Shown here: one piece after another, positions 1 to 64,000 of the stretch
Numbering within the stretch: the stretch's first letter is position 1
How the letters are laid out: each line of letters starts with the position of its first letter
Source of the DNA: Salinigranum halophilum
Lineage (GTDB): Archaea; Halobacteriota; Halobacteria; Halobacteriales; Haloferacaceae
Assembly: GCF_007004735.1 (NCBI RefSeq)
Contig: NZ_SSNL01000003.1
Location: 434,001-498,000 of the forward strand
DNA length: 64,000 nucleotides
Direction: 5' to 3'
Translations under genes and position numbers: made by a program
The notes under the pieces: generated by a model
Told to the model about the DNA's origin: nothing
Seen by the model: the letters and a program-made list of their open reading frames with translations, nothing else
The model's database searches: none

Positions 1-855
1 CCTGACGACCTCTGTCGCGCGACCGCTCTCGTTGCCGCCGGCGTACTCGACGTAGGTGAGCTCCCAGGTGTACGACCGGTTCGACACCGACCGCGCGTGC
101 GCGTCGGCCAGCGCCCGGGCGTCGACGATGCGCTCGATGGAGAGCCCCGGTGCGAGACCGAGCGCGTCCGGGGTCGGCGTCGCCGTGGCCACGGTCGTCG
201 GACGTGGCTCGTTCGCGACACCGACGTCGCCCGGGGCTGCACCGGGCGCACCGACGTCGCCTCCCTCCGTGTCCAGGTCGGCGAGCGAGCCGAGTGCCGG
301 TTCGACCGCCGGCGACGCTGCCGCCCCGAACGCGACGAGTGAAGCCACGAGCAGGACGGCGATGACGACCGTCTGCGGGACGGTCGACGCGAGTGAACGA
401 GACGAGCGCTCGTCGTGGCTGGCCCCCCGCACCGACCCGGGTGACGACCGCTCGTCGGCGGGTCGCGTCGGCGGTGCGACGTCGGCGACGACGCAGTCGA
501 AACACTCGCCGAACACCCGGTCTGCGACCGCCCGGTCGAGGCCGTAGCGGGCGAGGTCGTCGAGGTCCGCCGGGGTGAGTGTCGGTGCGTCGTAGCGGGC
601 TTCCAGCCTGTCGGCGCGACCAGGGTCGACAGTGACGACGACGTCCGGTGACGGCTGGGAGGCGCCGAAACGCGACCGGACGCCCGCTATGGCACCGGCC
701 CCGACGACCAGATACCGGTCGCCGTCGACGACGGCGGCATCCGACTCGACCCGCGTGGTCGCGCCACGCGCGGCGTACAGCGCAGCGAGGAACGTGGCGA
801 CGTCACGGCGAGAGCGGGTCCGAAGCAGCGCCGTAAGGGTCGGTCGAGTCGCCAT
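1..855 (-). CDS. Membrane-anchored haloarchaeal protein, C-terminus cut by window edge
   Basis: The frame is open from an ATG at 855 to the window edge, so only the first 285 residues are seen. Residues 1 to about 125 form a soluble domain (start MATRPTLTALLRTRSRRDVA). A charged linker follows, then one hydrophobic segment at about 161-180. A Pro/Thr-rich linker leads to an outer part ending in LADAHARSVSNRSYTWELTY. That last stretch looks like the start of the beta-rich lipoprotein-type domains found outside the haloarchaeal membrane. The likely topology is cytosolic N-domain, one membrane span and an external sensor or binding domain. Function is unknown. The gene is divergent from the histidine kinase at 962. 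Confidence 0.75.
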   Translation of the reverse strand, partial: MATRPTLTALLRTRSRRDVATFLAALYAARGATTRVESDAAVVDGDRYLVVGAGAIAGVRSRFGASQPSPDVVVTVDPGRADRLEARYDAPTLTPADLDDLARYGLDRAVADRVFGECFDCVVADVAPPTRPADERSSPGSVRGASHDERSSRSLASTVPQTVVIAVLLVASLVAFGAAASPAVEPALGSLADLDTEGGDVGAPGAAPGDVGVANEPRPTTVATATPTPDALGLAPGLSIERIVDARALADAHARSVSNRSYTWELTYVEYAGGNESGRATEVVR

Positions 856-961
856 CGGTGTGAGCGTTGGCGAGCGACTCGCAAGTATCCACCTGTCTCT
901 CCGCTCGTGTCAACGAGAGAAACAGTGATGTGGCCCTCACGCGTACAGACAGTGATTGAGG

Positions 962-2785
962 ATGTCACTCGCTGGCGCGGATAGCGGTTCGCACCCTGTC
1001 CTTCTCGCCGTGTCGCCGCTCGGGTTCGAGTGGACGCTCCCCGTCGCAGTCGTCCTCTTCGCCGCGGTCCTCGCGGTCGGGGTCACCGCGGCGCTGTGGC
1101 GGCGTCGCGATAGCCCTGGCGCGCGGTTGCTGGCCGCACTCGCGCTCGGCGCGGGGTGGTGGTCACTCTTCTACGCGCTGGAGCTGAGCAGTCGGACGCT
1201 GGCCGGGACGCTCCTGTTCGGTCGGCTCTCGTACGTCGGTATCGTCGTCGTCCCGCCCGCGTGGTTCGCGTTCGCCCTCGTCTACACCGGTCGACGAGAG
1301 CTGCTCGGGCGGGTCCGGCTCGCGCTTCTCTTCGTGCCGTCGGTGGCGATGGCCGGACTCGCCTGGACGACGGTGTCGACGGGGTTCGTGTGGTCGAGCT
1401 ACGAACTGACCCAGGCGACGGCGCTCTCGATTCCCGTCCTGGCCGTCGAGTACGGCCCTGCGTTCTGGGCGTGGACGGCGTACGCCTACCTGCTGACCGG
1501 GGCCGGCACCGTCCTGCTGGTGCTGTCCGTGGCGCCGGCCCGGCTGTTCCGCGCACAGACGGCCGCGCTCTTCGTCGCCGTCTCGGCCCCCTGGCTCGGG
1601 AACCTGGCGTTCCTCTCGGGGGCGTCCCCGCTGGACCTCACCCCCATCGGGTTCGTCGTGAGCGCGCTCGTTCTCGGTGGCGGGCTCTACCGGTACTCGC
1701 TGCTCGACGTCCACCCGGTGACGAGCGAACTGGCGCGGGCGGAACTCGTCGAACGGCTCCCCGAGGCAGTCGTCGCCGTCGACAATCGCGGGCGAGTCGT
1801 CGACCTGAATCCGAGCGGGGCGTCCGTCCTCGACACGACTCTGGACGACGCGGTCGGTGCGCCCCTCGCGCGAGTCGCCCCGTCGCTCGCGTCGTTCCTC
1901 GACGACGACGACGTCGAGGCCGACTACGTCGTCCCCGAGACGCAGCGTTCGTACGAGGTTCGCGTCTCCTCGCTTCGGGCTGACCCCGCGGCGGGACAAC
2001 TAGTGACGCTCCGCGACGTGACCGAGCGACGACGGCGCGAACGGGCGGTCGCCGTCCTCAATCGCGTCCTCAGACACGACCTCCGCAACGACGTGGCCGT
2101 CATCGAGAACTACGTCGAACTGCTCCGGCGGACCCCCGACGACGAGGCGTACCTCGACGGTCTCGCTCGGCGGGCGGGCGAGATGCGCGAACTCGTCGAG
2201 ACCGTGCGGGCCGTCGAGCGTCACCTCGACGCGGACGAGCCGGCGCGGTCGACGTTCGACCTGGTCCGTCTCGTTCGCGACCGGACGGCGGCGGCGGCAG
2301 ACGCGTACCCGAACGCGACGGTCGAGACCGACCTGCCGGCGGACGCGTGGGTCCGCGCGCTCGACCTCGTCGGTTCGGCCGTCGACAACCTCGTCGAGAA
2401 CGCCATCGAACACAACGAAACGGACGCCCCCCGTGTCCGGGTCGCCGTCGAGCGAACCGTCGTCGACGGCGACCGCTACGTCGAACTCACGGTGGCGGAC
2501 GACGGCCCACCGATTCCCGAGACAGACCGCGAGATACTCGTCGGCACCGACCCGAGCCTCGACGAGGCGAGCGGACTCGGGCTGTGGCTCGTCAACTGGA
2601 TCGTCACCGACTCCGGCGGGACCGTCAGCTACGAACCGAACGAGCCGCGGGGGAACGTGGTCACCGTCAGGCTCGAGACGCCCGACGACGCGCGGAGCGA
2701 GCCGACGCGACCGACGACGGTGCGGCTCCCTGCGGGAGAACGACGTGACGTCGCCCCGACCCACGCCGCACCCTGCGGTCGCTGA
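962..2785 (+). CDS. 7TM sensor histidine kinase with PAS domain
   Basis: Membrane signal-transducing kinase of about 607 residues. Residues 20-245 hold seven hydrophobic segments of the histidine-kinase 7TM N-terminal type. A PAS domain lies at about 260-355 (EAVVAVDNRGRVVDLNPSGA). The phospho-acceptor H-box is VLRHDLRNDVAVIENYVELL near 370-390. The ATPase domain shows the N-box NLVENAIEHNE, the G1 motif VADDGPP and the G2 motif SGLGLWLV. The ATG at 962 is preferred over an in-frame TTG at 956. No response regulator is adjacent, as is common for orphan haloarchaeal kinases, so the partner and stimulus are unknown. Confidence 0.88.
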   Translation: MSLAGADSGSHPVLLAVSPLGFEWTLPVAVVLFAAVLAVGVTAALWRRRDSPGARLLAALALGAGWWSLFYALELSSRTLAGTLLFGRLSYVGIVVVPPAWFAFALVYTGRRELLGRVRLALLFVPSVAMAGLAWTTVSTGFVWSSYELTQATALSIPVLAVEYGPAFWAWTAYAYLLTGAGTVLLVLSVAPARLFRAQTAALFVAVSAPWLGNLAFLSGASPLDLTPIGFVVSALVLGGGLYRYSLLDVHPVTSELARAELVERLPEAVVAVDNRGRVVDLNPSGASVLDTTLDDAVGAPLARVAPSLASFLDDDDVEADYVVPETQRSYEVRVSSLRADPAAGQLVTLRDVTERRRRERAVAVLNRVLRHDLRNDVAVIENYVELLRRTPDDEAYLDGLARRAGEMRELVETVRAVERHLDADEPARSTFDLVRLVRDRTAAAADAYPNATVETDLPADAWVRALDLVGSAVDNLVENAIEHNETDAPRVRVAVERTVVDGDRYVELTVADDGPPIPETDREILVGTDPSLDEASGLGLWLVNWIVTDSGGTVSYEPNEPRGNVVTVRLETPDDARSEPTRPTTVRLPAGERRDVAPTHAAPCGR

Positions 2786-2977
2786 GGCTGTGCGTGCCGG
2801 TGCGTCCGGGTCCGCTCCCTCGGTTCCCCTCGCCTTCGTCCCCGCGACGAGGCGAACGTCGCCGACGGCTGCTGTGTCTCTCGGGGCGGACTTCGCCCAC
2901 TAACTGGGCCCCGGGCGGTCCCGGTACCCGTGCCGCGAGACGAAAGACGAAAGTCCGGTCTCTCCGTATCCTCGGTA

Positions 2978-3319
2978 ATGAGCGACGACGACGCCCCGAA
3001 GCCGAGCGACATCGGCGACGAGGCGAACGCCCCTCCCGTCGAGGAGAAGCCCTACAAGATCATCTTCGAGGCGAACAAGTGCTTCGGCGCCGGCCGCTGC
3101 GCCGAGGTCGCGGCGAACTGGACGATGAGTATCGACACCGGACTCGCCCAGCCGCGGTCGTACTACATCGGCGAGGACGAACTGGACGAGAACGTCGAGG
3201 CCGCCGAGGTCTGTCCCGCCAAGAAGGGTCGCGGCGTCATCCACGTCATCGACCGGCGGACGGACGAGGAGATCGCACCGGACCCGAACGGGGACGGGAC
3301 GCTCTCCGTCGACTGGTGA
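2978..3319 (+). CDS. Single-cluster ferredoxin, three cysteines
   Basis: Small acidic electron carrier of 113 residues. The cluster motif is CFGAGRC near residues 34-40, with a distal CP pair in AEVCPAKKG near 78. Only these three cysteines are present. This fits a [3Fe-4S] cluster like that of cytochrome P450-linked ferredoxins, rather than the four-Cys [4Fe-4S] type; cluster type is inferred. The N-terminus is an acidic tail. The ATG at 2978 is chosen because the upstream extension to 2930 reads as non-protein sequence. No obvious redox partner is adjacent. Confidence 0.82.
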   Translation: MSDDDAPKPSDIGDEANAPPVEEKPYKIIFEANKCFGAGRCAEVAANWTMSIDTGLAQPRSYYIGEDELDENVEAAEVCPAKKGRGVIHVIDRRTDEEIAPDPNGDGTLSVDW

Positions 3320-3366
3320 GGCCGGACCGAAACCCACTTGCGGGGGAGCGAAAAACGGATGAGTGC

Positions 3367-3451
3367 GCGAGGGTGGCTGAGCTAGGCCAAAAGCGGCGGA
3401 CTTAAGATCCGCTCCCGTAGGGGTTCGAGGGTTCAAATCCCTTCCCTCGCA
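3367..3451 (+). tRNA. tRNA-Leu (anticodon TAA)
   Basis: An 85-nt class II tRNA. The acceptor stem GCGAGGG (3367-3373) pairs with CCCTCGC (3444-3450), followed by discriminator A at 3451. The anticodon stem GCGGA/TCCGC encloses the loop CTTAAGA, giving anticodon TAA at 3403-3405 (reads UUA). A variable arm and the TpsiC arm GAGGGTTCAAATCCCTT are present. There is no intron. CCA is not encoded. Confidence 0.97.
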
Positions 3452-3668
3452 CTTTCCGACTTCGAACGAACGGTGGGGTCGAACGTGCGGACGGCGGGGG
3501 CTCGAACGAGACGACGAGCGACAGCGAGCGGAGGTGGCGTGGTTCGACCCCGTCCGGTACCGAAGACAGCGGCCGAGTCCAGCGGAGCGTCGGTTCCACT
3601 CGGGGCAACGATTATCTCGGCTGCACGACATGTATTGGTAACCACAGCGTACGGTCCGTCCCACGCCC

Positions 3669-4643
3669 ATGCCCCACGTCACCGACACCCCACCACCGGA
3701 GATACAGGAAGACCTCGCGGGTCTCGAACGCGCACTCGACGAGTGCGTCCCGCCCCGGACCATCGACCGCACGCTCCTCGTCGCCACCTGGAACGTCCGT
3801 GCCTTCGGCGGCCTCACCGAGAAGTGGGTCTCCACCGGGGACGACAGCCCGAAGCGCGACCTCCAGTCGATACACGTCATCGCGGCCATCATCCGCCGGT
3901 TCGACGTCGTCGCCCTCCAGGAGGTGAAAGGGACGCTGAAGGCGCTCCGGCACACGATGAAGCTGCTCGGGCCGAACTGGGGGTTGCTCCTCACGGACGT
4001 CACTCGCGGTTCGAAGGGGAACGACGAACGACTGGGGTTCCTCTACGACCGGCGGACGGTGCAGCCGAGTGGCCTCGCCGGCGAACTCGTCGTCCCGAGA
4101 GAACAGCTCGACCGGCGCGACATCACCGAGGAGGCGCTGCGCGAACAGTTCGCGCGAACCCCGTACGCGGTCAGCTTCCGCGCGGGCGACCAGACGTTCA
4201 TCCTCGTGACACTGCATGTGCTCTACGGGGACTCGGCGGACGCCCGGACGCCCGAACTCCGCGCCATCGCCGAGTGGCTCGACGAGTGGGCGCGCGACAT
4301 CAACGCCTGGGACCACAACCTCGTCGCGCTCGGCGACTTCAACATCGACCGCAGAGGCGACGAACGGTACGAGGCGTTCACGTCGACGGGACTGACCGTC
4401 CCCGACGACCTCAACGACGTCCCCCGGACCATCTTCGGGGACGAGGACGACGAGGGCAAGTTCTACGACCAGATCGCGTGGTTCACCGCCGACGAGGGCA
4501 GACCGGCGCTCTCGCTCGACTACCGCGAGAGCGGCGCGTTCGACTTCCGGGAGGTCGCCCTGCCACGTCGCGGACTGAGCCGTCGGTCGCTCTCGTGGCG
4601 GGTGTCGGACCACTACCCGCTGTGGGCCGCGTTCGAGCTGTAA
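3669..4643 (+). CDS. Endonuclease/exonuclease/phosphatase (EEP) family protein
   Basis: A 324-residue protein of the DNase I-like EEP fold. The N-terminal strand motif LLVATWNVRAFGG and the following VVALQEVKG supply the metal-binding Asn and Glu. NLVALGDFNIDRRGD gives the Asp-Asn pair, and SWRVSDHYPLWA gives the C-terminal Ser-Asp-His motif. All key catalytic residues of the family are visible. There is no signal peptide. Substrate cannot be told: members cut DNA, RNA or phospholipid headgroups. It stands alone downstream of tRNA-Leu, with a TATA-like GATTATC near 3609. Confidence 0.88.
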   Translation: MPHVTDTPPPEIQEDLAGLERALDECVPPRTIDRTLLVATWNVRAFGGLTEKWVSTGDDSPKRDLQSIHVIAAIIRRFDVVALQEVKGTLKALRHTMKLLGPNWGLLLTDVTRGSKGNDERLGFLYDRRTVQPSGLAGELVVPREQLDRRDITEEALREQFARTPYAVSFRAGDQTFILVTLHVLYGDSADARTPELRAIAEWLDEWARDINAWDHNLVALGDFNIDRRGDERYEAFTSTGLTVPDDLNDVPRTIFGDEDDEGKFYDQIAWFTADEGRPALSLDYRESGAFDFREVALPRRGLSRRSLSWRVSDHYPLWAAFEL

Positions 4644-4765
4644 TCACTAGTGGGAGACAAGGGCGACAGGGCCAGTGTCGCCCCTCCCGGGAGTTGCCGT
4701 CGCACACGCCGAACCTGCAACTGGAACGACAAGATACTTGACGGATGGGCTAATGAGATGTAATT

Positions 4766-4969
4766 ATGCGTGAAGCGTCGGCCGCCTCGTCGTCGTTCGC
4801 GTGGACTGACGTCGTCCTCGTGACGATGGGTGTCGTCCTCTTCGGGGCCTTCACCGTCGGGTTCTTCTCGTCGATTCCGCTTCGACTCGCCAGCAGTGTG
4901 GGGTCGGTGCTCGCGACGGTGACGTGGCTCGGCTCCGTCGCCGCGAACCCCAGTGCGCGCGGCCGGTAA
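4766..4969 (+). CDS. Small two-TM membrane protein
   Basis: A 67-residue protein with two hydrophobic segments, about 16-34 (VVLVTMGVVLFGAFTVGFF) and 38-58, and short polar ends. No motif gives a function. The ATG is preceded by an AT-rich stretch (ATGAGATGTAATT), fitting a start close to the promoter. Codon use matches its neighbours. Haloarchaeal genomes carry many such small membrane proteins. Confidence 0.65.
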   Translation: MREASAASSSFAWTDVVLVTMGVVLFGAFTVGFFSSIPLRLASSVGSVLATVTWLGSVAANPSARGR

Positions 4970-5084
4970 CCCGGCCGACGACGCCCGTGCCGAGCGACGG
5001 CGAGCACGCTCACAGGTGTTTATTCTCGTGCACTCGTGACGCCGTCCTCGTGTTCCGTTCGTACGCGCCACAGCAGGCGCTCTT

Positions 5085-5216
5085 CAATCAGTCTCGAAGA
5101 GAGTGGTTGCGGTCGCCAAATCGGCGACCGCGAACCGCCCTGAATTGGTCCCCGCTGACGCTTCGGCCCTCCAAAGCGAAGCGTCATCTACCACAAGCCC
5201 CCACGACAACTTAAGC
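5085..5216 (-). mobile_element. Probable solitary right end / omegaRNA-like remnant of an IS200/IS605 (IS1341-type) element
   Basis: A gene-free, less GC-rich patch with two strong hairpins: GCGGTCGCC/GGCGACCGC (5109-5117 with 5123-5131) and TGACGCTTCG/CGAAGCGTCA (5156-5165 with 5177-5186). Read on the minus strand the order is the CTTCG hairpin, a short spacer, the GGTCGCC hairpin, then GAGACTGATTGAAGAG. From memory, this resembles the structured DNA downstream of tnpB in haloarchaeal IS1341-type elements, where the tnpB 3' end also yields a guide-type RNA. No tnpA or tnpB is present, so it would be a relic or an end left after deletion. Exact ends are not defined. Confidence 0.4.
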
Positions 5217-5389
5217 GTGCCGCCAGCGGAACGTGTGTCGTGTTCCCAACACCGCGAATATCTGTCTCTCACACGGCGACACAATCCTGCCGGGCGCACG
5301 CCGCCGGTGCGTGTCGGTCCGTCTCACGGGTGTAGACGTCGTCGCGCTCGGACAACGGCCTTTTCTTCGGCCGGTTCCTTCCCAGGGAT

Positions 5390-5878
5390 ATGAGTGAGGT
5401 TCCGGGTCGAGTGCGGCGGGCCTTCGCCGGCCACAGCGGGTTCGAAGAGGCGGGCGTCGACGAGTACGTCTCGACGGCGACACCGTTCGACGCGCAGGTG
5501 CGGGTGGAAACGGCCGACGACGGCCACGTCCGGTTCGCCGTCGAGGTGCGCGTCCCGACGCTCTCGGCCGTCGTCGACGGCGACGTCGCGGACGTCGTCG
5601 AAGCGGGCTGGACCGAGACGTTCGAACTCCGGGTCGAGGACGTCGGCGGTGTGACGAAGGTCGACCGCGGCCTCAGCCCCACGGTCCGTCAGCTGGACGA
5701 GGAGCTCGTCGTGCGCGTGGAGTACACGGACCTCAACGAACGGCGGGGGGTCGACGACGCGGCCGCGCTCGTGACGTTCGTCGAGGGGACCTACGTGCAG
5801 GGAGTCATCCCCGGATACGACTACACCGAGCCGGTGACGTCGCTCATGTCGAGCGCGAAGGACGCGGGCGGGTTCTAG
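5390..5878 (+). CDS. DUF5813 family protein
   Basis: A 162-residue, highly acidic cytosolic protein. It starts MSEVPGRVRRAFAGHSGFEE and carries the haloarchaeal pattern of a DUF5813 protein (a beta-rich middle, then VEGTYVQGVIPGYDYTEPV near the C-terminus). Function is unknown in the family. It is transcribed alone, convergent with the RAM protein that ends at 5894. Confidence 0.78.
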   Translation: MSEVPGRVRRAFAGHSGFEEAGVDEYVSTATPFDAQVRVETADDGHVRFAVEVRVPTLSAVVDGDVADVVEAGWTETFELRVEDVGGVTKVDRGLSPTVRQLDEELVVRVEYTDLNERRGVDDAAALVTFVEGTYVQGVIPGYDYTEPVTSLMSSAKDAGGF

Positions 5879-5893
5879 CCTCGCTGGACCGGC

Positions 5894-6130
5894 TCAGTCC
5901 ATCGCGATGTACGTCTGGGTGTCCTCGATGCCGTCGACGGCCTGAATCGCGGAGGCGATGTCCTTGACGTCGACGGGCGTCTCGACGTGGACCTTCACGA
6001 TGAAGTCGACGTCCCCGGCGACGATGTTGGCGTCGACGACGCCGTCGCCGAGGTCGAGTATCTCGCCCTTCAGCCGGTCGGCCTCGCCCGTGTTGGCCTT
6101 GACCATGATGTAGGCGGTGACCACCGTCAC
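5894..6130 (-). CDS. Stand-alone Lrp/AsnC ligand-binding (RAM) domain protein
   Basis: A 78-residue protein that is only the RAM (alpha-beta ligand-binding) half of an Lrp/AsnC regulator. It has no DNA-binding HTH. Typical segments are AYIMVKANTGEADRLK, VVDANIVAGDVDFIVKV and the C-terminal DTQTYIAMD. The GTG start at 6130 overlaps the TGA of the upstream trkA-type gene (GTGA), so the two are translationally coupled. Such stand-alone RAM proteins may bind small effectors. Coupling to an RCK protein suggests a role in ion-transport control; this is inference. Confidence 0.88.
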   Translation of the reverse strand: MTVVTAYIMVKANTGEADRLKGEILDLGDGVVDANIVAGDVDFIVKVHVETPVDVKDIASAIQAVDGIEDTQTYIAMD

Positions 6131-6810
6131 CCACCCCCGGGGACGGCGGCGACTTCGTCACCGACGAGGAGCTGTCGGACTTCGCCGAGGACCGAGAAAT
6201 CCGCGAGGACGGCGACGCGGTCGCCGAGTTCCAGCGAGTCGTCGGGGAGCGGGACGCCCATCGGCTCGTCCTTCTTCCCGAACGCGAGGAGGTGGGCCTT
6301 CTCCGGCAGGGCGACCTCGCTGAGCGTGTACCCACGCATCGGCGACGCATCCGTCACGGTGAGAAGCACCACCTGCAGGTTCTGTGCGATGTCGGCGATG
6401 GCGCGGATAGAGCCGCCGAGCAGGGCGTTCTTAGCCACGACCGCGCCGAGGCGCTCGGGGTAGACGATTTCGTCGACCTCCCCGGCGTACTTCTGGTAGA
6501 TCTCCTCGCGGTACTCCTCGTCGATGCGCATCACGGTCCGGCAGCCGTAATGCTTCCCGATCATGCACGCCGCGAAGTTGACGTTGAGGTTGCTCGTGAG
6601 CGCCCCGAGCGCGTCGGCCTCGTCGACGCCCGCCTCGAGGAGCACGTCCTCGTGTGAGCCGTCCCCGGTGACCACCTCGAACCCGGCCGCCCGGCAGCGT
6701 TCCTGTCGGTCCTCGTCGAGTTCGACGACGGTCACGTCGTGACCTTCCTCGATGAGCACGCGTGCGGTCCGAGAGCCGACGCGCCCACCACCTATGATAA
6801 CGAATCGCAT
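6127..6810 (-). CDS. trkA: TrkA/RCK family potassium-transport regulatory protein
   Basis: A 227-residue cytosolic protein with an N-terminal Rossmann (RCK-N) domain: FVIIGGGRVGSRTARVL binds NAD(H) or a nucleotide, and VVELDEDRQERC supplies the acidic strand-2 end. A TrkA-C (RCK-C) domain occupies about residues 145-225 (YTLSEVALPEKAHLLAFGK). Such subunits gate Trk/Ktr potassium channels. No TrkH is nearby, so the partner is encoded elsewhere. The ATG at 6810 lies about 25 bases from a TTATTG TATA-like box (near 6836), so a leaderless transcript is likely. It forms an operon with the downstream RAM protein through a GTGA overlap. Confidence 0.88.
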   Translation of the reverse strand: MRFVIIGGGRVGSRTARVLIEEGHDVTVVELDEDRQERCRAAGFEVVTGDGSHEDVLLEAGVDEADALGALTSNLNVNFAACMIGKHYGCRTVMRIDEEYREEIYQKYAGEVDEIVYPERLGAVVAKNALLGGSIRAIADIAQNLQVVLLTVTDASPMRGYTLSEVALPEKAHLLAFGKKDEPMGVPLPDDSLELGDRVAVLADFSVLGEVRQLLVGDEVAAVPGGG

Positions 6811-6947
6811 GAGTGTCGATACATCGTACGGCGGCAATAAGGTTGTCCCCGTCTCCGCTTCTGCTCCGGTCACCGTCGCTGTCGCCGTCGGCTCTCGTTC
6901 CCGGAGCAGGCGAACACTTTTTGCCCTGTTGTGGAGTATCACATGGC
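6811..6947. promoter_or_regulatory. Divergent promoter region between trkA-RAM operon and second RAM gene
   Basis: A 137-bp region drives both directions. TATTGCC/TTATTG near 6831-6837 is a TATA candidate for the minus-strand trkA gene, about 25 nt from its ATG. CACTTTTTGCC near 6914-6924 is a candidate for the plus-strand RAM gene, again about 25-30 nt upstream of its ATG. Both spacings predict leaderless mRNAs. Confidence 0.45.
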
Positions 6948-7181
6948 ATGGTTCACGCGTTCATCATGGTGAAGACCGGCGCCGGCGAGTCAGAACAGCT
7001 CCTGGGGCCCGTTCGGGACCTCGACTCGGTCACGGAGGCGCACATCGTCGCGGGGGCGTACGACATCATTGCCGAGGTGGACGCCGACGAGGTGTACGAG
7101 GTGCTGAAGGCGGCCTCGAGCGGGATTCAGGGCTTACAAGGCGTGACCGACACCAAGACGTACATCGCGATGGACGACTGA
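6948..7181 (+). CDS. Stand-alone Lrp/AsnC ligand-binding (RAM) domain protein
   Basis: A 77-residue RAM-only protein, clearly a paralog of the one at 5894-6130. They share the order AFIMVK, HIVAGAYDIIAEV and the terminal DTKTYIAMD. There is no HTH, so it is a ligand sensor or assembly module rather than a DNA-binding regulator. The ATG at 6948 follows a TATA-like ACTTTTTG by about 25 nt; longer in-frame extensions upstream run through promoter sequence and are rejected. It is divergent from trkA and its linked RAM gene. Confidence 0.9.
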   Translation: MVHAFIMVKTGAGESEQLLGPVRDLDSVTEAHIVAGAYDIIAEVDADEVYEVLKAASSGIQGLQGVTDTKTYIAMDD

Positions 7182-7203
7182 CCGCCCGCTGGCACGCTGT
7201 TGC

Positions 7204-8244
7204 TCAGTCTTCTTCGAGCGGGTGGGTCGCCCGGTACCGGCGGCACTCGGCGCGCTGGTCGTCGAGGTGGGGTGATGGCCCCGCGTAGACGGGGTCGAAC
7301 AGGTCGTCCGGGCCAGGCGTCTCGACCGCCTCCGCGGCCGCGACTGCCGCCGCGAGTTCCTCGTCGGCCCGCTCGCGCGTCTCCGTGACGAACGCGTCGT
7401 CGATGACACCCTCGTCGCGGAGGAACGCCTCGAGCCGGTCGACCGGGTCGCGGGTCCGCCACGCGGGCAGGTCGGACTCCGCCGGCCGGTAGCGGTCGGG
7501 GTCGTCGGCGGTCGTGTGCGCGCCCTGGCGGTAGGTGAGCGCCTCGACGAGGACGGGTGACCCCTCGCGGGCCGACGCGAGCGCCTCCGAGACGACTTCG
7601 CGGACGGCGAGCGGGTCGTTGCCGTCGACCTGCACGCCCTCGAACCCGTACGCGTCAGCCTTCTCGGCGATGCTCTCCGAGGCTGTCTGGCGCTCGCGGG
7701 GGTGGGAGATAGCCCAGCCGTTGTTCTCACAGAAGAAGACGGTGGGTGTCTCGAACACGCCGGCGAAGTTCATCGCCTCGTGGGTGTCGCCCTGACTCGT
7801 CGCGCCGTCGCCGAAGCAAACGAGCGCGGCCTCGCCGTTTCCCCGATAGTTCCGCGCCATCCCGAGTCCGACGGCGTGGGGCAACTGACTCGCGATGGGG
7901 ACCGCCTGCGGGAGGACGGGCAGGTCGTGGTCCGAGTGGAACTCGGGGTGGCCCCGCCGAAAGAGCAGGATGTCGCTCATCGGGACGCCGCGGGCGATTT
8001 GAAGCGCGTTCGAGCGGTAGGTGGGGAGGAGCCAGTCGTCGTCGCGCATGGCGTGGGCGGCCCCCACCTGCGCGGCCTCCTGACCACGGAACGGCGGGTA
8101 GCCGCTCATCCACCCCCGGCGCTGGAGGGCGAGCGCCCGGTCGTCGAACCGTCGCGTCCGGACCACGTCCCGGTAGGCCGCACGGGCGTCTTCGGGGCCG
8201 AGCCACGAGTCGCCGAGCGAGCGGTCGGCGATGAGTCGGTGCAT
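7204..8244 (-). CDS. Thiamine-diphosphate-dependent 2-oxoacid dehydrogenase E1 component, alpha subunit
   Basis: A 346-residue E1-alpha of the pyruvate/branched-chain 2-oxoacid dehydrogenase type, which would decarboxylate a 2-oxoacid on ThDP. The ThDP-Mg motif is complete: GDGATSQGDTHEAMNF through to FFCENN. The segments YPPFRGQEAAQVGAAHAM and LPTYRSNALQIARG are typical of the family. A conserved HDLPVLPQAVPIASQLPHA substrate-channel loop is also present. No E1-beta, E2 or E3 gene is adjacent, so it is an orphan whose partners must lie elsewhere. Substrate (pyruvate or branched-chain) cannot be decided. The start at 8244 matches the family N-terminus. Confidence 0.88.
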   Translation of the reverse strand: MHRLIADRSLGDSWLGPEDARAAYRDVVRTRRFDDRALALQRRGWMSGYPPFRGQEAAQVGAAHAMRDDDWLLPTYRSNALQIARGVPMSDILLFRRGHPEFHSDHDLPVLPQAVPIASQLPHAVGLGMARNYRGNGEAALVCFGDGATSQGDTHEAMNFAGVFETPTVFFCENNGWAISHPRERQTASESIAEKADAYGFEGVQVDGNDPLAVREVVSEALASAREGSPVLVEALTYRQGAHTTADDPDRYRPAESDLPAWRTRDPVDRLEAFLRDEGVIDDAFVTETRERADEELAAAVAAAEAVETPGPDDLFDPVYAGPSPHLDDQRAECRRYRATHPLEED

Positions 8245-8451
8245 GACCGGCGTTGCCCCGCCGGGCGTATAAATCCAGCCGGGAGTCGGCACGCGAAGTA
8301 GGCGCTCCCTACCCGATTCGACCCACCCCGTCGCGGCGGGAGCCTGTTCGTAACTAAGGCGGTCCTTCGCTATCGCCCCACCGAGTATGTCAGCTCCCGA
8401 CGCGGCTCGCGCTGGTGGTCCCGGACGAGTACACCCCTCCCGGAGGCACGG

Positions 8452-9399
8452 ATGAGCGGACGCCGGGCGCTCGTCGTCGCTGTCGCCGTCGCCGTCGTGG
8501 TGTCGGCGACGTCCGTCGGCGCGGTCGCCCTCTCCGGGTCGACGACCGACCTCAACCTCGGGAGCGTCGCGAACGGCGGTTCGAGCGTCGAGGCGGTCGA
8601 CCACGACGGCGACGGCATCCCGTCGGCGCTCGAAACGTACCACGCGGAACGGACCGTCGCGGACCCCGACGGCGACGGCGTCGACCACCGCTTCGACGTC
8701 GACAGCGACGGGGATGGCCTCCTCGACGCCGAGGAAGGGGCGACGGACACCGACGGCGACGGCATCCCCGACTTCCTCGACCTCGACAGCGACCGCGACG
8801 GTCTCACCGACGCCCGCGAGCGTGCCCTCGGCACCGACCCGTTCGACCCCGACACGGACGGCGACGGGTCGAACGACCGTGTCGAACAGGGACGGACGGA
8901 CCCGCTCGACGGACGCGACGGCGGCTACGTCCAGACCGACACGGACGGCGACGGACTCGAAGACGACAGCGAGGTGTCGGCGACGCCTCCGTTGAACCCC
9001 GCGAACCCTGACACGGACGGCGACGGACTTCTCGACGGCGACGAGGTCTTCGGCTTCGACGCGAGCGACCCGCTCGCCTTCGACACGGACGGGGACGGTA
9101 TCTCCGACGGCGTCGAGGTGGCCGCCGGGGCCGACCCGACGAACGACGGCGACGTGCCCGCGACCGCCGACCGGGACGGCGACGGCCTCGACGACGCCTT
9201 CGAGACGCTCGTCGGGACGAGCCCCGAACTGGCCGACACCGACGGTGACGGCCTCACGGACGCGGCCGAACTCCGCGGCGGACTGGACCCGCGTGACGCC
9301 GCGAACGACCGTCTCAGGGTCGACTGGGACGCCGACGGCCGACCGACGACCGACGAGGTGAGGGCGGGAACCGACCCGTTCGATGCGGCCTCGAACTGA
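8452..9399 (+). CDS. Secreted calcium-binding repeat protein (thrombospondin type-3-like)
   Basis: A 315-residue protein with a Sec signal sequence (hydrophobic residues 7-25) and then about twelve tandem units of the form D-x-D-G-D-G-x-x-D-x-x-E, for example [12 protein letters not shown] and [12 protein letters not shown]. Each unit is an EF-hand-like or TSP3-like calcium loop. One unit has Arg (DSDRDG) and one Trp/Ala (DWDADG), which may weaken binding. There is no C-terminal membrane anchor or sorting motif, so it is probably released or surface-associated by other means. Function is structural or adhesive by inference. A large open frame on the opposite strand is a GC artefact. Confidence 0.87.
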
Positions 9400-9472
9400 G
9401 CGGCTCGAACACGTCTCCGAGCGTGACCGCCGCGTCCGACAAGTCAAAGGTCGCTGCCTCCCTACCGTGGAT

Positions 9473-9781
9473 ATGGTCTCGGTCGTGAGCCTCGTACTCC
9501 TGGTTGCCGTCCTGGTGGTCAACACCGTCATCGCCGCCGTGATGACGCGCTTCTTCCGCATCCGCCTGAAGACCCGGGCCGGGTCGGTCATCTACGCGTT
9601 GCTTCTCATCCCGGTCGCGCTCTTCGTCACCACGATGCTGTTCGGGGCCGTCATCCCGGCGAACCTCGGCGTGAGTGTCCTCCTCGGGTTGTGGATCGGG
9701 ATGCCCCTCGTCCTCGGGTTCACCATCGACGTGCTGTACGTCCCGCCGCCCGAAGAGATCGAACTGCCGAAGACGACCTGA
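9473..9781 (+). CDS. Three-TM haloarchaeal membrane protein
   Basis: A 102-residue membrane protein with three hydrophobic spans (about 3-24, 37-58 and 63-85) and a basic loop FFRIRLKTR between the first two. It ends in an acidic-hydrophobic tail (YVPPPEEIELPKTT). No catalytic motif is seen. The start at 9473 avoids a non-hydrophobic upstream extension. It is convergent with thymidylate kinase. Confidence 0.72.
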   Translation: MVSVVSLVLLVAVLVVNTVIAAVMTRFFRIRLKTRAGSVIYALLLIPVALFVTTMLFGAVIPANLGVSVLLGLWIGMPLVLGFTIDVLYVPPPEEIELPKTT

Positions 9782-9809
9782 CCGGCCGCCGACGACCCGA
9801 CCCCTCGCC

Positions 9810-10403
9810 CTATCGGACCGCCTTCTCGACCGCCCTGACCACGTCTGACGCGACCGCCGCGGGTGACTGTGTGGCGTCGACGCGGACGAACCGACCGTCG
9901 TCCTCGCGGATGAGCCGTTCGTAGTTGTCCCGCACGCGCCGGAGGTAGTCGACGTGTTCGAGTTTGTTCGTCGCGCCCGCCCGCTCGGCGGCGGTCTCGG
10001 GGTCGACGTCGAGGTAGACGGTGCGGTCGGGGTCGCGCGTGAACGGCGCGTGCACCTCGCGGACGTACGTCAGGGCGTCGTCGACCGCGAGGTGGTCGTA
10101 CGCGGCGAGCGTGGCGGCCTGGTAGGCGTACCGTGAATCGGCGTACCGGTCGGAGATGACGAGACTGCCCGTCTCGAGTGCGGGGCGGACGACCCGCGCG
10201 AGGTGGTCGGCGTGGTCCGCCGTGAAGAGGAAGAGTTCGGCGAGCGGGTCGGCCTCGTCGTCACGAATCGAGCGGAGGACGCTCTCACCGTACCACGAGT
10301 CGGTCGGTTCGCAGGTGAACGTTGCCTCGGGGAACTCGTCGCGGAGGTGGCCGAGCACCGTCGTCTTGCCGCTCCCGTCGAGGCCCTCGAGCGTGACGAG
10401 CAT
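9810..10403 (-). CDS. tmk: Thymidylate (dTMP) kinase
   Basis: A 197-residue P-loop kinase that phosphorylates dTMP to dTDP with ATP, an essential step in dTTP synthesis. The Walker A motif is GLDGSGKTT. The DRY motif appears as [14 protein letters not shown], and the DR(T/Y) lid-region features follow ([15 protein letters not shown]). Length is usual for archaeal Tmk. The start at 10403 is the ATG immediately before [10 protein letters not shown]. It is divergent from the SDR gene at 10561. Confidence 0.93.
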
Positions 10404-10560
10404 GGCCTGAGGGCCGCCCCAGCGGCGAATAACCCTGTCGGTCGCCCGCCGCCCACACGCCGCTCGACGCCCGCCGCCCACCGTCCGAATCTCCCAAAAC
10501 CGAGGCACGGAAGTGGCTCGCTCGCGACAGCTTTACGTCACTACCGCCGCAGGAGGAGGT

Positions 10561-11445
10561 ATGAACGTCCTTGTCGTCGGCGGAAGCGGCTTCATCGGTA
10601 GCCATCTGTGTCGTGAACTCAAGGAACGAGGACACAGCGTCACGGCGCTCTCGCGGAGCCCGGGAAACGACGACCTCCCGAAGGGTATCTCGAAGGCGAT
10701 GGGGAACGTCACCGCGTACGACTCCATGCAGGAGGCGTTCGAGGGCCAAGACGTCGTGGTCAACCTCGTCGCGCTCTCGCCGTTGTTCAAGCCGAGCGGG
10801 GGCGACGAGATGCACGATACGGTCCACCGACAGGGGACCGAGAACGTCGTCCGCGCCTGTGAGGAACACGGCGTCTCGCGGCTCGTCCAGATGAGTGCGC
10901 TCGGGGCCGACCCCCGGGGAGAGACGGCGTACATCCGCGCGAAGGGGAAGGCCGAGGAGGCCGTGAAGGACTCCTCGCTCGACTGGGTAATCTTCCGTCC
11001 CTCCGTCGTGTTCGGCGACGGCGGCGAGTTCGTCTCCTTCACGAAGAAGCTCGCGCCGCCGTATCTCACGCCGCTGCCCGGTGGGGGTAAGACGCGCTTT
11101 CAGCCCATCTGGGTCGGTGACCTCGTCCCGATGCTCGCCGACGCCTGCGAGGCCGACGAGCACGTCGGCCAGACCTACGAAATCGGCGGCCCGGACAAGC
11201 TGACGCTCGCCGAGGTGGCGAAGCTCGCGCACGGCGCGGCGGGTCGCTCGGTGACGGTCGTGCCCGTCCCGATGGGACTCGCGGGAATCGGCCTCAGCGT
11301 CGTCGGGAAGCTCCCCGGCGCGCCGATGGGGGCCGACCAGTACCGTTCGCTGAAGTTCGACAACACGACCAACGACAACGCGGTCGGCGCGTTCGGGGTG
11401 AGCGAGACTGACCTCACGAGCCTCGAAGCGTACCTGGCCGCCTGA
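10561..11445 (+). CDS. Atypical SDR / NDUFA9-like NAD(P)-binding protein
   Basis: A 294-residue Rossmann-fold protein of the extended/atypical short-chain dehydrogenase group, close to complex I NDUFA9-like proteins. The nucleotide motif is VVGGSGFIGSHL at residues 5-16. The usual Tyr-x3-Lys is AYIRAKGKAE near residue 123. DWVIFRPSVVFGDG is the family's strand-6 motif. It is a probable oxidoreductase, epimerase or NAD(P)H-sensing protein; substrate is unknown. A purine-rich AGGAGGAGGT lies directly upstream of the ATG. Confidence 0.85.
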   Translation: MNVLVVGGSGFIGSHLCRELKERGHSVTALSRSPGNDDLPKGISKAMGNVTAYDSMQEAFEGQDVVVNLVALSPLFKPSGGDEMHDTVHRQGTENVVRACEEHGVSRLVQMSALGADPRGETAYIRAKGKAEEAVKDSSLDWVIFRPSVVFGDGGEFVSFTKKLAPPYLTPLPGGGKTRFQPIWVGDLVPMLADACEADEHVGQTYEIGGPDKLTLAEVAKLAHGAAGRSVTVVPVPMGLAGIGLSVVGKLPGAPMGADQYRSLKFDNTTNDNAVGAFGVSETDLTSLEAYLAA

Positions 11446-11534
11446 GACGACGTCACGCAGGGCGTAAACGTCAGGCAGGCCGTAATCGACTCTGCGCGTC
11501 CACGCGAGTGTTATCGAACCTGAGAACGACAGGC

Positions 11535-11563
11535 GTCAGACGGGTGGCATACACCAGTCTGAC
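11535..11563. promoter_or_regulatory. Large dyad upstream of cetZ1
   Basis: Arms GTCAGACgGGTG (11535-11546) and CACCaGTCTGAC (11552-11563) are complementary except for one position, around the five-base centre GCATA. A TATA-like TTGATATAC follows at once (11565-11573). The placement suits an operator for a dimeric regulator of the cetZ1 promoter. It could alternatively be an RNA hairpin ending the upstream SDR gene 90 nt away. Confidence 0.45.
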
Positions 11564-11624
11564 ATTGATATACTCCCGCCTCGTCTTTCGATTCTCGACC
11601 GAGTAGTAAACATTCCGACAGTCA

Positions 11625-11640
11625 CAAGGCTTATACCTTG
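11625..11640 (+). promoter_or_regulatory. cetZ1 TATA box inside an inverted repeat
   Basis: CAAGG-CTTATA-CCTTG: five-base arms flank the TATA element CTTATA about 50 nt upstream of the cetZ1 ATG. Transcription would start near 11658 and leave a leader of about 20-25 nt. The symmetry may be an operator or chance. Confidence 0.4.
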
Positions 11641-11681
11641 ATTCGTGTTGGATTCTACCCAATGACGAGGGAACAGCACAG

Positions 11682-12869
11682 ATGAAACTCGCGATGATCG
11701 GTTTCGGCCAGGCGGGTGGCAAAGTCGTCGACAAGTTCCTCGCGTACGACAGGAACAACGACTCGAACATCGTCCGCGCCGCCGTGGCGGTGAACACGGC
11801 GAAGGCGGACCTCCTCGGACTCGAGAACATCCCGAAGGACCAGCGCGTGCTCATCGGCCAGTCGCGCGTCAAGGGCCACGGGGTCGGCGCGGACAACGAA
11901 CTCGGCGCGGAGATCGCCGAGGAAGACATCGACGAGGTACAGGGGGCCATCGACTCCATCCCCGTCCACGAGGTGGACGCCTTCCTCGTCGTCGCCGGCC
12001 TCGGTGGCGGGACCGGTTCGGGCGGTTCGCCGGTGCTGGCGAAGCACCTCAAGCGAATCTACACCGAACCCGTCTACGGACTGGGTATCCTCCCCGGCAG
12101 CGACGAGGGCGGCATCTACACCCTCAACGCCGCGCGGTCGTTCCAGACGTTCGTCCGCGAGGTGGACAACCTCCTCGTCTTCGACAACGACGCCTGGCGC
12201 AAGACCGGCGAGTCGGTCCAGGGCGGCTACGACCAGATCAACAAGGAGATCGTCACGCGCTTCGGCGTGCTGTTCGGTGCCGGCGAGGTGGAGGCGGGCC
12301 AGGAGGTCGCCGAGAGCGTCGTCGACTCCTCGGAGATCATCAACACGCTCGCCGGTGGCGGCGTCTCCACCGTCGGCTACGCCTCCGAGGAGGTCGAGCC
12401 CACGGGGAAGTCGGGCGGCCTCCTCTCGCGGCTCACCGGCGGCGGCAACGACGCCGACGACGGCCTCGACAGCGCCCACACCACGAACCGTATCACCTCC
12501 CTCGTCCGGAAGGCGGCGCTGGGCCGGCTCACCCTCCCCTGTGAGGTCGAGGGGACAGAGCGGGCGCTGCTCGTGGTCGCGGGGCCTCCGGAGCATCTCA
12601 ACCGGAAGGGAATCGAGCGCGGGCGGAAGTGGATCGAGGAGCAGACCGGTTCGATGGAGGTCCGCGGCGGCGACTACCCCATCAGCAACTCGCGGCAGGT
12701 CGCGGCCGTCATCCTCCTGTCGGGTGTGACGAACGTCCCCCGTATCAAGGAGCTCCAGCAGGTCGCCATCGAAGCACAAGACAATCTTGCCGAAATCCGA
12801 GAGGAGAGTGACGCGAAGCTCGAAGGCCTAGTGAACGATGACGAAGACGAACTTGAGTCGCTTTTCTAG
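11682..12869 (+). CDS. cetZ1: CetZ tubulin-like cytoskeletal GTPase (CetZ1 type)
   Basis: A 395-residue tubulin/FtsZ-superfamily GTPase. CetZ proteins form dynamic cytoskeletal structures; CetZ1 controls rod-shape development and motility in Haloferax. The P-loop-like N-terminus is GFGQAGGKVVD, the tubulin signature GGGTGSG is at 108-114, and NEFG-like guanine contacts follow in the GTPase domain. A variable Gly/Asp insertion lies near 245-265. The sequence MKLAMIGFGQAGGKVVDKF and VKGHGVGADNELGAEIAEED are characteristic of the CetZ1 orthologue group. The 3' end overlaps the next gene by 32 nt in another frame. Two TATA candidates and two dyads lie upstream. Confidence 0.96.
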   Translation: MKLAMIGFGQAGGKVVDKFLAYDRNNDSNIVRAAVAVNTAKADLLGLENIPKDQRVLIGQSRVKGHGVGADNELGAEIAEEDIDEVQGAIDSIPVHEVDAFLVVAGLGGGTGSGGSPVLAKHLKRIYTEPVYGLGILPGSDEGGIYTLNAARSFQTFVREVDNLLVFDNDAWRKTGESVQGGYDQINKEIVTRFGVLFGAGEVEAGQEVAESVVDSSEIINTLAGGGVSTVGYASEEVEPTGKSGGLLSRLTGGGNDADDGLDSAHTTNRITSLVRKAALGRLTLPCEVEGTERALLVVAGPPEHLNRKGIERGRKWIEEQTGSMEVRGGDYPISNSRQVAAVILLSGVTNVPRIKELQQVAIEAQDNLAEIREESDAKLEGLVNDDEDELESLF

Positions 12870-13635
12870 CCTCCTCCTCGTCCTGTTGGTCCTGTGTTCG
12901 GCTGTCGCGCCCGCCGCCGCGCTCACCGTCGGCGACGCGACCGTGCCGGACGAAGCAGCCGTCGGCTCGCAGGTCGAAGCGACGATGACGCTGACCGAGT
13001 TGTACCAGAACCCGACGCTGGAGCAGTGGCAGCTCCGCGGCGAGACCGAACTGCGCGACGTGACCTGGTCGGTCAGCTACGTCGACCAGACCGGCGCGAC
13101 AGTCGGTCGCGAGGAGTTCGACGGGCAGAACTTCACCTCCTCACAGATATCCGCCGCGGACGGCACGGCCGAGGTCCGTATCCGCGTGACGGGGACGGTG
13201 CCCCCCGTCGCGTCGTACTCGTACGACCCCGAACAGACGTTCGTGGTGGCGTCGCTGACCCAGGCGCGTGCGGGCGGCAACACGAACGCCATCGACACGT
13301 GGGAGTCGCACCACTTCACGTCCGCGAGCGACGGGGCGCGGAACGCCCTCGACGACGCACAGGCCGCCATCGACTCGGCGCGCGAGAACAGTGCGGGCGT
13401 CGGCGAGGCCGAGAACACGTTCGAACAGGCCGTGAACGCCTACGAGTCGGAGAACTTCGACCTGGCCACCGAACTCGCGAACGAGGCACGGTCGCAGGCC
13501 GAGTCCGCCCAGCAGTCACAGCAGACGCTCACCCTCGCACTGTACGCCGTCGGTGGACTCGTCGTGGTCGCGCTCGTCGTGGGCGGCTTCTTCTACTGGC
13601 GCTCACAGCAGGACACCCACGACCCGCTCGGGTAG
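12838..13635 (+). CDS. Secreted/membrane-anchored protein in cetZ1-cofC operon
   Basis: A 265-residue protein with an N-terminal signal peptide (SSLLLVLLVLCSAVAPAAA), a beta-rich extracellular domain to about 160 and an Ala/Glu-rich helical segment at about 165-222. One C-terminal membrane span follows near 227-250 (LYAVGGLVVVALVVGGFFYW), with a short cytosolic tail. Its ATG lies within the end of cetZ1 (32-nt overlap), and the next gene, cofC, begins right after its stop. Translation of the three is therefore likely coupled. Linking a membrane protein to CetZ1 suggests a membrane tether or envelope role; this is inference. Function is unknown. Confidence 0.82.
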   Translation: MTKTNLSRFSSLLLVLLVLCSAVAPAAALTVGDATVPDEAAVGSQVEATMTLTELYQNPTLEQWQLRGETELRDVTWSVSYVDQTGATVGREEFDGQNFTSSQISAADGTAEVRIRVTGTVPPVASYSYDPEQTFVVASLTQARAGGNTNAIDTWESHHFTSASDGARNALDDAQAAIDSARENSAGVGEAENTFEQAVNAYESENFDLATELANEARSQAESAQQSQQTLTLALYAVGGLVVVALVVGGFFYWRSQQDTHDPLG

Positions 13636-14271
13636 ATGCGCGTCGTCGTTCCCTTCGACGCGACGACCCCGAAGACGCGGCTCGCCCCCGTTCTGGACGC
13701 CGACGAACGCGACGCGTTCGCACGCTGTATGCTCCGTGACGTGCTCGCCGCCGCTGCGCCGCTGGGTTCGGTCGAGGTCGTCGCGACGAGCCCCGTCGAT
13801 GTCGACGCGTCCGCGAGCGTCCGCGTCGACGACGCTCCCCTCTCCGCCGTGGTCGACCGCGCCGTCGCGGAGACCGTCGGCGCGGAGGGGGCCGAACGCC
13901 ACCCGCTCGTCGTGGTGATGGCCGACCTCGCGCTCGCAACCCCGGACGCGCTGACCCGCCTCGTCGACACCGACGGAGACGTCGTGCTCGTCCCCGGGCG
14001 GGGCGTGGGGACGAACGCGCTCGTGGTCCGGACGCCCGACTTCCGGACCGACTTCCACGGCACCTCCTACCTGGACCACCGGGAGGCGGCCGCCGCCGTC
14101 GGGACGGTCGGGACCGTCGACTCGTTCCGGCTGTCGACCGACGTCGACGAGCCCGCGGACCTCGTCGAGGCGTTCGTCCACGGCGGGGCGTCCACGAGGG
14201 AGTGGCTCGCGTCGCGGTTCGAACTCGTGGTCGGCGACGACGAGGGCCGCGTCCGCCTCAGCCGTCGGTGA
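13636..14271 (+). CDS. cofC: 2-phospho-L-lactate guanylyltransferase (CofC)
   Basis: A 211-residue nucleotidyltransferase that joins GTP to 2-phospho-L-lactate (or a related phospho-acid) to make the precursor that CofD transfers to Fo in F420 biosynthesis. The N-terminus MRVVVPFDATTPKTRLAPVL is the KTRL nucleotide-binding motif of the family. VVVMADLALATPDAL holds the metal-binding Asp, and VPGRGVGTNALVV is a family motif. The gene starts directly after the stop of the membrane-protein gene. cofG follows 77 nt later on the same strand. Confidence 0.9.
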   Translation: MRVVVPFDATTPKTRLAPVLDADERDAFARCMLRDVLAAAAPLGSVEVVATSPVDVDASASVRVDDAPLSAVVDRAVAETVGAEGAERHPLVVVMADLALATPDALTRLVDTDGDVVLVPGRGVGTNALVVRTPDFRTDFHGTSYLDHREAAAAVGTVGTVDSFRLSTDVDEPADLVEAFVHGGASTREWLASRFELVVGDDEGRVRLSRR

Positions 14272-14348
14272 GACGGCCACGCCGGTTCGTCGATTCTGCC
14301 GGTTCGTCGACCCCGCAGCTTATATTCCACTACGACCGAGGCCCGCGT

Positions 14349-15449
14349 ATGTTCCCCGGTGCGGACGCGTACGACATCGCCCTCGACGTCGACGAGGAGG
14401 CGGTCGACCGGCTGCTCGACGTGAGGCCCGCCGACGTCGGCCCCGCGCCCGCGCTCACGTTCGCACGGAACGTCTTCGTTCCGCTGACGACAGCGTGTCG
14501 CTACACCTGTACGTACTGTACCTACTACGACGTCCCCGGGCAGGCGTCGCTCATGTCGCCCGCGGCGGTCGAAGACGTCCTGCGCACGGGTGCCGACGCC
14601 GGCTGTACGGAGGCGCTCTTCACCTTCGGCGACAAACCCGACGCGCGGTACGAGGCCATCCACGACCAGCTAGACGAGTGGGGTCACGACTCCATCCTCG
14701 ACTACCTCTTCGAGGTGTGCGAACTCGCACTCGACGTGGGCCTCCTCCCGCACTCGAACCCCGGCGACCTCACCGAAGCGGAGTTCGAGCGCCTGCGGGA
14801 GGTGAACGCCTCCATGGGCGTCATGCTAGAGACGACGGCCGACGTCGACGCCCACGCCGGCAGTCGACGGAAGACGCCCGGCCAGCGGCTCAACACCATC
14901 CGCGCGGCCGGCCGGGCCGGCGTCCCGTTCACCACTGGACTGCTCGTCGGTATCGGCGAGACATGGCGCGACCGCGCCGAGTCGTTGCTGGCGATTCGAG
15001 ACTTCCACGAGCGGTACGGCCACGTCCAGGAGGTCATCGTCCAGAACGTCGTCCCGAACGAGCGCTCGTCGTTCGAGCGCCCCCCGGTCGAGACGATGCG
15101 CCGCGTCGTGTCGATGGCACGCGTCGCCCTCCCCGACGAGGTGTCGGTGCAGGTGCCCCCGAACCTCTCGCCGACGTCGGCCCTCGTAGACTGCGGCGTC
15201 GACGACCTCGGCGGCGTCTCCCCCGTGACGGACGACTACATCAACCCCGACTACTCGTGGCCCGCACTCCGCGAACTGGAGGACCTCGCGGACGGGGCCG
15301 GCGTCCCGCTTCGAGAGCGACTCCCAGTGTACGAACGGTACCTCTCGGGAGACCAGTGGGTCTCCGACCGCATCCGCGACGCCATCGCCGCGGAGACCGA
15401 CGCGGGCGCGCGATATCGGGCGTGTCTCTCGGACGAGCCCGTCACGTGA
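14349..15449 (+). CDS. cofG: 7,8-didemethyl-8-hydroxy-5-deazariboflavin synthase, CofG subunit
   Basis: A 366-residue radical SAM enzyme. With CofH it condenses tyrosine-derived and diaminouracil precursors into Fo, the F420 chromophore. The [4Fe-4S] motif is CRYTCTYC with Cys at 50, 54 and 57. LFTFGDKPDARY and HSNPGDLTEAEFERL are typical CofG segments. The ATG at 14349 is close to a TATA-like CTTATATTCC at about 14318, giving a near-leaderless message. The gene is probably co-regulated with cofC but may have its own promoter. Confidence 0.94.
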   Translation: MFPGADAYDIALDVDEEAVDRLLDVRPADVGPAPALTFARNVFVPLTTACRYTCTYCTYYDVPGQASLMSPAAVEDVLRTGADAGCTEALFTFGDKPDARYEAIHDQLDEWGHDSILDYLFEVCELALDVGLLPHSNPGDLTEAEFERLREVNASMGVMLETTADVDAHAGSRRKTPGQRLNTIRAAGRAGVPFTTGLLVGIGETWRDRAESLLAIRDFHERYGHVQEVIVQNVVPNERSSFERPPVETMRRVVSMARVALPDEVSVQVPPNLSPTSALVDCGVDDLGGVSPVTDDYINPDYSWPALRELEDLADGAGVPLRERLPVYERYLSGDQWVSDRIRDAIAAETDAGARYRACLSDEPVT

Positions 15450-15451
15450 AC

Positions 15452-16909
15452 TCACTCCTCTCGGGGGAGCGTCACCGTCACGACGTTCCCTCGCGAGCCG
15501 TTCCGTGTGAACGACAGCGTCCCGTTCGACCGTCTGATGGCCCAGTCGGCGAGCCACAGCCCGAGTCCCGTCCCGTGATGGAGCGGGTCGATCAACTGCT
15601 CGCCGGTGAGCGTCGCGACCTCCATCTCGGGAATCGGCGGGCCGTCGTCGACGATTCGGACACACACCGTCTCTTCGTGGGACTCGACGCGCAGTTCGAC
15701 GAGCGGCGCGTCGCGGCTGTTGTGAACGACCGCGTTCTGGACTAGTTCGGCGAACGCCCGTTCGAGGCTGTCGACGGCACGGACCGGAGCCCGGTCAGGG
15801 AGCGCCGCGTCGAACCGGGCACACGGGTGCCGTTCGGCCGCCGCGGCGAGTACCTGCCGCGCGACCGCTGCGACGTCGACCGTTCCCAGAGGTGGACTGT
15901 CGGTGACGACGTCGACGAGTTCTTGTTGCTTGTCGGTCATCGACTGCAGCCGCTCTGCCGCGCGGAGGATGCGCGTCGCCGCCGACTGGTTCGGCTCGTC
16001 GACCGCGCCCGTGAGTCGCTCGGCCCAGCCGTGGACGACGTTGATCTCGTTCCGGAGGGTGTGTCGAACCAGGTGGGTGAGCGCCGTGAGCTGTCGCTCG
16101 CGCTCCTTGCGCTCGGTAATCTCCCGGGCGACCCCGAGGAGCCCGACGACCTCGCCGTGTTCGTCCCGAAGCGGGACCTTCGTGGTGAGGAACCACCGAC
16201 CCGACGAGGGGAAAAACTCCACCTCGTCGACGACAGCCCCGCCCGTCTCGAGCACCTGTACGTCGTCGAGATACGAGCCGAGCGCCTCCTCGAACGGGAC
16301 GACGCCGTCGACGTCACGTCGGCCGCGGAACGCGTCGCCGGACGCGTGGAGGCGCTCTTCGACGGGGCCCTCGGTGACGTGTGTGATTCGGCCTTCCCTG
16401 TCCTTGACGAAGACGTGCAACGGAAGGTTCTCGAACAGTTGGTCGAAGACGCTCGCCTTCCAGTCGCTGTGGCTCCAGCCGGGAGGCGGGAGACGCCCGC
16501 CGGGCTCTGAGCGGCGGGCGTCGGCTGTTGTGGCGCGAAGCGCATCACACAGGTCGGCAGCCGCCACGGCCGATCCGTCGTCGACCACCCGAGCCGCGAA
16601 GTCGTCTCTGAGCGCACCGGCGGGGACACGCCCGTCCGTTACCTCGACGAACAGGACGACGGGCACGCCGGGGCACCGTTCGAGCACCCGGTCGAGCACG
16701 TCCGTCGCCGCGCCGTCAGGCAGGTCGTCTCGGCAGACGACACAGTCGACCCGGGGGCCGCTGCCGAGCGCGTCGACCAGTTCGGCCACGGAGGTCACGA
16801 CGAGCGTCTCGAAGACGGACGCCGCGTGGAGGGCGTCGACGACCCTGTCCCGTCCGGCGTGCCGGACGACGGCGAGTACGCGTACCGCGTCGGGGTCCTC
16901 GGGGTCCAT
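15452..16909 (-). CDS. PAS sensor histidine kinase with degenerate receiver-like N-domain
   Basis: A soluble kinase of about 485 residues. Residues 1-125 resemble a response-regulator receiver, but the position of the phospho-acceptor Asp reads CVVCRDDLP, with Arg where Asp is expected. It is thus a pseudo-receiver. A PAS domain follows at about 145-265 (LPLHVFVKDREGRITHVTEG), then the H-box LTHLVRHTLRNEINVVHGWA. The ATPase domain has AFAELVQNAVVHN, VDDGPPIPEMEVA and GTGLGLWLADW. The ATG at 16909 is preferred to a GTG at 16966. There are no membrane spans, so it senses cytosolic signals. It sits between cofG and cofH without a visible functional link. Confidence 0.85.
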   Translation of the reverse strand: MDPEDPDAVRVLAVVRHAGRDRVVDALHAASVFETLVVTSVAELVDALGSGPRVDCVVCRDDLPDGAATDVLDRVLERCPGVPVVLFVEVTDGRVPAGALRDDFAARVVDDGSAVAAADLCDALRATTADARRSEPGGRLPPPGWSHSDWKASVFDQLFENLPLHVFVKDREGRITHVTEGPVEERLHASGDAFRGRRDVDGVVPFEEALGSYLDDVQVLETGGAVVDEVEFFPSSGRWFLTTKVPLRDEHGEVVGLLGVAREITERKERERQLTALTHLVRHTLRNEINVVHGWAERLTGAVDEPNQSAATRILRAAERLQSMTDKQQELVDVVTDSPPLGTVDVAAVARQVLAAAAERHPCARFDAALPDRAPVRAVDSLERAFAELVQNAVVHNSRDAPLVELRVESHEETVCVRIVDDGPPIPEMEVATLTGEQLIDPLHHGTGLGLWLADWAIRRSNGTLSFTRNGSRGNVVTVTLPREE

Positions 16910-17044
16910 TTCGGCCGTATTAGGGAGGGCTCTGCGATAGCACTTCTGTACGAACGGCGAGGACACCTCGGGGGGAAACCGGTGTCGCCGGCGCGTTCGA
17001 CCTGTCGTGGTGAGGTCGACGTCCAGACCGGGTTCGCCGTCGCG

Positions 17045-18430
17045 TCAGTCGTCCGCGGCGGCCAGGTCTCTCGGCTCGGCCGACAGCATCGGCGTCCCGT
17101 CCGCCCGCGGGCCGAGGCGGGGGCCGAACGGCGGGGCATCGGGGTCGACCCGGTGTCGACGTCGGTAATCGGTCGACCGCTCGACCAGCGGTCGTCCGAT
17201 GGCCGAGACCATGTCGACGTAGTCGGCGACCGAGCGGAACTCGCCGTACTGCCCCCCGGCGCGCTTCGTAATCTCCTCGGAGAGGATGGTCCCCATGAGG
17301 TCGTTCGCCCCGCAGTTGAGCAGTTTGAGCGCCTTCGCGTTGCCGTACTTCACCCACGACGACTGGACGTTGTCGACGTTGTCGAGGAACAGGCGGGAGA
17401 CAGCAATCATGAGTTCGTCCTCGGCGTCGCTCGCGCCGCCGTCGACGATTCCCCGCCGGTACAGCGGCGTGTTCTGGTGGACGAACGACAGCGGCACGAA
17501 CTCCCTGATTCCCCCCATCGAATCCTGCAGGTCGCGGACCACGTCGAGGTGCATGACGCGGTGCATCTCGTTCTCGACGTGGCCGTACATGATGGTCGCC
17601 GTGACGTCCAGCCCCGTCCGCATCGCCCCCTCCATCGCGTCGACCCACCCCTGTGAGTCGATCTTCCCGGGGCAGATGACGTCGCGCACCTCGTCGACGA
17701 GTATCTCGGCGGCGGTCCCGGGCGCGGAGTCGAGGCCGGCCGCCTTTAGCCGCCGATACACGGCCTCGTACGACCAGTCGGTCCCTCGCCGGGCGTGGTA
17801 GGCTTCCTCGGGCGTCATCGAGTGGAGGTGGACGCCGCCGACGCTCATCGCCGCCATCTGTTCGAGGTAGGTGCCGGGGTCGACCTCGTACCGCTCGGGC
17901 GGCTTGTAGTTCACCGTCTGGGCGGGCCGCTCGTACGACGCGAGTATCTCGTGGTGTTCGTCGTCGAGCGCGAACGCCGGGTGGAGCCCCGACACCGAGC
18001 AGACCTCCGAGATGCCGAGGTCGAGCGTCTCCTCGACGATGCGGCGGGACTCCGCGGGCGTCTTGGTGAAGCCCGCGTGGTCCGCGCCGCCCGTCTCGAA
18101 GCGGTGGGCGGTGTCCTTGAAGTTGCAGAACAGACAGCCGGTGTTGCAGGCGGTCGTGACGTTGTTGTTGAGGTTGGCGACGAAGGTGACGTCCTCGCCG
18201 ACGACGTCGGCCCGGCGTCTGTCGGCCGCCTCGAGGACGAGTTCCTTCCGGCGGGGGTCGATACCCGCCGCCTCGGTCCCCGTCGTGAGGAGTTCGACGC
18301 CGTCGTCGACGGTGAGACGCTCGCCCGCGCGCGCTTTCGCCAGGGCGTTCTCGAACGACTGGTCCGTCTCCGGGACGTGCTCGAACGTCGCCGCGCTCGG
18401 AGTGTCGGACGCATCGAGCCCTGATGGCAT
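17045..18430 (-). CDS. cofH: 7,8-didemethyl-8-hydroxy-5-deazariboflavin synthase, CofH subunit
   Basis: A 461-residue radical SAM enzyme, the second subunit of Fo synthase. The cluster motif is CNTGCLFC (Cys 95, 99, 102), preceded by VTFVANLNNNVTTA. VCSVSGLHPAF, TATIMYGHVENEMHR and FVPLSFVHQNTPLY are typical family segments. It is longer than many CofH proteins, with an extended acidic C-terminal tail. It is divergent from the FMN dehydrogenase gene across a 109-bp shared promoter region, and transcribed opposite to cofG. Confidence 0.93.
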   Translation of the reverse strand: MPSGLDASDTPSAATFEHVPETDQSFENALAKARAGERLTVDDGVELLTTGTEAAGIDPRRKELVLEAADRRRADVVGEDVTFVANLNNNVTTACNTGCLFCNFKDTAHRFETGGADHAGFTKTPAESRRIVEETLDLGISEVCSVSGLHPAFALDDEHHEILASYERPAQTVNYKPPERYEVDPGTYLEQMAAMSVGGVHLHSMTPEEAYHARRGTDWSYEAVYRRLKAAGLDSAPGTAAEILVDEVRDVICPGKIDSQGWVDAMEGAMRTGLDVTATIMYGHVENEMHRVMHLDVVRDLQDSMGGIREFVPLSFVHQNTPLYRRGIVDGGASDAEDELMIAVSRLFLDNVDNVQSSWVKYGNAKALKLLNCGANDLMGTILSEEITKRAGGQYGEFRSVADYVDMVSAIGRPLVERSTDYRRRHRVDPDAPPFGPRLGPRADGTPMLSAEPRDLAAADD

Positions 18431-18539
18431 GGTCTGTGGGAGTAGCCACGGGGTGAAAAGTGGGCCGGTCCGGGGAGTCGTCACCGTGCGTTCGTGCCCC
18501 GACACGAACCACTATGCGTCCCCGTGCGGTGGCTCACAC

Positions 18540-19688
18540 ATGGACGGCACCAGTCGAAAGCGAGCGGTCGCGGCGGGCGCGTCGACGGTCCCGCTCGACC
18601 CCGAGGCGCTCGCCGAGCAGGCGGCGGCGGACCTTCCGCCAGGACCGCGCGCGTATCTCGTCGGCGGGGCCGAGACGGAACAGACCATCCGCGACAACCG
18701 CTGCGCGTTCGACCGGTGGCGGATTCGTCCGCGCGTGCTCCGGGACACGTCGACGCGCGACCACCAGGTCACCGTCGGCGACCAGCGACTCACGCATCCC
18801 CTCGTCTGCGCCCCCATCGGGATGCAGTCGCTGTACGACGACGAAGGTGAGGTTGCGACTGCCCGCGCCGCCGGACGGACGGGGACGGCCCTCTGTCTGA
18901 GCACCGTCTCGTCGGCGTCGCTCGAAGCCGTCGCCCGGGCGCAAGACGAGGCCGCCGATGGCGCGGCGGTGCGGTGGTTCCAGGTGTACTGGTCCGGCCG
19001 CGAGGTGACGGCGAGCCTGGTTCGCCGGGCCGAGGCAGCGGGCTACTCGGCGCTCGTCCTCACCGTCGACACACCCGTCACGGGGTGGCGCGTCCGCGAA
19101 CTCGAGAGCGGCTACGCGCCGCTCGACCACGGCCACGGCCTCGGCACCTACGCCGCCGACCCGGTCGTCCGCGAGCGGGCGGGCGGGACGGACGACGAGG
19201 CCGTCGCGTCCGTCGTGAGCGACTGCCTCGGTGATGCGAGCCTCGACTGGGACGACGTCGCGTGGCTCCGTGAGCGGACCGACCTGCCGCTCTACCTCAA
19301 AGGGGTCGTGCACCCCGACGACGCCCGCCGTGCGGCCGACGCCGCCGACGGCGTCGTCGTCTCCAACCACGGTGGGCGACAGGTCGACGGCGAACTCGCG
19401 GCGCTCGAGGCGCTCGGCCCCGTCGCCCGCGAGGTCGGTGGCTCGATACCGGTGCTGTTCGACAGCGGAGTCCGAACCGGCGCAGACGTCTTCCGGGCGC
19501 TTGCGCTCGGTGCCGACGCGGTGCTCCTCGGCAGGCCCTACTGTTACGGACTGACGCTCGCGGGCGCGGACGGGGTCGCGGACGTGCTCCGGAACCTCCG
19601 GGCGGCGTTCGACCTGACGCTCGAACTCTCGGGGTACCCCACCGCGTCGGCTCTCGACGGGAACGCGGTCGTTCGCGCCGGGGACTGA
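18540..19688 (+). CDS. FMN-dependent alpha-hydroxy-acid dehydrogenase/oxidase
   Basis: A 382-residue TIM-barrel flavoenzyme of the lactate dehydrogenase (LldD)/glycolate oxidase family, which oxidises an L-2-hydroxyacid to its 2-oxoacid. The active-site motif is SNHGGRQ with catalytic His at about 277 and Arg at about 280. YLVGGAETEQT is the FMN-binding N-terminal motif, and PVLFDSGVRTGADVFRAL and LGRPYCYGL bind the FMN phosphate. QVYWSGR carries the substrate-loop Tyr. Substrate is likely lactate or a similar acid, but is not proven. It is divergent from cofH, which is notable because F420 needs phospholactate. Confidence 0.9.
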   Translation: MDGTSRKRAVAAGASTVPLDPEALAEQAAADLPPGPRAYLVGGAETEQTIRDNRCAFDRWRIRPRVLRDTSTRDHQVTVGDQRLTHPLVCAPIGMQSLYDDEGEVATARAAGRTGTALCLSTVSSASLEAVARAQDEAADGAAVRWFQVYWSGREVTASLVRRAEAAGYSALVLTVDTPVTGWRVRELESGYAPLDHGHGLGTYAADPVVRERAGGTDDEAVASVVSDCLGDASLDWDDVAWLRERTDLPLYLKGVVHPDDARRAADAADGVVVSNHGGRQVDGELAALEALGPVAREVGGSIPVLFDSGVRTGADVFRALALGADAVLLGRPYCYGLTLAGADGVADVLRNLRAAFDLTLELSGYPTASALDGNAVVRAGD

Positions 19689-19703
19689 GACCGTCTCGGA
19701 GAC

Positions 19704-20462
19704 TCACAGCCGCTCGTCGACGAGGTCGACCAGCCGCGGCAGCGCCCTCGTGACGTCCGTGCGGAGGTCGTACTCGGCGCGGCTGGAGTACGGTGTCTCG
19801 TCGAGGTTGACCACGACGAGTCGGTCGCCGAGGCCCGCGAGCGACGCCGCGGGGTTCACCTGGAGCGAGGTGCCGACGGCGAGCACCGTCTCCGCCCCCA
19901 TCGCGAGGTCCTCCGCACGACCGAGCGTCTCGGGGTCGAGCGTCTCGCCGAAGAGGACGACGTCGGGTTTGTAGACGCCGCTGCAGTCACAGCGTGGGGG
20001 CGTGTCGCCGTCGCGGACGCGGTCGAACGCCGGCTCCGCGTCCGCCGTCGACCCGCACGACTGGCACTCGACGCGGGACGCGTTGCCGTGTATCTCGGCG
20101 AGAGTGGGCTGGCCCGCCGCGCGGTGGAGGCCGTCGGTGTTCTGCGTCACGACGCCGTCGAGGACGCCTCGTTCCTCTAACTCGACCAGCGCGTGATGTG
20201 CGGGGTTCGGTTCGATTTCGCCGGGAAACATCGTCTCCTGAAGCCGGAGTCGCTCCTCCCAGAACCCCTCGGGGTCCCGGCGGAACCGCGAGTAGTGGAA
20301 GTCGTTCGGGTCGAACGCGGTCTCCCAGATGCCGCCTTCGCCCCGGAAACTCGGTACCCCCGAGGCGGTCGAGACGCCCGCGCCCGTGAGCGCCATCGCG
20401 CCCCCACCCTCGACGAGGGCGTCGGCGACCTCAGCGAGCGGACCGTCGTGGTCGGTGGACAC
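19704..20462 (-). CDS. Sir2 family NAD-dependent protein deacylase
   Basis: A 252-residue sirtuin that removes acyl groups from lysines with NAD+. The Rossmann motif is LTGAGVSTASGVPSFRG; QNTDGLHRAAG and IHGN give the NAD pocket and catalytic His. A zinc knuckle is present as CQSCG with CDCSG. GTSLQVNPAASL and VVVNLDETPY are further family motifs. The GTG at 20462 fits the usual length; a longer frame to 20621 would run into the purC promoter. It is divergent from purC. Confidence 0.9.
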   Translation of the reverse strand: MSTDHDGPLAEVADALVEGGGAMALTGAGVSTASGVPSFRGEGGIWETAFDPNDFHYSRFRRDPEGFWEERLRLQETMFPGEIEPNPAHHALVELEERGVLDGVVTQNTDGLHRAAGQPTLAEIHGNASRVECQSCGSTADAEPAFDRVRDGDTPPRCDCSGVYKPDVVLFGETLDPETLGRAEDLAMGAETVLAVGTSLQVNPAASLAGLGDRLVVVNLDETPYSSRAEYDLRTDVTRALPRLVDLVDERL

Positions 20463-20607
20463 GCCCTGACGGAGACGTGCCGCGGACAAAAGCCGTGCGC
20501 CGAGTGCCCGCACGACGATGCATCGACGTGTGTATTCTCGCGGCCGACCGCCGAAGGGTACGCACGAAATTGAAAGATACTTCCCATCGGCCCGCGCGCA
20601 CACGAGT

Positions 20608-21642
20608 ATGACCAGCGTCAAGGAGATACACGTCGACCGTGAGCCTCGAGAGGGGGAACTCGGCGCGGGGACGTTCTACTTCACCGACGACTACTCCGTC
20701 TTCGACTGGGGACAGATGCCCGACCGGATTCCCGAGAAGGGCGCGGCGCTCTGTACGATGGGCGCGGCCAACTTCGAACTGCTCGACGTGAACCACATCC
20801 CGACCCACTACCGGGGTGTGTACGAGACGAGCGACTCTGGCGAGGGAGAACCGAAGGAACTCGGCGAGTGCGCGAGTCCGCCACGGACGATGGCCATCGA
20901 ACTCGCCCGCGTCCCCGACCTCCCCACCGACGGCGAGGCGTACGACTACGAGGCGTTCCACGCCGCCGCCGGCGACGGCTACGTCGTCCCCCTCGAAATC
21001 GTCTTCCGGAACACGGTCCCCGAGGGGTCGTCGCTCCGCCGTCGTCGCTCGCCCGCCGAGTTCGACCTCCCGTACGAGACGTGGCCCGACGAGGTCGTCG
21101 ACCTGCCCGAGCCCATCGTCGAGTTCTCGACCAAGTTCGAAGAACAGGACCGCTACCTCTCGCGCACAGAGGCGGAGGCCATCGCGGGACAGGCGAGCCT
21201 CGACCGCCTGGAGGAACTCGCGCTGGGCGTGAACACCGTCGTGACGATGCGCGCCGAACAGACCGGCTTCACCCACGAGGACGGCAAGATCGAGGTGGTG
21301 TACGACGACGGCACCCTGAAGGTCGCCGACGTGGTCGGCACGTTCGACGAGAACCGCTTCTCCTACCAGGGCCAGGAACTCTCGAAGGAGGTCGTCCGAC
21401 AGTACTATCGGCGGACCGACCCCGACTGGGTCGACGCCGTGAGCGCGGCCAAAGCCGAGGCGCGAGAGCAGGGCGTCGCCGACTGGCGGAGCCTGTGCGA
21501 GGAGTCGCCGGACCCCCTCCCTGCCGAGGTGATCGAGGTCGTCTCCGACGTCTACACCGCGGGGACGAACACCTACACCGATTTCGACTGGTTCGATGCG
21601 CCCGCGCTCGACGAGGTTGTCGAGGCTGTCGAAGAACTCTGA
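20608..21642 (+). CDS. purC: Phosphoribosylaminoimidazole-succinocarboxamide synthase (PurC)
   Basis: A 344-residue SAICAR synthase of de novo purine synthesis. It joins aspartate to CAIR with ATP. Family motifs include YFTDDYSVFDWGQMPD, IPTHYRG, VVPLEIVFRNTVPEGSSLRRR and DEVGTFDENRF-like VVGTFDENRFSYQGQELS. Haloarchaeal PurC is longer than the bacterial 240-residue form, and this length fits that. The ATG at 20608 is preceded by an AT-containing GAAAGATACTTCC TATA region at about 20572. Confidence 0.93.
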   Translation: MTSVKEIHVDREPREGELGAGTFYFTDDYSVFDWGQMPDRIPEKGAALCTMGAANFELLDVNHIPTHYRGVYETSDSGEGEPKELGECASPPRTMAIELARVPDLPTDGEAYDYEAFHAAAGDGYVVPLEIVFRNTVPEGSSLRRRRSPAEFDLPYETWPDEVVDLPEPIVEFSTKFEEQDRYLSRTEAEAIAGQASLDRLEELALGVNTVVTMRAEQTGFTHEDGKIEVVYDDGTLKVADVVGTFDENRFSYQGQELSKEVVRQYYRRTDPDWVDAVSAAKAEAREQGVADWRSLCEESPDPLPAEVIEVVSDVYTAGTNTYTDFDWFDAPALDEVVEAVEEL

Positions 21643-21821
21643 ATCCGGGTCTTTCTCCCGTTCGAGTCGACGCTGAAGCCGCCGCGCCCGCGGCCTTCCC
21701 GGCCACCACGACGCCGTTTCCGCCCCACCACCACAACGCCCGCAGCGTCGACGCGTTTCCGACGACCCTCGTCGAGCGCGGTACCTGAACACACAAGTAC
21801 CCCCCGTCCAAACCAGCAGAC

Positions 21822-22076
21822 ATGGTAACCCTCGTGGACTTCCTCGCCCGACTCATCGGGAGCGTCTTCGAACTCGTCGTCATCTTCATCACGGAGGTCG
21901 CGCTGTCCGACCCGCTGTCGTTCATCTCCTTTGCCATCGGTGGGGCGCTGACGACGTTCGCCCTCGTCGCGTTCGCGTATCTCGCGGTCGGGGCACTCGT
22001 CGACGCGGTGAGCGGTGGGAGTGGCGGCAGTGGCGGCAGCGGCTCTATCGGTCGTGCGCCGCCGCGGCAAGAGTAA
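21822..22076 (+). CDS. Small two-TM membrane protein with Gly/Ser tail
   Basis: An 84-residue protein with two hydrophobic segments (about 8-28 and 38-62), then a GGSGGSGGSGS linker and a short basic end. No family was recognised. Its 3' end overlaps the convergent Mer-like gene by 32 bp. Codon use is normal for the window, and the start follows an AACACACAAGTACC stretch. Confidence 0.6.
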   Translation: MVTLVDFLARLIGSVFELVVIFITEVALSDPLSFISFAIGGALTTFALVAFAYLAVGALVDAVSGGSGGSGGSGSIGRAPPRQE

Positions 22077-23016
22077 TCGCCGCTTCGAGGTCGGGGCCGA
22101 GCGGGGACCCGACCACGAGACTGTCCGCGTGTTCTTCGACCCGAGCCATCCGCTCGCCGACCTCTTCGACCGTACCGGCCATGCAGAACGCGTCGACCAT
22201 CGCCGACGTGACGAGTTCGAACGCCGCCGAGAACTCGCCGGCGCTGATCTTCGCGCCGATGTCACTCGCTCGTTCCGCGTCGATACCGTGTCTCTCCAGC
22301 ACGGGCGGTGCCGCGCCGGCGGTGATAAAGGCCACCGGGGGCCGCGCAGCCTCGCGCGCGGCCTCGCGCTCCTCGGCGACCGAGACGCTGGCGTACGCTG
22401 CGAGGTCGAAGTCACCGCGCTCGTCGGGGCGGTCGGCCACGCCCTGTTCGACCTGGTCGCGTGCCCACGCGAGGTCGTCGGGGTGTGAGCCGTTGAACAA
22501 CAGGCCGTCGGCGTGCTTCCCAGCCATCCGGCACATGTGCGGGCCCTCCCCGCCGACGTAGACGGGCACGTCGCCGGGGACGTCGAAGTTCAGCCCCGCG
22601 TCCTCGCAGGTGAACGTCCCGTCGTGGGAGACGCGCTCGCCGTCCCACAGTCGCTGGGCGACTTTGAACGCTTCCAGCACCGACCGCAAGCCGCGTTCGT
22701 CCTCGAGGCCGAGGTTCGTCAGCGTCGACGGGTCGCCCGGGCCGATGCCGAACACCGCGCGCCCGCCGGACTGGTCGGCGACGGTCGCCGTCTGCGAGGC
22801 GAGCGTCACCGGATGGCGCTCGTAGGGGTTCACGACCCCGGGGCCGAGTCGAACCGTCTCGGTCTCGCTCGCGAGGCGTGCCAGGACGGCGAAGGGGTCG
22901 CGGTTGTTGTAGTGTGAGGAGACGAAGACGGTGTCGTACCCCTCGGCCTCGGCGCGGACGCCGAGGTCGACGACCTCGTCCACGGGGTGTTCGGGGGTGA
23001 GTTCGATGCCGAACAT
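22045..23016 (-). CDS. mer: F420-dependent methylene-tetrahydropterin reductase-like protein (Mer/LLM family)
   Basis: A 323-residue TIM-barrel oxidoreductase of the luciferase-like superfamily, F420-dependent branch. Mer reduces methylene-H4MPT to methyl-H4MPT in methanogens. Haloarchaeal homologues probably act on tetrahydrofolate carbon units, which is inference. MFGIELTPEHPVDEVVDLG, LGPGVVNPYERHPVTLASQ and FGIGPGDPSTL are typical of Mer. PVYVGGEGPHMCRMAGKHADGL is the flavin/deazaflavin pocket segment. It lies 117 bp upstream of cofE's stop on the same strand, so it is expressed with F420 biosynthesis genes nearby. Its 3' end overlaps the convergent small gene. Confidence 0.85.
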   Translation of the reverse strand: MFGIELTPEHPVDEVVDLGVRAEAEGYDTVFVSSHYNNRDPFAVLARLASETETVRLGPGVVNPYERHPVTLASQTATVADQSGGRAVFGIGPGDPSTLTNLGLEDERGLRSVLEAFKVAQRLWDGERVSHDGTFTCEDAGLNFDVPGDVPVYVGGEGPHMCRMAGKHADGLLFNGSHPDDLAWARDQVEQGVADRPDERGDFDLAAYASVSVAEEREAAREAARPPVAFITAGAAPPVLERHGIDAERASDIGAKISAGEFSAAFELVTSAMVDAFCMAGTVEEVGERMARVEEHADSLVVGSPLGPDLEAAITLAAAAHDR

Positions 23017-23133
23017 CAGCTATCGCCCCCCTCGGCGGTCGCTCGTCGCGTGTCTCGTCGCATACGCCCCCTCGGGACTCGCCGGGTTTGAACGCTCGAC
23101 ATACCGGCAAGGGAACCCGCTCTCGAAACCGCC

Positions 23134-23889
23134 CTACGACTCGTAGCGCCACCCACGGAGGGCCTGCCGGACGAAGTCACCCTCGACGTCCCGGAAGAGT
23201 TCGTCGCTGCCGGCGTGGTCGCCGAAGTCGAAGTCACGGACGACGACGACGGGGGTGCCGCCCGCCCCTTCGCCCGCGACGAGGTTCGACGCGGCGGCGA
23301 GTTCGTCGACGACGCTCTCCACCGTGGCGGTGAGTTCGCGGCCGTCGCGGTCGCGTTCACCGCGCCAGTCGCGCGAGGCGGGGAGCCCGGCCCAGCCGAT
23401 GGCGACGCCCCGCTGCCCGTGGCGGAACGGCCGCCCGCAGGTGTCGGTGACGACGACACGGTCTGCGACGAGACCATCGCGGAGGCGGGCCGCCGACTCT
23501 GCGGGACGCTCCGGTAAGAGGAGGAGGTCACCGCCGGGCACGTTCGAACGGTCGATGCCGGCGTTGACGCTGACGTGACCGAAGCGCGTCTCGGTGAGGA
23601 GGAAGGGTGCCTCCATGAGGAGGTCTGTCGACTCCTCTAAGACCGCCTGGGCGAACCGTGGGTCCTTCTCGTCGCCCGTCGCCGCTTCGAGCCGAGCGGC
23701 GAGTTCTCTCGCGCGGGGCCCGGGAGGGAAGTCGTCGAGCGACCGCACCCGCCGCTCGGCCTTCGAGACGACCGTCGAGGCGACACAGACGACGTCTTCC
23801 GCTCGGAGGTCGACCCGGTCGGCGACGAGCGCGGCGAGGTCGTCACCCGGTTCGACCTCGGGGAGGTCGGGGACGGCGAACAGTTCCAT
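23134..23889 (-). CDS. cofE: Coenzyme F420-0:L-glutamate ligase (CofE)
   Basis: A 251-residue enzyme adding glutamates to F420-0 with GTP, the last step of F420 biosynthesis. The N-terminus MELFAVPDLPEVEPGDDLAA, then VVSKAERRV and the metal-binding TETRFGHVSVNAGIDRSNV segment mark the family. VVVTDTCGRPFRHGQRGVAIG holds further conserved residues. The ATG at 23889 matches family length. The gene follows the phosphoesterase gene (23942) by 52 bp on the same strand, and mer follows downstream. Confidence 0.93.
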   Translation of the reverse strand: MELFAVPDLPEVEPGDDLAALVADRVDLRAEDVVCVASTVVSKAERRVRSLDDFPPGPRARELAARLEAATGDEKDPRFAQAVLEESTDLLMEAPFLLTETRFGHVSVNAGIDRSNVPGGDLLLLPERPAESAARLRDGLVADRVVVTDTCGRPFRHGQRGVAIGWAGLPASRDWRGERDRDGRELTATVESVVDELAAASNLVAGEGAGGTPVVVVRDFDFGDHAGSDELFRDVEGDFVRQALRGWRYES

Positions 23890-23941
23890 AGTCGTCTGAT
23901 TCGGTCGGGGAGTAAAAAGCGGCGCGTGATGCGTGCGGGGG

Positions 23942-24448
23942 CTACCGCTCGTGCACCTCGACGTCGAGGGCGTCGCCGTCGACCGTGACGGTGAGCATCG
24001 TGGCCCGACTCGCCGGGCGCGCACCCGTCGCGCTCCCGGGGTTGAGCAGGCGAACCCCGTCGACGACCGTCTCGGTCGGCGTGTGGGTGTGGCCGGCGAC
24101 GCCGACCACCGTCCCCGTCCCGACGTCGACCGTCTCCCCGACCAGGCGTCGGACCCGCGTGGACCACGAGTCGTGCGGCCCGGTGCCGTGGACGACGACG
24201 AACGTCACGTCCTCGACCTCGACGGTGGCGGCCGCGGGGAGGTCGACCGACGGCGGGTCGATGTTGCCCGCGACGGCGGTCAGCCCCTGTGCGAGGTCTT
24301 CGACGAGCGAGCGCGTCTCGGGCGCGTCGAAGTCCCCGGCGTGGATGGTGTGGTCGGCCGCCTCGATGTGGTCACGGACCCAGCCGGGAATCGCGGCTTC
24401 GCGACCTGGGACGTGGGTGTCACTGACGATGGCGAGGTCGGTTGACAT
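23942..24448 (-). CDS. YfcE/MJ0936-type metallophosphoesterase
   Basis: A 168-residue calcineurin-like phosphoesterase. The two-metal site residues are visible: AIVSDTHVPG (Asp, His), HAGDFD (Asp), AVAGNID (Asn), VVVHGTG (His) and VAGHTHTP (His-x-His). It is the short single-domain type that hydrolyses phosphodiesters. Physiological substrate is unknown. The ATG at 24448 has a TATAAAAGG-type AT stretch about 20-25 nt upstream on the minus strand, so the message is nearly leaderless. Confidence 0.88.
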   Translation of the reverse strand: MSTDLAIVSDTHVPGREAAIPGWVRDHIEAADHTIHAGDFDAPETRSLVEDLAQGLTAVAGNIDPPSVDLPAAATVEVEDVTFVVVHGTGPHDSWSTRVRRLVGETVDVGTGTVVGVAGHTHTPTETVVDGVRLLNPGSATGARPASRATMLTVTVDGDALDVEVHER

Positions 24449-24636
24449 AGACGGTGCCTCGGACGCGAAATATAAAAGGTGTCGTTCGCGCGGAAACACC
24501 ATCAGAAAACGTATTCTAACTGAACTGTACTCTCTCTCTCGATTCGAGTGGGGATATCGACAGACGGCGGTCATCTCTCTCCCGTCTGCGACGGTGAGAC
24601 GGGAGATGTTTACTATCACTATTGTTCATGTTTTGT

Positions 24637-24648
24637 ATAAACGTTTAT
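24637..24648 (+). promoter_or_regulatory. Operator-like palindrome at the dpp operon TATA box
   Basis: ATAAACGTTTAT is a perfect 12-bp palindrome that overlaps the TATA element TATAAA (24636-24641). The start codon of the binding-protein gene is 33 nt downstream, so a transcript start near 24663 would leave a short leader. A protein bound here would block TBP. The inner AAACGTTT recurs at the acyl-CoA synthetase promoter (33657-33664). Confidence 0.5.
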
Positions 24649-24680
24649 GTACAACTAGTGGTTCGTGAGGCGTACGCACA

Positions 24681-26642
24681 ATGTCCAATGATAATAACAC
24701 GCATGGGTCGGGGCTCTCGCGCCGACGGATGCTGGTGACGACGGCAGCACTGGGTACCGCTGGTCTCGCCGGCTGTGGTGGACAGAGCGGTGACGGCGGC
24801 GGGGGTGGGAGCGGAAGCGGAAGTGGTGGTGACGGCGGTTCCGGTGGAAGTAGCGGTGGCGGTAACGGCGGCGGTGGCGACGGTCGGAACGTCCAGACGA
24901 TGTTCCGCGGGGAGTGGCCCATCGAGACGAAGAACAACGACAACATCCCGTTCGAGTACACCGTGACCGAGGGGGCGGCAGTCCCCGAGATTACGGTCAA
25001 CTTCGCGTCCGACGAGGAGCCGTGGATGCGCGAACACGCGCTGATGATCCAGCGCGCGTTCACCGACGTCGGCGTCCCGGTGGCGCTCGACGACGTCCCG
25101 ACGAACGTCATGTACGACGAGTACTGGGCGGCAGACACGGGTCACACCGTCTCGGTGTCGATGAACACTCACGGCCCCGACCCGCAGCGTGGACTCGACC
25201 CCAACCCGTTCTTGATGCGGATGCACCCGCGGACGGGCGGGAACTACTACAACTACAACAACCCCGAGATAACGGAACTGCTCGAGCAGCAGGCGACCGA
25301 AATCCAGGACCAAGAGCGTCGCGTCGAACTGTGTCACGAGATACAGCGGAAGGCGAGCGATGACGCCTACATCCTCTCTATCGCGTTCACCGACGTCATC
25401 ATGGCGGGCAACACCGCCGACTGGGAGGGGTACGTCCCCATGCCCGGCAACGGGACCAACCGCGACTCGTTCATCTGGACGCAGGTGAACCTCCAGCCGA
25501 CCGGCGACTCGAGTACGTGGGTCAAGGGCGTCCTCGCATCGATGGGCGGCCTGAACATCGCGTGGGCCGGCGGTGGCCCCGAGGCGAAGCGCCTCACGAA
25601 CCTCTACGACGGCCTGTTCGACGCCTCGCCGCAGCTGGAAATCGTCCCGGCGCTGGCGACGGACGCCACCGTCGTCGACGAGACGACCGTCGAGGTTCAG
25701 CTCCGCGAGGGCGTCCAGTGGCACGACGGCGAGGCGTTCGGGCCTGACGACGTGAAGTTCAGCGTCGAACTGTTCAAGGAGTACAACTCCCCCGAGATGG
25801 GGCCGTTCTACGAGCCCATCGAGAGCGTGGAGGTCATCTCCGAGAGCGGGGGCGGTGCAGTCCGGTTCAACCTCAAGCGACCCGACGCCGCCTTCCTGAC
25901 CCAGCGGATGGTTCGCAGCGTCATCCTCCCGAAACACAAGTGGGAGAACGTCGACAACCCGGCCCAGCACAACCCCGAGAACCCTGTCGGGACGGGCCCG
26001 TTCCAGTTCTCCAGCTGGGAGCAGGGGACCCGCTTCGCCGTCGAGAAGAACCCGGACCACTGGATGTGGGACGAGTCGGTCCGCGAGGAGCTGCTGGGCG
26101 AGTACTTCACGTCGGGAGACGGCATCGACGGCATCGTCTGGGCCAACGTCGGCAACGTCGACGCGCTCATCGGGGCGATGCAGAGCGGCGACATCGACGC
26201 CATCGGGACGACGCTGTCGAACGACCAGGCCGACCGCGCCGCGTCGACGAGCGGCGTCGAGAAGCAGGTGTCGAAGAACTACGCGCCGCTGGACGTCCAC
26301 ATCAACCACATCAACCCGCTCATCCGGGACAAGGAGTTCCGCAAGGCGCTGAGCCACTCGGTCGACAAGGAGGGGTTCGTTCAGGGCGTCCTCGGCGGCC
26401 GCGCGACAGTCATCGAGGGACAGAACCTCATCTCGCCGATGATGAGCCCGTTCTACACCGGAGACATCCCGACGTACGAGTACAACCCCGAGCAGGGCAA
26501 GCAGTTGCTCCAGCAGGCCGGGTACACCTTCGACGGTGACACGCTGGTGGCCCCGTCCGGCGACGCCTGGGACGCGTTCGCCGCCCGCGTCGAAGACGGG
26601 CACGCCGACCGGTCCGACCTGGACCAGCCCGACTTCTCCTGA
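24681..26642 (+). CDS. ABC transporter substrate-binding lipoprotein (SBP family 5), circularly permuted order
   Basis: A 653-residue Tat-exported lipoprotein (SRRRML at 13-18, lipobox LAGC with Cys32) with a Gly/Ser-rich linker at about 36-70. Its SBP-family-5 domain is in unusual order. Residues about 100-260 look like the usual C-terminal part: PEITVNFASDEEPWMREHA, MIQRAFTDVGVPVAL, then YNNPEITELLEQQATEIQDQ. Residues about 300-630 look like the usual N-terminal part: RLTNLYDGLFDAS, WHDGEAFGPDDVKFSVE, VGTGPFQFSSW and YNPEQGKQLLQQAGY. Normally YNPEQGKQLLQQAGY precedes PEITV. It should bind a peptide or other solute for the permeases downstream. Confidence 0.9.
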   Translation: MSNDNNTHGSGLSRRRMLVTTAALGTAGLAGCGGQSGDGGGGGSGSGSGGDGGSGGSSGGGNGGGGDGRNVQTMFRGEWPIETKNNDNIPFEYTVTEGAAVPEITVNFASDEEPWMREHALMIQRAFTDVGVPVALDDVPTNVMYDEYWAADTGHTVSVSMNTHGPDPQRGLDPNPFLMRMHPRTGGNYYNYNNPEITELLEQQATEIQDQERRVELCHEIQRKASDDAYILSIAFTDVIMAGNTADWEGYVPMPGNGTNRDSFIWTQVNLQPTGDSSTWVKGVLASMGGLNIAWAGGGPEAKRLTNLYDGLFDASPQLEIVPALATDATVVDETTVEVQLREGVQWHDGEAFGPDDVKFSVELFKEYNSPEMGPFYEPIESVEVISESGGGAVRFNLKRPDAAFLTQRMVRSVILPKHKWENVDNPAQHNPENPVGTGPFQFSSWEQGTRFAVEKNPDHWMWDESVREELLGEYFTSGDGIDGIVWANVGNVDALIGAMQSGDIDAIGTTLSNDQADRAASTSGVEKQVSKNYAPLDVHINHINPLIRDKEFRKALSHSVDKEGFVQGVLGGRATVIEGQNLISPMMSPFYTGDIPTYEYNPEQGKQLLQQAGYTFDGDTLVAPSGDAWDAFAARVEDGHADRSDLDQPDFS

Positions 26643-26671
26643 ACGAGTAGAGAACCGACTTTCAGTACCAC

Positions 26672-27655
26672 ATGAGTTTCAGACGCTTCCTCGTCAAACG
26701 GGTCGCCATCTCGATCGCCCTGACACTGGTCTCCGTCTCGATTATCTTCCTCGCGCTCCGGCTGCTCCCGGGGGACCCGTTCAGTTCGCTCATCGCCTCC
26801 GGGGGGCTCACCCAAGAACAGGTCCAGGCGTTGCGGGTCCAGTACGGCCTCGACGAACCCGTCTACGTCCAGTACGTGAAGTACGTCCAGAGCCTGTTGA
26901 CGCTCAACTTCGGCTTCTCCATCGCACAGAGCCGGCCGGTGAGCGAGATCATCTTCCCGCGGCTGCTCAACACGATGCTACTCCTGGTGCCGGCGCTGGT
27001 CGTGACGGCCATCGTCAGTTCGGCGCTCGGCTCGTACGCGGGCTGGAACCGCGGGTCGTCGTTCGAGCAGCTGAGCATCGTCGTCACGACCTTTTTCCGG
27101 TCGACGCCGGTGTTCGTCACCGGCATCTTCTTTCTCATCATCTTCTCGTACCAGCTCGACCTCTTCCCGGCGTTCGGGATGCGGAGTCCGGTGGCGAACC
27201 CCGAGGGACTCGTCGAGACGTATCTCCACCCGGACTTCGCGATGCACTACTTCCTGCCCTTCCTCGCGACCGTGCTGTACTACAGCGGTGACTTCCTGCT
27301 GCTCGCACGCAACTCGGTCGTCGAACGCAAGGGGTCGGCGTTCCTCACGCTCCACCGCGCCAAGGGGCTCTCCGAGATGGAACAGCTCGCCCGAGCCGGC
27401 CGGAACTCGATGCTCCCGCTGTTGACGTACTTCGCGCTCCGGCTGGGCATGATGTTCCAGGGCGTCATCACGCTCGAGGTGGTGTTCGCGTGGCCGGGTA
27501 TCGGTCGCGCGCTCGTGTTGGCCATCAACCAGAAGGACTACCCGACGGTCCAGGCAGCCATCTTCATCATGGCCTTTGCGGTCATCGTGATGAACCTCCT
27601 CGCGGACGTGATGTACGCGAAAGTCGACCCGACGGTCGAGGGAGGTGACGTCTGA
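26672..27655 (+). CDS. ABC transporter permease, DppB/OppB type
   Basis: A 327-residue inner-membrane permease of the peptide/nickel ABC importer family. It has an N-terminal span (VAISIALTLVSVSIIFLALR) followed by the family motif LLPGDPFSSL. Several further spans follow, then the EAA cytosolic loop HRAKGLSEMEQLARAGRNSM that contacts the ATPase. Its stop codon shares one base with the ATG of the next gene (TGATG). It lies 29 bp after the binding-protein gene in the same operon. Confidence 0.92.
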   Translation: MSFRRFLVKRVAISIALTLVSVSIIFLALRLLPGDPFSSLIASGGLTQEQVQALRVQYGLDEPVYVQYVKYVQSLLTLNFGFSIAQSRPVSEIIFPRLLNTMLLLVPALVVTAIVSSALGSYAGWNRGSSFEQLSIVVTTFFRSTPVFVTGIFFLIIFSYQLDLFPAFGMRSPVANPEGLVETYLHPDFAMHYFLPFLATVLYYSGDFLLLARNSVVERKGSAFLTLHRAKGLSEMEQLARAGRNSMLPLLTYFALRLGMMFQGVITLEVVFAWPGIGRALVLAINQKDYPTVQAAIFIMAFAVIVMNLLADVMYAKVDPTVEGGDV

Positions 27656-28584
27656 TGTCACTGCTCTCTGTGGTCTCGGTCGACCGGAGCGAGCTGAAAG
27701 AGCGGGCCTCGGAGAACCTCACGCGGGCGAAGAACGTCATGGCCGTCGTGCTCAAAGACGACGCGGCGAAGGTCGGCGTCGCGGTCTTGCTCGTCTTCTT
27801 GTTCCTCGGGCTGTTCGGGCCGGCGCTGGCTCCATACGAGCCTATCGAGCACACGATGGAGACCGAGGACGGGCAGATGATGCGGATGGCCCCGCCCAAC
27901 AGCGCGGCACCGCTCGGCACGACGACGTTCGGCAAGGACGTGCTGAGCCAGTTCCTCGCCGGCGCGCGGCCGACGTTCATCGTCGGCTTCTTCGGCGGCG
28001 TCGGCACGGGGGTCGTCGGCTTCCTCGTCGGCCTGACGAGCGGCTACTTCGGCGGGCGGGTCGACGAGGTGTTGATGCGCCTGACCGACCTGACGTTCGC
28101 GCTGCCGTTCCTGCCGATGGCGCTGCTCGTGCTGACGTTCGTCCAGCCGAACATCGTCCTCATCACGGCGGTCATCGTCGCGTTCTTCTGGAAGATGCCC
28201 GCGCGGGTCATCCGGTCGGAGGTGATGACCGTCCGCGAGCGAACGTTCGTGAAGTCCGCCCGTGCCGCCGGTGCGGGGCACGGTCGAACCATGTTCTTAC
28301 ACGTCGCGCCGAACGTCATCGGCGTCGGTTTCCTCTACACCGCCTACGCCGTCTCCTGGGCTATCGCGGGCCAGGCGTCGCTCGCCTTCCTCGGCTTCGG
28401 CGACCCGACGGCCACCTCCTGGGGACGGATGCTCCAGCAGGTGTTCGAGTCCGGCGGGATGCGCGAGGCGTGGTGGTGGGTGCTCCCACCGGCCATCGGC
28501 ATCGCGGCGGTGACGACGTCGGTGTTCCTCGTCGGCCGCGCGTTCGAGGAGGTCGTCAACCCCGAACTACGGAGTGAAGACTAG
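27655..28584 (+). CDS. ABC transporter permease, DppC/OppC type
   Basis: A 309-residue second permease of the importer. It begins with a cytosolic segment, then a first span at about 38-60. The DppC motif AAPLGTTTFGKDVLSQFLAG follows, then a core of about five spans with the EAA loop SARAAGAGHGRTMFLHVAPN. The start overlaps dppB by one base. The stop is 1 bp before the ATPase gene's ATG, so all transporter genes are coupled. Confidence 0.92.
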   Translation: MSLLSVVSVDRSELKERASENLTRAKNVMAVVLKDDAAKVGVAVLLVFLFLGLFGPALAPYEPIEHTMETEDGQMMRMAPPNSAAPLGTTTFGKDVLSQFLAGARPTFIVGFFGGVGTGVVGFLVGLTSGYFGGRVDEVLMRLTDLTFALPFLPMALLVLTFVQPNIVLITAVIVAFFWKMPARVIRSEVMTVRERTFVKSARAAGAGHGRTMFLHVAPNVIGVGFLYTAYAVSWAIAGQASLAFLGFGDPTATSWGRMLQQVFESGGMREAWWWVLPPAIGIAAVTTSVFLVGRAFEEVVNPELRSED

Positions 28585-28585
28585 T

Positions 28586-30640
28586 ATGAGTCTACTCGAA
28601 GTCGAAGACCTACGAATCAGGTACAAGACGTCCGAGGACGACGTCCACGCGGTCAACGGCGTCTCCTTCTCGGTCGACGGTGGCGACAACTACGGGCTCG
28701 TCGGCGAGTCCGGGTGCGGCAAGTCGACCATCGCCCACTCGGTTCTCGGCCTGCTCGACGACAACGCCCGCATCGACTCCGGGACCGTGCGGTTCGACGG
28801 GCAGGACCTCCTCGACCTCTCCGAGAAGGAGTGGCGTGACGTCCGCTGGCAACGGATCTCGTACATCCCACAGAGCGCGATGGACTCGCTCGACCCCGTC
28901 ATGACTGTGGGGAAGCAGATCAGACAGGCCATCAGGACACACCGTGACGTCTCGAAGGCCGACGCACAGGCGAGAGTCGACGAGGTGTTCGAAATCGTCG
29001 GTCTCGACCCCGAGCGGACGACGGACTACCCCCACCAGTTCTCCGGCGGGATGCGCCAGCGCGTCACCATCGCGATGGCGCTCGCGCTCGACCCGGACCT
29101 CATCATCGCCGACGAGCCGACCACCGGATTGGACGTCATCGTCCAGGACAAGATCATCCACAAGCTGCTGGAGATTCAAGACGAGATCGACAGTTCGCTG
29201 CTGTTGATCACCCACGACATCGGCGTCGTGGCCGAGACCTGCGACGACGTCTCCGTGCTGTACGGCGGGAAGGTGATGGAGCAGGGGGCGACGCGAGACG
29301 TCCTGAAGCACCCGACCAACCCCTACACGATGGGGCTGAAGAACTCGTTCCCGGACATCGACGACTTCGACCACCAGGCCATCTCCATACCTGGGTCGCT
29401 TCCGGACCTCACGGAGGAGCCGACTGGCTGTGTGTTCCGAAACCGGTGTCCGTTCGCGACCGACGAGTGTGAGGAGGGACACCCGCCCATCGAACCCGTC
29501 GAGAACCAGCGGTCGGCCTGCTACCACACCGACCGCGTCGGACAGTTCCGCGCGGAGGCGACCGAACCCGAGACGTGGGGGCTCGAGTTCGTCGAACGCG
29601 GCGAAGGGCGCCGCGCCGGCGACACCGTCCTCGAGACCGACGACCTCTCGAAGTGGTTCACACAGACACAGGGCATCGTCGACCAGCTCCGCGGGCGAGA
29701 GCCCAACTACGTCAAGGCGGTCAACGAGGTGGACATCGACGTCCGCGAGAACGAGGTCGTCGGGGTGGCCGGCGAGTCCGGCTGCGGCAAGTCCACGCTC
29801 GGGGAGGTCATCTCCGTCCTCCAGCCCCGGACGGCCGGGAGCATCAGCTTCCGCGGGACCAGCGTCGACGAGTACCTCGACGGCGGGGCGAAGGAGTTCC
29901 GCTCGAAGGTGCAGTTCATCTTCCAGGACCCGTTCGACTCGCTGAACCCCAGACAGACCGTCCGTGCCGCGGTGGCGGAACCGCTGAAGATTCAGGGGCG
30001 CGAGCGCCGCAACATCGAGGAGACGGTCCGGAAGACCCTCTCCGACGTCGGGCTCAACCCGCCGGAGAAGTATCTCGACGACTACCCACACCAGCTGTCG
30101 GGCGGGGAGCGCCAGCGCGTCGCCATCGCGCGCGCGCTCGTCCTCGACCCCGAACTGCTCATCTGCGACGAACCGGCGTCGATGCTCGACGTCTCGCTGA
30201 AGGCCAGCATCCTGAACATCCTGCGGAAGATGGCCGACGAGCGCGACATCGGCATCGTCTACATCTCCCACGACCTGGCGAGCCTCTCACAGATCAGCGA
30301 CCGACTCGCCGTGATGTATCTCGGGCGCATCGTCGAACTCGGGCGGACCGAAGAAATCGTCCAGAACCCGAAGCATCCGTACGCCGCGTCGCTCCTGTCG
30401 GCGTCACCGAACGCCGACCCGACCGAGAAGCGACAGCGGGTGTTGCTCCCGGGCGAGCCGCCGAACCCGGTGAACCTCCCGTCCGGCTGTAACTTCGCGC
30501 CGCGCTGCCCGAAGGCGACCGACGAGTGTCGGGACGCGGAACCGGAGCGGACCACCTACCAGGACGGCGACCACGAGGCCGCCTGTTACCACCCCGTCGA
30601 ACGCATCGAGCGCGAACTGCTCGCGGAGTACGAGCGATGA
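28586..30640 (+). CDS. Fused double ABC ATPase (DppD-DppF type)
   Basis: A 684-residue protein carrying two complete oligopeptide-transporter ATPase domains. The first has Walker A GESGCGKSTIAHS, signature FSGGMRQRV and Walker B LIIADEPTTGLD. The second has GESGCGKSTLGEV, LSGGERQRV and LLICDEPASMLD. Each half ends in the oligopeptide C-terminal motif with Cys clusters (NRCPFATDECEEGHPPIE and APRCPKATDECRDAEPE). These can bind an Fe-S cluster in relatives; that is inference. The ATG at 28586 is preferred over a GTG at 28574 inside the previous gene. It overlaps the following lyase gene by 4 bp (ATGA). Confidence 0.92.
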   Translation: MSLLEVEDLRIRYKTSEDDVHAVNGVSFSVDGGDNYGLVGESGCGKSTIAHSVLGLLDDNARIDSGTVRFDGQDLLDLSEKEWRDVRWQRISYIPQSAMDSLDPVMTVGKQIRQAIRTHRDVSKADAQARVDEVFEIVGLDPERTTDYPHQFSGGMRQRVTIAMALALDPDLIIADEPTTGLDVIVQDKIIHKLLEIQDEIDSSLLLITHDIGVVAETCDDVSVLYGGKVMEQGATRDVLKHPTNPYTMGLKNSFPDIDDFDHQAISIPGSLPDLTEEPTGCVFRNRCPFATDECEEGHPPIEPVENQRSACYHTDRVGQFRAEATEPETWGLEFVERGEGRRAGDTVLETDDLSKWFTQTQGIVDQLRGREPNYVKAVNEVDIDVRENEVVGVAGESGCGKSTLGEVISVLQPRTAGSISFRGTSVDEYLDGGAKEFRSKVQFIFQDPFDSLNPRQTVRAAVAEPLKIQGRERRNIEETVRKTLSDVGLNPPEKYLDDYPHQLSGGERQRVAIARALVLDPELLICDEPASMLDVSLKASILNILRKMADERDIGIVYISHDLASLSQISDRLAVMYLGRIVELGRTEEIVQNPKHPYAASLLSASPNADPTEKRQRVLLPGEPPNPVNLPSGCNFAPRCPKATDECRDAEPERTTYQDGDHEAACYHPVERIERELLAEYER

Positions 30641-31482
30641 CGGACACCGCTCGCCCGCGCCGGTCCGCGCTGTTCACGCCCGCCGACGACGTCGAGATGC
30701 TCCGGAAGGCGCTCGGAACCGACGCCGACGCGTTCATCTTCGACCTCGAGGACGCCGTCCACCCCTCGCGGCGGGAGGCGGCCCGCGAGAACCTGCGGGC
30801 GTTCCTCCCCGACCTCGACGTGGACCGCGAGGTCGCCGTTCGAGTCAACGGCCGGGGCACCGACGACTTCCCGGACGACCTCAAGACCGCGGTCGAGGCC
30901 AGGGCCGACGCGGTCGCCCTCCCGATGGTCGAATCGGGTCGCGACGTCCGCGAGGCGTGGGCAGCGCTCTCGACGCTCGCCGACGACCCGCCGCCGCTCC
31001 GCGTGACCGTGGAGACGCCGACGGGGATGCACGCTGGCTCGGAGATCGCCGCGGCCTGCCGAGAGACGGGCGTCGAGAGCCTCGCGTTCGGCTTCGCGGA
31101 CTACTGCAAGGCCATCGGGTCGCCCGGGACGCCGGACCGGGTCAGAGAACGGCTCGAACTGCTCACCGTCGAGTACGCCGCGATGGCCGGCGTCGACCCC
31201 GTCGCGTCCGTCCACCTCGACATCGGCGACGAGGACGGACTCCGTCGGGTCGCCGAGCGGGCCCGCGCCACGGGGTTCGTCGGGATGACCGCCATCCATC
31301 CGGCACAGGTCGGCGTCATCAACGAGGCGTTCACGCCGCCAGACGACGAGGTGGCACAGGCGAGACGGCTGGTCGAGGCGTTCGACGCCTCCGAGCGGGA
31401 CTCCCTCGAAGTCGAGGGCGTCTTTCTCGACACGGCGACCGTCGACCGCTACCGCCGGCTGCTCGAACGCGCGCCCGAGTAG
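30637..31482 (+). CDS. HpcH/HpaI or citrate-lyase-beta (CitE)-like CoA-ester lyase
   Basis: A 281-residue TIM-barrel enzyme of the CitE-like family, which cleaves or forms malyl-CoA, citramalyl-CoA or similar esters. Motifs are RSALFTPADD, FDLEDAVHPSRREAAR (Asp/Glu metal site), RVNGRGTD, LPMVESG, VETPTGMHAGSEIA and GFVGMTAIHPAQVGVINEAF. The exact substrate is unknown. Its ATG overlaps the ATPase stop (ATGA), so it is the last gene of the transporter operon. It converges with the acyl-CoA synthetase 34 bp away. Together these suggest breakdown of an imported compound to CoA esters. Confidence 0.87.
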   Translation: MTDTARPRRSALFTPADDVEMLRKALGTDADAFIFDLEDAVHPSRREAARENLRAFLPDLDVDREVAVRVNGRGTDDFPDDLKTAVEARADAVALPMVESGRDVREAWAALSTLADDPPPLRVTVETPTGMHAGSEIAAACRETGVESLAFGFADYCKAIGSPGTPDRVRERLELLTVEYAAMAGVDPVASVHLDIGDEDGLRRVAERARATGFVGMTAIHPAQVGVINEAFTPPDDEVAQARRLVEAFDASERDSLEVEGVFLDTATVDRYRRLLERAPE

Positions 31483-31515
31483 AGCCCGCCGTCTCCTTCT
31501 CCGACCCGCTCCGTC

Positions 31516-33630
31516 TTAGTCGCGCGTCCGGACGAGCGCGTCGACGGCGACCGGTCCGTCTTCGGTGACGAGCACCGGGTTGAGGTCGAGTTCGGCGACG
31601 TCGGTCGATGCGGCCAGGTCCCCGACCGTCACGACGACGTCGACGAGTTCGTCGACGGAGAGCGCATCGCCGCCACGTCTGTTCTCGAGGAGGTCGGCGA
31701 GCGCCGTGGCCTCGACCGCCTCGTGCGCGTCGGCCCGCGAGAACGGCGGCACCAGCACCGTGGCGTCGTCGACGGCCTCGACGAGCACCCCGCCGGCCCC
31801 GACGGTCACGAGCGACCCGAACACCTCGTCCGGCGAGACGCCGACGATGGCCTCGACGCCGTCGTCGACCATCGGCTGGACGAGGACGCCTTCGATGTTC
31901 TCGTCGGGAGCGTTCGCCCGTGCAGCCTGCATAATCGCGTCGAACGACTCGCGAGCCGAATCGGGGGAGTCGACGCCGACGTGAACGGCCCCGATGTCGG
32001 TCCGGTGGGGGAGCGCCGGCGAGTCGACCTTGAGCACGACCGGGAAACCGAGGTCCGCCGCGGCGGCCGCGGCCTCGTCGGGTGTCGTCACCAGCCGCGT
32101 CTCGACGACGGACACGTCGAACGCCGAGAGCAACCGCTCGCTCTCCGCCCACGTGAGGACGCGGCCGCGCGGGATGTCGACCGGCGGGGCGGTGAGTCCC
32201 TCGGCGAGTTCGGCGCGCCCGGGTCGTGCGGCGAGTCGGTCGCGGTCGGCTACCGCGTCGACGAGCGAGGCGACGGCGTCCAGACATCGACCGGGGTCCT
32301 CGTACACCGGGACCGAACCTCTGAGTCGTTCGTACGGCGGGGTCTCGGTCGGGTCGTCGGGGACCTTCCGTCCGGTCCAGAGGACGAACACCGGGTCGTC
32401 GGCCCGCTCGACGATGGCCTCGAGGTCGGCGGCGACGCGCGCGGCGCGGTCGTCGACCGCAGAGAGGCCGATGGCGAAGACGTACGCGTCGAACGCGTCG
32501 TCCGCGAAGAGCGTATCGGCGATTTCGGGGAGGACCTCCGCCCCGTAGCCGCGGATGTCCGCCGGGTTGTGGAACGCGCCGAACGTCAGCAGTTCGTCCA
32601 TGTCGAGCAGGGTCCGTTCGGTCTCGCCGTCGATGTCCGGGAGCGAGAGGCCGCGCTCGTCGGCCAGGTCCGCGAGGAGGCTCGCGAGTCCGCCGCTCGT
32701 GGAGGCGATGGCGACGCGGTCGCCGTCGGGCACGTCGTACGCCGCGTGGGCGCTCGCCTGCGAGAGCAGGTCGGGGATGTCCGGGACCCGCTGGACGCCG
32801 GTCTGTCTGAACGCGGCCGCCCAGGCGTCGTCGTCGCCGGTGAGCGACCCCGTGTGCGACAGCGTCGCGGCCTCGGCGACGTCGCTCTGCCCGATCTTGA
32901 CGGTGAGGACCGGCGTTCCGGCACGCGTCGCGGCCTCGGCGACGCGCATGAACCGCTCGGGGTCGGTCAGCCCCTCGACGTACGCGCAGATGACGTCGAC
33001 CGTCTCCTCGGCGGCCAGATACGCGACGTAGTCGCTCGTGGTGAGGTCGGCCTCGTTGCCGGTCGAGACGATGTGGCTGAAGTGGACGTCGGCGTCGGCG
33101 GCCCGCTCGAAGAAGGTGGTGAACGCGAGCGCGCCGGACTGGCTGACGAGGCCGATCGCGCCCGGCTGCGGCTCGCGCGAACACGTCGCGGTCAGGGTCG
33201 CCCCGCGCGAGGACATCACGCCGATGCAGTTCGGCCCGACGACGTGGATACCCACATCCTGTGCAGTGGCGGCGAGTTCGGACTCCAGTTCCGTTCCGCG
33301 GTCGTCCGCCTCGGAGAACCCCGCGGCGACGACGAGGGCGACGGGGACACCGCGTTCGCCGGCCGCGCGCACCACGTCGACCACGTACTCGCGGGGGACG
33401 CTGACCACGACGAGGTCGACGGTCTCGGGGACGTCGTCGACGTCGTCGTAACAGGTTCGGCCCCACACCTCGTCGCGCTTCGGGTTCACCGGGTACAACG
33501 GCCCGTCGAAGCCGTAGTCGAGGAGGTTGTCGATGAGGTTGCCGGCGTAAAACGAGTCCGGACTCGCGCCGACGACGGCGACGGAGTCGGGGTCGAACAG
33601 CGGGGCGAGGTCGGGAGCGTCGACTGGCAT
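31516..33630 (-). CDS. ADP-forming acyl-CoA (acetyl-CoA-type) synthetase, fused alpha-beta
   Basis: A 704-residue NDP-forming acyl-CoA synthetase, which interconverts acyl-CoA + ADP + Pi and acid + CoA + ATP. Domain order is a CoA-binding Rossmann domain (about 5-130, SVAVVGASPDSF), two succinyl-CoA-ligase-like domains with the phospho-His loop ATLSHTGSLTGDD, and an ATP-grasp domain from about 480 (FPVVLKVDSPALPHRTDIGA). The C-terminus ELDLNPVLVTEDG is typical. In haloarchaea such enzymes conserve energy from acyl-CoA. It may process the product of the neighbouring CitE-like lyase. A TATA box ATTTATC (33665-33671) with AAACGTTT just downstream controls it. Confidence 0.9.
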   Translation of the reverse strand: MPVDAPDLAPLFDPDSVAVVGASPDSFYAGNLIDNLLDYGFDGPLYPVNPKRDEVWGRTCYDDVDDVPETVDLVVVSVPREYVVDVVRAAGERGVPVALVVAAGFSEADDRGTELESELAATAQDVGIHVVGPNCIGVMSSRGATLTATCSREPQPGAIGLVSQSGALAFTTFFERAADADVHFSHIVSTGNEADLTTSDYVAYLAAEETVDVICAYVEGLTDPERFMRVAEAATRAGTPVLTVKIGQSDVAEAATLSHTGSLTGDDDAWAAAFRQTGVQRVPDIPDLLSQASAHAAYDVPDGDRVAIASTSGGLASLLADLADERGLSLPDIDGETERTLLDMDELLTFGAFHNPADIRGYGAEVLPEIADTLFADDAFDAYVFAIGLSAVDDRAARVAADLEAIVERADDPVFVLWTGRKVPDDPTETPPYERLRGSVPVYEDPGRCLDAVASLVDAVADRDRLAARPGRAELAEGLTAPPVDIPRGRVLTWAESERLLSAFDVSVVETRLVTTPDEAAAAAADLGFPVVLKVDSPALPHRTDIGAVHVGVDSPDSARESFDAIMQAARANAPDENIEGVLVQPMVDDGVEAIVGVSPDEVFGSLVTVGAGGVLVEAVDDATVLVPPFSRADAHEAVEATALADLLENRRGGDALSVDELVDVVVTVGDLAASTDVAELDLNPVLVTEDGPVAVDALVRTRD

Positions 33631-33656
33631 CGATTGACCTGGCTCGCCGCTCGTGA

Positions 33657-33664
33657 AAACGTTT
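33657..33664 (-). promoter_or_regulatory. AAACGTTT element at acyl-CoA synthetase promoter
   Basis: The 8-bp palindrome AAACGTTT lies between the minus-strand TATA box (GATTTATC, about 33664-33672) and the expected transcript start of the synthetase gene. The same core is inside the dpp operon palindrome at 24639-24646. Placement just after TATA suits a repressor site. Confidence 0.42.
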
Positions 33665-33915
33665 GATAAATCGTTGCATTTGTGATGGGGAACTGACCCG
33701 ACGGACGACTGAACGTCGTCGCAGTCGCTGGAAACGAGTGAGTTTTGACGCCGGCGACGAAACGGGGTGACGGTGGCAGTGACGACAGTTACCCCCTCCG
33801 AGCCCCTTGTGACGAGGACCTCTCCCGAGCCACCGTTCTGAGCCACCGCGAAGCTGCGTGTGAACTTCTCGCACAGCCGCGCGCCGGTTACCTCGCGTCA
33901 CGTCCACACTCGCGT

Positions 33916-34797
33916 ATGAGACGCTCGTCTCCGACCATCCCCTCGGCGTCGCCAACCCGACGACGGCTCCTGGCAGCACTCGCTGCCGGCGCGGCTGGTG
34001 GACTCGCCGGCTGTTCGACCCGTCCGCCGCGCTCGTCGAACGGGGAGCCGACCCCCACGCTCACCTCGACTCCGTCCCTCGACCCCGACCGTGGCACGTT
34101 CGCCACGGAGGGGACCCCCGTGCCCGTGACCGAGCGCGACCAGCTCGGCGAGTGGGGGCTGCCGACGACCATCTGCGAGGCGGAGGTCGTCGAAGACACC
34201 GGTATCCGGGCGATCGTCGCCCCCGCTCACGCGGCCGACTGGTCCGGGGTCGAGGTCGACCGGAAGTACCGGATGGGGTTCGAGGTCGGCGACGGCCTCA
34301 CCGACGACAGCTACGTCATCGGCGTGACGAGCGCAGACGGGACGCGAGCACGGGCGTACCCCCTCTCGGTCGTCTGGTGGCATGAAATCGTCAACGACAC
34401 CTTCGACGGGCCGCTCTTGGTGACGTTCTGCCCCATCTGTCAGTCGGGGATGGTCGCCGAGCGACGCGTCGACGGGGTGGAGACGACCTTCGGCGTCTCT
34501 GGGCAGCTCTGGCAACCCCCGCAGATTCGTGCCGAGACGGCGAAGGTCGACGGCCGCGTCTTCGGGGCGAGCGCGACCGACGGTGAGGTCGAGGCGCGCA
34601 ACTCGGGGAACCTGGTGCTGTACGACGAACGGACGCGGAGCTACTGGAGCCAGTTCCTCGCCCGCGCCATCTGTGGCGAGCGCGAGGGTGACCGCCTGCG
34701 TGTCGCGGCCTCGACCGTGGCGAGTTGGGGAACGTGGCGCACCGAGCACCCGAGGACGGACGTCCTCCTGCCACCCCCGCATTCGACCGCTCTGTGA
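33916..34797 (+). CDS. DUF3179 family lipoprotein
   Basis: A 293-residue exported lipoprotein with a Tat-type signal (PTRRRLLAALAAGAAGGLAGC). The mature part has the DUF3179 motifs: AYPLSVVWWHEIVND, VTFCPICQSGMVAER with a CxxC pair, FGVSGQLW, NLVLYDERTRSYWSQFLARA and WGTWRTEHPRTDVL. The CxxC may be redox-active or bind metal. Family function is not established. The ATG at 33916 gives the correct signal peptide. Halorhodopsin begins 59 bp downstream. Confidence 0.87.
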   Translation: MRRSSPTIPSASPTRRRLLAALAAGAAGGLAGCSTRPPRSSNGEPTPTLTSTPSLDPDRGTFATEGTPVPVTERDQLGEWGLPTTICEAEVVEDTGIRAIVAPAHAADWSGVEVDRKYRMGFEVGDGLTDDSYVIGVTSADGTRARAYPLSVVWWHEIVNDTFDGPLLVTFCPICQSGMVAERRVDGVETTFGVSGQLWQPPQIRAETAKVDGRVFGASATDGEVEARNSGNLVLYDERTRSYWSQFLARAICGEREGDRLRVAASTVASWGTWRTEHPRTDVLLPPPHSTAL

Positions 34798-34819
34798 ATT
34801 TCCACCCCGTCAGACGGCC

Positions 34820-34856
34820 GGGTAGGTTATTTGCTCGGGGTCCTAAGCGGCCTTTG
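34820..34856 (+). promoter_or_regulatory. Halorhodopsin promoter
   Basis: GGTTATTTG (about 34825-34833) is a TATA candidate 24-31 nt upstream of the hop ATG at 34857. A leaderless transcript is predicted. Confidence 0.4.
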
Positions 34857-35702
34857 ATGACACTTGCCAGTCAACTGATGACAGTACAGACCGCCCCGCT
34901 TCAGGCGACACAGACGGAGGTGCTCCGGATGATACAGGAGAACGTCTCGCTCAGCGCGTCCCTGTGGGTCAACATCGCCCTCGCGGGACTCTCCATCCTC
35001 CTGTTCGTCTGGATGGGCCGCCGGGTCGAGTCGACGCGGGCACGCCTCATCTGGGTGGCGACGCTGCTCGTCCCGCTCGTGTCCATCTCGAGTTACGCCG
35101 GCCTCGCGTCGGGACTGACCGTCGGTCTGCTGACGATGCCCGCGGGGCACGCCCTCGCCGGGCAGGAGGTACTCTCCCCGTGGGGTCGCTATCTCACGTG
35201 GACCTTCTCGACACCGATGATCCTCCTCGCGCTCGGCCTCCTGGCCGGCACCGACCGGTCGAAGCTGTTCACGGCCATCACGATGGACATCGGCATGTGT
35301 GTGACGGGGCTCGCCGCGGCGCTCATCACCTCGTCGTACCTGCTGCGGTGGGTGTTCTACGGCATCAGCTGTGCCTTCTTCCTCGCCGTGCTGTACGTCC
35401 TCCTGGTCGAGTGGGCGCGTGACGCTGCCGCCGCCGGAACGAGCGAGATATTCGGGACGCTGAAGCTGCTGACGGTCGTGTTGTGGCTCGGCTACCCCAT
35501 CCTGTGGGCGCTCGGCAGCGAGGGCTTCGCCCTCCTCGACGTCGCGACCACCTCGTGGGGCTACTCGCTTCTCGACATCGGCGCGAAGTACCTCTTCGCG
35601 TTCCTCCTCCTGCGGTGGGTCGCGGCGAACGAGCGCGTCGTCGACGCTGTCTCGTCCGGCGCTTCGACGGGGGTAGGGTCCGCCACGGCCGCCGACGACT
35701 GA
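34857..35702 (+). CDS. hop: Halorhodopsin, light-driven chloride pump
   Basis: A 281-residue seven-helix retinal protein. Retinal attaches to Lys244 in LLDIGAKYLFAFLLL, with the counter-ion Asp240. On helix C, GRYLTWTFSTPMILLALGLL has Thr114, Ser118 and Ala125 at the positions of bacteriorhodopsin Asp85, Thr89 and Asp96. This TSA triad marks a chloride pump rather than a proton pump. MCVTGLAAALITSSYLLRW and LVEWARDAAAAGTSEIF match halorhodopsins closely. No brp/blh, bat or crtB is adjacent, so retinal supply is encoded elsewhere. Confidence 0.96.
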   Translation: MTLASQLMTVQTAPLQATQTEVLRMIQENVSLSASLWVNIALAGLSILLFVWMGRRVESTRARLIWVATLLVPLVSISSYAGLASGLTVGLLTMPAGHALAGQEVLSPWGRYLTWTFSTPMILLALGLLAGTDRSKLFTAITMDIGMCVTGLAAALITSSYLLRWVFYGISCAFFLAVLYVLLVEWARDAAAAGTSEIFGTLKLLTVVLWLGYPILWALGSEGFALLDVATTSWGYSLLDIGAKYLFAFLLLRWVAANERVVDAVSSGASTGVGSATAADD

Positions 35703-35740
35703 CGCGTCCGAACCCCCACCGACTTGTACGCCGGGCGTGA

Positions 35741-36673
<933 letters not shown>

Positions 36674-36724
36674 CCGCGGCAGCCCGGAACGCTCATCCTG
36701 TCGGCGGTCTCCCCTTCGAGACAT

Positions 36725-36743
36725 TCGAAACCCGGGGTTTCGA
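36725..36743. terminator. Palindrome in hydroxyacid dehydrogenase / engB convergent spacer
   Basis: TCGAAACCC-G-GGGTTTCGA has perfect nine-base arms between two converging genes. As RNA it forms a 7-bp stem with a small loop in both directions, so a bidirectional terminator is plausible. No T-tract follows. Confidence 0.35.
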
Positions 36744-36772
36744 GACCCCTCAGCGACCGACAGCCGGCCGTC

Positions 36773-37393
36773 TCAGGAGGTGACGAACTTCAGGAGGTCG
36801 TCGCGCTTCTGGTCGTGAAAGTGGGTGCGGAGCGCCTCGAGGAACGGCTCGACGCTGCCGCGCTTTGCGCTGATCGGCGTGACGGTCTCGCGCCACTGCT
36901 GCCACGGCGGGTAGAGGCCGAGGCGGTCACAGAGCTCGTTCAACCGTTCGTCGCGGTCGTCGACCTTGTCCATCTTGTTGACGGCCACCACGGTCGGAAT
37001 CCCGAGCTCTTCGAGGAAGTGGAACATCTCGACGTCGTGCGGAATCTCTCCGGCCTCGGTGTGGCGGTCGATGATGTCGATGACCGCCTTGCCGTCGACG
37101 ACGACGACCCCGACGAGGATGCGGTCGGCGTTCGCCTCGAGATACTGGACGACGTCCGTCTTGATCTGCTCTCTCCGCGCTTCACTCACGCCGGACATGA
37201 AGCCGAAGCCGGGCAAGTCGGTGAACATGAACTTCTCGGCGGCCCAGTCGAAGTGGTTGGGCTTGCGGGTGACGCCGGGTTTCTTGCCCGTCTTCACCTT
37301 GTGCCCCGTGAGTTCTCGCATCAGCGTCGACTTCCCCACGTTCGACCGTCCCACGAGGACGACCTCGTCGCGGTCGGGTCGGTTCTCGAACAT
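36773..37393 (-). CDS. engB: EngB/YihA-type GTP-binding protein
   Basis: A 206-residue Ras-like GTPase of the EngB family, associated with ribosome assembly or cell division. G1 is [12 protein letters not shown]2/G3 GVTRKPNHF and DLPGFGFM, G4 NKMDKVDD and G5 ISAKRG. The ATG at 37393 gives the normal compact family size. Confidence 0.92.
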
Positions 37394-37517
37394 ACCTACG
37401 ATAGACGGGAGAGCGGGATAACCCCCACGAGTCCGCCGGCTCGCCACCGCGACGGCGTCTCGCCCGTCCGTGAGACGGGAGGCGTGGGCTTTTCAGGCCC
37501 CCCGGTGAACGTCGGGT

Positions 37518-38297
37518 ATGGAGTGCCCCGACGGTGGCTCACTCGCCGACGCCGCGGAGGGGGTCGGCGAACTCGAGGCACCCGCCCCGGCCGACGCCGA
37601 CGCGGTCGGCCCGACAGTCGTCTGTCGGCTGAGTACCAAAGAGTGCGACCACCGGCGGGCCGGCGACACGCCGCCGACGCTCGCCCTCCAGCCGTGGACC
37701 CCTCGGGGTGCGGCGGCGACCTACGTCGCCTGGGAACTGTCGGGGTGCAGCGGCCACTTCGGCGTCTTCGATTCGGGCCGACAACGACTGCTCCTCGGCG
37801 AGGGAACGCCCGCCGGCCGGCGGTGGCGACCCGTCGTGGAGACCGGCCCGGCGACCGAGTACCTCGTCGACGCCACGCCCGACCTCCGACCGTCGGTGCC
37901 GCGAGCAGCGGCGACGCCGCTCGACACCCCGACGCTCCACCCGAAGCCGGGCGACGCGACCGAGTGGGGCGAGACGCGTGCGTTCTCCCTGACGTCGTGG
38001 ACTCGTCCCGTGACGGCGTACCTCCAGCCGTGGCGCCCACTGAACGGCGGGGCCGTCTACGTGGCCTGTCGGATCGACGACCCCGGCGAGCGCTTCTCGT
38101 ACCACGGCTGGTTCGGGACGCTCGAGTCGGGAGTCGTTCGGCTGGGCCGGCGGCCCGCGCCGGCGTTCGTCGCCGTCGAGCTACGTGAGGGTGCCGACGC
38201 GCTGGCCGCCGACGTCGAGCGCCTCGCCCCGGGCCGCTGTTCCCCTCGCGTCGTGCGCGAGGTCACGACCGTCGACGACTCAAAAGGACAGGTGTGA
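37518..38297 (+). CDS. Uncharacterised protein with an internal duplication
   Basis: A 259-residue soluble protein not assigned to a family. It contains two related halves. LALQPWTPRGAAATYVAWEL (about 55-74) matches AYLQPWRPLNGGAVYVACRI (about 167-186), and each is followed by a GHFG/GWFG and RLLLG/VRLG stretch. Four cysteines are present: two in CRLSTKEC near the N-terminus, one in SGCSG and one in VACRI. There is no signal peptide or membrane span. Its end overlaps the convergent Rieske gene by 18 bp. Confidence 0.7.
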   Translation: MECPDGGSLADAAEGVGELEAPAPADADAVGPTVVCRLSTKECDHRRAGDTPPTLALQPWTPRGAAATYVAWELSGCSGHFGVFDSGRQRLLLGEGTPAGRRWRPVVETGPATEYLVDATPDLRPSVPRAAATPLDTPTLHPKPGDATEWGETRAFSLTSWTRPVTAYLQPWRPLNGGAVYVACRIDDPGERFSYHGWFGTLESGVVRLGRRPAPAFVAVELREGADALAADVERLAPGRCSPRVVREVTTVDDSKGQV

Positions 38298-38726
38298 GGT
38301 CGAACTCGGCCCGTCGTCACCGTCATCGTCGAGACCGCCGTCGTGGCTGTACTCGACTTCCGGGTTCGTGAGGTAGACCGCACCGTCGTCCACCTCGACC
38401 TCGACCGCTGAGAGGTACGACTCCGCCGCTTTGCCGTTGTCACAGTAGCCCGTGCAGCTGTCGAACATCGACCCGTGTTTCGGACAGACGACCTCTCCGT
38501 CCCTGACCGCGGCACCGAACCCCCGGTCGAGGCGCTGGTCGGTCTCGTGCTGGCAGGCGTTGCGCCACGCGCGGACCGTGGGCTCCTCGACGCCGCCAGG
38601 GGGTGTGTCGGGCGTACACCGGACCAGGATGACCTCCTCTTCGGTACCGTCGCGCTCGCTGACGGTGAACAGGAACGACCCGTTCTCGGGGACCGCCTCG
38701 ACAGGTGTGAGGCGCGTTCGTGTCAT
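38280..38726 (-). CDS. Rieske [2Fe-2S] domain protein
   Basis: A 148-residue small Rieske protein. Cluster ligands are CQH (ACQHETDQR) and CPKH (VVCPKHGSMFDSCTG). The extra Cys in the second motif is typical of Rieske-type ferredoxins. The C-terminus has a halophilic acidic tail (GLDDDGDDGPSS). It lacks a signal or membrane anchor, so it is a soluble electron-transfer protein rather than a cytochrome bc subunit. Redox partner is unknown. Confidence 0.87.
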   Translation of the reverse strand: MTRTRLTPVEAVPENGSFLFTVSERDGTEEEVILVRCTPDTPPGGVEEPTVRAWRNACQHETDQRLDRGFGAAVRDGEVVCPKHGSMFDSCTGYCDNGKAAESYLSAVEVEVDDGAVYLTNPEVEYSHDGGLDDDGDDGPSSTSHLSF

Positions 38727-38823
38727 GGCATAGCGTCGTATCGAACGCCGACGTCGTAACGCTGGCGTGTGGACCCGACCCAACGGTTATCTCACGGACC
38801 GACGTACTGTCATCCAGATAACA

Positions 38824-39726
38824 ATGTACGACGAGGTCCTGATTCCGACGGACGGGAGCGAGTCGGCCGAACGGGCGGCCCAGTACGCGACCGTGCTGGC
38901 GGCGGCGTACGACTCCACGGTACACGTCCTGAGTGTCGTCGACGAGCGTGACTACGACGGCGTCGAGCGCGAGGGGGCCGACGCCGGCAAGACGGCCGCC
39001 GAACAGCAGGCGAACGAGGCGGTCGACGCCGTCGCGGCGCTCGTCTCGCGCGAGCGAGCGGGGGGCGACCGCGTCACGACGCGAGTGACTGTCGGCGTCC
39101 CCTCCGAGGCCATCCTCGCGTACGTCGACGAAGCGGCCATCGACCTCGTCGTCATGGGGACGCACGGGCGGACTGGCGTCGAGCGGTTTCTCATCGGCAG
39201 CGTCGCGGAACGGGTGGTCAGACACGCCGACGTGCCGGTCCTGACGGTCCGCGCCGCGGACCGGCTCCCCTCGTGGGAACCTATCGAACGCCTGCTGGTA
39301 CCGACGGACGGGAGCGAAGCGTCGTTCGCCGCCCTGTCGCACGCGTTCGACATCGCAGCGCGGTTCGACGCGCTCGTGGAGGGGCTCGCCGTCGTGGACG
39401 AGCGGTCGAAGACGAGCGTCTACACCGTCGAGACGGCGCTCGAGGAGGTGGTCGGCGGACTGGAGGCGACCGCCCAGAACGCGACGGAACACCTGGCCGG
39501 ACGGGCGCGGGAGCACGGCGTCGACGTGGAGACGAGCGTCGTCGACGGAATCCCGTCGCGCACCATCTGCGCGCACGCCGAGACGTCGGGTGCGGACCTC
39601 GTCGTCCTCGCGAGCCACGGGCGAACCGGCCTCGCGCACTACCTCCTCGGGAGCGTCGCCGAGCGGGTGGTGCGGAACGCGACGGTCCCGGTGTTGACCG
39701 TCCCGGCTCCCGTCCGGGACGAGTGA
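38824..39726 (+). CDS. Tandem universal stress protein (two UspA domains)
   Basis: A 300-residue protein of two UspA domains. The first begins VLIPTDGSESAERAA and ends MGTHGRTGVERFLIGSVAER. The second begins LLVPTDGSEASFAAL and ends ASHGRTGLAHYLLGSVAER. Both keep the G-2x-G-9x-G(S) ATP-binding motif, so both should bind ATP. The fused form acts as an intramolecular dimer. Stress role is inferred from the family. It is divergent from the Rieske gene. Confidence 0.92.
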   Translation: MYDEVLIPTDGSESAERAAQYATVLAAAYDSTVHVLSVVDERDYDGVEREGADAGKTAAEQQANEAVDAVAALVSRERAGGDRVTTRVTVGVPSEAILAYVDEAAIDLVVMGTHGRTGVERFLIGSVAERVVRHADVPVLTVRAADRLPSWEPIERLLVPTDGSEASFAALSHAFDIAARFDALVEGLAVVDERSKTSVYTVETALEEVVGGLEATAQNATEHLAGRAREHGVDVETSVVDGIPSRTICAHAETSGADLVVLASHGRTGLAHYLLGSVAERVVRNATVPVLTVPAPVRDE

Positions 39727-39762
39727 CGGAGGGCACTAGTACCGCACCGCCGTACGGTACGT

Positions 39763-40479
39763 ATGGACAAACAGGAGCTCCGCGAACGCGTCTGGGACGA
39801 GCTAGACGCGAGCGGAACGGCCCGTTTCCCCTTCCCACCGCACGGCCGAATCCCCAACTTCGCGGGCGCCCCCGAGGCGGCCGAGCGCCTGACCGAGACC
39901 GACGCGTGGCAGGCGGCCGAGGTACTCAAGGCGAACCCGGACGCGCCACAGCTCCCGGTCCGGCGGGCGGCTCTCCACGCGGGCAAGCGGGTGTACATGG
40001 CCGTTCCGCGATTGAAAGACGAACGGCCCTTTCTCGAACTCGACCCCGACGAAATCGCCCCCGAAGACCGCGACGCCGCGGCGACACTCTCGCACGTCGA
40101 CGACTACGCGACGCGAGTCGGCCCCGACGCGCTCCCCGACGTGGACCTCGTGGTGAGCGGGAGCGTCGCCGTCACCGAATCCGGTGTCCGAATCGGGAAG
40201 GGCGAGGGGTACTCCGACCTCGAGTGGGCGGTCCTCTTCGAACTCGGACGTGTCGACGCGTCGACGCCGGTGGTCACGACGGTCCACGGGCGGCAGGTGG
40301 TCGACGAGGCGGACACCCCCACCCCCGAGGCACACGACGTGACGATGGACCTCGTCGTCACCCCCGAACGGGTGGTCGAAACGGGCGCGAGTGGAAAACC
40401 GACCGGTATCGACTGGGACCTCGCGGCCGAGCGGCTCGAGGAGATTCCGCTGTTGGCGCGGCTGGCAGCTGACGATTGA
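39763..40479 (+). CDS. 5-formyltetrahydrofolate cyclo-ligase family protein
   Basis: A 238-residue protein of the 5-FTHF cyclo-ligase fold, which converts 5-formyl-THF to methenyl-THF with ATP. MDKQELRERVWDELDASG is the N-terminal helix, and VSGSVAVTESGVRIGKGEGYSDLEW is the family's glycine-rich loop with the following acidic motif. The haloarchaeal form differs from bacterial enzymes in the N-terminal basic motif, so activity is inferred. It shares one-carbon metabolism with the Mer-like enzyme elsewhere in the window. Confidence 0.82.
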   Translation: MDKQELRERVWDELDASGTARFPFPPHGRIPNFAGAPEAAERLTETDAWQAAEVLKANPDAPQLPVRRAALHAGKRVYMAVPRLKDERPFLELDPDEIAPEDRDAAATLSHVDDYATRVGPDALPDVDLVVSGSVAVTESGVRIGKGEGYSDLEWAVLFELGRVDASTPVVTTVHGRQVVDEADTPTPEAHDVTMDLVVTPERVVETGASGKPTGIDWDLAAERLEEIPLLARLAADD

Positions 40480-40833
40480 GTCTGCCGGATTCGGGACCCC
40501 GATTCTGTCCGTTCCTGCTCGGCATCGTCACACTCTGGGGTGCACGGACGATGACAAACGCCGACGCGGCGGCTCACCGTTCCCTGCCGCCCGACCAGCG
40601 TGTCTTCTCGGACTCCGGGTGGCCTGTTCGGTCGAGCGGTGAGAGCCCCCGTTCGAGCGGCGCGCGCGGTACTCGACACGACACGGCGTGAACAAGGTGA
40701 CAACACACGTCCGTCCCCTCCGCGGACGACCCTCGGGGGCGACAGGCTGTCGTCGTGCACGACCGACTGGCGTCCTGCCACGCCCCCCCGATGCGGGTGA
40801 GGATATAAGCCTCGGACGCGCGAGAGGGCAAGC
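40480..40833. other. Intergenic region, promoter of DUF389 gene
   Basis: A 354-bp spacer without a convincing gene. A 46-codon frame at 40551 lacks recognisable features. The only clear signal is GATATAAGCC at about 40802-40811, a TATA box roughly 25-30 nt before the GTG start at 40834, which predicts a leaderless mRNA. Confidence 0.5.
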
Positions 40834-42168
40834 GTGCGACTCGTTCAGGTCACGGTCCCCGCCGGCAAGCGCGACACGGTGCTCTCGACGCTCGACGACG
40901 ACGGCGTCGACTACGTCGTCACCGACGAGACCAGCGGGCGAGAGTACACTGCTATCGTCTCGTTCCCCCTCCCGACGGCGGCCGTCGAACCCGTCCTCGA
41001 CGACTTGCGGGAGGCAGGGCTCGAACGGGACTCGTTCACCGTCGTGGTCGACGCCGAGACGGTCATCTCACAGCGGTTCGAGAAGCTCCAGGCCGAGTAC
41101 GCGGAGACCCAGGAGAACGGCGACCGCATCTCGCGGGACGAACTCACCGCCCGGGCGCGGGACATGGCCCCCTCGCTCGTGACGTTCGTCGTCATGACCG
41201 TCATCAGCACCGTCGTCGCCACCGCGGGGTTGCTCGTCGACTCCCCCGCCGTCGTGGTCGGGTCGATGGTCATCGCCCCGCTCATCGGCCCCGCGATGGC
41301 GACGAGCGTCGGGACCGTCGTCGACGACGAGGACTTGTTCGACCGCGGCCTCCGGCTTCAGGTGCTCGGCGGCGTCCTCGCCGTCGCCGGGGCGGCGCTG
41401 TTCGCCTTCGCGTTGCGGTGGACCGGCATCGTCCCGTTGAACGCGAGCGAGGTGTTCGCCATCGGCGAGGTGCGCGAGCGGCTCTCGCCGGACGTGCTCT
41501 CGCTCGCCGTCGCGCTCGGAGCCGGCGTGGCCGGGGCACTGTCGCTCTCGACCGGCGTCTCGTCGGCGCTCGTCGGCGTCATGATCGCCGCCGCCCTCGT
41601 CCCGCCCACTGCCGTCGTCGGCATCGGTCTCGCCTGGGGGCGACCGGCGGCCGTCGTCGGCTCTGCCGTCCTCGTCCTGGTGAACTTCGTCGCCATCAAC
41701 CTCGTCGCGCTCGCGGTGCTCTGGAAGCAGGGATACCGCCCCGACCGGTGGTTCAAACTGGACGAGGCGCGGTCGGCGACCGTCAAACGCATCGCCGTCC
41801 TCGCCGTGGGACTGCTCGTACTCTCGTCGTTCCTCGTCGGCGTCACCTACTCGACGTACCGGACGGCGACGTTCGAGGAGGACGCCCGTGCGGCGGTGGC
41901 GGCCGAACTGGCCGAGAGTGACACGACACTCGAACTGCTCTCGATGGACGTCGAGTACGAGGACTTCCCCATCCGGCGGCCGACGCGGGTGGTCGTCACG
42001 GTCGGACACCCACTCGACGCGACGCCGCCGCCGCTGGCCGACAGCCTCCAGCGACGGGTCCGTGACACGGCACGCCCGCCACCGCTTCCCGCGCTCCCCG
42101 TCGAAACGAACGGGAACGTCAGAGTCGACGTCCGGTACGTCCCGCTCGACGAGTCACGGGGTAGCTGA
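40834..42168 (+). CDS. DUF389 / TIGR00341 family membrane protein
   Basis: A 444-residue protein. Residues 1-80 form a ferredoxin-like domain (MRLVQVTVPAGKRDTVLSTL). A hydrophobic core from about 112 to 345 holds about six to eight spans with the DUF389 signatures SPAVVVGSMVIAPLIGPAMA and GVSSALVGVMIAAALVPPTA. A soluble C-terminal domain follows. Family function is unknown. GTG start; the upstream TATA box at about 28 nt supports it. Confidence 0.87.
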   Translation: MRLVQVTVPAGKRDTVLSTLDDDGVDYVVTDETSGREYTAIVSFPLPTAAVEPVLDDLREAGLERDSFTVVVDAETVISQRFEKLQAEYAETQENGDRISRDELTARARDMAPSLVTFVVMTVISTVVATAGLLVDSPAVVVGSMVIAPLIGPAMATSVGTVVDDEDLFDRGLRLQVLGGVLAVAGAALFAFALRWTGIVPLNASEVFAIGEVRERLSPDVLSLAVALGAGVAGALSLSTGVSSALVGVMIAAALVPPTAVVGIGLAWGRPAAVVGSAVLVLVNFVAINLVALAVLWKQGYRPDRWFKLDEARSATVKRIAVLAVGLLVLSSFLVGVTYSTYRTATFEEDARAAVAAELAESDTTLELLSMDVEYEDFPIRRPTRVVVTVGHPLDATPPPLADSLQRRVRDTARPPPLPALPVETNGNVRVDVRYVPLDESRGS

Positions 42169-42304
42169 GCTCACAGGACCACGCCACGGCGGTCGGTGGT
42201 CGGCAGGCAGTGGGCGATACACGCCGAGTGCGGGCGGCTCGATAGGTGAAAGGTGCACTTATGTCAAAGTCGTATTCAATAGCTGAGCGCGCGTCTGTCT
42301 CGGT

Positions 42305-43030
42305 ATGCGAAGACAGGCACTCCTCGCCAGTATCGCCCTCCTCGTCCTGCTCGCGGGCTGTCTGGGCCCGCTCCAGACCACGTCGAGTCCCGCAGCGGCG
42401 ACGGACGCGGAGGGGACGACCCTCTCCACGACCGGCACCGGCTCCGTCGACGCCGAGGCCGACCTCGCCGTCGTCTCCGTCGCCGTCGTCGCGACGGCCG
42501 ACTCGGCCGATGCGGCCCGCGGTCAGGTCGCGACCGACGTCGAGCGGATGCGGACCGCTCTCCGCGAGGCCGGGGTCCCCGACGACGCGGTCACGACGGC
42601 GTCGTTCGCGGTGTTCCCCGAGTACGACTACACCGACGGCGAGCGCACCGAGCGCGGCTTCCGCGCCGTCCACGCGTTCCGTATCGAGACCGAACCCGCC
42701 CGCGCCGGTGAGGTCGTCGACGTCGCCGTCGGCAACGGAGCGAGTGAGGTCCAGGGCGTGAGCTTCACCCTGACCGACGAGACTCGAGCCGCGCTCCGCG
42801 CGCAGGCCATCGAGCGCGCCGTGGCCGCCGCGCGGACCGACGCCGACGCGATGGCTGAGACGGTCGGCCTCTCCGTCACGGGTGTCGAGACGATGTCGAC
42901 TGCGGGCGGGTTCACTCCCGTCGAACGGTTCGACGTCGCCGAGTCCGCGGCTGACGGTGCCCGGACGAGCTTCGAGCCCGGCCCGGTCCGTGTCTCGGTG
43001 ACCGTGCAGGTGACCTACCGCGCGGCCTGA
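42305..43030 (+). CDS. SIMPL domain lipoprotein (DUF541)
   Basis: A 241-residue exported lipoprotein (lipobox LLAGC at about 15-19). The mature part begins TTLSTTGTGSVDAEADLAVV, and the family's hallmark order of a beta-strand, EAGVPDDAVTTASFAVFPEY and a helical RAQAIERAVAAARTDADAMA segment follows. SIMPL proteins are poorly understood cell-surface proteins. It has a signal peptide but no Tat twin-Arg motif, so it is probably Sec-exported. Confidence 0.87.
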   Translation: MRRQALLASIALLVLLAGCLGPLQTTSSPAAATDAEGTTLSTTGTGSVDAEADLAVVSVAVVATADSADAARGQVATDVERMRTALREAGVPDDAVTTASFAVFPEYDYTDGERTERGFRAVHAFRIETEPARAGEVVDVAVGNGASEVQGVSFTLTDETRAALRAQAIERAVAAARTDADAMAETVGLSVTGVETMSTAGGFTPVERFDVAESAADGARTSFEPGPVRVSVTVQVTYRAA

Positions 43031-43102
43031 CCGGGGCCTCTCCTCTCTCGCCGTCTCGGTGTTCCTTCCCTCGTCCCCTCGCCGTTCGCTGTTCGATTCG
43101 AC

Positions 43103-44125
43103 TCAGCCGTCGAGTCGAGACGGGGGGATGTCGGGGTCGTAGTCGACGGCACCGACCGCGAGGTCGAGCACTTCCTCGACACCGTCGTCCTCGGTGACGC
43201 TCATGTACGCGTCGGCGTCGACGTCGCGGGAGCGGTCGGTCTTGTTACAGATAGTCAACACGGGGACGCCGCGCGTGGCGAAGCGGTCCCGGACCGCGTC
43301 GCGGAGTTCGAGCTGTGAGTCGAGCGGGTAGCCGCAGTCACCGCTGGGGTCGACCACGAAGAGGACGGCGTCGGCGAGGTACTCGAGCGCGGAGATGGCC
43401 TGCTGTTCGATGTCGTTTCGCTCGTCCTCGGGACGGTCCAGGAGGCCGGGCGTATCGATTATCTGATAGCGGATGCGGTCGCGCTCGAAGTGGCCCAACT
43501 GGACTCCTTTGGTCGTGAACGGGTAGGAGGCGATCTCGTTCGACGCCCGGGTGACGCGGTTGACGAACGACGACTTGCCGACGTTGGGGTAGCCGGCGAC
43601 CACGATGGCCGGTTCGTCGGGCCGGACGTCGGGGAGGTCCCTCAGCGCGTCACGGGCCGCGCCGACCCGCAGGAGGTCGTCTTCGATCTCGTCGAGGATG
43701 TCCGCGATGCGGGCGAACGCCTGTTTTCGGTGCTTTCGACCCGTCTCGAGGTCCGCGTTTCTGAGCTTGGTCTGGTACTCCGAGCGGATTTCGCGAATCT
43801 GTCGGGAGGCCCACGTCACCTCGGAGAGGCTGCCGCGGAGCGCGTCGATACCTGCGGTGTCGCCGTCTGGCGTCTCTCGGGAGAAGGTCGACTGCCGGAG
43901 GACGGCGTCGGCGAGTTCCCGGTAGAACGGGTCGACGGTGTCGAAGTCGGGCCAGGCCGTCACCACGTTCTCGAGGTTGTCGGAGACGATGTTCGACGCC
44001 GTGACGAGCATCGACTCCTGGGCCTCGAGCCCGGATTTCGACCGCCCGGAACGGGCCGCGCGCGAGAACGCCTTGTCGAGGAGTTCCTCCGCGCGCGGGG
44101 TCGTCGGGAGGCTCTCGAATATCAT
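43103..44125 (-). CDS. NOG1 family GTP-binding protein
   Basis: A 340-residue GTPase related to eukaryotic nucleolar NOG1, involved in large-subunit ribosome assembly. A helical N-domain (about 1-155) precedes the G domain: VVAGYPNVGKSSFVNRV, DTPGLLDRPED and TICNKTDRSRD. Archaeal forms end soon after the G domain, as here. Confidence 0.9.
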   Translation of the reverse strand: MIFESLPTTPRAEELLDKAFSRAARSGRSKSGLEAQESMLVTASNIVSDNLENVVTAWPDFDTVDPFYRELADAVLRQSTFSRETPDGDTAGIDALRGSLSEVTWASRQIREIRSEYQTKLRNADLETGRKHRKQAFARIADILDEIEDDLLRVGAARDALRDLPDVRPDEPAIVVAGYPNVGKSSFVNRVTRASNEIASYPFTTKGVQLGHFERDRIRYQIIDTPGLLDRPEDERNDIEQQAISALEYLADAVLFVVDPSGDCGYPLDSQLELRDAVRDRFATRGVPVLTICNKTDRSRDVDADAYMSVTEDDGVEEVLDLAVGAVDYDPDIPPSRLDG

Positions 44126-44191
44126 TTCACGACTCTTGACCGCGCGCGCTGAAAAGCCCGTCCGTTCGCGCCTGCCGGGACGAGGCCACGC

Positions 44192-45169
44192 TCAGGGCTC
44201 GATGACCAGCTTCCCGACGAAGCGCTCGTCCACGACTGCCCGGTGTGCGGCCGCGGCCTCGTCGAGCGCGTACCGTCGCGCCACCTCGACCGTCAGCGCT
44301 CCCGACGCCAGCAGCGTCGAAAGGTGGTGGAGCACGCGGTCGATGTGCGCGAGGTTGAACACGTCGAACGGCTGGATAGTGACGTCCTTCCCGATGGCGG
44401 CGGTGAGGTCCGGAATCCGCGGCTGGTCGTGGTTCCCGCCGATGACGACGACGCTCCCGCCGGGGGCCACCACCTCGATGTCGACACCGGCGTGCGCCCC
44501 GAACATGTGGTCGAACACTACTTCGGGCGGGTGGGCCAGCGCGTCGACGGCGGCGACGAGCGCGTCCGCGTCGGCGTAATCGAGGGCGTGGTCGGCCCCG
44601 AACGCGACGAGGTCGTCGAGGCGGTCCGGATGAGCGGTGGCGACGACCGTCGCACCCATCGCTGCCGCCAGCTGGACGGCGACGTGTCCAACCCCGCCGG
44701 TCCCGCCGTGAATCAGGCACGTCCCGCCCGGCTGGAGGCCGCCGAACTCGACCAGGCCACGCCAGGCGGTGCAGCCGACGAGGCCGACGGCAGCGCCCTG
44801 TGCGAACGAGATGTCGTCGTCGAGCGAGGCGAGTCGGTCGGTGCGGACGACGACCTCCTCGGCGTAGGTCCCCTGGCGGTCGCCGCGACTGCCGCTGACG
44901 TTCAGCATCGGGACCGTCCCGAAGACGCGGTCGCCGACCTCGTAGCTCGACTCGCTCCCGACGGCGGTGACGACGCCCGCCAGGTCGGACCCGGGAATCA
45001 GTGGGAGCCGGTCACCCCACAGGCCCTCGCGACGCAGGGCGTCACAGGGGTTGACGCCGGCGGCGACGACCTGCACCCGGACCTCGTCGGCGGCCGGATC
45101 GAGCGTCGGGACGGAATCGAGCGAGAGGACCTCCGGCCCGCCGAACTCGTGGTATCTGATGGCACGCAT
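44192..45169 (-). CDS. NADPH:quinone oxidoreductase-like MDR protein
   Basis: A 325-residue medium-chain reductase of the zinc-free quinone oxidoreductase group. The N-terminus MRAIRYHEFGGPEVLSLD and GVNPCD are the catalytic domain; the cofactor motif is IHGGTGGVGHVAVQLA. No zinc-ligand Cys cluster is present. It probably uses NADPH to reduce quinones or enones. It is divergent from the aspartoacylase gene at 45280. Confidence 0.88.
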   Translation of the reverse strand: MRAIRYHEFGGPEVLSLDSVPTLDPAADEVRVQVVAAGVNPCDALRREGLWGDRLPLIPGSDLAGVVTAVGSESSYEVGDRVFGTVPMLNVSGSRGDRQGTYAEEVVVRTDRLASLDDDISFAQGAAVGLVGCTAWRGLVEFGGLQPGGTCLIHGGTGGVGHVAVQLAAAMGATVVATAHPDRLDDLVAFGADHALDYADADALVAAVDALAHPPEVVFDHMFGAHAGVDIEVVAPGGSVVVIGGNHDQPRIPDLTAAIGKDVTIQPFDVFNLAHIDRVLHHLSTLLASGALTVEVARRYALDEAAAAHRAVVDERFVGKLVIEP

Positions 45170-45279
45170 GGCGTCCGCACGCCGGACGGCGCGAAAAGCC
45201 TTCCGTGCGTCGCGGCGCGAGGCCGCGCCGTCCGCCGCCCCGCCCGAAACCACAAGACACCGGGGAGCCTCCCGTCGGT

Positions 45280-46311
45280 ATGCACACTGCCGAGCGCGTC
45301 ACGCTCGCTCGCCTCCCCTCCGGGATGACGGTCGAGACGACGCTGCACACCTACGGGTCCGGCGAGCCAGTCGTCTACGTTCAGGCCGCCCAGCACGGCC
45401 GCGAGGTGAACGGTGCGGCGGTGCTCCGCCGCGTCCACGAGGAACTGCTCGCTTCCGAGGGTTCGCTCGACGGAACCCTGCTCGCGGTCCCCGTCGCCGA
45501 CCCGCTGACGTTCGACCACGTCTCGTACACCACTCCGCCGACGCTCGACGCCCAGAACGCGAACATGAACCGGGTGTGGCCGGGCGACCCGACGGGGACC
45601 ATCCACGAGCGGATGGCCGCGCGACTGTGGGAACTGGTCGAAGGTGCCGACGCCATCGTCGACCTCCACACCGGCAGCCGTGACACGCTTACCCACACGG
45701 TGTACCGCCGCGGCGACGCCCCCTCGAGGGCGCTCGCGCTCGCGTTCGGCACGGCGGTCTGTCTCGCGGAGGCGGCCGACGAGGACGCCGAAGACGAGTG
45801 GGCCGAGCGTGACTTCGACGGAAAGTTCCGCGTCGCCGCCTCCGAGGCAGGCATCCCCGCAATCACGCCCGAACTCGCTCACAACCGCGAACTGGTCGAA
45901 CCCGCCATCGAGACGGGCGTTCGAGGCGTCTTCAACGTCCTCCGGCACCTCGGGTTGCGCTCCGGTGACCCGGAGACGCCGGCCGACCAGCGGGTCGCCC
46001 GCAACCACCTCGGTCGCGTGCGGTCGACGGCTTCGGGGCTGTTCCGCCCGACACGGGCCGCGCGCGTCGGCCAGTGGGTCGAAGCGGGGACACCGCTCGG
46101 CCGCGTCACCCACCCGACGACGTACGAGACGCTGCAGTCCGTGGAAGCAAGCCACGACGGCCTGCTCTACTCGGTGACGCGCGAGGCGACGGTGACGGCC
46201 GGGTCGACGCTCGCTGGCGTCGCACTCCCGCTCGACGACCGAGCCGGCGAGGCCGACGAATCCGACGACCGCAGCGCTGTCCACGAGGGCGGCGAGGGAG
46301 CGAACCGCTGA
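45280..46311 (+). CDS. Succinylglutamate desuccinylase/aspartoacylase family zinc hydrolase
   Basis: A 343-residue M14-like zinc deacylase. The zinc site is AAQHGREVNG (His, Glu) with the later VDLHTGSRDT (His). NANMNRVWPGDP is the family substrate loop. The C-terminal beta domain has ARVGQWVEAGTPLGRVTHP. Substrate class is N-acyl amino acids or similar. The stop overlaps the ATG of the EamA gene by one base (TGATG), which suggests a shared substrate path; this is inference. Confidence 0.87.
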   Translation: MHTAERVTLARLPSGMTVETTLHTYGSGEPVVYVQAAQHGREVNGAAVLRRVHEELLASEGSLDGTLLAVPVADPLTFDHVSYTTPPTLDAQNANMNRVWPGDPTGTIHERMAARLWELVEGADAIVDLHTGSRDTLTHTVYRRGDAPSRALALAFGTAVCLAEAADEDAEDEWAERDFDGKFRVAASEAGIPAITPELAHNRELVEPAIETGVRGVFNVLRHLGLRSGDPETPADQRVARNHLGRVRSTASGLFRPTRAARVGQWVEAGTPLGRVTHPTTYETLQSVEASHDGLLYSVTREATVTAGSTLAGVALPLDDRAGEADESDDRSAVHEGGEGANR

Positions 46312-46730
46312 TGCGGGCCGTCGTCTTCGCCCTCCTCGCGGCCGGTGCCTGGGGCGCGTGGGCGCTCTTCACGAAGCTCGCCACACGCACGCTCGCCCCC
46401 GAGGCGGTGCTCGTCGTCTCGTACCTCGTCGGCAGCGCCATCGGCCTCGGGTTCCTCCTCTGGACCGGCGAGGAGTCCCCGCTCGGGGCGTTCGCCGACA
46501 CCCCCGGTCTCTCTTACGCGGTGGCCGGCGGCGTCGCCACCGGCCTCGGCTCCGTCGCGTACTACACCGGCCTCCAGTCGGGCTCCGTGAGCGTCGTCTC
46601 GACGGTCACGGCGTTGTACTTCGTCGTCGCCGTCCTCCTCGGAGTGTTTCTCCTCGGCGAACCGTTCAGCGCGACGAAGGCGCTCGGCGTCGCCCTCGCC
46701 ATCGGTGCCGTCGTTCTGCTCTCACAGTGA
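46311..46730 (+). CDS. Half-size EamA/DMT family transporter
   Basis: A 139-residue single EamA domain with about five hydrophobic segments. The usual drug/metabolite transporter has two such domains, so this one must form dimers like small DMT proteins. LYFVVAVLLGVFLLGEPFSATKALGVAL is the EamA end motif region. It is translationally coupled to the upstream deacylase, hinting at export or import of its substrate or product. Confidence 0.85.
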   Translation: MRAVVFALLAAGAWGAWALFTKLATRTLAPEAVLVVSYLVGSAIGLGFLLWTGEESPLGAFADTPGLSYAVAGGVATGLGSVAYYTGLQSGSVSVVSTVTALYFVVAVLLGVFLLGEPFSATKALGVALAIGAVVLLSQ

Positions 46731-46732
46731 GC

Positions 46733-47665
46733 CTAGACGGGCTGTTCGGCGTCGTCACGGTGGAGCGCCCCCGAGAGCGCGGCGAGCACGGGTTCGCCGC
46801 GCTCGACGGCGACGAGTTGCTCTAGCACGGTCGAGTCGAGGCCCGGTGCCAACAGGGCGTACGCCGCGCCGGCCGAGACGGTACGGACGCGCCAGCGGAC
46901 CAGCGGGGCGAGTCGCGGCCAGTCGGCGAGGGAGACGGCGTTCTCCCACGCGAACGCGCGGGCGGTGCGGAGTCCGACGAGCGTCGCCCGCTCGTCGAAC
47001 CGTCCGAAGAGTTCGTCTACCTCCGTGAGCCCCGCCGCCGCGTACACCTCGGCGAGCGTCGTCTGGACCACGTCCGCGAGCTGTTTCAACACCGTGTTGA
47101 CCGCGAGGTGGTCGGCGTGCCGCCGGTCGCGCTCTCGCCCCGTCCCGACACCGACGTCGTCGAGCGCGAACGTGAGGTCGTTGACGATGTGGGCGTTGAT
47201 ACCTAACAGCGCGTCCTGGATGACGAGCGTCTCTCCGCCCCGTGAGGCACCGAACGCGACCCGCCACGCGGGGGCGACCCGTTCGCCCCGCTCGAAGGCG
47301 ACGAGCGCCCGGCGGTAGTACTCGGCGAACGCGACGAGATACTGCCGCACCCACTCGGGGTCGTCGAAGACGCCGCTCGTCAGCCCGGCGCGGACGCGCG
47401 CGGTCATCGCGGCGTACACCGTGAGGAAGACCGCCCGTCTGTCGCCCTCCCCGCGGAGATGCGTCTCCGCGGCCGAGAGTCGGTCGTGGACGTCGTCGAC
47501 GCTCGAAAACGGCGATGCGAGGAGCGCCGACAGGTCGGGGTCCGGGTGAGCCGGTGGCTCGGCGATGTCGACGGTCAGCCACCCGCGATAGCGGTCGACG
47601 ACGGCACGGAGTTCGGACCCGAGGCTCGGCCCGGACTCGTCCTCGATGCCTGTCGTCGTGTTCAT
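46733..47665 (-). CDS. DUF5995 family protein
   Basis: A 310-residue, mainly helical cytosolic protein. VYAAMTARVRAGLTSGVFDD, WVRQYLVAFAEYYRRAL and LLGINAHIVNDLTFAL are the motifs of the DUF5995 family. Biochemical function is unknown. ATG at 47665 chosen over the adjacent GTG at 47668. It lies 25 bp downstream of the TrpD-like gene's... opposite end: both are on the minus strand, and the TrpD-like gene ends at 47691 just upstream, so they may be cotranscribed. Confidence 0.82.
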   Translation of the reverse strand: MNTTTGIEDESGPSLGSELRAVVDRYRGWLTVDIAEPPAHPDPDLSALLASPFSSVDDVHDRLSAAETHLRGEGDRRAVFLTVYAAMTARVRAGLTSGVFDDPEWVRQYLVAFAEYYRRALVAFERGERVAPAWRVAFGASRGGETLVIQDALLGINAHIVNDLTFALDDVGVGTGRERDRRHADHLAVNTVLKQLADVVQTTLAEVYAAAGLTEVDELFGRFDERATLVGLRTARAFAWENAVSLADWPRLAPLVRWRVRTVSAGAAYALLAPGLDSTVLEQLVAVERGEPVLAALSGALHRDDAEQPV

Positions 47666-47690
47666 CACCGTCTCCTCGGTCCCACGGCGC

Positions 47691-48764
47691 TCAGAACGCC
47701 TGCAGCGCGTCGAGCACGGCGGCCGCGTCGCCGCTCTCGATTACGTCCCGGGCACGCTCGAGACCGGCGTCGAGCGAGTCGACGTCGTCGCGGGCGTAGA
47801 TGCGGAACGCGGCGTTCAGCGCGACCGCGTCGGCGAAGTCGCCGTCACGCTCGCCCGAGATGACCTCTCGGGTAATCGTCGCGGACTCGCCGGCGACGTC
47901 GCTTGCGACGCCGAGGTCGTCGTACTCGAAGTCCATGCCGTACTCTGCGGTCTCGATTTCGTAGTCGGTGAAGTCGCCGTCGCGCCACTCGGCCACCTTG
48001 GTGTAGCCGGGCCGGATGTCGTCGTACCCTTCCATCCCCTGGAACATGATGACCCGGGAGACGTCGTGGTGTTCGGACTGCTCGAACGTCTCGACGACCT
48101 TCTTCGCGAAGGCCAGGTGGTAGAACGAGCCGAGGTGGACGTCGGCCTCGGCGGGGTTCGCGAGGGTCTCGATGGTGTTGACGAAGGTGCGAACGCCCAT
48201 CTGGTCGCGGCGGTCGAACAGGTCGTGGATGACGGGGTTGAACGCCGGCTGGTAGTAGAAGCCGAACCCAGTCTCGTCGACCATCTCGGCCGACTCCTCC
48301 GGCGACAGCTCCGTGCGGACGTCCAGCGCGTCGAGGACGTGCTTGTACGCGTCCTGCTTCTGCGTGGGGACGCGGTCGCCGGAGTGAACCACGACGGGGG
48401 TGCCGGCCGCAGCGGCGACGATGCCGGCGGCGACGCCCAGAATCGCGGTCTTGCCCTTGCCGTCGTAGTTGGCACCGCAGTCGACCGGGTCGGCGTCGGG
48501 TGCGGCGTACTCGACGTGCTCGCACATGACGTCCGTGTACGCCGCGAGCTCCTCCGCGTTGTTGTGTTTCCAGCGGTTCGCCAGCCAGAACGCGCCTAAC
48601 GTGGTGGGGTCCGGTTCGCCCGCGAGGATGCGCCGCATCGCCTCGGTCGCCTGCTCGCGGCTCATGTCCTCGGCCGACTTGACGCCCGAACCGACGACCT
48701 CGGTCATCAGACGCTTGAGGGGCCACGCGCCGAACTCGCGCTCGTGTTCCGGAGCTTGTGCCAT
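47691..48764 (-). CDS. Anthranilate phosphoribosyltransferase-like protein (TrpD family)
   Basis: A 357-residue protein of the TrpD/nucleoside phosphorylase-like fold. LGAFWLANRWKHNNAEELAAYTDVM fits the TrpD N-terminal helical domain. The phosphoribosyl-pyrophosphate loop, normally GTGGDG, is here DCGANYDGKGKTAIL, so the binding site is altered. VVVHSGDRVPTQKQDAYKHV occupies the family's second conserved region. It is not next to other trp genes. It could be a TrpD2-like protein with a non-Trp function. ATG at 48764 chosen as nearest to conserved sequence. Confidence 0.75.
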   Translation of the reverse strand: MAQAPEHEREFGAWPLKRLMTEVVGSGVKSAEDMSREQATEAMRRILAGEPDPTTLGAFWLANRWKHNNAEELAAYTDVMCEHVEYAAPDADPVDCGANYDGKGKTAILGVAAGIVAAAAGTPVVVHSGDRVPTQKQDAYKHVLDALDVRTELSPEESAEMVDETGFGFYYQPAFNPVIHDLFDRRDQMGVRTFVNTIETLANPAEADVHLGSFYHLAFAKKVVETFEQSEHHDVSRVIMFQGMEGYDDIRPGYTKVAEWRDGDFTDYEIETAEYGMDFEYDDLGVASDVAGESATITREVISGERDGDFADAVALNAAFRIYARDDVDSLDAGLERARDVIESGDAAAVLDALQAF

Positions 48765-48838
48765 GTGCGCGCGTTCGTGCGCGGGCGGCAAAAGGAGTTC
48801 GTCTCCGTCGTCCTCGGTCGAAGCGCCGTCTTCGTCGG

Positions 48839-49990
48839 TCAGTCCGCTACGCCGACGGCGCTGGCCCGCTCGCCGGTACGGGCGGCTGCTGTCGACGACG
48901 CCAACTCGGCAGACCGTGTCGCGTCTCGGTCCGTGACGGGGGCGTGCACTGCCGCCGCCGGCGTCACCGGCTCGGGCGTCGTCGTGTTGTTGAGCGCCAC
49001 CGTCTCGTTGTCGGTGCCGGTGTCGCCGTCTTCGTCGGTCTCCGTCTCGGCGTCAGGCTCCACGGCGGCCGAGCCGTCGTGGTCGCCGCTGATGAGGTAC
49101 TCGACGAGGTAGGCGACGAACTGCTCGTTGTCACCGACGTTGAACCGGTCGGCTCTGAGGAACGAGCTGTCGCCGAGCAGAATCACGTTGTCCCGCTCCT
49201 TGTGAATCGCTACCGCGTGTCGGTCCGTGCCGTCGATGCCGGCCTCGTGGGTGTTCTCGGCCGCGCGCAGGAGGACCGTCCCGCCGCGCGAGTGGACCGG
49301 TGCGGCGGTGTACATCGTGATGCTGTCGAGGTCTAGCCCCGACTCGGGCGTCGGCCGCGCCACGAGGTGTTTGTAGTTCCCGCCGTTCGTCTCGAGGTTG
49401 TAGAGGTACGACGTTCCGAGGCTCATGTCGTAGCGCCCCGCGAGGCTGGTGAGCGCGCTCTCCTGGTTCGACACCGAGGTCCCGAAGAGGCTCGCCGAGA
49501 CCCGCTTTCGATTCGGCTCGCCGACGAGGAGGAGGTGGCCACCTTCGCGCGTGTAGGACCGGACGGACGCCACCTCGTTCGACTCGTACTCCTCACCCGG
49601 GTCGATGACGAGGTACGCGTTGGAGTTCGAGAGCACTTGGTCGAGCGTCTGGTCACCGTCGTGGAACCGGACGCCGTACCCGAGAGACGTCAGTTCGCGG
49701 ACGAGCGGTTCGAGGTCCGCCCGGTCGAACCGGTTCGAGTGGGCGTCGTCGATGACGACGACGCCGTTCCGGTTGCCGAGGCTCCCGTCGGCCTCGATCT
49801 CACCCTCGGCGGGGACGGGCGTGGTCGCTACCTCCGCCGGGTCGTACTCCGGCGTGTCGAGCGGTTCGCGGTCGGTCGGTGTGTTCGTCGCCGCCGGAAT
49901 GGCGAACGCCGCCGCGACGATGAGGACGACGACGAGCGCCGCGACGGCCAGCCGTTTCGCCAGCGCGGAACCCAGACTCTCCGAGGTCAT
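48839..49990 (-). CDS. DUF4350 domain membrane protein
   Basis: A 383-residue protein with one N-terminal span (about 12-33) and an outer domain with GNRNGVVVIDDAHSNRFDRA, YLVIDPGEEYES and GGHLLLVGEPNRKR, which match DUF4350, a GATase-like domain. The C-terminal 80 residues are a low-complexity acidic/Thr-rich tail. Its ATG overlaps the SppA-type gene's TGA (ATGA at 49987-49990), so both are coupled. Function is unknown. Confidence 0.85.
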   Translation of the reverse strand: MTSESLGSALAKRLAVAALVVVLIVAAAFAIPAATNTPTDREPLDTPEYDPAEVATTPVPAEGEIEADGSLGNRNGVVVIDDAHSNRFDRADLEPLVRELTSLGYGVRFHDGDQTLDQVLSNSNAYLVIDPGEEYESNEVASVRSYTREGGHLLLVGEPNRKRVSASLFGTSVSNQESALTSLAGRYDMSLGTSYLYNLETNGGNYKHLVARPTPESGLDLDSITMYTAAPVHSRGGTVLLRAAENTHEAGIDGTDRHAVAIHKERDNVILLGDSSFLRADRFNVGDNEQFVAYLVEYLISGDHDGSAAVEPDAETETDEDGDTGTDNETVALNNTTTPEPVTPAAAVHAPVTDRDATRSAELASSTAAARTGERASAVGVAD

Positions 49991-51027
49991 CGACTCCCTC
50001 CAGCAGTCACGGCCCGGACCGGTGGCGTCGCGCTGGCCGCACGGAGTCGGTCGACTTCGGCGGCGTCGACCGATTCGGTCGCGCTCGCGCTCGCGTTTGC
50101 GTCGACGTCTCCCGTCGTGCCGAGCTCCCACGACGAACTCACGTACGACCCAGGCATCATGAGGAACGTCGGCCCCGTTCCGGGCGCGCCGGAGAAGTAC
50201 TCGAAGTCGACCATCTCCTTGTTCGGGGCGTCAGAGGCGAGGTAGTTGTTCCGCGAGACGAAACGGAACGTCTGGCCGTCCGGTCGGAGGGTGCGCACCT
50301 CGTACGACTCGAGGTTCGCCTCGTCGGCCGCCCGCTCGATGGCGGCCTGTCGGTCACCGATCTCGTCGGCGAGGCCGTTCTGGACCGCCTGTGACCCGGA
50401 GTAGACCTGTGCCTGAGACAGTTCGGCGGGGGTCAGCTGGATGCGGTCGCCGCGGCTCTCGTAGACCGCGCTGACGAACGCGCGTCTGAGCGACTCCAGC
50501 ACGGAGAAGAACTCACGGCTGTCACCGCCAGAGAGCTTGTTCGGGCCGGTGGTCCCGACGATGTCGTTCGGTTCGAGTTCCTGCGGGAGGGTGCCGAGGA
50601 CGCCGACGCTGCCGACGATGGAGGCGGGTTTGGCGTAGATGGTGCGGGACGGCGCGATGGCGTAGTACGCACCCGACGCCGCAGAGCCGTCGACGCTGGC
50701 GACGACGGGTAGCTGCTGGGCCGTCCGTTTCGTCTGGAGGTACATCGTTTCCGAGGCGGAGGCGGACCCGCCGCCACTGTTGGAGACGACGACGACGGCA
50801 TCGATATCCGGGTTCTGTCGCGCTTGCTGCATCATGTTCGTGTAGGCACTCGCGGTGTTCCCGTCGATACCACCGTCGATCGGGACGATTGCGACGGTTC
50901 CGTCGGACCCCGTCGCCGCGCCGTACGCCAGCGGGGCGACCGTGAGTCCGATCACCACGCCGATCACGACGAACAGTACGTAAGATGTCGCCACCCGACG
51001 GAGGGCGGACCATATCGAGTCGAGCAT
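49987..51027 (-). CDS. SppA-type S49 family serine peptidase
   Basis: A 346-residue membrane peptidase with an N-terminal span (about 15-38). The S49 core has IVPIDGGIDGNTA, VVVVSNSGGGSASASE and the nucleophile segment VASVDGSAASGAYYAIAPS. SASIVGSVGVLGTLP-like ASIVGSVGVLG follows. The C-terminal 110 residues carry an Ala/Ser-rich tail. Signal peptide peptidases degrade cleaved signal peptides or regulate membrane proteins. ATG at 51027 chosen over a TTG at 51030. TATA-like CTTTAGTA is about 29 nt upstream. Confidence 0.88.
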   Translation of the reverse strand: MLDSIWSALRRVATSYVLFVVIGVVIGLTVAPLAYGAATGSDGTVAIVPIDGGIDGNTASAYTNMMQQARQNPDIDAVVVVSNSGGGSASASETMYLQTKRTAQQLPVVASVDGSAASGAYYAIAPSRTIYAKPASIVGSVGVLGTLPQELEPNDIVGTTGPNKLSGGDSREFFSVLESLRRAFVSAVYESRGDRIQLTPAELSQAQVYSGSQAVQNGLADEIGDRQAAIERAADEANLESYEVRTLRPDGQTFRFVSRNNYLASDAPNKEMVDFEYFSGAPGTGPTFLMMPGSYVSSSWELGTTGDVDANASASATESVDAAEVDRLRAASATPPVRAVTAGGSR

Positions 51028-51188
51028 CAATCTCGTGTGTGACTGTGTTCCACGGTACTAAAGTCAATGGGTTGTGAAGCATCCGACACGCACGCTCATT
51101 TCGGGTGACGTGACGGGGATGGCGGACCGTGATTCGACACGGCTCACGGAGCGAAAGCGATAGGCTTCCCGCCTCCTAAGCTCGAACA

Positions 51189-52256
51189 ATGAGCGCACTG
51201 GACGACGACTGGCGTGCGGGCCTCGACGAGGTCGACGCGACGCTTATCGACGAGTACCAGAGCGGGTTTCCCATCGAGGAACGGCCGTTCCAGGCCGTCG
51301 GGAACGCCCTCGGCGTGACCGAGGACGACGCACTCGAACGCGTCCGAACCCTCCGAGAACGCGGCGTGTTCCGCCGGTTCGGTGCCGTGCTCAACCCGCC
51401 CGTCATCGGGTCGTCGACGCTCGCAGCCGTCCAGGCTCCCGACGACCGGTTCGACGATGTCGCCGACGTCGTCAACGAGTACCGGCAGGTGAACCACAAC
51501 TACCGGCGGGACCACCCGTGGAACATGTGGTTCGTCGTCACTGCCGGCTCGCGAGAGAAACGTGACGACATCCTCGCCGAGATCGAAGCGCGAACGGGGT
51601 GTGCGGTGCTCGTCCTCCCGATGCTCACCGACTACTACATCGACCTCGAGTTCCCCGTGGTGAACGAGGACCGTTTCGCCCGCGAATCGCTGACCGAGAC
51701 CGCAGTCTCTGCGACTCGAATCTCCGAGGACGCCACCGGGAACCTCACGCCGCTGGAGGCGGCGCTCCTCGTCGAGATTCAGGACGGGTTCCCGCTCTCG
51801 AACACCCCCTACCGCGACGTCGCCGAGGCCGTCGACGCGCCGGTCGGCGAAGTCATCGCCGCCGTCGAACGGCTCCTCGACGACGGCTGCATCAAGCGCA
51901 TCGGCTGCGTCGTCAACCACATCGTCACCGGCTTCGACGCCAACTGCATGGTGGTCTGGGACGTCCCGGACGAGCAGCTCGACGACCACGGAACCGCTGT
52001 CGGGAGTCTCCCCTACGTGACGCTCTGTTACCACCGTCCTCGCCGCCCCGAGCAGGACTGGTCGTACAACCTCTTCACGATGATCCACGGGCGTGAGCCC
52101 GACGCCGTGGACGAGAAAATCGACGAACTCGCCGCCGACCACCTCCCTTTCACCCACGAGCGGCTCTACTCGACGGAGACGCTGAAGCAGACGGGAGCGC
52201 GGTACGACGAACTGGTGGCGTCCGCGGAAGCTGCGGACGGCGACGTCGATAGCTGA
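51189..52256 (+). CDS. ahbAB: Siroheme decarboxylase, fused AhbA-AhbB
   Basis: A 355-residue protein made of two Lrp-like halves. Half one: DATLIDEYQSGFPIEERPFQ, LRERGVFRRFGAVLNP, WNMWFVVTA. Half two: AALLVEIQDGFPLSNTPYRD, LLDDGCIKRIGCVVNH, WSYNLFTMIHG. The GFP(I/L)..(R/T)P(F/Y) motif and the R.FG/RIG motif occur in both, as in AhbA and AhbB, which usually form a heterodimer. They remove acetate side-chain carboxyls from siroheme to make didecarboxysiroheme in the alternative heme pathway. Often mis-annotated as an Lrp regulator. The symbol denotes the fusion and is my inference. Confidence 0.85.
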   Translation: MSALDDDWRAGLDEVDATLIDEYQSGFPIEERPFQAVGNALGVTEDDALERVRTLRERGVFRRFGAVLNPPVIGSSTLAAVQAPDDRFDDVADVVNEYRQVNHNYRRDHPWNMWFVVTAGSREKRDDILAEIEARTGCAVLVLPMLTDYYIDLEFPVVNEDRFARESLTETAVSATRISEDATGNLTPLEAALLVEIQDGFPLSNTPYRDVAEAVDAPVGEVIAAVERLLDDGCIKRIGCVVNHIVTGFDANCMVVWDVPDEQLDDHGTAVGSLPYVTLCYHRPRRPEQDWSYNLFTMIHGREPDAVDEKIDELAADHLPFTHERLYSTETLKQTGARYDELVASAEAADGDVDS

Positions 52257-52449
52257 ACTGGACACACTGCTCGCCGCGCGACACGTCGTGTGTCACTCTC
52301 GCTGTCCGTGTCGCGGCGTTCCTCACCGCACAGGGTCGGTGGCCGCGGCTTCAGTGATAAACCCTCGTCCGGTGTCGACGTCTCGCTGACCGGTCGGTGC
52401 TCGGTGTCGCGACGTCAGAGTACACATCGTTCGCCTGAGACGACGCCGT

Positions 52450-53223
52450 TCACCGTGAGAGCGGCGACAGTCGGTAGAGGAGGCGCGCAGCAGAGAGTGC
52501 GCCCCGCGCGGCGGTTCGACCGCCTGCGAGTGCGCCGCGCTTGGCGTAGTAGCCGCTCTTTCGTCCGGCGGCGATGGTGTAGTGTTTGGTGCTGACGCGG
52601 ACGGGCGTCCGCCGTCCCTCGACGCGCGTCGCGCCGTTCTTGATGGCGTCGAGGATGTGGTCGGCGGTGAGTTCCTCGCGCGTCAGACCGTCGAGGCCGA
52701 TTTCCGTGTACGCCCGCCCGACGAACCCGACGTGATGGGCGTCGCTCCCGGCGACGCGGGGGTAACCCTGCTTGTCGGCGAAGCGCCGGGCGCGTCGGTT
52801 CTTGTAGCCGGTGAAGAGCCATGAGTTGTACACCTCGACGGCGTCGGCGTCGGTGAAGTGACGCTTGCGGACGCCGTGTCTAGAGCGCTGGAAGGGGTGC
52901 GGGACGATGGCGACGCCGCCGTGCGCGCGGACCCACTCGACCGTCTCGTCGAGCGGTCGCCGGCGGGGGGGAAGCTCGTCGACCCCGAGTGCGAGGAGAT
53001 GTCCGTGTTTCGTCGAGACCTCGACGCCCGGAATGCCCACCAGCCCGTACTCGGCCGCCCGTTCGGCCGCTTCGCGCGACGCGTGGATGACGTCGTGGTC
53101 GGTGATGACGACCGCGTCCAGATCGATGTCCGCCGCGTGCTCGAGGATGAGGTCGACGGGGTCGTGCCCGTCGTACGAGGCCTCGGAGTGGACGTGCGGG
53201 TCGATTCGGACGGTAAGTGACAC
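52450..53223 (-). CDS. PHP domain phosphoesterase-like protein
   Basis: A 257-residue PHP-domain metal-dependent hydrolase. RIDPHVHSEASYDGHDPV supplies the HxH metal ligands, VVITDHDVIHA, GVEVSTKHGHLL and GVAIVPHPFQ further ligands, and RVAGSDAHHVGFVG the C-terminal Asp-His pair. Members hydrolyse phosphoesters; substrate is unknown. GTG at 53223 fits, with no upstream ATG near the conserved start. The 3' end carries a basic tail. Confidence 0.85.
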   Translation of the reverse strand: MSLTVRIDPHVHSEASYDGHDPVDLILEHAADIDLDAVVITDHDVIHASREAAERAAEYGLVGIPGVEVSTKHGHLLALGVDELPPRRRPLDETVEWVRAHGGVAIVPHPFQRSRHGVRKRHFTDADAVEVYNSWLFTGYKNRRARRFADKQGYPRVAGSDAHHVGFVGRAYTEIGLDGLTREELTADHILDAIKNGATRVEGRRTPVRVSTKHYTIAAGRKSGYYAKRGALAGGRTAARGALSAARLLYRLSPLSR

Positions 53224-53311
53224 GTGTAATAGTTGGCCCGCACTGTCATAAGCCTCCTGTCTGACGCGTGTTCGCCCTGTTTTCGCCTCGCCGGTCCACT
53301 CGGCCGACGGG

Positions 53312-54352
53312 TTACAGCCGGGACGCCGCGAGGTGTTCGCCGATTCGTTCGCCCTGCTCGATGCCGTTCCACAGCGCGGCGTGGACCCGCGCCGCGCCCG
53401 CGACCCAGTCACCCGCGAAGAACAGTCCGTCGTCCTCGGCTTCGTGGACGACGTCGGAGACGCCCTCGTCGGGCAGGGCGTAGCGCCAGCCCTGGTCGTC
53501 GTACCAGTCCGGCGTCGAGAGCGCGGGGTCGTCGAGCAGTGTCGCCACCTTCTCCGCGACGACGTCGACGGACTCGTCGAGAGGGTCGTCGTAGTGCGCT
53601 GTCGACCACGCGGGTGACATCTGCACCACGAGGAGCGACTCGCCATCGGGGACGTGTCCCGCCTTGCACTCCTCTCGGGAGACCCAGCCGATGTCGTGCG
53701 CTTTGTCCACGTTGACGAGCCCGTACCACGGTCGGTCCTGCTCGAAGGGGTAGTGGAGCACGTAGGTTCGGATCGTCCGGTACTGGACCGCCCCGACGGC
53801 CTCCCGGAGACGGGGGAGTCGTCCGTCGTCCCACCGGGTATCGGCGAGGAGCGCCGCCGTCTGCGGGGCTGGCGGGGTGAGTAACAGCGCGTCGAACGGT
53901 CCGTGGCCGTTCCCGTCGGTGTCGACGACGGACCAGCGCTCGCCCTCGCGGTCGATGGCAGCGACCCGCGTCGCGTTCTTCACCTCGGCGTCGGCCCGGG
54001 CGAAGAGCCGCTTCGCGAGCTGTGTCATCCCCTCCGTCCAGTTGAACTTGTGGTCGTCGCGTGAGTCACCCTCGCTGAGTCTCCCGCTCGAATCGAAGGT
54101 CCAGACCGGCTCGGTGATGTCGATGAGGCCGTCCTCGCCGAGGTCGCGGACGAACGCGGTGGTCCTGTCGTCGGGGTCCTTGACGTAGTTGGCACCGTGG
54201 TCGTAGCGGCAGCCGTCCTTGCGCCGCGTGGCCGCGCGCCCGCAGACGCCGCGGGACTTCTCGAGGACGGTCACGTCGATGTCGGTGTCCGAGAGCGCGT
54301 CGGCTGCGCCGGCCCCGGCGGCGCCCGCGCCGACGATGCACAGAGAGGTCAT
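53312..54352 (-). CDS. Renalase-like FAD-dependent oxidoreductase
   Basis: A 346-residue flavoprotein. The FAD motif is CIVGAGAAGAGAADALSD, followed by TVLEKSRGVCGRAATRR. The C-terminal FAD motif is LFFAGDWVAGAARVHAAL. Relatives include renalase, which oxidises aberrant NAD(P)H isomers, and phytoene desaturase-like amine oxidases. No membrane spans are seen. Substrate is not determined. Confidence 0.88.
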   Translation of the reverse strand: MTSLCIVGAGAAGAGAADALSDTDIDVTVLEKSRGVCGRAATRRKDGCRYDHGANYVKDPDDRTTAFVRDLGEDGLIDITEPVWTFDSSGRLSEGDSRDDHKFNWTEGMTQLAKRLFARADAEVKNATRVAAIDREGERWSVVDTDGNGHGPFDALLLTPPAPQTAALLADTRWDDGRLPRLREAVGAVQYRTIRTYVLHYPFEQDRPWYGLVNVDKAHDIGWVSREECKAGHVPDGESLLVVQMSPAWSTAHYDDPLDESVDVVAEKVATLLDDPALSTPDWYDDQGWRYALPDEGVSDVVHEAEDDGLFFAGDWVAGAARVHAALWNGIEQGERIGEHLAASRL

Positions 54353-54734
54353 ACACGGGCCTTAGGAAGGGGTGGTGAAATGTGTCGTGGCTACCGATTC
54401 CTTTGCCTCGTGAGCGCGACGTGGTCCGTGTTCGCGTGGTGTTCTGTCGGCGCTGGCGGTGCAGTGACACGTGGCGGCCTGCGGCTCCGTCAGTGGTCAC
54501 ACGCACGAGACACGAGCGAACAGCCGAGCGACACGGGGATGTGAGGGACTCGACCAGTGGTGGGAGCTTCACCACCTGGCGGCTGTGCTACCCCCGTGTC
54601 GCCTCCACTGGACCGACCTGTACCCACACGCCTCGGCCCGAGCGTGCTGTCACGTCCTCCTCGAACGCCGTCGTCTGCTCTTCGCTTCCTCGTCGCCCGG
54701 CACGCTCTTTACCCGTCGTCTCCCCTGCTAAGAC
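54353..54734. other. Intergenic region between divergent oxidoreductase and HAD genes
   Basis: A 382-bp spacer with no convincing gene. It holds the two divergent promoters. CTCTTTACC at about 54703-54711 is a TATA candidate for the HAD gene, 24-32 nt before its GTG. An imperfect stem (CCAGTGGTG 54554-54562 with CACCACCTGG 54570-54579) has unknown meaning. Confidence 0.4.
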
Positions 54735-55430
54735 GTGACTGACGACACCTACGACGCGGTGGTGTTCGACAACGACGGCGTCCTGACGACGCTCGTCGAC
54801 CGCGCGATTCTGCGAACGGCGGCCGCCGAGACGTTCGCCGCCTTCGACGTCGACCCCGCTCCCGAGGACGTCGACCGGGTGACCGTCGGCGTCTCGCCCG
54901 ACGACCTCGCCGCCGTGTGTGACCGCTACGACCTCTCACCGGAGGCGTTCTGGCGGCTTCGCGACGAGACGTCCTCGCGGGCACAGATCGACGCCGTCCA
55001 CCGGGGCGAGAAACGTCTCTACGACGATATCGACGCCGTCGAGGCAATCGACCTGCCGCTGGGCGTGGTGAGTTCGAACCAGCAGGCGACGCTCGATTTC
55101 CTCTTCGACCACTTCGCCATCGACTCGTGGTTCGGGACCGTCCACGGCAGGGAGCCCACGCCGGAGAGTCTCGCGTTGAAGAAGCCCGCCACCCACTACG
55201 TCGAGCGCGCGCTGGAGAGCCTGGCCGTCGACGCCGACCGGACGCTGTTCGTCGGCGACACCTGGGTCGACGTGGTCGCCGGTGACCGCGCCGGCTGTGA
55301 CACCGCGTTCGTCCGCCGACCGCACCGACGAGACCACACCGTCGAGCTCCCGCCGACGTACGAGGTCGAGACGCTCGATGAACTGCTCGCACTCGACCGG
55401 GTGCCCGTTCGCTCGGAGACGGCCCGATGA
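54735..55430 (+). CDS. HAD superfamily hydrolase
   Basis: A 231-residue HAD phosphatase. Motif I is VVFDNDGVLTT: the nucleophile Asp and the acid/base Asp are kept, with Asn between instead of the usual residue. Motif II is VVSSNQQAT, motif III Lys KKPATHY, and motif IV FVGDTWVDVVAG. A helical cap at about 20-85 fits the phosphoglycolate phosphatase-type subfamily; substrate is unknown. GTG start. The ATGA overlap with the next gene shows coupling to the aldo/keto reductase. Confidence 0.87.
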   Translation: MTDDTYDAVVFDNDGVLTTLVDRAILRTAAAETFAAFDVDPAPEDVDRVTVGVSPDDLAAVCDRYDLSPEAFWRLRDETSSRAQIDAVHRGEKRLYDDIDAVEAIDLPLGVVSSNQQATLDFLFDHFAIDSWFGTVHGREPTPESLALKKPATHYVERALESLAVDADRTLFVGDTWVDVVAGDRAGCDTAFVRRPHRRDHTVELPPTYEVETLDELLALDRVPVRSETAR

Positions 55431-56221
55431 ACCCTGCAAACCTGATTCCGTCGCTCGGCCTCGGCACGATGGGCCTCGATGGGGACGCCGGTGTCGAGAC
55501 CGTCACGACGGCGCTCGACCTCGGCTACCGCCACCTCGATACAGCCCAGATATACGAGAACGAGGCCGTCGTCGGCGAGGGGCTGCGTGACGCGCTCGCC
55601 CGGGGCCTCGTCGACCGCGACGAGGTGCTGGTGGCGACGAAGGTGTGGGTCGACAACCTCTCGTCCGAGCGGTTCCGCGACTCGGTCGAGACCTCACGCG
55701 AGCGACTCGGCGTCGACACCATCGACCTCCTCTACCTCCACCGCCCCCGCGGCCCGTACGACCCCGAGACGACGCTTCCGCGCTTCGACGCGCTCTGCGA
55801 CGACGGCCTCGTCGACCACGTCGGCGTGAGCAACTTCACCGTCGACCAGCTCGACGAGGCCCGCGACCACCTCGACGCGCCCATCGCCGCTCACCAGACG
55901 GAGTACCACCCCCTGTTTCGCCGCCCCGCACTCCTCGAGGACGCCCGCGAACACGGCTACGCGGTCGTCGCCTACTCGCCGCTCGCCGGCGGTCGGGTGT
56001 TCGACCTCGACCCCGTCACCGCGGTGGCCGACGCCCGCGGCGTCTCCCCGGCGGCCGTGAGCATCGCGTGGCTCCGTGCGAAGGGGCTCGCGGTCATCCC
56101 GAAGGCCTCCTCACCCGAACACCTCCGCGCGAACCTCGCCGCCGCCGACCTCGCGCTCGACGACCGTGAGGTGGCACGCATCGACGCGATCGAGGCCGAG
56201 GTGGAACTGTACCCGGAGTAA
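55427..56221 (+). CDS. Aldo/keto reductase
   Basis: A 264-residue NADPH-dependent reductase. Motifs are GLGTMGLDG, GYRHLDTAQIYENEAVVGEGL (Asp, Tyr) and ATKVW (Lys), with the catalytic His in LLYLHRP. QTEYHPLF and VIPKASSPEHLRANL are the cofactor-binding end. The gene starts within the end of the HAD gene (ATGA). It may detoxify aldehydes; substrate is unknown. Confidence 0.9.
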   Translation: MNPANLIPSLGLGTMGLDGDAGVETVTTALDLGYRHLDTAQIYENEAVVGEGLRDALARGLVDRDEVLVATKVWVDNLSSERFRDSVETSRERLGVDTIDLLYLHRPRGPYDPETTLPRFDALCDDGLVDHVGVSNFTVDQLDEARDHLDAPIAAHQTEYHPLFRRPALLEDAREHGYAVVAYSPLAGGRVFDLDPVTAVADARGVSPAAVSIAWLRAKGLAVIPKASSPEHLRANLAAADLALDDREVARIDAIEAEVELYPE

Positions 56222-56353
56222 TCAGTTCGTTTATCCAGACCCCCGTACGCGACCGCGACTGCGCTGAGTCTGTCGATTCTTCCGTCACTCGCTGTTATCG
56301 AAGCTGATATCCGGTGGAAAACCGTTATGACCGGCTGTCGTGTCGGTCGTCGT

Positions 56354-57058
56354 ATGAGAATCCGGAGTGGCGTGAGTGGGTTCGACGACCTCGTCGGGGG
56401 AGGGTTCCTTCCTGAACGGCTGTACGTGCTGAGCGGACCGCCCGGGAGCGGCAAGACGACGTTCACGGCCCAGTTCGTGGCCGAGGGGCTACGCAACGGT
56501 GAACAGTGTATGTACATCACGATGCACGAGACGCGCGAGGAACTGGTGAACGACATGTCGGGGTACTCCTTCGGCTTCGAGACGCTCACCGACTCGGACA
56601 ACTTCCGCTTCCTCAACCTGGTGAGCCCGAAGGGCAAGCACGTGCTCAACCAGTTCTCCCAGAGCGGGGGCTCCTCCAGCGTCAAATCGCTCACCGACAA
56701 GATCGTCGCGTTCGTCAACTCGCGAAACGTCGACCGCCTCATCATCGACTCGACGATGCTGCTCCGACTCTTCTTCGCCAACGGCTCAGAGGAGATGACC
56801 CGATTCCTCACCGCGCTGAAGCAAGGCGACGCGACGACGCTCCTCATCTCGGAGATGACGGACCCGTCGTCGTACTCCGACGAGCACTACCTCGCGCACG
56901 GGGTGGTGTTCTTCCACAACTACCTGGAAGCCGGTGGGATGACCCGCGGCGTTCAGGTCATCAAGATGCGAGGGACGGACATCGACTGTGACATCCGCTC
57001 CGTCGAGTTCACCGACGGTGGACTCGTGGTCGACCCCTCGACCACGGTCGAGACGTGA
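56354..57058 (+). CDS. KaiC-like single-domain RecA ATPase
   Basis: A 234-residue RecA-fold ATPase of the KaiC/RadA-like group. Residues 1-12 match the KaiC start MRIRSGVSGFDDLVGGGF, Walker A is SGPPGSGKTTFTAQF, and Walker B lies in DRLIIDSTMLLRLFF. It has one domain only, unlike two-domain KaiC. Such proteins in haloarchaea are thought to act in signal transduction; role is inferred. ATG at 56354 preferred to 56327. Its end overlaps the next gene's GTG. Confidence 0.87.
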   Translation: MRIRSGVSGFDDLVGGGFLPERLYVLSGPPGSGKTTFTAQFVAEGLRNGEQCMYITMHETREELVNDMSGYSFGFETLTDSDNFRFLNLVSPKGKHVLNQFSQSGGSSSVKSLTDKIVAFVNSRNVDRLIIDSTMLLRLFFANGSEEMTRFLTALKQGDATTLLISEMTDPSSYSDEHYLAHGVVFFHNYLEAGGMTRGVQVIKMRGTDIDCDIRSVEFTDGGLVVDPSTTVET

Positions 57059-57480
57059 GCACTATGTACGAGGAGGCGTTCGGGTTCGACTGGCAGCGCC
57101 TCTCCGAGGAGGAGGCGCTCAAGCGGATGTACGCCCTCGGCGTCGCCGCGATGCTCGACGAGCGACACCCGGACGAGTACACCCGAATCATTCGGCAGGC
57201 GTCGACCGCGTACCAGCGGAGCGTCCTCGAACTCTCGTTCAAGGAGGGCCAACAGCGCGCGAAGACCAACCGTCGCGAGTTCGACGAGCACCGTGCGGTG
57301 TGGGACGCGCTCGTCGAGCGTGAGGGCGCGACACCCCCACCGTCGTCGCGCGAGGACGTCGACGAGCGCACGCCGAAAGGCAGCGTCCCCGAGGCCGTCA
57401 CGCGCGCGGAACTGCTCGAACGCGACGTCGACGAACTCGAACGCGTTCGCCTTCCGAAGCTACTCCAGCGCGACTCCTAG
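57055..57480 (+). CDS. Small acidic partner protein of KaiC-like ATPase
   Basis: A 141-residue, mostly helical protein of unknown family. It begins MSTMYEEAFGFDWQRLSEEE and ends in charged helices. The GTG at 57055 overlaps the previous gene's TGA (GTGA), and an ATG at 57064 is the alternative start. The tight coupling to the KaiC-like gene suggests that the two proteins act together. Confidence 0.65.
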   Translation: MSTMYEEAFGFDWQRLSEEEALKRMYALGVAAMLDERHPDEYTRIIRQASTAYQRSVLELSFKEGQQRAKTNRREFDEHRAVWDALVEREGATPPPSSREDVDERTPKGSVPEAVTRAELLERDVDELERVRLPKLLQRDS

Positions 57481-57604
57481 TCGACTGTCGCGCGCGGCGT
57501 CCGGACGCGCATACAGCGGATACGCGCTGGCCATCCCGCCTGTGACGTGACTCGATCGCTCGACCACGCCAAACGCTCATGGGTCTCCGCCCCCTCCTTC
57601 CCGT

Positions 57605-58018
57605 ATGGACTCGTCGACCACGGACAGCGACCTTCCGGACTCCGAGGACGAGTGGCGCGAACGCCTCTCGCCCGAAGCGTACCGCATCCTCCGCGAGCAC
57701 GGGACCGAGCCGAAATTCAGTGGGGAGTTCCTCGGGAAGTCCGACGACGGAACGTACGTTTGCGCCGGATGCGGCACGCCTCTGTTCGACTCCGACACGA
57801 AGTACGACTCGAACAGCGGGTGGCCGAGTTTCTACGACGTCCTCTCGGGCAACGTCGAGACGCGGGTCGACACCAGCCACGGGATGCGCCGCATCGAAGT
57901 GTTGTGTGCGACCTGCGACGGCCACCTCGGCCACGTCTTCGAGGACGGTCCCGACCCGACCGGCAAGCGCTACTGTATCAACTCCGCCGCGCTCGACTTC
58001 GAACCCGACCGGTCCTGA
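57605..58018 (+). CDS. msrB: Peptide methionine-(R)-S-oxide reductase (MsrB)
   Basis: A 137-residue MsrB that repairs the R epimer of methionine sulfoxide in proteins. The catalytic Cys is in [13 protein letters not shown]. Two CxxC zinc pairs are present (CAGC and CATC). [10 protein letters not shown] and [11 protein letters not shown] are family motifs. ATG at 57605 fits. It stands alone. Confidence 0.94.
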
Positions 58019-58117
58019 GTCGGACGCTTCGGCGCACCGGCCCGTCGACGGCGTCCGCTGTCCTCAGCGGTCCCGAAGCGAGGCCAGCAGACGAACAGTC
58101 CCGCTCGACACGGGACA

Positions 58118-58170
58118 CATTCAATATAATATGTATATCAGGAAAAGTTATATCTAAAGCGAACGTAGCG
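58118..58170 (+). promoter_or_regulatory. AT-rich promoter of small membrane protein gene
   Basis: A stretch rich in A and T (CAATATAATATGTATATCAG, then GTTATATCTAAAG) stands out in the GC-rich window. GTTATATC (about 58147-58154) is a TATA candidate 25-31 nt from the ATG at 58179. ATATA-ATATG-TATAT is a short inverted repeat just upstream, a possible regulator site. Confidence 0.5.
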
Positions 58171-58178
58171 ACGAGGGA

Positions 58179-58439
58179 ATGAGCAGGACGTTCTCACACT
58201 CCGGTTCCTCGAGCGACCCCGTTCCAGCGCTCGCCCTGCTCCTCGTCGGCATCACGTCGCTCGTCTTGGCGGTCCTCTATCCGATCCAGCAACTCGCCGC
58301 GCAGGCGTCGGTCATGGGGATGGTCTCCGGGTCGACACTCGTCGTCCCCGTGAGCACGCTCGTGGTCGCCGCCGGCCTCCTCGTCGTCTCCGCCTCCGCG
58401 ACGACGCTCGGCTTGCTCGTGCTGTTCTTGCGGCTCTGA
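58179..58439 (+). CDS. Small two-TM membrane protein
   Basis: An 86-residue protein with two long hydrophobic segments (about 16-36 and 56-84). No motif or family was recognised. Its AT-rich promoter suggests strong or regulated expression. Confidence 0.65.
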   Translation: MSRTFSHSGSSSDPVPALALLLVGITSLVLAVLYPIQQLAAQASVMGMVSGSTLVVPVSTLVVAAGLLVVSASATTLGLLVLFLRL

Positions 58440-58478
58440 CCGGCAGACGTTCTTGTGGCCTCCACTCCTCTCACGGGT

Positions 58479-58871
58479 ATGACCGTTCCCGCGGAGGTCG
58501 AACGTCTGCTCACGAGCGAACCGCTGATGGCACATCTCGCGACCTGCCGCGAGGGTCGCCCGCACGTCGCCCCCGTCTGGTACGTGTACGATGGACGTGC
58601 GGACCGCGTCGAACTCGTCACCACCGGGCGAAAGCTGGCGAACGTCCGGGCGAACCCCCGCGTCGCGCTCTCGGTCCAGAAGGACGAGGGCGGACACGCA
58701 CGGTGGATGGTCTCGCTCCTCGGCACCGCCGAGGTGGTCGACGACGAGGCCGCGACCCGGGAGGCGACGCGCCGAATCAACGCGAAGTACGGGGCCAGCG
58801 AGGACGCCTGGTCGGAGAACCGCCTCGTCCGCGTCAGCGTCGGCACCGCATCGTCCCGGACGTACGACTGA
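58479..58871 (+). CDS. Pyridoxamine 5'-phosphate oxidase-like (PPOX) flavin/F420-binding protein
   Basis: A 130-residue split-barrel protein. LMAHLATCREGRPHVAPVWY and ELVTTGRKLANVRANPRVAL are typical of the small PPOX family, which binds FMN or F420. VSLLGTAEVVDDEAA is the dimer-strand motif. Whether it uses F420 is unknown, but F420 is made in this organism. Confidence 0.87.
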   Translation: MTVPAEVERLLTSEPLMAHLATCREGRPHVAPVWYVYDGRADRVELVTTGRKLANVRANPRVALSVQKDEGGHARWMVSLLGTAEVVDDEAATREATRRINAKYGASEDAWSENRLVRVSVGTASSRTYD

Positions 58872-58886
58872 CCCGCCCGACACCGG

Positions 58887-59036
58887 TCAGTATCCCAGCC
58901 GCGTCAGCGCGTCGTCGAGTCGCGCCCGATAGCGTCCGCCGAAGCGGTGGACGTGTTCGAGGACGAGGCGGTCCGGCCCGGCAGCCACGACCGCAGGGGC
59001 CGTCAGGGAGGTGTACTGTGCGAGGACGCGGAGCAT
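58887..59036 (-). CDS. Small hypothetical protein (49 aa)
   Basis: A 49-residue frame starting MLRVLAQYTSLTAPAVVAAG and ending RYRARLDDALTRLGY. It is between the convergent PPOX end and the divergent thioesterase start. The composition is protein-like, but no family was recognised, so this call is provisional. Confidence 0.42.
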   Translation of the reverse strand: MLRVLAQYTSLTAPAVVAAGPDRLVLEHVHRFGGRYRARLDDALTRLGY

Positions 59037-59124
59037 CCGCGCCTCCGTCCCGCGGCGTCTCACCCGTCTTCGCGACGAGCGACCCGCCCGACAGGTGTAA
59101 GCGGCCGCGCGCTCGCCTTCGTCT

Positions 59125-59565
59125 ATGCCGACGCCTTCGGACACCTACATCCAGAACCGCGAGCGCATCCAGCCGAACCAGACCAACAACTACGACACCG
59201 CCCACGGCGGCATCGTCATGCATCTGATGGACGAAATCGGCGCGATGAGCGCCATGCGCTTCGCCGGTGAGACCTGCGTCACCGCGCGCGTCGAGAGCCT
59301 CGATTTTCGAAGGCCCATCCCTCGAGGAGACATCGCCGTCGTTGAGGCGTGGGTGTACGACGCGGGGCGGACGAGCGTGAAGGTTCGCATCCGCGTCGAC
59401 CGCGAGGACCCCCGTACCGGCGACTCAGAGCGCACCAGCGACTCCACGTTCACGTTCGTCGCCGTCGACATCGATGGAACCCCCGTGGGTGTGCCGGAAC
59501 TCACCCTCGAAACCGACCGCGACCGAGAGCTATGCGAGGAGGGAGTCACGGCACACGGGGAGTGA
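59125..59565 (+). CDS. Acyl-CoA thioesterase (hot-dog fold)
   Basis: A 146-residue hot-dog-fold thioesterase that hydrolyses acyl-CoA to acid and CoA. NYDTAHGGIVMHLMDEIGAM holds the catalytic Asp and Gly region, VTARVESLDFRRPIPRGD and VEAWVYDAGRTSVKVRIRV the beta core. Chain-length preference is unknown. It is convergent with the aldo/keto reductase, 7 bp apart. Confidence 0.9.
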   Translation: MPTPSDTYIQNRERIQPNQTNNYDTAHGGIVMHLMDEIGAMSAMRFAGETCVTARVESLDFRRPIPRGDIAVVEAWVYDAGRTSVKVRIRVDREDPRTGDSERTSDSTFTFVAVDIDGTPVGVPELTLETDRDRELCEEGVTAHGE

Positions 59566-59572
59566 GTTGTCG

Positions 59573-60544
59573 CTACTCGTGTCCGGAGACGGGAACCGGC
59601 CGGTACGGCTCCTCCAGCCACTCGATGTCCGACTCGGAGAGGGAGACGTCGAGCGCCTCGACCGCGTCTTCGAGGTGGTCGACGCTCGACGTTCCCAGAA
59701 TCGGGGTGGTGACCCACTCCTTGTGGAACAGCCACGACAGGGAGAGCTGTGCCATCTTCACGCCCTTCTCCTCGGCGAGTTCCTCCACCCGCTCGTTCAC
59801 TTCGACGCCGCCGCCCTTCTTGTACGGCCGGCCGAGCTCTGCCTCGTGTTCGCCTCTGGTCGTCGACTCGAACTGCTCGTGCGGGCGGGTGAGATACCCC
59901 GCGGCGAGCGGCGACCACGGCATCACGGCGACGTCCTCGTTCGCACAGAGCGGGAGCATCTCGCGCTCCTCCTCGCGGTAGGCGAGGTTGTAGAGGTTCT
60001 GCATCGAGACGAACCGTTCGAGGCCCTCGCTGTCTGCGAGGTGGAGCGCCTCGGCGAACTGGTGGGCCCACATCGACGAGGCCCCGACGTGGCGGGTCTT
60101 CCCTCGCCGAACCGCGTCGTCGAGCGCCCGCAGTGTCGTCTCGATGGGCGTGTCGTAATCCCAGCGGTGAATCTGGTAGAGGTCGACGGTGTCCATGTCC
60201 AGTCGGGAGAGCGAGGCGTCGAGTTCTTGCTCCAGCGCCTTCCGCGACAGTCCGCCCGAGTTCGGGTCGCCCTCGCGCATCTGCGCGTACCCCTTGGTGG
60301 CGACCACCATCTCGTCGCGGTCGTACTCGCTCAGGACTTCGCCCAGAATCTCCTCGCTTTCGCCGTACGAGTAGACGTTCGCCGTGTCGAAGAAGTTGAT
60401 GCCGAGGTCGATCGCCCGCTCGATGACCTCGTGGCTCTCCTCGCGGTCCAGCGTCCACTCGTCCCAGTTCGTCCCGAAGCTCATACAGCCGAGACAGATG
60501 CGCGAGACGGTCATCCCGGTCGACCCGAACGTGGTGTACTCCAT
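59573..60544 (-). CDS. Aldo/keto reductase, Tas/YajO-type
   Basis: A 323-residue reductase of the larger AKR group. Motifs are LGCMSFGTNWDEW, INFFDTANVYSYGESEEILG (Asp, Tyr), VATKGY (Lys) and LYQIHRWDYDTPIE (His). MPWSPLAAGYLTRP and TTPILGTSSVDHLEDAV bind cofactor. It differs from the smaller AKR at 55427. A TATA-like GCTTTATCC is about 25 nt upstream of the ATG. Confidence 0.9.
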   Translation of the reverse strand: MEYTTFGSTGMTVSRICLGCMSFGTNWDEWTLDREESHEVIERAIDLGINFFDTANVYSYGESEEILGEVLSEYDRDEMVVATKGYAQMREGDPNSGGLSRKALEQELDASLSRLDMDTVDLYQIHRWDYDTPIETTLRALDDAVRRGKTRHVGASSMWAHQFAEALHLADSEGLERFVSMQNLYNLAYREEEREMLPLCANEDVAVMPWSPLAAGYLTRPHEQFESTTRGEHEAELGRPYKKGGGVEVNERVEELAEEKGVKMAQLSLSWLFHKEWVTTPILGTSSVDHLEDAVEALDVSLSESDIEWLEEPYRPVPVSGHE

Positions 60545-60578
60545 ACGCCGGCTTCGTCGAACGCCCGGATAAAGCTAC

Positions 60579-60624
60579 GGCGCGCTGTCTTCGCGCCAGC
60601 GGGCGCGCTGTCTCCGCGCTGGCG
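60579..60624. repeat. 23-bp tandem direct repeat
   Basis: Two adjacent 23-bp units (60579-60601 and 60602-60624) differ at three positions; both begin GGCGCGCTGTCT. The second arm CGCTGGCG (60617-60624) is also complementary to CGCCAGCG (60594-60601), so an RNA hairpin of 8 bp can form. It sits between the aIF2-beta-like gene end and the AKR start and may end aIF2-beta transcription. Confidence 0.5.
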
Positions 60625-60707
60625 ACGCCGCTCACGCGAGTGAGTCGTTCAGAACATCGGAGACGAATCGTCGAACGGCCGAACGGCCGAACTGCCGCGT
60701 ACCGAGT

Positions 60708-61322
60708 CTACACTTTGCGCGCGAACGCCAGCGAGCCGCTGATGTTCTCGATCTTCGCCGTGACGGTCTCTCCCTCGCGTGCGCCGGGGACGAAGATGGT
60801 GTACTTGCCCCGTTCGGCGACGCCGTCACCCTTCCGGCCCGTCCCGGTGATTTCGACCTCGTAGGTCTTGCCCTCTTCGAGCGCGTTCGGCGACGCGCGC
60901 GTGCTCGTCTGTTTCTTCTGCTTCTGGACGGGGCGGAACGCCCCACACGCCGTACAGCGGAGCATGTCAACGCCGTCCTCGGTGGTGAGACGCGTGTCCG
61001 GCAGCCCACACTCGCTACAGAGGACGAACTCCTCGATGTAGCTCTCGATGACGGCGTCGAAGTCGGCCACCGTGAACGACCCGTTGTAGCGGGCGCGGTC
61101 GCCGTCGAACTGCCCCGCCGTCCCCAGTTCGCGCTGGATGGCGCGGTGGAGGTGTTCGGGGTCGCGCGACAGCGCGTCGGCGATGGCGCCGAGGTTGGTC
61201 AGCCGGGTGAACGCGCCGTCAGTCTCTCCGGCGGGGTCGGGTACTCGAAGGCGACTGTCTTCGCTTCCTGTTCGCTCCGGGAGCGAGTCGATTGCGCGGT
61301 CGAGAGAAGACTCGTAATCCAT
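60708..61322 (-). CDS. Translation initiation factor aIF2-beta-like protein with TRAM domain
   Basis: A 204-residue protein. The N-terminal part is aIF2-beta: LSRDPEHLHRAIQRELGTAG, GSFTVADFDAVIESYIEEFV and a C4 zinc ribbon (CSECG, CTACG). A C-terminal TRAM RNA-binding domain follows from about 145 (EEGKTYEVEITGTGRKGDGV). aIF2-beta normally ends after the zinc ribbon, so the TRAM fusion is an extra RNA-binding unit. It could be a second aIF2-beta paralogue with a special role. ATG at 61322. Confidence 0.9.
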   Translation of the reverse strand: MDYESSLDRAIDSLPERTGSEDSRLRVPDPAGETDGAFTRLTNLGAIADALSRDPEHLHRAIQRELGTAGQFDGDRARYNGSFTVADFDAVIESYIEEFVLCSECGLPDTRLTTEDGVDMLRCTACGAFRPVQKQKKQTSTRASPNALEEGKTYEVEITGTGRKGDGVAERGKYTIFVPGAREGETVTAKIENISGSLAFARKV

Positions 61323-61477
61323 AGGGTCAGAAGACGCCGGAGACAGATAGGCGTTGGCAATCGAGGATTCACCGCCGTTGCTCGCTCCGGCACTGGGTCC
61401 GCTCGCCGACGGCGACGGCAGCCCTGGCACGACAGCCTGACCGACAAGCGGATGTGGCACACGCGTGAGTAAGCGCT

Positions 61478-61723
61478 ATGGCACTGCCAGTCTCCGTCCC
61501 CATCAGCGTCCCCACCGACCGCTCGCTCTGTGAGACGCTCCGCCGCGTCGAGACCGTCGTCTGGTCGGTCTGTACGGTCGCCACGCTCGTGCTCCTCGTC
61601 GCCAGCGTCGGCGGCGCGTTCGTCGTCGCCGCCAGCCCGCTCACCCCGTCCGCGGCTGCGCTCCTCGCGTCCGTCGTCGTCGGCAGCCTCGTCTTCGTCG
61701 CGGCCGACGTCGTCTTCGAGTGA
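61478..61723 (+). CDS. Small two-TM membrane protein
   Basis: An 81-residue protein with hydrophobic segments at about 27-50 and 57-78. It begins MALPVSVPISVPTDRSLCET. No function can be given. It is divergent from the aIF2-beta-like gene and convergent with the K+ channel gene. Confidence 0.65.
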   Translation: MALPVSVPISVPTDRSLCETLRRVETVVWSVCTVATLVLLVASVGGAFVVAASPLTPSAAALLASVVVGSLVFVAADVVFE

Positions 61724-61745
61724 CACGGTCGACCCGCTGTGGGAC

Positions 61746-62591
61746 TCACTCCCGAGAGTCGTGCTCCTGGTAGATGACGTGTCCGCAGGCCTTACAGTGT
61801 GAGGCGTCGGAGTCGTGGTACTCCAGCCCGCAGTTCGGACAGGTGACGTTCCGCTTGTCGCGGTGGGTCCACTCGCGAACGATCTTCGAGGCCTGCCACG
61901 GGATGAGGATGATTCCGGCGAGGATGGCCGCGATAGTCACGAACCGACCGGCCTGGGTCGCCGGCGTGATGTCGCCGAACCCGACCGTCGTGAGCGTGAC
62001 GACGGTGAAGTAGAAGGCGTCGCCGAACGTCTCCACGCGGTCGTTGACGCCGTGTTCGAACTCGTAGAACAGGCCCGCGGAGACGAAGAAGATGGCGACC
62101 ACGGTCATGAGCAGCTTCATCACCCGGAGCGTCTCGAGGCTGACGGTCCCGAAGAAGAACTCTTCGTCGCGTGTAAAGCGGAAGAACCGGAGGACGCGAA
62201 CGACACGGAGCAGGCGCAGGGCCCCGAGCCCTGCCGCCCACATCGGGAGCGCTGGCCCCGCGAGGACGGCGAACGTCGGGAGGATGGAGAGCAGGTCGAC
62301 GATGGTGTACGGGTTCGTGAGCTCCGCAACCCGGCTCCGTGCGCCGTAGACCCGGAGCAGGTATTCGAGGAAGAACACGGTGGCGATGACGACTTCGGCC
62401 GTCCAGAGGGCCGCCTCCTGCGCCGCGCTGAGCGGGTAGGTGTCGGCGACGAACAGTCCGATGAACAGGAGGTTCAACCCGAGTAGCGAGACGTCGAGCC
62501 CCTTCCCGACCGTCGTTCGGTGGTCGATGAGGTAGAAACGGACCGTATCGCGGTACGTTCGGGTCGCTCGGTGCCCCCGGTGTCCGTCCAT
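61746..62591 (-). CDS. Voltage-gated potassium channel with C-terminal zinc ribbon
   Basis: A 281-residue ion channel of the six-TM KvAP type. S4 is ALRLLRVVRVLRFFRFTRD, with arginines about every third position for voltage sensing. The selectivity filter is LTTVGFGDITP. S5 and S6 flank it. The C-terminus has CPNCGLEYHDSDASHCKACG, a zinc ribbon not usual in channels. The zinc ribbon may sense metal or redox state; that is inference. Confidence 0.9.
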   Translation of the reverse strand: MDGHRGHRATRTYRDTVRFYLIDHRTTVGKGLDVSLLGLNLLFIGLFVADTYPLSAAQEAALWTAEVVIATVFFLEYLLRVYGARSRVAELTNPYTIVDLLSILPTFAVLAGPALPMWAAGLGALRLLRVVRVLRFFRFTRDEEFFFGTVSLETLRVMKLLMTVVAIFFVSAGLFYEFEHGVNDRVETFGDAFYFTVVTLTTVGFGDITPATQAGRFVTIAAILAGIILIPWQASKIVREWTHRDKRNVTCPNCGLEYHDSDASHCKACGHVIYQEHDSRE

Positions 62592-62707
62592 AGACGGGTT
62601 ACTGCACGGTGACGACTAAGCGTTCCGGACAGGGCTTCGATGCGGTCGTGTCACACGCTATCGCGCGTCTCCAATGACTTAACCGTCGGGGACTCCTACC
62701 AGCTACA

Positions 62708-62992
62708 ATGAGCGAAGAAGTAGAACGGAAGAACCTCAGGATGCCGAACAGCGACGAGCTGTTCGCAGTCGTCACAGAACACAACGGTGGGAACCACGTC
62801 CGCGTGCGCTGTGAGGACGGAAAGAACCGTATGGGCCGTATCCCTGGCCGGATGAAGTACCGGACCTGGATCAACGAGGGCGACGTCGTCCTCGTCGAAC
62901 CGTGGGACTGGCAGGACGAGAAGGCCAACATCGAGTGGCGCTACTCCGGGCAGGACGCCGACCAGCTCCGCCGCGAAGGCCACATCGACTAA
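62708..62992 (+). CDS. Translation initiation factor aIF-1A
   Basis: A 94-residue OB-fold initiation factor that binds the small-subunit A site. [39 protein letters not shown] and [19 protein letters not shown] are typical of aIF1A/eIF1A. TATA-like ACTTAACC about 26-30 nt before the ATG suggests a leaderless message. Confidence 0.95.
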
Positions 62993-63074
62993 CTCTCTTC
63001 GCACCCTCCGATTCGGCTTTTCCCCGGTCGGGTGTGTTTTTCACCGCTGTCGAGCGACGCGTTCCCGAGTGCGG

Positions 63075-63320
63075 TCAGTTCCCCCCACGCTTTCGGTACC
63101 ACACTCGCGAGCCGACCGGCGAGTCGCCCTCGGCGAGGTCGAGCCGCCGGACGAACAGGTCTCTGATGGCCAGCGTGACACGGAGTTCGACCGCCTCGTC
63201 GTCGTCGTCGACCACGACGACACAGTGGCCGTCGCGCTCGAAGACGTCCTCGATCACACCCGTCTCCCACCGGTCGAGGTCGTGCGTCGGCTTCTTCGCG
63301 TGGATTCTGTCGTGAGCCAC
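63075..63320 (-). CDS. Small conserved haloarchaeal protein
   Basis: An 81-residue protein with start GTG at 63320 (VAHDRIHAKKPTHDLDRWET). IEDVFERDGHCVVVVDDDDE and ELRVTLAIRDLFVRRLDLAE suggest a compact beta domain that may bind nucleic acid or a protein. A longer frame to 63413 (also GTG) is possible. Family was not identified with certainty. Confidence 0.65.
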   Translation of the reverse strand: MAHDRIHAKKPTHDLDRWETGVIEDVFERDGHCVVVVDDDDEAVELRVTLAIRDLFVRRLDLAEGDSPVGSRVWYRKRGGN

Positions 63321-63451
63321 GCCTGTACCGGGGCGTCCCTCCGGGTTCACGTCACCGGTTCTCGCCGCACGCACCGCTCGCCGTCTTATCTCCTGAAGAA
63401 AGTAGCCTAACACAATATCGCCGTCAGGCGACCGTGTGTGAGGTAGTATCG

Positions 63452-63646
63452 TTAGTTACGAACGAGGTTCGTCGCGCGCGGGCCTTTGGGGGCCTGTTCG
63501 ATGCTGAATTCGACCGAAGTACCCTCCGTCAGGTCCTCGCCGCCAACGTCCTCCATGTGGAAGAACACGTCGTCGTCAGAGTCGTCCGTCGAAATGAAAC
63601 CGTAGCCGCCAGTGTCGTTGAAGAAGTCGACCTTACCGTTTGCCAT
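63452..63646 (-). CDS. cspA: Cold-shock domain protein (CspA)
   Basis: A 64-residue cold-shock protein binding single-stranded nucleic acid. RNP-1 is GGYGFIS and RNP-2 is VFFHMED. MANGKVDFFNDTGGYGFIST and the end APKGPRATNLVRN are typical of haloarchaeal Csp. TATA-like CTTATCC lies about 25-30 nt upstream. Confidence 0.95.
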   Translation of the reverse strand: MANGKVDFFNDTGGYGFISTDDSDDDVFFHMEDVGGEDLTEGTSVEFSIEQAPKGPRATNLVRN

Positions 63647-63839
63647 TGCGAATAGACACAGTCAGGGTATACGGATAAGTGCTGTGCATTTGTTTTCCAA
63701 TATCCGAATCTACTGGACGAATATCTGTAATAGCGGTAATATCGGTTAATATTTCTACCTCGGCGGTTCGCAGACAGCGTTTCGCGGACCTCGCTACGTT
63801 CGCCCGGTGCTTTGTCCGTATCCACAGTTTCTCCGGGTC

Positions 63840-64000
63840 TCAGTTCGGAAGCGGGCCGAGGATGTCGAGGCCGTACTCCCGACCGAGCGCGACCAGCGCG
63901 TTCACGTCCGGCTCTGCGGGTGGCGGCGTCTCCATCGTACTCGCTGGCTCGCCGGCCGCGACGACGAACTCCTCGAAGCCTCCTGGCGCGAGTTGAATCA
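63840..64000 (-). CDS. Cupin domain protein, C-terminal part
   Basis: Only the last 53 residues are visible; the gene continues beyond the window. The stop (TGA) is at 63840-63842. The visible part includes LAPGGFEEFVVAAGEP and ALVALGREYGLDILGPLPN. That resembles the end of haloarchaeal cupin proteins. Function is unknown. Confidence 0.6.
   Translation of the reverse strand, partial: IQLAPGGFEEFVVAAGEPASTMETPPPAEPDVNALVALGREYGLDILGPLPN

Follow-up and report, generated by a model that had tools for sequence, protein, structure and literature searches.

Circular permutation of a family 5 (cluster C) substrate-binding lipoprotein in haloarchaea and, independently, of a binding-protein gene in Archaeoglobus

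The window analyzed here, a stretch of 64,000 nucleotides from Salinigranum halophilum, encodes a substrate-binding protein (SBP) of family 5 in which the usual C-terminal part comes first and the usual N-terminal part last. With a probability of about 0.94, this protein is a genuine and working circular permutant of a cluster C substrate-binding lipoprotein. The swapped sequence order is conserved in a family of relatives, the gene stands in a transporter operon under purifying selection, and the rearrangement has originated repeatedly.

The gene (24681-26642, forward strand) is a single uninterrupted frame of 653 aa with an ATG start, in which all of the motifs quoted by a first-pass annotation are present; its parts and its neighbors are collected in Table 1. 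In alignment A1, the SRR of the leader is invariant and the lipobox region is kept in most rows. A tail of about 35 residues after AGY is conserved in the window subfamily; in most other permuted subfamilies the protein ends closer to AGY. The Gly/Ser linker had been regarded as giving the new N-terminus its reach, but it is not specific to the permutation, since many other proteins encoded in this genome have a similar leader and linker and the permuted Archaeoglobus proteins carry only a short leader.

Table 1. Parts of the permuted binding protein and adjacent genes (positions in the window)
Feature	Position	Strand	Basis or remark
Tat-type lipoprotein signal, SRRRML ... LAGC, predicted lipidated Cys32	24681..24776	+	sequence itself
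Gly/Ser-rich tether, residues 33-68	24777..24884	+	length varies among orthologs (sequence, alignment A1)
Old C-terminal block, residues ~98-263, in normal order the final third of SBP family 5	24972..25469	+	crossing PDB matches, C-part HMM, hhalign
Old N-terminal block, residues ~264-615, SBP_bac_5 profile 1-283 of 368, ends at LLQQAGY helix	25470..26525	+	Pfam, PDB matches, block HMMs, hhalign
New C-terminal tail after AGY (GDAWDAFxxRVEDGHADRxDLDQPDFS) and stop	26526..26642	+	alignment A1
DppB/OppB-type permease	26672..27655	+	NCBIfam
DppC/OppC-type permease	27655..28584	+	NCBIfam
Fused DppD-DppF ATPase, 688 aa, two ABC domains	28574..30640	+	NCBIfam, OppD-like 7-318, dipeptide/OppF-like 348-677
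CoA-ester lyase (RipC/CitE-like), overlaps ATPase stop	30637..31482	+	conserved neighbor
ADP-forming acyl-CoA synthetase-like gene, convergent	31516..33846	-	conserved neighbor

Membership in family 5 is indicated by the Pfam profile SBP_bac_5 (PF00496), which scores 189.6 bits against a curated cut-off of 32.4 and places residues 320-620 on profile positions 1-283 of 368. Since the match stops at position 283, the end of the family is absent from its usual place. A C-part HMM instead matches residues 102-261 with 213 bits. Searches of the PDB by phmmer gave crossing pairs of matches: on 5isu, residues 321-616 align to chain positions 58-337 and 116-244 to 353-475 (E 1e-4), while on 5u4o, residues 307-617 align to 74-361 and 175-250 to 432-504. 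A similar crossing pair was obtained with 6i3g, and residues 97-257 align to positions 364-514 of OppA (8are). When residues 264-615 were placed ahead of 98-263 and joined to them by a short connector, a single full-length alignment resulted to 1xoc, 5isu, 5u4o, 6i3g and others. Family profiles compared by hhalign behaved likewise: in native order, 188-518 falls on 20-343 (score 560) and 17-164 on 348-485 (score 193), again crossing, and the re-ordered family profile gives one match of 13-521 to 19-489 with a score of 745, near the sum of the two. For 26 permuted proteins, a profile spanning the new fusion was built; among its best 60 PDB matches none crosses the fusion, and the solved relatives match one side, or both sides separately. 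Both segments are homologous to the same parent, each occurs once, their order is swapped and they become colinear after re-ordering, as is expected of a circular permutant. The proposals of the first-pass annotation that the usual C-terminal part leads and that neither part is duplicated are borne out by these alignments, and profile alignment of the halves does not return the blocks in normal order.

The permuted order is widespread. A search of 170 genomes of the family yielded about 35 full-length matches with 48-91% identity that run colinear with the window protein, and named records of such orthologs stem from Halomarina, Halorussus, Halorubrum and Halolamina. The first-pass annotation had suggested a search of haloarchaeal genomes for the same order, and it was indeed found elsewhere: the fusion-spanning profile has matches in 175 of 391 Halobacteria genomes and 55 of 85 genera (E <= 1e-40), nearly all of the matches listed covering both sides. 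A two-HMM classifier applied to the fetched open frames returned 119 permuted, 37 normal and 3 undecided, with some genes counted more than once. The window's own genome holds five other family 5 binding proteins, four in normal order and one undecided. The survey covered the window's own archaeal phylum together with Pseudomonadota genomes, plasmids and viral contigs. Elsewhere in the phylum, matches are almost all one-sided, as in the normal order, except in four genomes of one family, which appears to be Archaeoglobi. In about 300 Pseudomonadota genomes a single fusion-spanning match was found, in Microvirga vignae, a lower bound given that the best seven candidates per genome were considered at a strict threshold. 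Plasmid searches yielded permuted relatives in Neorhizobium, Salipiger, Roseomonas, Ketogulonicigenium, Nitratireductor and Maritalea, all Alphaproteobacteria; these alphaproteobacterial relatives are single collinear matches, and most of the plasmid ones adjoin Dpp-type permease and ATPase genes. The scan of viral contigs for further permuted sequences found only two relatives, both in normal order. Pairwise dN/dS among permuted pairs is 0.04-0.17, and the values of 0.08-0.17 within the window subfamily indicate purifying selection.

Two permuted proteins (L120:1992-4646, 884 aa; L125:1938-4139, 733 aa) are extended at the N-terminus by long regions that match no Pfam family. At L119:27-3923, a PAP2-family membrane protein is flanked by two permuted-type binding-protein genes; the first frame of this locus was considered as an N-block-only protein and rejected, the frame being cut by the locus start.

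The window SBP is encoded with DppB/C permeases and D/F ATPases, as is typical of family 5, and the gene order SBP-B-C-DF-lyase-synthetase is also found in Haladaptatus (L155). Because a CoA-ester lyase and an acyl-CoA synthetase are conserved next to the transporter, there is a hint that its candidate substrate is an organic acid rather than a peptide.

Three other explanations of the window protein were weighed. An assembly or sequencing artefact that joined gene pieces in the wrong order, for which nothing speaks beyond the oddity itself, has a negligible probability and is refuted by the colinear orthologs in other assemblies: the same order recurs in dozens of independent assemblies, complete plasmids among them, and the gene is one intact frame with dN/dS well below 1. 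The protein might also consist of an unrelated or duplicated domain followed by a complete SBP in normal order, and members with extra N-terminal regions (L120, L125) do exist; however, the family 5 profile breaks off near the end of the protein, and the third that is lacking there occurs once, at the front, so that this explanation is likewise refuted and deemed very improbable. A somewhat less remote, still improbable explanation accepts the permuted protein as real but assigns it a changed role, such as a ligand sensor or a partner-dependent binding protein, instead of the delivery subunit of an importer. The L119 locus, where no Dpp permease was found within 6 kb, is in keeping with such a role, but the window protein and most of the relatives checked directly adjoin Dpp-type permease and ATPase genes, which speaks against a changed role.

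Both orders were found within one orthologous gene in Archaeoglobus, and this case is a recent natural circular permutation. The gene is present in 27 of 59 genomes of the class of G516 (apparently Archaeoglobi); 24 of the orthologs are arranged leader-N-C, and three (G516, G555 and G508) leader-C-N (loci L171-L181, including comparisons). Genomes of the same genus (G492, G504, G615 and G964) have the normal order and are 83-87% identical to the permuted forms. Pfam places residues 74-438 of a normal ortholog on profile positions 1-367, and residues 241-519 of a permuted one on 1-279. The leader and the bases just upstream are alike in the two forms; the seams lie at EEAKK/LKIELWW and YYLVYSEEQKD/TITIGVTDK, the G516 protein ends at AGYSE, and the break falls in the same loop as in the window protein. 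The permuted gene of G516 diverges from an intact B-C-D-F operon, whereas the SBP and permease genes of the normal-order G461 are co-directional, so the locus was rearranged as well. A remnant of a second copy was searched for around the permuted Archaeoglobus genes and was not found. What looked like an N-terminal remnant behind the normal gene in G470, and hence like a tandem-duplication intermediate, proved to be an over-extended alignment. Tandem duplication with partial loss, or segmental transposition, are possible mechanisms. With dN/dS of 0.04-0.07, the permuted gene is maintained. Since orthologs in normal order lie between the two, it was permuted independently of the haloarchaeal ones.

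In a tree built from an alignment with the two blocks brought into the same order (71 rows, 442 columns), 26 permuted proteins form one branch with a support of 100/98, comprising the window protein, other haloarchaeal subfamilies and most of the alphaproteobacterial ones. A single clade of all permuted proteins was rejected (p 0.0018, and p 0.008 on a smaller set); the rearrangement arose independently at least twice and probably three times. Separate origins were not upheld for the Microvirga/Salipiger type and for L111, which may belong to the main permuted clade, a grouping that was not rejected (p 0.56 and 0.40). The positions of some divergent lineages of permuted proteins are uncertain, and the topology test of L106 was borderline (p 0.051). 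A shared origin of L106 with the A. fulgidus permutation was rejected because normal-order orthologs separate the two; as L106 lies outside the Archaeoglobus ortholog group, it is most simply a third permutation event. A normal-order haloarchaeal SBP (L141:1360-3042, G055) has unusually high scores against the two block profiles of the permuted clade and is a candidate for the nearest unpermuted relative of that clade, although in the tree it falls among other archaeal proteins of normal order.

Nearly all permuted representatives end shortly after the LLxxAGY helix and start shortly before the strand that normally follows. In normal relatives this site corresponds to a connector of variable length, which in 1xoc is the loop following 'AGW'. 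A mechanism was proposed in which the old C-terminus of an ancestor became fused to its old N-terminus, new chain ends arose in the loop that joins the LLxxAGY helix to the next strand, and the secretion leader was kept in front. The window protein would then leave the cell through Tat, carry its lipid on Cys32 and presumably fold into an ordinary OppA/DppA-like clamshell, which should be unchanged since the rearrangement links the former ends and opens a loop. The first-pass annotation had pointed out that both ends of the normal protein lie in one lobe, which would make a permutation structurally possible. AlphaFold runs on a six-sequence input, for the full-length and trimmed protein, had mean pLDDT values of 40.7 and 40.9. 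Ligand binding would likewise be retained, and the SBP would deliver its solute to the adjacent DppB-DppC-DppDF importer. The main physical consequence would be one of tether geometry, with the membrane tether attached at the AGY loop and no longer at the usual N-terminus. A second permuted binding protein of the Archaeoglobi-type family (L106:1730-3472, G575:C2) lacks a lipobox and has a PGF-CTERM (archaeosortase-type) anchor at its new C-terminus, which again puts the anchor at the AGY loop. Tentatively, and with the odds somewhat against it, cluster C binding proteins might have been permuted at least three times independently in the same loop, both because this loop is one of the rare places that permit the chain to be opened anew and because the moved anchor changes docking to the importer; the lineages would be the haloarchaeal/alphaproteobacterial clade, the A. 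fulgidus group and the paralog L106 with its PGF-CTERM anchor, with the Microvirga/Salipiger type and L111 as possible further ones.

In most cases, a natural circular permutation is inferred from a comparison of distant families. The Archaeoglobus orthologs, about 85% identical in two orders, amount to a natural experiment with the states before and after permutation in sister species, which makes effects on folding, ligand affinity, membrane tethering and delivery testable, as well as recurrence at the same loop. The permuted SBPs are a large living subfamily within one of the commonest families of nutrient-uptake proteins, hidden because profile searches report a truncated family 5 match and the annotation reads 'substrate-binding protein'. 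Annotation based on sequence order misjudges permuted proteins, a point for caution. The permuted SBPs are also natural scaffolds for the design of biosensors, for which permuted binding proteins are made by hand.

Among known systems, the window protein is most similar to SBP family 5 / cluster C (OppA, DppA, AppA, GsiB and NikA), with both blocks homologous over nearly the full length, a DppBCDF-type operon and a predicted exported lipoprotein, but it differs in the swapped blocks and in the new termini in the loop after LLxxAGY. MglB-2 (Tp0684) of Treponema pallidum, a 'type Ic / cluster Bc' glucose-binding lipoprotein, is also a naturally permuted, lipid-anchored ABC binding protein of a conserved subfamily, for which anchoring or membrane tethering was proposed as a possible reason for the permutation (PMC4990184). 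MglB-2, however, has the cluster B sugar-binding fold with one lobe rearranged, and its permuted part is too diverged to be aligned convincingly, whereas the profile and PDB matches of the window protein are to family 5; nor was a before/after pair between sister species reported for MglB-2, unlike the Archaeoglobus case. Glycine-betaine-binding and molybdate-binding proteins were related by circular permutation through CPSARST (PMC2395249), a comparable relation among bilobed binding proteins that was detected by structure at <24% identity between different families, whereas here both orders occur in one orthologous gene. Within the open literature, permuted binding proteins were found described in cluster B and in the glycine-betaine/molybdate pair, and none in cluster C. 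In conclusion, permuted binding proteins are already known in other fold clusters, and the cluster C case is an addition to them.
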